From a bacterium (GTDB lineage Bacteria > Krumholzibacteriota > Krumholzibacteriia > LZORAL124-64-63), in NCBI GenBank assembly GCA_018652925.1, contig JABIBH010000397.1, forward strand, positions 1 through 10,742: a stretch of DNA of 10,742 bases, read 5' to 3'. The position numbers and the translations under genes were made by a program. The notes under the pieces were generated by a model. It saw only the letters and a list, made by a program, of their open reading frames with translations. It had not been told where the DNA came from and did no database searches. Of the stretch, positions 1-10,742 are shown one piece after another; position 1 is the first letter of the stretch, and every line of letters begins with the position of its first letter.

Positions 1-2
1 CA

Positions 3-308
3 CTATCAGTGCTTCGCAAGCCAGGCAAGCTCCCGGCTGCTGTTGTGCAGAGAACCTATGAGCTTGAATATGGAGAAGCGACACTGGAAATTCATAGCGA
101 TGCTCTTAAGCCTGGGGATAAATGTTTACTAGTTGATGATTTGCTTGCCACTGGTGGAACTGTTGCTGCTTCTGCTTCACTTTGTGAAGATCTCGGGGGA
201 GTTGTCACTGGCTGTTTGTTTCTGGTGGAGCTGTGCGATTTACCTGGCAGTGACGTCCTTTCAAATTATCCAATATTTTCACTTGTCAAATACGGCAAAG
301 ACATCTAG
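3..308 (+). CDS. apt: Adenine phosphoribosyltransferase, C-terminal part (partial at left edge)
   Basis: This is the last 101 or so codons of a purine salvage enzyme that makes AMP and pyrophosphate from adenine and PRPP in the cytoplasm. The visible part opens with the RKPGKLP segment, followed by YELEYG and LEIH, all typical of bacterial Apt. The PRPP-binding signature VDDLLATGGT follows, with its two acidic residues and the Thr-Gly-Gly-Thr phosphate loop present. The family is usually 170 to 180 residues, so about 70 N-terminal residues lie outside the window. The reading frame is open to the left edge, so the internal GTG at position 9 is not the start. The stop is TAG, and tRNA-Arg follows 70 bases later on the same strand. 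I see no clear terminator between them. Confidence 0.95.
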   Translation, partial: LSVLRKPGKLPAAVVQRTYELEYGEATLEIHSDALKPGDKCLLVDDLLATGGTVAASASLCEDLGGVVTGCLFLVELCDLPGSDVLSNYPIFSLVKYGKDI

Positions 309-378
309 CTTTTCTATTCCGGCCTTCACCGATGAATCGTAATAGTTATTTATTGGGATCAATCGTTATTTTCATGAA

Positions 379-455
379 GCCCCTGTAGCTCAGTTGGATA
401 GAGCACTGGTTTCCTAAACCAGGGGCCACAGGTTCAATTCCTGTCAGGGGTACCA
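379..455 (+). tRNA. tRNA-Arg (anticodon CCU)
   Basis: A complete 77-base cloverleaf can be folded by hand. The seven-pair acceptor stem starts with a G-U pair. The D arm has GCTC/GAGC, the anticodon stem is CTGGT/ACCAG around loop TTCCTAA, and the T arm is ACAGG/CCTGT around TTCAATT. The CCA end is encoded. The anticodon CCT reads the arginine codon AGG. An intrinsic terminator lies seven bases downstream. Confidence 0.96.
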
Positions 456-461
456 TTTTAG

Positions 462-495
462 AAGGGCAGCTATATTTTCTAGCTGTCCTTTTCTT
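462..495 (+). terminator. Intrinsic terminator of tRNA-Arg(CCU), overlapping the pqqD-like stop codon
   Basis: An 11-pair stem joins AAGGGCAGCTA (462-472) to TAGCTGTCCTT (480-490), with one G-U pair and a seven-base loop. The right arm runs into a T-rich tail, TTTTCTT. Only the plus strand has the T tail, so this fits termination of the tRNA transcript. The stop codon of the convergent minus-strand gene (479-481) falls inside the hairpin. Confidence 0.8.
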
Positions 496-841
496 GTATA
501 GTAATCATTCCATGTCGCTCCATGTGAAGTAGATACTGCCATACTCGATCACTTGCCTGGTCGCTATCATCCGGATTGCTTTTGATAAACATCTGAATTA
601 TTTCTCTTACTGACTGACTATTACCGATGGCATTCCATATAGTTACGCCTTTGGCGTCAAGTTTAACTTTAATCCATGCTCTGCTATCTGGAAGCAATGG
701 CTGAAAAATAGACCCCCAAAATATGCCCGTAAACCTGGGCAATAACAACTGCATATCACCTGATTCTTCAGTACTTTTGCAGTTATGAATTGGAATCAAC
801 TCAAGAATCTCAACATTGGCAAATCGGTCCTTTTTACTCAT
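479..841 (-). CDS. PqqD-like small protein (peptide-chaperone / RRE fold)
   Basis: A 120-residue soluble protein. The C-terminal half, from about residue 57, has the PqqD pattern: a Leu-Asp-x-x-Gly-x-x-Ile-Trp stretch, then a helix with V-R-E-I, an acidic linker, and a last helix reading YLLHMERHGMI. PqqD proteins bind leader peptides for radical SAM partners in RiPP pathways, but no such partner or precursor peptide is visible here, so the role is unknown. The first half (about residues 1 to 55) matches nothing I recognise. I start it at the ATG at 841 because AGGAGG sits seven bases upstream. An upstream in-frame start would add 16 hydrophobic residues but lacks that support. A perfect TTGACA lies at 917-922 on this strand, though the -10 spacing is poor. 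Confidence 0.7.
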   Translation of the reverse strand: MSKKDRFANVEILELIPIHNCKSTEESGDMQLLLPRFTGIFWGSIFQPLLPDSRAWIKVKLDAKGVTIWNAIGNSQSVREIIQMFIKSNPDDSDQASDRVWQYLLHMERHGMITIQEKDS

Positions 842-848
842 ATCTGTT

Positions 849-854
849 CCTCCT
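849..854 (-). promoter_or_regulatory. Ribosome binding site that fixes the PqqD-like start
   Basis: AGGAGG on the minus strand lies seven bases before the ATG at 841. It selects that start over the longer in-frame alternative beginning at 889. Confidence 0.8.
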
Positions 855-971
855 GGATTCAAAGTAACTAGCAGCAGGCAAACTGGCAATAATTCTCAAG
901 AACTGCTGATATATATTGTCAAAATCGTTATTTTCAGGTATCTATGATGTACATACAAACAGGAGAGTCCA

Positions 972-1325
972 ATGTCTACAGTTTCTACAAATGATCGATG
1001 GCTAAGTTCAATATGTTATCTATCTGTTATTGTTTTGATTCCAATATTTCTGGTTAAGGACAAATCCCCATATTTAATCCGACACTGTCAGCAGGGTTTC
1101 GCAATTTTGGCCGTTGAAATTGTGATCTGGTTTGCTTTATCAATCATCGACACCACCGTTGGCTCAATCCCGGTTCTAGGGCTTCTGATCAGCTTTGTGT
1201 TGCATCTTGCAGGTTTTATAGCCTTGCTTGCCATATCTGTAATTGGATTCGTCAAAGGTCTCTCAGGAGAAGAGTGGACAATTCCATTTATCGATGAGTT
1301 TGCAGACAAAGTTCCCGTTAAATAA
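972..1325 (+). CDS. Small integral membrane protein, DUF4870/Tic20-like
   Basis: A 117-residue protein with a short polar N-terminus and three hydrophobic stretches, at about residues 11-28, 42-60 and 66-95. The segment between the first two reads SPYLIRHCQQGF. This matches the charged 'hxxQ(Q/G)' turn of the DUF4870 (Tic20-like) family, where it is usually NPxxRFHAxQ. The family is of unknown function; no substrate can be inferred. The ATG at 972 is supported by AGGAG about eight bases upstream. The gene is divergent from the PqqD-like gene (130-base gap) and convergent with trxA. A -10-like TATGAT lies about 25 bases upstream of the start, but a TTGTCA sits 21 bases before it, too far for a normal promoter, so I do not annotate one. 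Confidence 0.75.
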   Translation: MSTVSTNDRWLSSICYLSVIVLIPIFLVKDKSPYLIRHCQQGFAILAVEIVIWFALSIIDTTVGSIPVLGLLISFVLHLAGFIALLAISVIGFVKGLSGEEWTIPFIDEFADKVPVK

Positions 1326-1437
1326 GCAATATGTTGATATGAAACAAGTTACAACACAATCTTCGAGTATTGCGCATAATGTATATTATGTTAACCTGCC
1401 GATTATAGAGAAATGTTAATGCACTCCTCTACGGTAT

Positions 1438-1767
1438 TTAAGCTAGTATTTCGTTGATTTTATCAACAATGTTGTCTTTTGGCTGATTACCAATCATTGA
1501 CCCTACAACTTGTCCATCTTTATAGAATAACAACGCAGGAATTGACATGATACCAAGCTCTGTTGCTTTAGATTGATGTTGAGCAATGTCCATCTTGCCA
1601 ACTTTAATCTTTCCTTCAAAGTCCTGAGCAATCTGATCCATAACAGGAGCTAAAAGTTTACATGGGCCACACCATGGCGCCCAAAAATCGATAACTACTG
1701 GTAAATCTGATTTAACTACATTCTCATCAAAATTCTGATCTGTAATTTCCATAGTGAAGTCTGACAT
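1438..1767 (-). CDS. trxA: Thioredoxin
   Basis: A 109-residue cytoplasmic thiol-disulfide reductant, the standard length of the family. The active site WCGPC is at residues 32-36, inside the expected DFWAPWCGPC context, and the cis-proline is P77 in the SIPALL segment. Most thioredoxins have Thr after that proline, and here it is Ala. The ATG has an AAAGGA-type ribosome site just upstream. The gene lies 19 bases after holA on the same strand and probably shares its transcript. It converges with the DUF4870-like gene, and the 112 bases between them hold no convincing terminator. Confidence 0.95.
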   Translation of the reverse strand: MSDFTMEITDQNFDENVVKSDLPVVIDFWAPWCGPCKLLAPVMDQIAQDFEGKIKVGKMDIAQHQSKATELGIMSIPALLFYKDGQVVGSMIGNQPKDNIVDKINEILA

Positions 1768-1786
1768 AAAGAGTCCTTTCAGTTAC

Positions 1787-2815
1787 TCAAGAATCAGGAT
1801 TACATATGGAGAGAATTGTCCTCTCCAAAACAATTTCAGGCCCTAAAGGGCTACCTTTTAAGTCTTTTTCGCATTGATTGCATGCAAATAGTGCAGCATT
1901 TACACCGTCTAATCCCCAGCTTTTTGCAGCAACTATAGATTGTCTTGCAGCATATGGAGACATCCCGGCTCTACCAGGTATTTCTCGCTCTGATAAACCT
2001 TCATTCAGCAGCGACTGAACTAAAGCTATCTGTTTGATCTTCCATATCAGCAAGGGCGCAATTTCATAAACCGATCTGCCTTCTGCAAGATACTTTCTGA
2101 AAATCTCAAGTCCAGTAGCAGTTTTTCCAGGACCAATAGCATTAACAAATGAAAATACATCTACAGAGCGTTGGTCCAGAATGATTTTCAGTATATCGTC
2201 TTTTTTTGCAAAGCCATTATCATCTACAATCAATGCAATTTTTGCCAATTCAGTTGTAATAGCAATTTGATCTTCGCCAGTCATCTCAACCAAAAGTTCA
2301 GCAAGTTCACTATCAAGAGTTAAACCATGCTTTTTCGCCTCACTAATTGTGGAAGTCACCAAAGCGACGCCTTTAGGAGGATTCAAATCATAGAAATATC
2401 CAGCAGCTTTTGCGCTTTTAACCCATTTCTTTCTGCCATCAAACTTATTGGCAGAGAATATAATCACTGAAGATTGCTCTGGTTTATCAAAATATTTAAC
2501 CAGAGCATCTTCTAATTTCTGGTCGCTGACTGATTTATCTGCATTCCTGATCCACAGCAGTTGACAATCAGACATCATCGGTATTGCTACAGACTGTTGC
2601 AGTAGCTTGTCAATGCCATGCTGATCACCATCGTATTTGTGAAAATTAAAAGCAGCCCCAGACTCACCAAGCAATGTGTTCGATAAATACTCAACTACAC
2701 CACGGACCTTGTCGGGGTTCTCCCCCTCAAGCAAATAGATCAGCTTTGTAGAACCCGATTTAAATTCAGATCTGAGTGTTTGAATATTATTGCTTGAAGG
2801 TTTCCGCTTGGCCAC
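1787..2815 (-). CDS. holA: DNA polymerase III subunit delta (clamp-loader wrench)
   Basis: A 342-residue protein, matching the usual delta length of about 340. Delta opens the beta sliding clamp as part of the clamp-loader complex. The sequence follows the family order: a YLLEGENP opening (no functional P-loop, as expected), a FNFHKYDGD region, the hydrophobic strand ending LLWIRNA, then SSVIIFSAN and a DGRKKWVKSAK stretch. A helical lid contains SVDVFSFVNAIGPG, and the C-terminal collar includes YAARQSI. I place the start at the GTG at 2815. GGAGG lies seven bases upstream, and this GTG overlaps the lptE stop by one base (TAGTG). An in-frame TTG at 2821 would sit only one base from the ribosome site. 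The lptE-holA order is common in Gram-negative bacteria. Confidence 0.92.
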   Translation of the reverse strand: MAKRKPSSNNIQTLRSEFKSGSTKLIYLLEGENPDKVRGVVEYLSNTLLGESGAAFNFHKYDGDQHGIDKLLQQSVAIPMMSDCQLLWIRNADKSVSDQKLEDALVKYFDKPEQSSVIIFSANKFDGRKKWVKSAKAAGYFYDLNPPKGVALVTSTISEAKKHGLTLDSELAELLVEMTGEDQIAITTELAKIALIVDDNGFAKKDDILKIILDQRSVDVFSFVNAIGPGKTATGLEIFRKYLAEGRSVYEIAPLLIWKIKQIALVQSLLNEGLSEREIPGRAGMSPYAARQSIVAAKSWGLDGVNAALFACNQCEKDLKGSPLGPEIVLERTILSICNPDS

Positions 2816-3315
2816 TACCAATCCTCCACTATTGTAGCCAATATTTCCCGAACAATTTCTTCAGCTGCCTCTACTTTGGCAGTTTGTTCCGAGGTTCCAT
2901 CCGGGTCATCAAGTATATAGTTTCCTGTACCTGCAATTTTTTTATTTTCAAATAAGTAAGAGTCGTCACCTTTAACTCGCATTGATAATTCCACAAGAAT
3001 CTGCACTTGATACTCATCGACTTTCAAATCAGATGTTGTAAAAGCTTCTTTTAGTTTGTACCTGACTACTCTGCCTGATATTTCCGAACTGGAAATTGCA
3101 TCGTCAACAATCTTCAATGTATTATCGGCCTGAATTGCCATTATGATTGCATCAGTCAATTCAATTCCGATACTAGGTTCAGCAGTTTCATTTACTAAAT
3201 ATGGAATACTAACTAGTTTAATTGTATCATCAACTCTACCTGATGACGCAGAATAAATTCCGCACCCGGAGCAAAGAACAATTCCAACTAATAGTATTGG
3301 TAGTATGAATCTCAA
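2815..3315 (-). CDS. lptE: LPS-assembly lipoprotein LptE-like
   Basis: A 166-residue predicted outer-membrane lipoprotein that would plug the LptD barrel and help place lipopolysaccharide on the cell surface. The N-terminus has a hydrophobic signal of about 14 residues and the lipobox-like VLCSGC, with C18 as the lipidation site. The Cys at -3 of the lipobox is unusual. The mature part has the family marks of the non-enteric LptE group: a VSIPYLVNETAEPSIGIELT stretch, then SGRVVRYKLK and a QILVELS strand. The start is TTG at 3315, overlapping the TGA of the upstream regulator by four bases, with GAGGAG five bases ahead. This is strong translational coupling to a gene that normally has no link with LPS transport. 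The identification rests on pattern plus the lptE-holA order. Confidence 0.8.
   Translation of the reverse strand: MRFILPILLVGIVLCSGCGIYSASSGRVDDTIKLVSIPYLVNETAEPSIGIELTDAIIMAIQADNTLKIVDDAISSSEISGRVVRYKLKEAFTTSDLKVDEYQVQILVELSMRVKGDDSYLFENKKIAGTGNYILDDPDGTSEQTAKVEAAEEIVREILATIVEDW
2823..2827 (-). promoter_or_regulatory. Ribosome binding site that fixes the holA start
   Basis: GGAGG lies seven bases upstream of the GTG at 2815 and inside the end of lptE. It favours GTG over the TTG at 2821, which is too close to it to be used. Confidence 0.7.
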
Positions 3316-4706
3316 TTTTGCTCCTCTGCAAGTGTCTTCAGGCGATACCGAATTTTATCCCGGTTCAAGCCAAGATAACGGGCTGCTTTGCTTTTATTAC
3401 CGCCAGCTGCAGACATTGCTTTTGACACCAAAATAGTTTCCAGTTCATTCAACAGTGTTTCAAGGTCGACAGGCTCCTCATCAAGTGGCCTGCTCATTGC
3501 TGCAACTATATTAGAGATAATATCATTTTCAACAGTTTTACCTGATGGTGTTAATCCAAGATGAACAGGTTCAAGGAGATCATTGTCGGCTTTTAATATT
3601 GCCATCTCAATTGAGTTGCTCAGTTCTCGGGAATTACCAGGCCAATGATAGGCCTCCATAGCAAGTTCTGCATCGCGATTAAAGCCAGCAATTCGTTTGT
3701 GATAGATAGCATTATAGTAACCCAGGTAATGTTGGGCAATCGGCATAATATCACTATTTCTAGCTCTCAATGGCGGAATAATACAACCACTGGTTTTTAA
3801 CAAGAAGTAAAGATCTTCACTGAATGTACCCTGATCAACAAGTAGTTGTAAATTATTGCAAGTACTAACAATCAGTTTGAAATCAGAATGAATTTTTGTT
3901 TGTCCATTAAACCGTACAAAAGTGCCTGTTTTAATAGAGTCCACTAATAACTGTTGAACTGATAATGGGATTGAGGCTATCTCTTCTAAAAACAAGACAC
4001 CATTATGTGCAAGCTCAAGTAAACCTGTGTTTGTGTGGCTGTCCGATGCATCAACATTTGCCCCAAACAGCTCAGATTCGATTTCATCATCAGGAAGTAA
4101 AGAACAATTGAAAGTCAAAAAAGGTCCAGCAGCGAAAGCAGACTTTTCAAACAAATGCCGTGCATAAGATTTCTTGCCGACACCATTTTCACCTTCGAGT
4201 AATATTGTTTTTCCAGAATCAAAAGCTTGATAAATTGATGAACCAAGAGTTGCACTAAGGGCAGGCATATCTGTGACATCAGGCTCTCTGTTTGATGAAC
4301 TGCCCTCTCTTCTTTTCAGCAATAATAATTCGCGGGTCTCAAGGGATGCTTTCAAGCCACGTTTAACCGATGCCAATAATTGCTCAAAATTGAATGGTTT
4401 TGAGATGTAATCAAAAGCACCTTGATGCATAGCTTTAACTGCTGTTGCTACTGTGGAGTCTGCAGTCATCATAATGATGCACATGCCAGGGTATTGTTGA
4501 TGAATTCGACGCATTACTTCCAGACCGTCAATATCGGGAAGCATATAATCCAGAAGTACTAAATGGGGTTGTTCTTTACTCGCAGTTTCAACTGCTTCCA
4601 GGCCAGCCCATGCAGAAACCACTTTATAATCCTGCTGCTCGAGTGTAGTTCTAAGAAATCTTACGATTGGTGCCTCGTCATCAACGACAAGAATTACTGG
4701 CTGCAT
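3312..4706 (-). CDS. NtrC-family response regulator with a degenerate AAA+ (sigma-54) domain
   Basis: A 464-residue protein in three parts. Residues 1-120 are a receiver with an intact phosphorylation site: D9/D10, D53, T81, K103. Residues about 145-385 are an AAA+ domain of the sigma-54 activator type with Walker A GENGVGK (172-178), an ESELFG segment (210-215) and the sensor II motif WPGNSREL (355-362). Residues about 425-460 are a Fis-type helix-turn-helix (AAGGNKSKAARYLGLNRDKI). The AAA+ domain lacks the GAFTGA loop: ELFG runs straight into a polar ANVDASDSHTN segment. Walker B is LFLEE instead of LFLDE. The two arginine fingers of the FRxDLYYRL motif are S296 and L302. It should still be phosphorylated and bind DNA, but classical sigma-54 activation is unlikely. 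The ribosome site AGGGG precedes the ATG. No histidine kinase is in the window. Confidence 0.88.
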   Translation of the reverse strand: MQPVILVVDDEAPIVRFLRTTLEQQDYKVVSAWAGLEAVETASKEQPHLVLLDYMLPDIDGLEVMRRIHQQYPGMCIIMMTADSTVATAVKAMHQGAFDYISKPFNFEQLLASVKRGLKASLETRELLLLKRREGSSSNREPDVTDMPALSATLGSSIYQAFDSGKTILLEGENGVGKKSYARHLFEKSAFAAGPFLTFNCSLLPDDEIESELFGANVDASDSHTNTGLLELAHNGVLFLEEIASIPLSVQQLLVDSIKTGTFVRFNGQTKIHSDFKLIVSTCNNLQLLVDQGTFSEDLYFLLKTSGCIIPPLRARNSDIMPIAQHYLGYYNAIYHKRIAGFNRDAELAMEAYHWPGNSRELSNSIEMAILKADNDLLEPVHLGLTPSGKTVENDIISNIVAAMSRPLDEEPVDLETLLNELETILVSKAMSAAGGNKSKAARYLGLNRDKIRYRLKTLAEEQN

Positions 4707-4783
4707 TAAAACCCCTAATTTAAAGACTGTGATTCAATACAATCTACAAGATTAAGGGTACAAACGGCAAGGAAGTATTCTAT

Positions 4784-5524
4784 TTAATTAGCCCCACGAC
4801 CAGTTATTACAACCCATACTGTCATAACTAAAATCTTCAAATCCATAAATATTGAATAATTCCTGATATAATGTTTATCGAGTGCAACTTTTTTCCGAAC
4901 AGATTCAAGATCTGTGTCATATCCGTTGAGAACTTGAGCCAAACCTGTAATCCCGGGAAGCACTAGTAGTCTATCATTATATTCTGGTACATCACTCTCG
5001 AGCTGGCGAATAAAACAAAGTCTTTCAGGGCGTGGCCCAATTGTGCTCATATCGCCTTTTAACACATTATAGAACTGTGGAAATTCATCAAGGCGTGACT
5101 TTCTCAACAGTAGCCCTACACGAGTGATTCGATTGTCATTCTCAGTTGCCCAAACCGGACCATTCTCTTCTGCATCAGTTTTCATTGTGCGCAGCTTGAA
5201 TACTTTGAATTGACGACCTGGATATACTAATGAACGTCTGTTGATCGAGTTTCCAGTATGTTGACGTCTCCTGTTCAAACCAGTTCTGGTTTGACTATAA
5301 AAAATAGAACCCTTTGAGTCGATTTTTATAGCAATAGCAATAATCGGCAAAATCAGCATGAACATAAATAACATGAAAACGGAAAACAGGATATCGAATA
5401 ATCGTTTACCAGTTGTTTCTAGTGAATTGAATATCTGCAACTGGATGATATTACTGGCGTTATCAACGCTAGGCTCAGAATATTTGTGGTATTGTTGTGC
5501 ATTTATAGATTGTCGTATATTCAT
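4784..5524 (-). CDS. Polyprenyl-phosphate sugar-phosphate transferase (priming enzyme, bacterial sugar transferase family)
   Basis: A 246-residue monotopic membrane enzyme of the PF02397 (small PGT) group. It would transfer a sugar phosphate from a UDP-sugar to undecaprenyl phosphate at the inner membrane and so start a polysaccharide repeat unit. Residues 42-66 form the re-entrant helix, broken at P60. The cytoplasmic catalytic part carries FKLRTM (109-114) and the Asp-Glu dyad D146-E147 in SRLDEFPQFYNVLKGDMS. STIGPRPE and LPGITGLAQV follow. It lacks the extra N-terminal membrane domain of WbaP/WcaJ. Residues 84-105 form a basic insert (NRRR...NRRS) where short members have a tight turn. The sugar specificity cannot be read. 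The ATG has a very strong GGAGGGGG ribosome site, and its own promoter is likely in the 129-base gap upstream. Confidence 0.92.
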   Translation of the reverse strand: MNIRQSINAQQYHKYSEPSVDNASNIIQLQIFNSLETTGKRLFDILFSVFMLFMFMLILPIIAIAIKIDSKGSIFYSQTRTGLNRRRQHTGNSINRRSLVYPGRQFKVFKLRTMKTDAEENGPVWATENDNRITRVGLLLRKSRLDEFPQFYNVLKGDMSTIGPRPERLCFIRQLESDVPEYNDRLLVLPGITGLAQVLNGYDTDLESVRKKVALDKHYIRNYSIFMDLKILVMTVWVVITGRGAN

Positions 5525-5542
5525 ATCAGACCCCCTCCAAAA

Positions 5543-5559
5543 TATTATTCAGAATAATA
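5543..5559. promoter_or_regulatory. Perfect 17-base palindrome upstream of the sugar-transferase ribosome site
   Basis: TATTATTC and GAATAATA are perfect inverted arms of eight bases around a single base. The site lies in the leader of the sugar-transferase gene, just upstream of its ribosome site. It shares the core ATTCAGA with the palindrome at 5588-5602. It may be an operator or simply an AT-rich RNA hairpin. Confidence 0.4.
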
Positions 5560-5564
5560 ATAGT

Positions 5565-5589
5565 AAAAACCGAACGACTATCCGTTCAA
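5565..5589 (-). terminator. Possible weak terminator or leader hairpin
   Basis: On the minus strand, GAACG pairs with CGTTC around a six-base loop, extended by two G-U pairs and followed by TTTTT. It could end transcripts coming from the export gene upstream. If the promoter at 5600-5628 is used, the hairpin lies at the very 5' end of that RNA, where it could only protect the end, not terminate. The stem is short. Confidence 0.35.
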
Positions 5590-5602
5590 TCTGATTCAGA
5601 TT
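5588..5602. promoter_or_regulatory. Perfect 15-base palindrome at the presumed transcription start
   Basis: AATCTGATTCAGATT has perfect seven-base arms around one base. It overlaps the end of the TATAAT box of the putative minus-strand promoter and covers the likely start of transcription, which is where a repressor would bind. The binding protein is unknown; the neighbouring Fis-type regulator is one candidate. Confidence 0.45.
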
Positions 5603-5628
5603 ATATAACAAAGCATCATATAATGCAA
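5600..5628 (-). promoter_or_regulatory. Putative sigma-70-type promoter for the sugar transferase (and regulator) genes
   Basis: A perfect TATAAT (5600-5605 on the minus strand) lies 17 bases from TTGCAT (5623-5628), which matches the -35 consensus only in its first three bases. It sits in the only sizeable gap inside the polysaccharide block. It would give a leader of about 70 bases. Confidence 0.5.
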
Positions 5629-5653
5629 CAATATTTTCAGAATATATTTCCGA

Positions 5654-6598
5654 TTATAAACCAATTCTATGCAAAGCAAACGCAATAGTTGCAGCTGTAG
5701 TGAGTGTACCTAAAATCAGCGGGTAGACTGTTCTCCAAAATCCGCCTCGATTCAATGTAACTTGTACAACATCTCCAGGGTAAACCAGAGGGTTTCCTGA
5801 AAGATTTCCTTCAAGCAAAAACAATTTGCAATTTATAATACTCGAAGTATAAAGATCTCCGTGTACATTGTGAACCCAAATTACTTTTTCCAGTTTAGCA
5901 TTATCAGTTGGAGCACCAGCTAGCATCATTACATCAACAAGTCGCATTGGATCTTTCAATCTGTAGGTACCAGGAGAAGAAACTCCGCCAAATACTTGCA
6001 CACCAGAAACTTGCGATGTTAAAAACAATTGTGAAGATGTAGGAATAACAACTGTATCTCCGGAATTAAGAAATATTGGTGATACAGAACTATTGCCTGA
6101 AACAAGATCAGAAATATCCACATCAGAAGATTCATTTATACCATCAACACTGGATATTATTTTTGCATCGGTCAAAACAGCTTCTGCGGTAACTCCACCA
6201 GATTCCCTTATTAAATCCCAGAGAGTTGGATTTGATGAAAATGTGTAACTTCCAGGCTGGCGTACCGCACCCAATATATAAATCTGCAAAGAATTAAACT
6301 GAACAATCGACAAAGTAACTTCCTGAATAGATCGATCAAATAGTTCAAGCTTGGCTTTAAGTATCTGCTCTGCCTCAGTAACTGAAAAACCTGCAACAGC
6401 AATAGCACCAACAGAAGGAAGTACAACAGTTCCATCCTGCCGAACTGTCAATTGTCTATCCATATCCGGGCTTTGTAAAACATTCAATTGCAAGACATCA
6501 CTTACTCCCAGAAGATATACCTCATCTCCAGGTGCAGCACATATTAAAGCAGGAACTAAAAGCACTAAAAATATAAGTGATCTAAATTTCATTTTCAT
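5654..6598 (-). CDS. Polysaccharide export protein (Wza-like, SLBB domains)
   Basis: A 314-residue periplasmic/outer-membrane protein that would form the exit channel for an exported polysaccharide. It has a signal peptide (about residues 1-22) and a Poly_export domain at about 25-105, with GVSDVLQLNVLQSPDM and VRQDGTVVLPSVG. A first SLBB domain (ILGAVRQPGSY, then LWDLIRESGGV) and a second (VFGGVSSPGTYRL, then LVDVMMLAGAP) follow. A PGDVVQV strand precedes the C-terminal hydrophobic helix (about 293-312), which matches the helix that lines the Wza pore. The one signal-region Cys is in ALIC, a poor lipobox, so it may not be a lipoprotein as Wza is. The first of two nearby ATG codons is used, because TGGGG lies at the right distance. 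No Wzc-type partner is nearby. Confidence 0.92.
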   Translation of the reverse strand: MKMKFRSLIFLVLLVPALICAAPGDEVYLLGVSDVLQLNVLQSPDMDRQLTVRQDGTVVLPSVGAIAVAGFSVTEAEQILKAKLELFDRSIQEVTLSIVQFNSLQIYILGAVRQPGSYTFSSNPTLWDLIRESGGVTAEAVLTDAKIISSVDGINESSDVDISDLVSGNSSVSPIFLNSGDTVVIPTSSQLFLTSQVSGVQVFGGVSSPGTYRLKDPMRLVDVMMLAGAPTDNAKLEKVIWVHNVHGDLYTSSIINCKLFLLEGNLSGNPLVYPGDVVQVTLNRGGFWRTVYPLILGTLTTAATIAFALHRIGL

Positions 6599-6614
6599 CA
6601 GAAGCCCCAGTCTC

Positions 6615-7556
6615 TTAATTATTTGAATCAGCTTTATACCAATTCACAGTTTTTTCCAGGCCAATCTGGAAAGATGTTACCGGTTCATAGCCAAGCAATT
6701 GTTTCGCCATCGAAATATCAGCTTGAGAATGAGGCACATCACCTATTCTAGTCTCAGCATAATTGGGTTCTTTGTCAACACTTAGAAGTGAAGATATCGA
6801 CTCGTAAAGTTGGCTCAAAGAAATCCTGTCACCGCATGCAATATTTACAATAGCACCGTCTGGATTATCAATCTGAGCAGCCAGTATATTGGCGTGAACA
6901 ACATTGCCAACATATGTGAAATCTCTGGAGAACCTGCCATCACCATTAATTGTTGGTGTGTGTCCTGCCAGCAACTGTGTTATAAACAACGGCAGCACAG
7001 CTGCATACTGGCTTTGAGGGTCCTGTCTTTCGCCAAAGACATTAAAGTAGCGTAATCCAATAGCACTTAATCCATAGATGTCATTAAACACCTTCAAGTA
7101 CAACTCTCCAACATACTTGTTTACTGCATAGGGAGACATTGGCTTCGATGGCATAGTTTCCACTTTGGGAAGAACATCAGAGTCACCATATGCGCTGCTG
7201 CTTGCAGCATAAACAACGCGACCTACACCCGCATCTCTGGCAGCAACAAGGACATTAAGTGTTCCATTAACATTGTGATCGTTGGAAGTAACAGGATCAT
7301 CAACACTTCTTGGGACAGATGCCAGTGCTGCTTGATGGAATATGGTATCGATCCCTTGAAAACATTCATTAAGTAGATCGAGGTCTGTTATAGAGCCTTG
7401 AACAAAATCAACTTCATCTTTAAATGATTCCATATTTTCCAACTTACCAGTTGATAAGTTATCAAGTACGGTCACCTCACAATCACGACTAACAAGTTCA
7501 GCTGCAATATGTGAACCGATGAACCCTGCGCCGCCTGTGACTAGGCACTTTTTCAT
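6615..7556 (-). CDS. NAD-dependent UDP-sugar 4-epimerase, UDP-GlcNAc/GlcNAcA type
   Basis: A 313-residue short-chain dehydrogenase-type epimerase that inverts C4 of a UDP-hexose through a keto intermediate. It has the Rossmann motif GGAGFIG (8-14) and the NAD-ribose Asp in VLDNLSTG. The catalytic serine lies in the AASSSAYGD stretch and the Y143-x3-K147 pair in SPYAVNK. A LRYFNVFGERQDP segment and INGDGRFSRDF follow. The ASVPRS, LRYFNVFG and GDG.FSRDF pattern is that of the WbpP/TviC subgroup, which acts on N-acetylated UDP-sugars or their uronic acids, rather than of GalE. It lies 18 bases after the dehydrogenase gene and 16 bases before the export gene, so the three are almost surely one transcript. 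The ribosome site is GGGGGG, four bases before the ATG. Substrate is inferred from subgroup and neighbour. Confidence 0.88.
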   Translation of the reverse strand: MKKCLVTGGAGFIGSHIAAELVSRDCEVTVLDNLSTGKLENMESFKDEVDFVQGSITDLDLLNECFQGIDTIFHQAALASVPRSVDDPVTSNDHNVNGTLNVLVAARDAGVGRVVYAASSSAYGDSDVLPKVETMPSKPMSPYAVNKYVGELYLKVFNDIYGLSAIGLRYFNVFGERQDPQSQYAAVLPLFITQLLAGHTPTINGDGRFSRDFTYVGNVVHANILAAQIDNPDGAIVNIACGDRISLSQLYESISSLLSVDKEPNYAETRIGDVPHSQADISMAKQLLGYEPVTSFQIGLEKTVNWYKADSNN

Positions 7557-7574
7557 TTTCCCCCCAATTAAATA

Positions 7575-8867
7575 TTACAGACTGAAGACATTTTCATTGT
7601 TGATTGCACCTAAAGCATTGCGTGTATCAACAGTTAGAACATCTGCAGCAAGAATCAGTCCATGATCTACAGAGCTATGAGGTGTAACGATTATTACAAC
7701 ATCATAGCTGGATATTTCGTCAACTCCCCACTTATCAGTTTTCCTTGCAAAATCAAACCCAGCCAAAGAGCCAACTTCAGGATCAAACCAGGAGACTTCT
7801 GCACCCTTGTCGTGAAGCAATTGGATTATGTCCAGAGCTGGTGATTCACGAACATCGTCGATATTAGGTTTGTATGAGACTCCAACAATAAGAGCTTTGC
7901 TCCCATTAACTGGTTTTTTGCGAGAATTCAAGGCATTAGCTGTAATGTTCACAACATGTGCAGGCATTTTTGAATTTATAGCGCCCGCAAGTTCAATGAA
8001 CCTTGCATCTGATCCCGATTGCTTTGCCTTCCATGACAAGTAGAATGGATCAATTGGTATACAATGACCACCCAAACCAGGACCAGGATAAAAAGGCATA
8101 TATCCAAATGGTTTGGTAGAAGCAGCATCGATGACTTCCCAAACATTGATTCCCATTGAGCTGCACATTAAAGCTATCTCATTTGCCAAACCGATGTTTA
8201 CACTGCGAAAGGTGTTTTCGAGAAGTTTAACTGTTTCTGCTACACGGGATGAAGAAACAGGAACTACAGAATCCATTACTTGGCTGTAAAGGCTGACTGC
8301 CATTTCTGTACACTCAGGAGTCACACCACCAACAACTTTGGGTATATTTTTAGTTTGGTAATGTTTGTTCCCTGGATCAACCCGTTCAGGAGAAAAAGCA
8401 AGGTAAAAATCTTTGCCAACGATTTTGCCATTTTCAGATAACCTTGGCAATATCACTTCTTCTGTTGTTCCTGGATAAGTTGTGCTCTCAAGAATAATCA
8501 ACAATCCATCATGCATATAAGGTACGATAGCATCAACCGATGCGTCGATAAATGAAATGTCCGGATCTTGAGTCTTCCCTAAAGGTGTTGGTACACATAT
8601 ATTTACACTATTACATTCAGATATTACTGAAGATTCAGTAGAGGCCGACAACAATCCCCTTTCAACTAAATCCTTAACGTCACTATCCGGGACATCTATA
8701 ATATAACTGGAACCTGAGTTTATTTGATCCACTTTTTGTTTGTCGATGTCAATGCCCACAACTTTAAAACCAGCTTTACCATATTCAACGGCAAGTGGTA
8801 AACCAACATAACCCAGCCCAATTACTGCAAGTTTTGCGGTTTTATCCTCGAATTTTGATTTTGACAA
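7575..8867 (-). CDS. UDP-sugar 6-dehydrogenase (UDP-GlcNAc/GalNAc dehydrogenase type)
   Basis: A 430-residue NAD-dependent enzyme oxidising C6 of a UDP-N-acetylhexosamine in two steps to the uronic acid. It has the N-terminal Rossmann motif GLGYVGLP (17-24), the segment ICVPTPLG, and catalytic residues in AETVKLLENTFR (Lys about 214) and GPGLGGHCIPIDP (Cys 269). The C-terminal domain contains the GVSYKPNIDDVRESP stretch. This pattern matches WbpA/TviB/WbpO better than UDP-glucose dehydrogenase. I choose TTG at 8867: AGAGGG lies seven bases upstream, and the resulting start (LSKSKFEDK) fits the family. An in-frame GTG at 8930 would add 21 residues without a ribosome site. With the epimerase it would make a UDP-GalNAcA-like sugar. 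Confidence 0.88.
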   Translation of the reverse strand: MSKSKFEDKTAKLAVIGLGYVGLPLAVEYGKAGFKVVGIDIDKQKVDQINSGSSYIIDVPDSDVKDLVERGLLSASTESSVISECNSVNICVPTPLGKTQDPDISFIDASVDAIVPYMHDGLLIILESTTYPGTTEEVILPRLSENGKIVGKDFYLAFSPERVDPGNKHYQTKNIPKVVGGVTPECTEMAVSLYSQVMDSVVPVSSSRVAETVKLLENTFRSVNIGLANEIALMCSSMGINVWEVIDAASTKPFGYMPFYPGPGLGGHCIPIDPFYLSWKAKQSGSDARFIELAGAINSKMPAHVVNITANALNSRKKPVNGSKALIVGVSYKPNIDDVRESPALDIIQLLHDKGAEVSWFDPEVGSLAGFDFARKTDKWGVDEISSYDVVIIVTPHSSVDHGLILAADVLTVDTRNALGAINNENVFSL

Positions 8868-8874
8868 CTTGGCG

Positions 8875-8880
8875 CCCTCT
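8875..8880 (-). promoter_or_regulatory. Ribosome binding site that fixes the dehydrogenase start at TTG
   Basis: AGAGGG lies seven bases before TTG at 8867, the same spacing as at the PqqD-like and holA starts. The alternative GTG at 8930 has nothing comparable upstream. Confidence 0.65.
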
Positions 8881-8936
8881 CTTGCAAAAAAATCACATTG
8901 AATTGCTTTATTTAAAAACAGAACCAGCACGAAGCA

Positions 8937-9320
8937 CTAATTGAGATCATTCTCAGACTGTGCAATCTGTTCTTTGTAGCATTTAATATCTTGTCGAATT
9001 GTAATTACTTCCCCGACACAACGGTAACACCGATACAGAGCAACAACAACCAGAATTAAGACAAAACCTGAGGCAAACCACTTGGTTGAATTATGAAGAT
9101 GCTGGCCATGGCGGCTGATCAGGAAAAATACGGTTTTTGAAAAGATCAGGAGTGCAATTCCAAAACCGGCAAAGATTACAGCTAAAACTGAGCGGCTGAC
9201 GAGCTCATCTTTGGCGCGTAGATATTGGCGTAATGGGAATGCCCCTGCATCACCACTGAATCGTGATTTATATGCTGTGGAAGAACTTTTATTTTTTCTT
9301 AATTTCTTCATAATCAGCAT
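8937..9320 (-). CDS. Hypothetical membrane protein with two transmembrane segments
   Basis: A 127-residue protein of no family I recognise. The N-terminus is very basic (residues 5-11 and 20-45 carry many Lys and Arg). Two membrane helices follow, at about 44-68 and 82-97. Between them is a His-rich loop, RHGQHLHN. The C-terminal tail starts with YRCYRC (97-101, two closely spaced cysteines) and is a likely short coiled helix. Basic ends suggest both termini are cytoplasmic. The ATG at 9320 has AGGAAA six bases upstream, inside the preceding small gene, which it overlaps by 32 bases in another frame. An alternative ATG nine bases downstream would give MKKLRKN. It ends 69 bases before the dehydrogenase start, so it is probably the first larger gene of the same transcript. 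It could be a polysaccharide-linked membrane protein, but nothing shows this. Confidence 0.65.
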   Translation of the reverse strand: MLIMKKLRKNKSSSTAYKSRFSGDAGAFPLRQYLRAKDELVSRSVLAVIFAGFGIALLIFSKTVFFLISRHGQHLHNSTKWFASGFVLILVVVALYRCYRCVGEVITIRQDIKCYKEQIAQSENDLN

Positions 9321-9462
9321 CGCTAATTTCCTGGTCAGTTAGGTGTTCGTAACTAACTTCCTTTTGCTTGGCATTTTTTCGCTTTTGCAAAAATGAATTA
9401 AGTAAACGCATGACTCGTCTCATAAGAACCCATGCCAGGATTATAAGAATTAGATTTCTCAT
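9289..9462 (-). CDS. Small membrane-anchored protein, 57 residues (unannotated size class)
   Basis: A 57-codon frame from ATG at 9462 to TAA at 9289, found by reading the minus strand in the gap between tRNA-Arg(CCG) and the two-helix protein. The layout is that of a real small protein: a hydrophobic stretch (NLILIILAWVL, residues 3-13), then an amphipathic basic region (RRVMRLL, then QKRKNAKQK), then an acidic tail with DADYEEIK. A similar ending (DYEEIK after an N-terminal membrane helix) is what I remember of DUF4834-like small proteins, but I cannot confirm membership. It overlaps the next gene by 32 bases, typical of coupled genes. No good ribosome site is visible before the ATG (only GGTTGAG at some distance), which is the main weakness of the call. 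Confidence 0.55.
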   Translation of the reverse strand: MRNLILIILAWVLMRRVMRLLNSFLQKRKNAKQKEVSYEHLTDQEISDADYEEIKKK

Positions 9463-9498
9463 GATTCAAAACTCAACCTGAAAGAGTGAAAACAGTTA

Positions 9499-9575
9499 TG
9501 GTACGCCCGGCGGGATTTGAACCCACGACCTTCTGCTCCGGAGGCAGACGCTCTATCCAGCTGAGCTACGGGCGC
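9499..9575 (-). tRNA. tRNA-Arg (anticodon CCG)
   Basis: A complete 77-base cloverleaf on the minus strand. The acceptor stem is GCGCCCG/CGGGCGT with a G-U first pair, the D arm is GCTC/GAGC, and the anticodon stem is TCTGC/GCAGA around CTCCGGA. The T arm is GTGGG/CCCGC around TTCAAAT. CCA is encoded. The anticodon CCG reads the arginine codon CGG. No terminator is visible downstream before the small membrane-protein genes. Confidence 0.97.
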
Positions 9576-9586
9576 ACTGTATTGGA

Positions 9587-9615
9587 AAAATATAGTTCGG
9601 CTAATCATCGGTCAA
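9587..9615 (-). promoter_or_regulatory. Promoter of tRNA-Arg(CCG)
   Basis: TTGACC (9610-9615, five of six to consensus) is followed, 17 bases on, by TATTTT (9587-9592, four of six). The tRNA 5' end is 11 bases downstream of the -10 box. It lies in the 59 bases between recN and the tRNA. Because no terminator follows the tRNA, it may also drive the genes to its left. Confidence 0.65.
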
Positions 9616-9634
9616 CTCGTTTTCACATTTAAAG

Positions 9635-10742
9635 TTAAATACTGCTGGACAGTAAATCTTTCGCATATTTGAATTGAGATTTACCTTCAGAGTCTGTTAC
9701 TTTCTGACCACCAAGCAAGCGTGCAACCTCTACAACTCTTTCGTCCCCGGAAACTTGTGTTACTGATACAACCTTCCTGTCGGCAAGTTCTACTTTTTCA
9801 ACGTGCAAATGATAATCACCGGCAACAGCCATTGTAGGAAGGTGAGTTATACAAATTACTTGCCCGGTTGCAGAAAGTGTTTTCAATAACCGAGCCACAC
9901 ATTGAGCTGAGTCCAAACCTAATCCTGCATCTGCCTCGTCTAGCAGTAATGTCTGAGAATAATTATCCTCGTTTTGCAATGAGAGTAAACCCAGGAATAT
10001 CCTCGATTTCTCGCCGCCAGAGGTGATATCAGTAATTTGACCATATTTTTCACCGGAATTTGTGCAAACTGACAAATCAACATTATCAATACCATGCTCA
10101 TGGACAATAATTGGATGACCATCAATTTCAAAATCATAGTCGTCAGAAGTTAAGTAGTTAATGTCAAACTTCAAATGAAAATCTGGTAAATCCAGTTTTT
10201 GGATAATATGTGTAGCAATCTCAGCTACTTTTTCGCAACCGCTTGCCCTCTTGTCGTGAAGTTCTTTTGAACATATTTGCAAAAGTTTCAATGCTGAATC
10301 ACAATTAGATTCCAAGTGTGAAATATCAGAACATGCATTTTTATGTGCATCAATTTTAACTTGGAGCTCATTTTTCAAAGCAATCAAACCAGCAGTATCA
10401 AGATTGTATTTTCTCTTCAGCTCCAGATAAAGCGATTCTCGTGTCTCAAGCTCGTCATGCAGAGCCGTGTCTGCGGGCAATGAATCCTGAAAACTATTCA
10501 ACAATATTGATGCCTCTGACAATTCAGAATCAGCCGATATCATAAGATCCCGAATGCCATTCAGCTTGCGGTCAGCAGCATCGCTTGCAGGCAAAGCACT
10601 AATTGCAGAGGCCAGGAGTTGCCTCACCGAAGGTTCTGAATTATCCAATATTGAACTGCACATTGCAGATGCAGTTGTCACACTTGCAAGATTGCGGATT
10701 AATTTAAGCTGGTCTGCAAGTTGCTCTTCCTCTCCTGCCTCA
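9635..10742 (-). CDS. recN: DNA repair protein RecN, C-terminal two thirds (partial at right edge)
   Basis: About 368 residues of an SMC-like ATPase that acts in double-strand break repair. RecN is usually near 550 residues, so the N-terminal head with Walker A lies outside the window. The visible part starts in the hinge-side coiled coil (EEEQLADQLKLIRNLAS resembles RecN's GEDEELxxER...L region) and continues through heptad-rich helices. It reaches the C-terminal head with GIDNVDLSVCTNSGE, ABC signature TSGGEKSR, Walker B TLLLDEADAGLG and the His switch CITHLP. Several family-typical positions differ: ASGGELSR is TSGGEKSR, DAGIGG is DAGLGL, and THLPQ is THLPT. The frame is open to the edge, so the internal GTG at 10681 is not the start. 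It ends 59 bases before tRNA-Arg. Confidence 0.93.
   Translation of the reverse strand, partial: EAGEEEQLADQLKLIRNLASVTTASAMCSSILDNSEPSVRQLLASAISALPASDAADRKLNGIRDLMISADSELSEASILLNSFQDSLPADTALHDELETRESLYLELKRKYNLDTAGLIALKNELQVKIDAHKNACSDISHLESNCDSALKLLQICSKELHDKRASGCEKVAEIATHIIQKLDLPDFHLKFDINYLTSDDYDFEIDGHPIIVHEHGIDNVDLSVCTNSGEKYGQITDITSGGEKSRIFLGLLSLQNEDNYSQTLLLDEADAGLGLDSAQCVARLLKTLSATGQVICITHLPTMAVAGDYHLHVEKVELADRKVVSVTQVSGDERVVEVARLLGGQKVTDSEGKSQFKYAKDLLSSSI

Follow-up and report, generated by a model that had tools for sequence, protein, structure and literature searches.

Loss of the sigma-54-contacting loop and in-trans ATP hydrolysis residues from an NtrC-type response regulator within one bacterial genus

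The window, meaning the whole analysed stretch of 10,742 nucleotides, carries the gene of an NtrC-type response regulator on its minus strand (3312..4706; 464 amino acids, ATG start); all features described below lie on this strand unless stated otherwise. In Pfam terms, the protein consists of a receiver (PF00072), a sigma-54 interaction domain (PF00158) that reaches only 119 bits, an AAA+ lid (PF25601), and a Fis-type helix–turn–helix (HTH; PF02954). The receiver spans residues 1 to 118 (4353..4706) and keeps the phospho-acceptor D53 together with T81 and K103. The HTH spans residues 433 to 459 (3330..3410) and has an RDKxRYR helix as in the orthologs. On a single strand, the regulator follows exopolysaccharide genes and precedes lptE, holA, and the thioredoxin gene. 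The exopolysaccharide genes encode an export protein (SLBB/Poly_export), an NAD-dependent epimerase, and a UDP-sugar dehydrogenase (5654..8930). They are followed by a gene with a profile match to priming sugar transferases (PF02397; 4784..5524), which is the counterpart of the probable ancestral target discussed below. Directly downstream of the regulator are lptE and holA (1787..3315), in the same order in the orthologous loci. The same overall gene order, with recN at the far end, is found in many of the loci fetched from the window's family, and because it recurs in this way, the orthology of the regulator is backed by gene order in addition to similarity. An Rfam scan returned two tRNAs and nothing else. 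Separately, 479..889 encodes a small protein whose PqqD-like match is weak and stays below the cut-off; its gene adjoins a DUF4870 gene in many family loci and has a dN/dS of 0.25, which is above that of most neighbours.

The AAA+ domain has lost the parts by which such proteins act as motors. In loop 1 (residues 216–226; 4029..4061), the GAFT[DG]A motif is replaced by ANVDASDSHTN, meaning that E212-L-F-G215 is followed by a polar stretch that is two columns shorter than GAFT[DG]A in the alignment. The ortholog family usually reads GAFTDA here, with GAFTGA or GSFTGA in some members. Walker B (residues 238–242; 3981..3995) is changed from LFLDE to LFLEE (D241E) with E242 kept, and the arginine-finger motif (residues 295–303; 3798..3824) is changed from FREDLYYRL to FSEDLYFLL (R296S and R302L) with D298 kept. 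The original prediction had described the polar segment behind ELFG, which was confirmed residue by residue, as well as the LFLEE Walker B and the S296 and L302 at the arginine-finger positions, which hold likewise; its statement that D53, T81, K103, Walker A, the sensor II Arg, and the Fis HTH remain is borne out by the alignment. Further losses come in addition to those it listed. Sensor I (residues 282–283; 3858..3863) is changed from T-N to T-C (N283C), with ATN becoming STC. The changes are concentrated in the AAA+ domain, where 28 of the 66 columns that are invariant in all 34 orthologs outside the genus are altered in both species of the genus. Elsewhere, the corresponding counts are 1/15 in the receiver, 4/16 in the lid, 2/2 in the link between lid and HTH, and 0/8 in the HTH. 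When 12 of the 34 intact orthologs were left out one at a time as a control, each showed 0 or 1 such AAA+ change. Compared with a sigma-54 enhancer-binding protein, the regulator shares the descent, with receiver and Fis HTH, as seen from Pfam, gene order, and alignment; it has neither GAFTGA nor a tolerated variant in loop 1, and it lacks the arginine fingers, the Walker B Asp, and the sensor I Asn.

The nucleotide pocket is largely kept. Walker A reads GENGVGK (residues 172–178; 4173..4193), with S174N as the one changed invariant column there, and the sensor II Arg360 (3627..3629) is held within W355-PGNSR360EL. Walker A, the switch Asn, the Walker B Glu, and the sensor II Arg are retained as G172, G175, G177, K178, N200, E242, and R360. 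Eight of the 11 invariant residues assigned to the protein's own nucleotide pocket are retained, including Lys178, Asn200, and Glu242, as opposed to none of the eight assigned to loop 1 and the two arginine fingers (Fisher p 0.003, for residue sets picked after the data had been seen). The PspF equivalents of these positions are taken from the alignment and from the PspF numbering. The fold is predicted to be preserved, the structure model having a mean pLDDT of 84.3 and a pTM of 0.53, and its best PDB matches are NtrC1 and NtrX, followed by LuxO, NtrC4, and VpsR, the last at rank 12. The roles of the switch Asn, the Walker B Glu, the arginine fingers, and sensor II follow the review and mutant literature on PspF (PMC7175178, PMC4132715). 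In the latter, PspF E108Q with one arginine-finger change still supported transcription, and therefore the loss of the fingers alone is no proof of inactivity.

The losses can be assigned to one genus. It is represented by two fragmented assemblies, the window's genome (G000) and G001 (92% identical), with no further genome of the genus present in the set. The ortholog set outside the genus comprises 34 proteins, 28 from the window's family and six from other families of the class, with the family matches G013, G032, and G033 left out of the ortholog table. Within the family, the regulator gene is found at E 1e-75 or better in 33 of 38 genomes, the other five being fragmented assemblies, and a wider search for close relatives returned 19 other loci that are 26 to 37% identical. 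Only the window protein and its counterpart in G001 are without GAFT[DG]A/GSFTGA, FLDE, and FR.DL..RL, with these motifs intact in 34/34 orthologs outside the genus. The original prediction had asked whether the losses are fixed among orthologs; both genomes of the genus share all of them. It had also taken intact orthologs in close relatives as a sign of recent decay or sequence error. Such orthologs do exist in other genera, but the decay or error that they should signal is contradicted: sequence error is ruled out, since the second species carries every loss, and pseudogene formation is rejected on account of a reading frame that is intact in both species and a dN/dS of 0.075.

This dN/dS (Nelson–Gojobori method; regulator dS 0.59) refers to the whole regulator in G000 versus G001, the separate values being 0.106 for the receiver, 0.077 for the AAA+ domain, 0.060 for the lid, and 0.014 for the HTH (residues 416–464). 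All domains, the altered AAA+ domain among them, are thus held by purifying selection, which partly supports the original prediction; the phospho-control that it took to be kept is putative, given that the kinase encoded beside the ortholog in other families was not found in the window's family, and so is ATP binding. The same two genomes offer eight other pairs of regulators with strong PF00158 matches (212–245 bits, some read in part, L017 having no pair in the set), for which dN/dS is 0.027 to 0.067 in seven and 0.172 in one; a ninth such regulator, present in two pieces, gives 0.029 and 0.031. The regulator is under strong constraint, slightly weaker than that on most of its intact relatives, and has lost GAFTGA with receiver and HTH still under selection, as is characteristic of the GAFTGA-less NtrC-like class. 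Its divergence from the orthologs is uneven. The median identity to the orthologs is 36.9% in the AAA+ domain versus 71.2% among the orthologs themselves, compared with 53.1 versus 55.3% in the HTH and 46.6 versus 52.5% in the receiver. On the stem branch of the genus, the same tree gives 4.26 substitutions per site for the AAA+ domain, 1.25 for the lid, 0.80 for the HTH, and 0.73 for the receiver; this stem is long and near saturation, so that the branch value is approximate and long-branch attraction may have affected where the genus falls in the tree, but the contrast between the AAA+ and the other domains is also visible in the plain identities. Receiver and HTH have evolved at ordinary rates. 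Domain identities, the burst on the stem, and dN/dS taken together therefore indicate that the AAA+ domain was remodelled and then held, not abandoned.

The circuit to which the ancestor probably belonged can still be read in relatives. A histidine kinase gene adjoins the regulator ortholog in other families of the class, the kinase having a PAS domain in the two tested, and it lies between sugar transferase and regulator where both were fetched (families f3 and f7, one f6 genome, and one f5 genome). At E 1e-80, the kinase is detected in 30 of the 42 genomes from other families, as opposed to 0/38 genomes of the window's family at this threshold and 0/17 at E 1e-50; a more diverged kinase could escape these searches. 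In 28 of the 30 kinase loci, the regulator stands beside the kinase, and 27 of these 28 regulators contain a GAFT motif, the exception being a 129-residue piece at a contig start; six of the kinase-locus genomes overlap with the set of 34 orthologs. Nine of the 30 loci are without a sugar transferase match and two have too little upstream DNA, which leaves 19 regions upstream of the sugar transferase gene that were scored. The distance between the best-scoring sigma-54-like element and the best-scoring TGGGK-N6-MCCCA palindrome is 140 to 162 bp in 16 of these 19 regions, with both scores at 8 or more in 15 of them, and two further regions have a spacing of 186 bp. Shuffled regions reach the 140- to 162-bp spacing in 1.3%. 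Many of the single sigma-54 matches are weak on their own, and it is the spacing that constitutes the evidence; the palindrome was first read off four of these genomes, without which the count is 12/15, and the genomes are related. The arrangement of a palindrome 145 to 159 bp upstream of a sigma-54-like promoter before the priming sugar transferase is seen in three families of the class (L122–L124, L153–L171). Palindrome and sigma-54-like element are probably the ancestral enhancer and promoter for exopolysaccharide priming. Other arrangements occur as well: two family f2 genomes have a sigma-54-like element upstream of the epimerase gene instead and no palindrome, and in genus g6 of the window's family, all four genomes have a strong sigma-54 element (score 10–11) upstream of the UDP-sugar dehydrogenase gene. 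In the remaining loci of the family, the 260 bp before the first exopolysaccharide gene or before the sugar transferase gene hold no element that reaches a score of 10.

In the window itself, neither the 350 bp upstream of the sugar transferase gene nor the DNA upstream of the regulator showed a sigma-54-like element, and no ancestral palindrome was found before the sugar transferase gene. Two weak sigma-54-like matches occur at other positions. One, with a score of 9 of 12 (0.03 in shuffles), is located 97 bp above the export gene, within the reading frame of the epimerase; the other, scoring 10, is at 3486 on the plus strand, within the regulator gene. Sigma-54 as such is still encoded, its DNA-binding domain, the only one searched for, being present in both species within open reading frames of 470 and 467 residues, which rules out a genus-wide loss of this factor. 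The regulator therefore seems to have left the sigma-54 circuit, whereas the organism has not lost sigma-54. The ancestral palindrome was rejected as a present target site in the genus, since its perfect copies are not enriched: G000 has none (control 1), and G001 has two (control 2), both inside open frames. Elsewhere, copies and controls number 26 and 13 (G012), 11 and 7 (G016), 5 and 2 (G022), and 3 and 2 (G026). No target of the regulator was found in the genus, and a scan for sigma-70-like consensus elements across the window gave 31 matches versus 30.4 expected, which is chance level.

The genome contains a second regulator of this kind. Two of its 16 PF00158 matches are response regulators without motor motifs, the other one (L047:2815-4146 on contig C405 of G000; L112 in G001) being likewise an NtrC-type response regulator without GAFTGA. 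Herein, the Walker B DE is changed to NN, and both arginine fingers are lost (FSRELLYHL). Its gene in G000 follows a histidine kinase gene and precedes S24-peptidase and UmuC-like genes, and its dN/dS between the two genomes is 0.103. Six relatives with 44 to 57% identity from three other genera, one of them partial, share the same losses, and for this reason it represents an older motorless lineage.

We consider the regulator of the window to be a sigma-54-independent DNA-binding regulator, either a repressor or of sigma-70 type, in which the AAA+ domain would act in oligomerisation or in binding a ligand and no longer as a motor; we put the probability of this reading at roughly 0.7. Judged from its motifs, the protein is likely unable to remodel the sigma-54 holoenzyme and would be independent of sigma-54. 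It would bind ATP without hydrolysing it and act at sigma-70 promoters, possibly including its own. The ancestor, as suggested by the other families, would have been a sigma-54 activator with a neighbouring histidine kinase, probably switching on the priming sugar transferase gene. The kinase would have gone first, at the level of the family. Within the genus, the AAA+ domain was then stripped of the loop that contacts sigma-54 and of the residues used to hydrolyse ATP in trans. The receiver and the DNA-binding helix were kept, as were most of Walker A, the Walker B Glu, the switch Asn, and the sensor II Arg. What remains of the AAA+ domain may now serve oligomerisation or ligand binding in a repressor or sigma-70-type regulator. 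A bolder formulation would be that of a datable conversion of a two-component sigma-54 exopolysaccharide activator into a motorless ligand-sensing or autoregulatory factor, kinase first and then loop and in-trans ATPase residues, with the AAA+ domain turned into an allosteric sensor for ATP/ADP or c-di-GMP and with a new operator over its own promoter; in this full form, we regard it as tentative and rather doubtful.

A narrower form of the preferred explanation concerns the leader between sugar transferase and regulator (4707..4783). Herein, the regulator would be an autoregulator or local repressor that binds the palindrome AATCTTGTAGATT (4741-4753) over its own -10 and controls the regulator–lptE–holA transcript, perhaps also the sugar transferase gene. 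Between the two species, the leader of 77 bp shows 96.1% identity, compared with 78.7% for the gap above the sugar transferase gene and 84.1, 84.4, 93.5 (with a tRNA gene inside), and 94.7% (the 19-bp holA–trx gap) for other gaps, the dS of the neighbouring genes being 0.33 to 0.91. Such conservation may, however, reflect a promoter or RNA structure (folding z, -2.5 and -1.4). The palindrome is present in both species and overlaps the -10 of a candidate sigma-70-like promoter (TTGCCG 4770-4765, N18, TAGATT 4746-4741), and a sigma-70-like promoter (TTGnnn-N17-nATAnT) precedes regulator, lptE, and holA in 27 of 29 other family loci outside the genus; the match in the window, however, is not above shuffles (p 0.27). 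Furthermore, the inspected leaders of other loci do not show AATCTTGTAGATT, and the palindrome AATCTGATTCAGATT upstream of the window's sugar transferase gene differs from it in spacing and is not kept in G001. Autoregulation is thus possible but far from probable, and it is put forward as a testable lead suggested by the leader, not as a result. As a separate observation, a hairpin with a T-rich tail lies between export protein and sugar transferase (5567-5592; also L029:1-100); its stem differs between the species with pairing kept (GAACG/CGTTC versus GATTG/CAATC), and it resembles a terminator or attenuator, with a TATAAT-like element just above it.

The remaining alternatives differ in what they make of the dead motor. 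It could be the ligand site of a c-di-GMP-sensing sigma-70 activator of the exopolysaccharide genes, analogous to VpsR or EpsI/Nla24. The position directly downstream of these genes would fit, as would the appearance of VpsR among the structure matches and the precedent of EpsI/Nla24 of Myxococcus, an NtrC-like regulator that is encoded in the eps locus and binds c-di-GMP (PMC4877007); since the exopolysaccharide neighbourhood is common to relatives with an intact motor, we consider this reading unlikely. Even less probable is an indirect influence on sigma-54 transcription through mixed rings with an intact relative or through competition for enhancer sites. Intact regulators and sigma-54 are encoded in the same genome, and Caulobacter NtrC, which is without GAFTGA, is reported to promote some sigma-54-dependent expression in certain mutants (PMC12421884), but the paralogs compared are only about 28 to 32% identical, those aligned differ in their HTH helices, and the ancestral enhancer palindrome shows no enrichment in the genus. 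Last in rank is a gene that is decaying towards loss. As much as the many formerly invariant residues now missing and the kinase that was not found might suggest it, the frame intact in both species and the low dN/dS, above all in the HTH, make decay highly improbable.

The preferred reading of a motorless, sigma-54-independent regulator bears on how this class arises. GAFTGA-less NtrC-like regulators have mostly been described singly, which makes their origin hard to see. In the present case, a single branch carries the losses, and related families still show the intact orthologs and the kinase together with what were probably the ancestral promoter and enhancer. Hence, the purpose of an enhancer-binding AAA+ domain without its hydrolysis and sigma-54-contact parts becomes directly testable. 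A PF00158 profile match does not imply sigma-54 dependence.

GAFTGA-less NtrC-like proteins are established, with TyrR, DhaR, HupR, VpsR, and YplP as examples and about 110 homologs with deviating motifs counted in 2011 (PMC3162934), and Caulobacter NtrC is a recent case (PMC10274813, PMC12421884). The NtrC proteins of Caulobacter and Rhodobacter capsulatus and HupR resemble the regulator in their layout of receiver, AAA+ domain, and DNA-binding domain, and as here, GAFTGA was lost in one orthologous lineage and kept in others; they act with sigma-70 (PMC10274813, PMC3162934). Caulobacter NtrC still needs its Walker A Lys and Walker B Asp (PMC10274813), whereas the regulator is without the Walker B Asp and, in further contrast to it, also without the sensor I Asn, both arginine fingers, and a neighbouring kinase that could be found. 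VpsR of Vibrio cholerae is a GAFTGA-less polysaccharide regulator that was judged probably not sigma-54-dependent (PMC3162934); the structure model matches it, but with 22% identity in the structural alignment, and it belongs to another orthologue family. Brucella NtrX, the second PDB group by fold and the third by sequence, is likewise without GAFTGA in the alignment but, unlike the regulator, keeps LDE and FREDLFHRL. Membership in NtrX itself was rejected, the regulator scoring 269.3 bits versus a cut-off of 600 bits for NF051870. The system of PrsK and PrsR, a kinase and an NtrC-like regulator that are encoded beside exopolysaccharide genes and have a link to sigma-54 sites (PMC1569441), resembles the arrangement in the relatives. 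Membership in these two families was rejected as well: the window protein reaches 243.6 bits and two intact orthologs reach 394.3 and 372.7 bits versus a cut-off of 502.6 bits for TIGR02915 (PrsR), and the one kinase tested from the relatives reaches 95.7 bits versus 300 bits for TIGR02916 (PrsK). A search that covered part of the literature turned up no description of this orthologue family, nor of a comparable loss at the level of a genus. The loss of GAFTGA is already known; what is new is that the Walker B Asp and the sensor I Asn are lost jointly with the arginine fingers and that the probable ancestral circuit can still be read in relatives.
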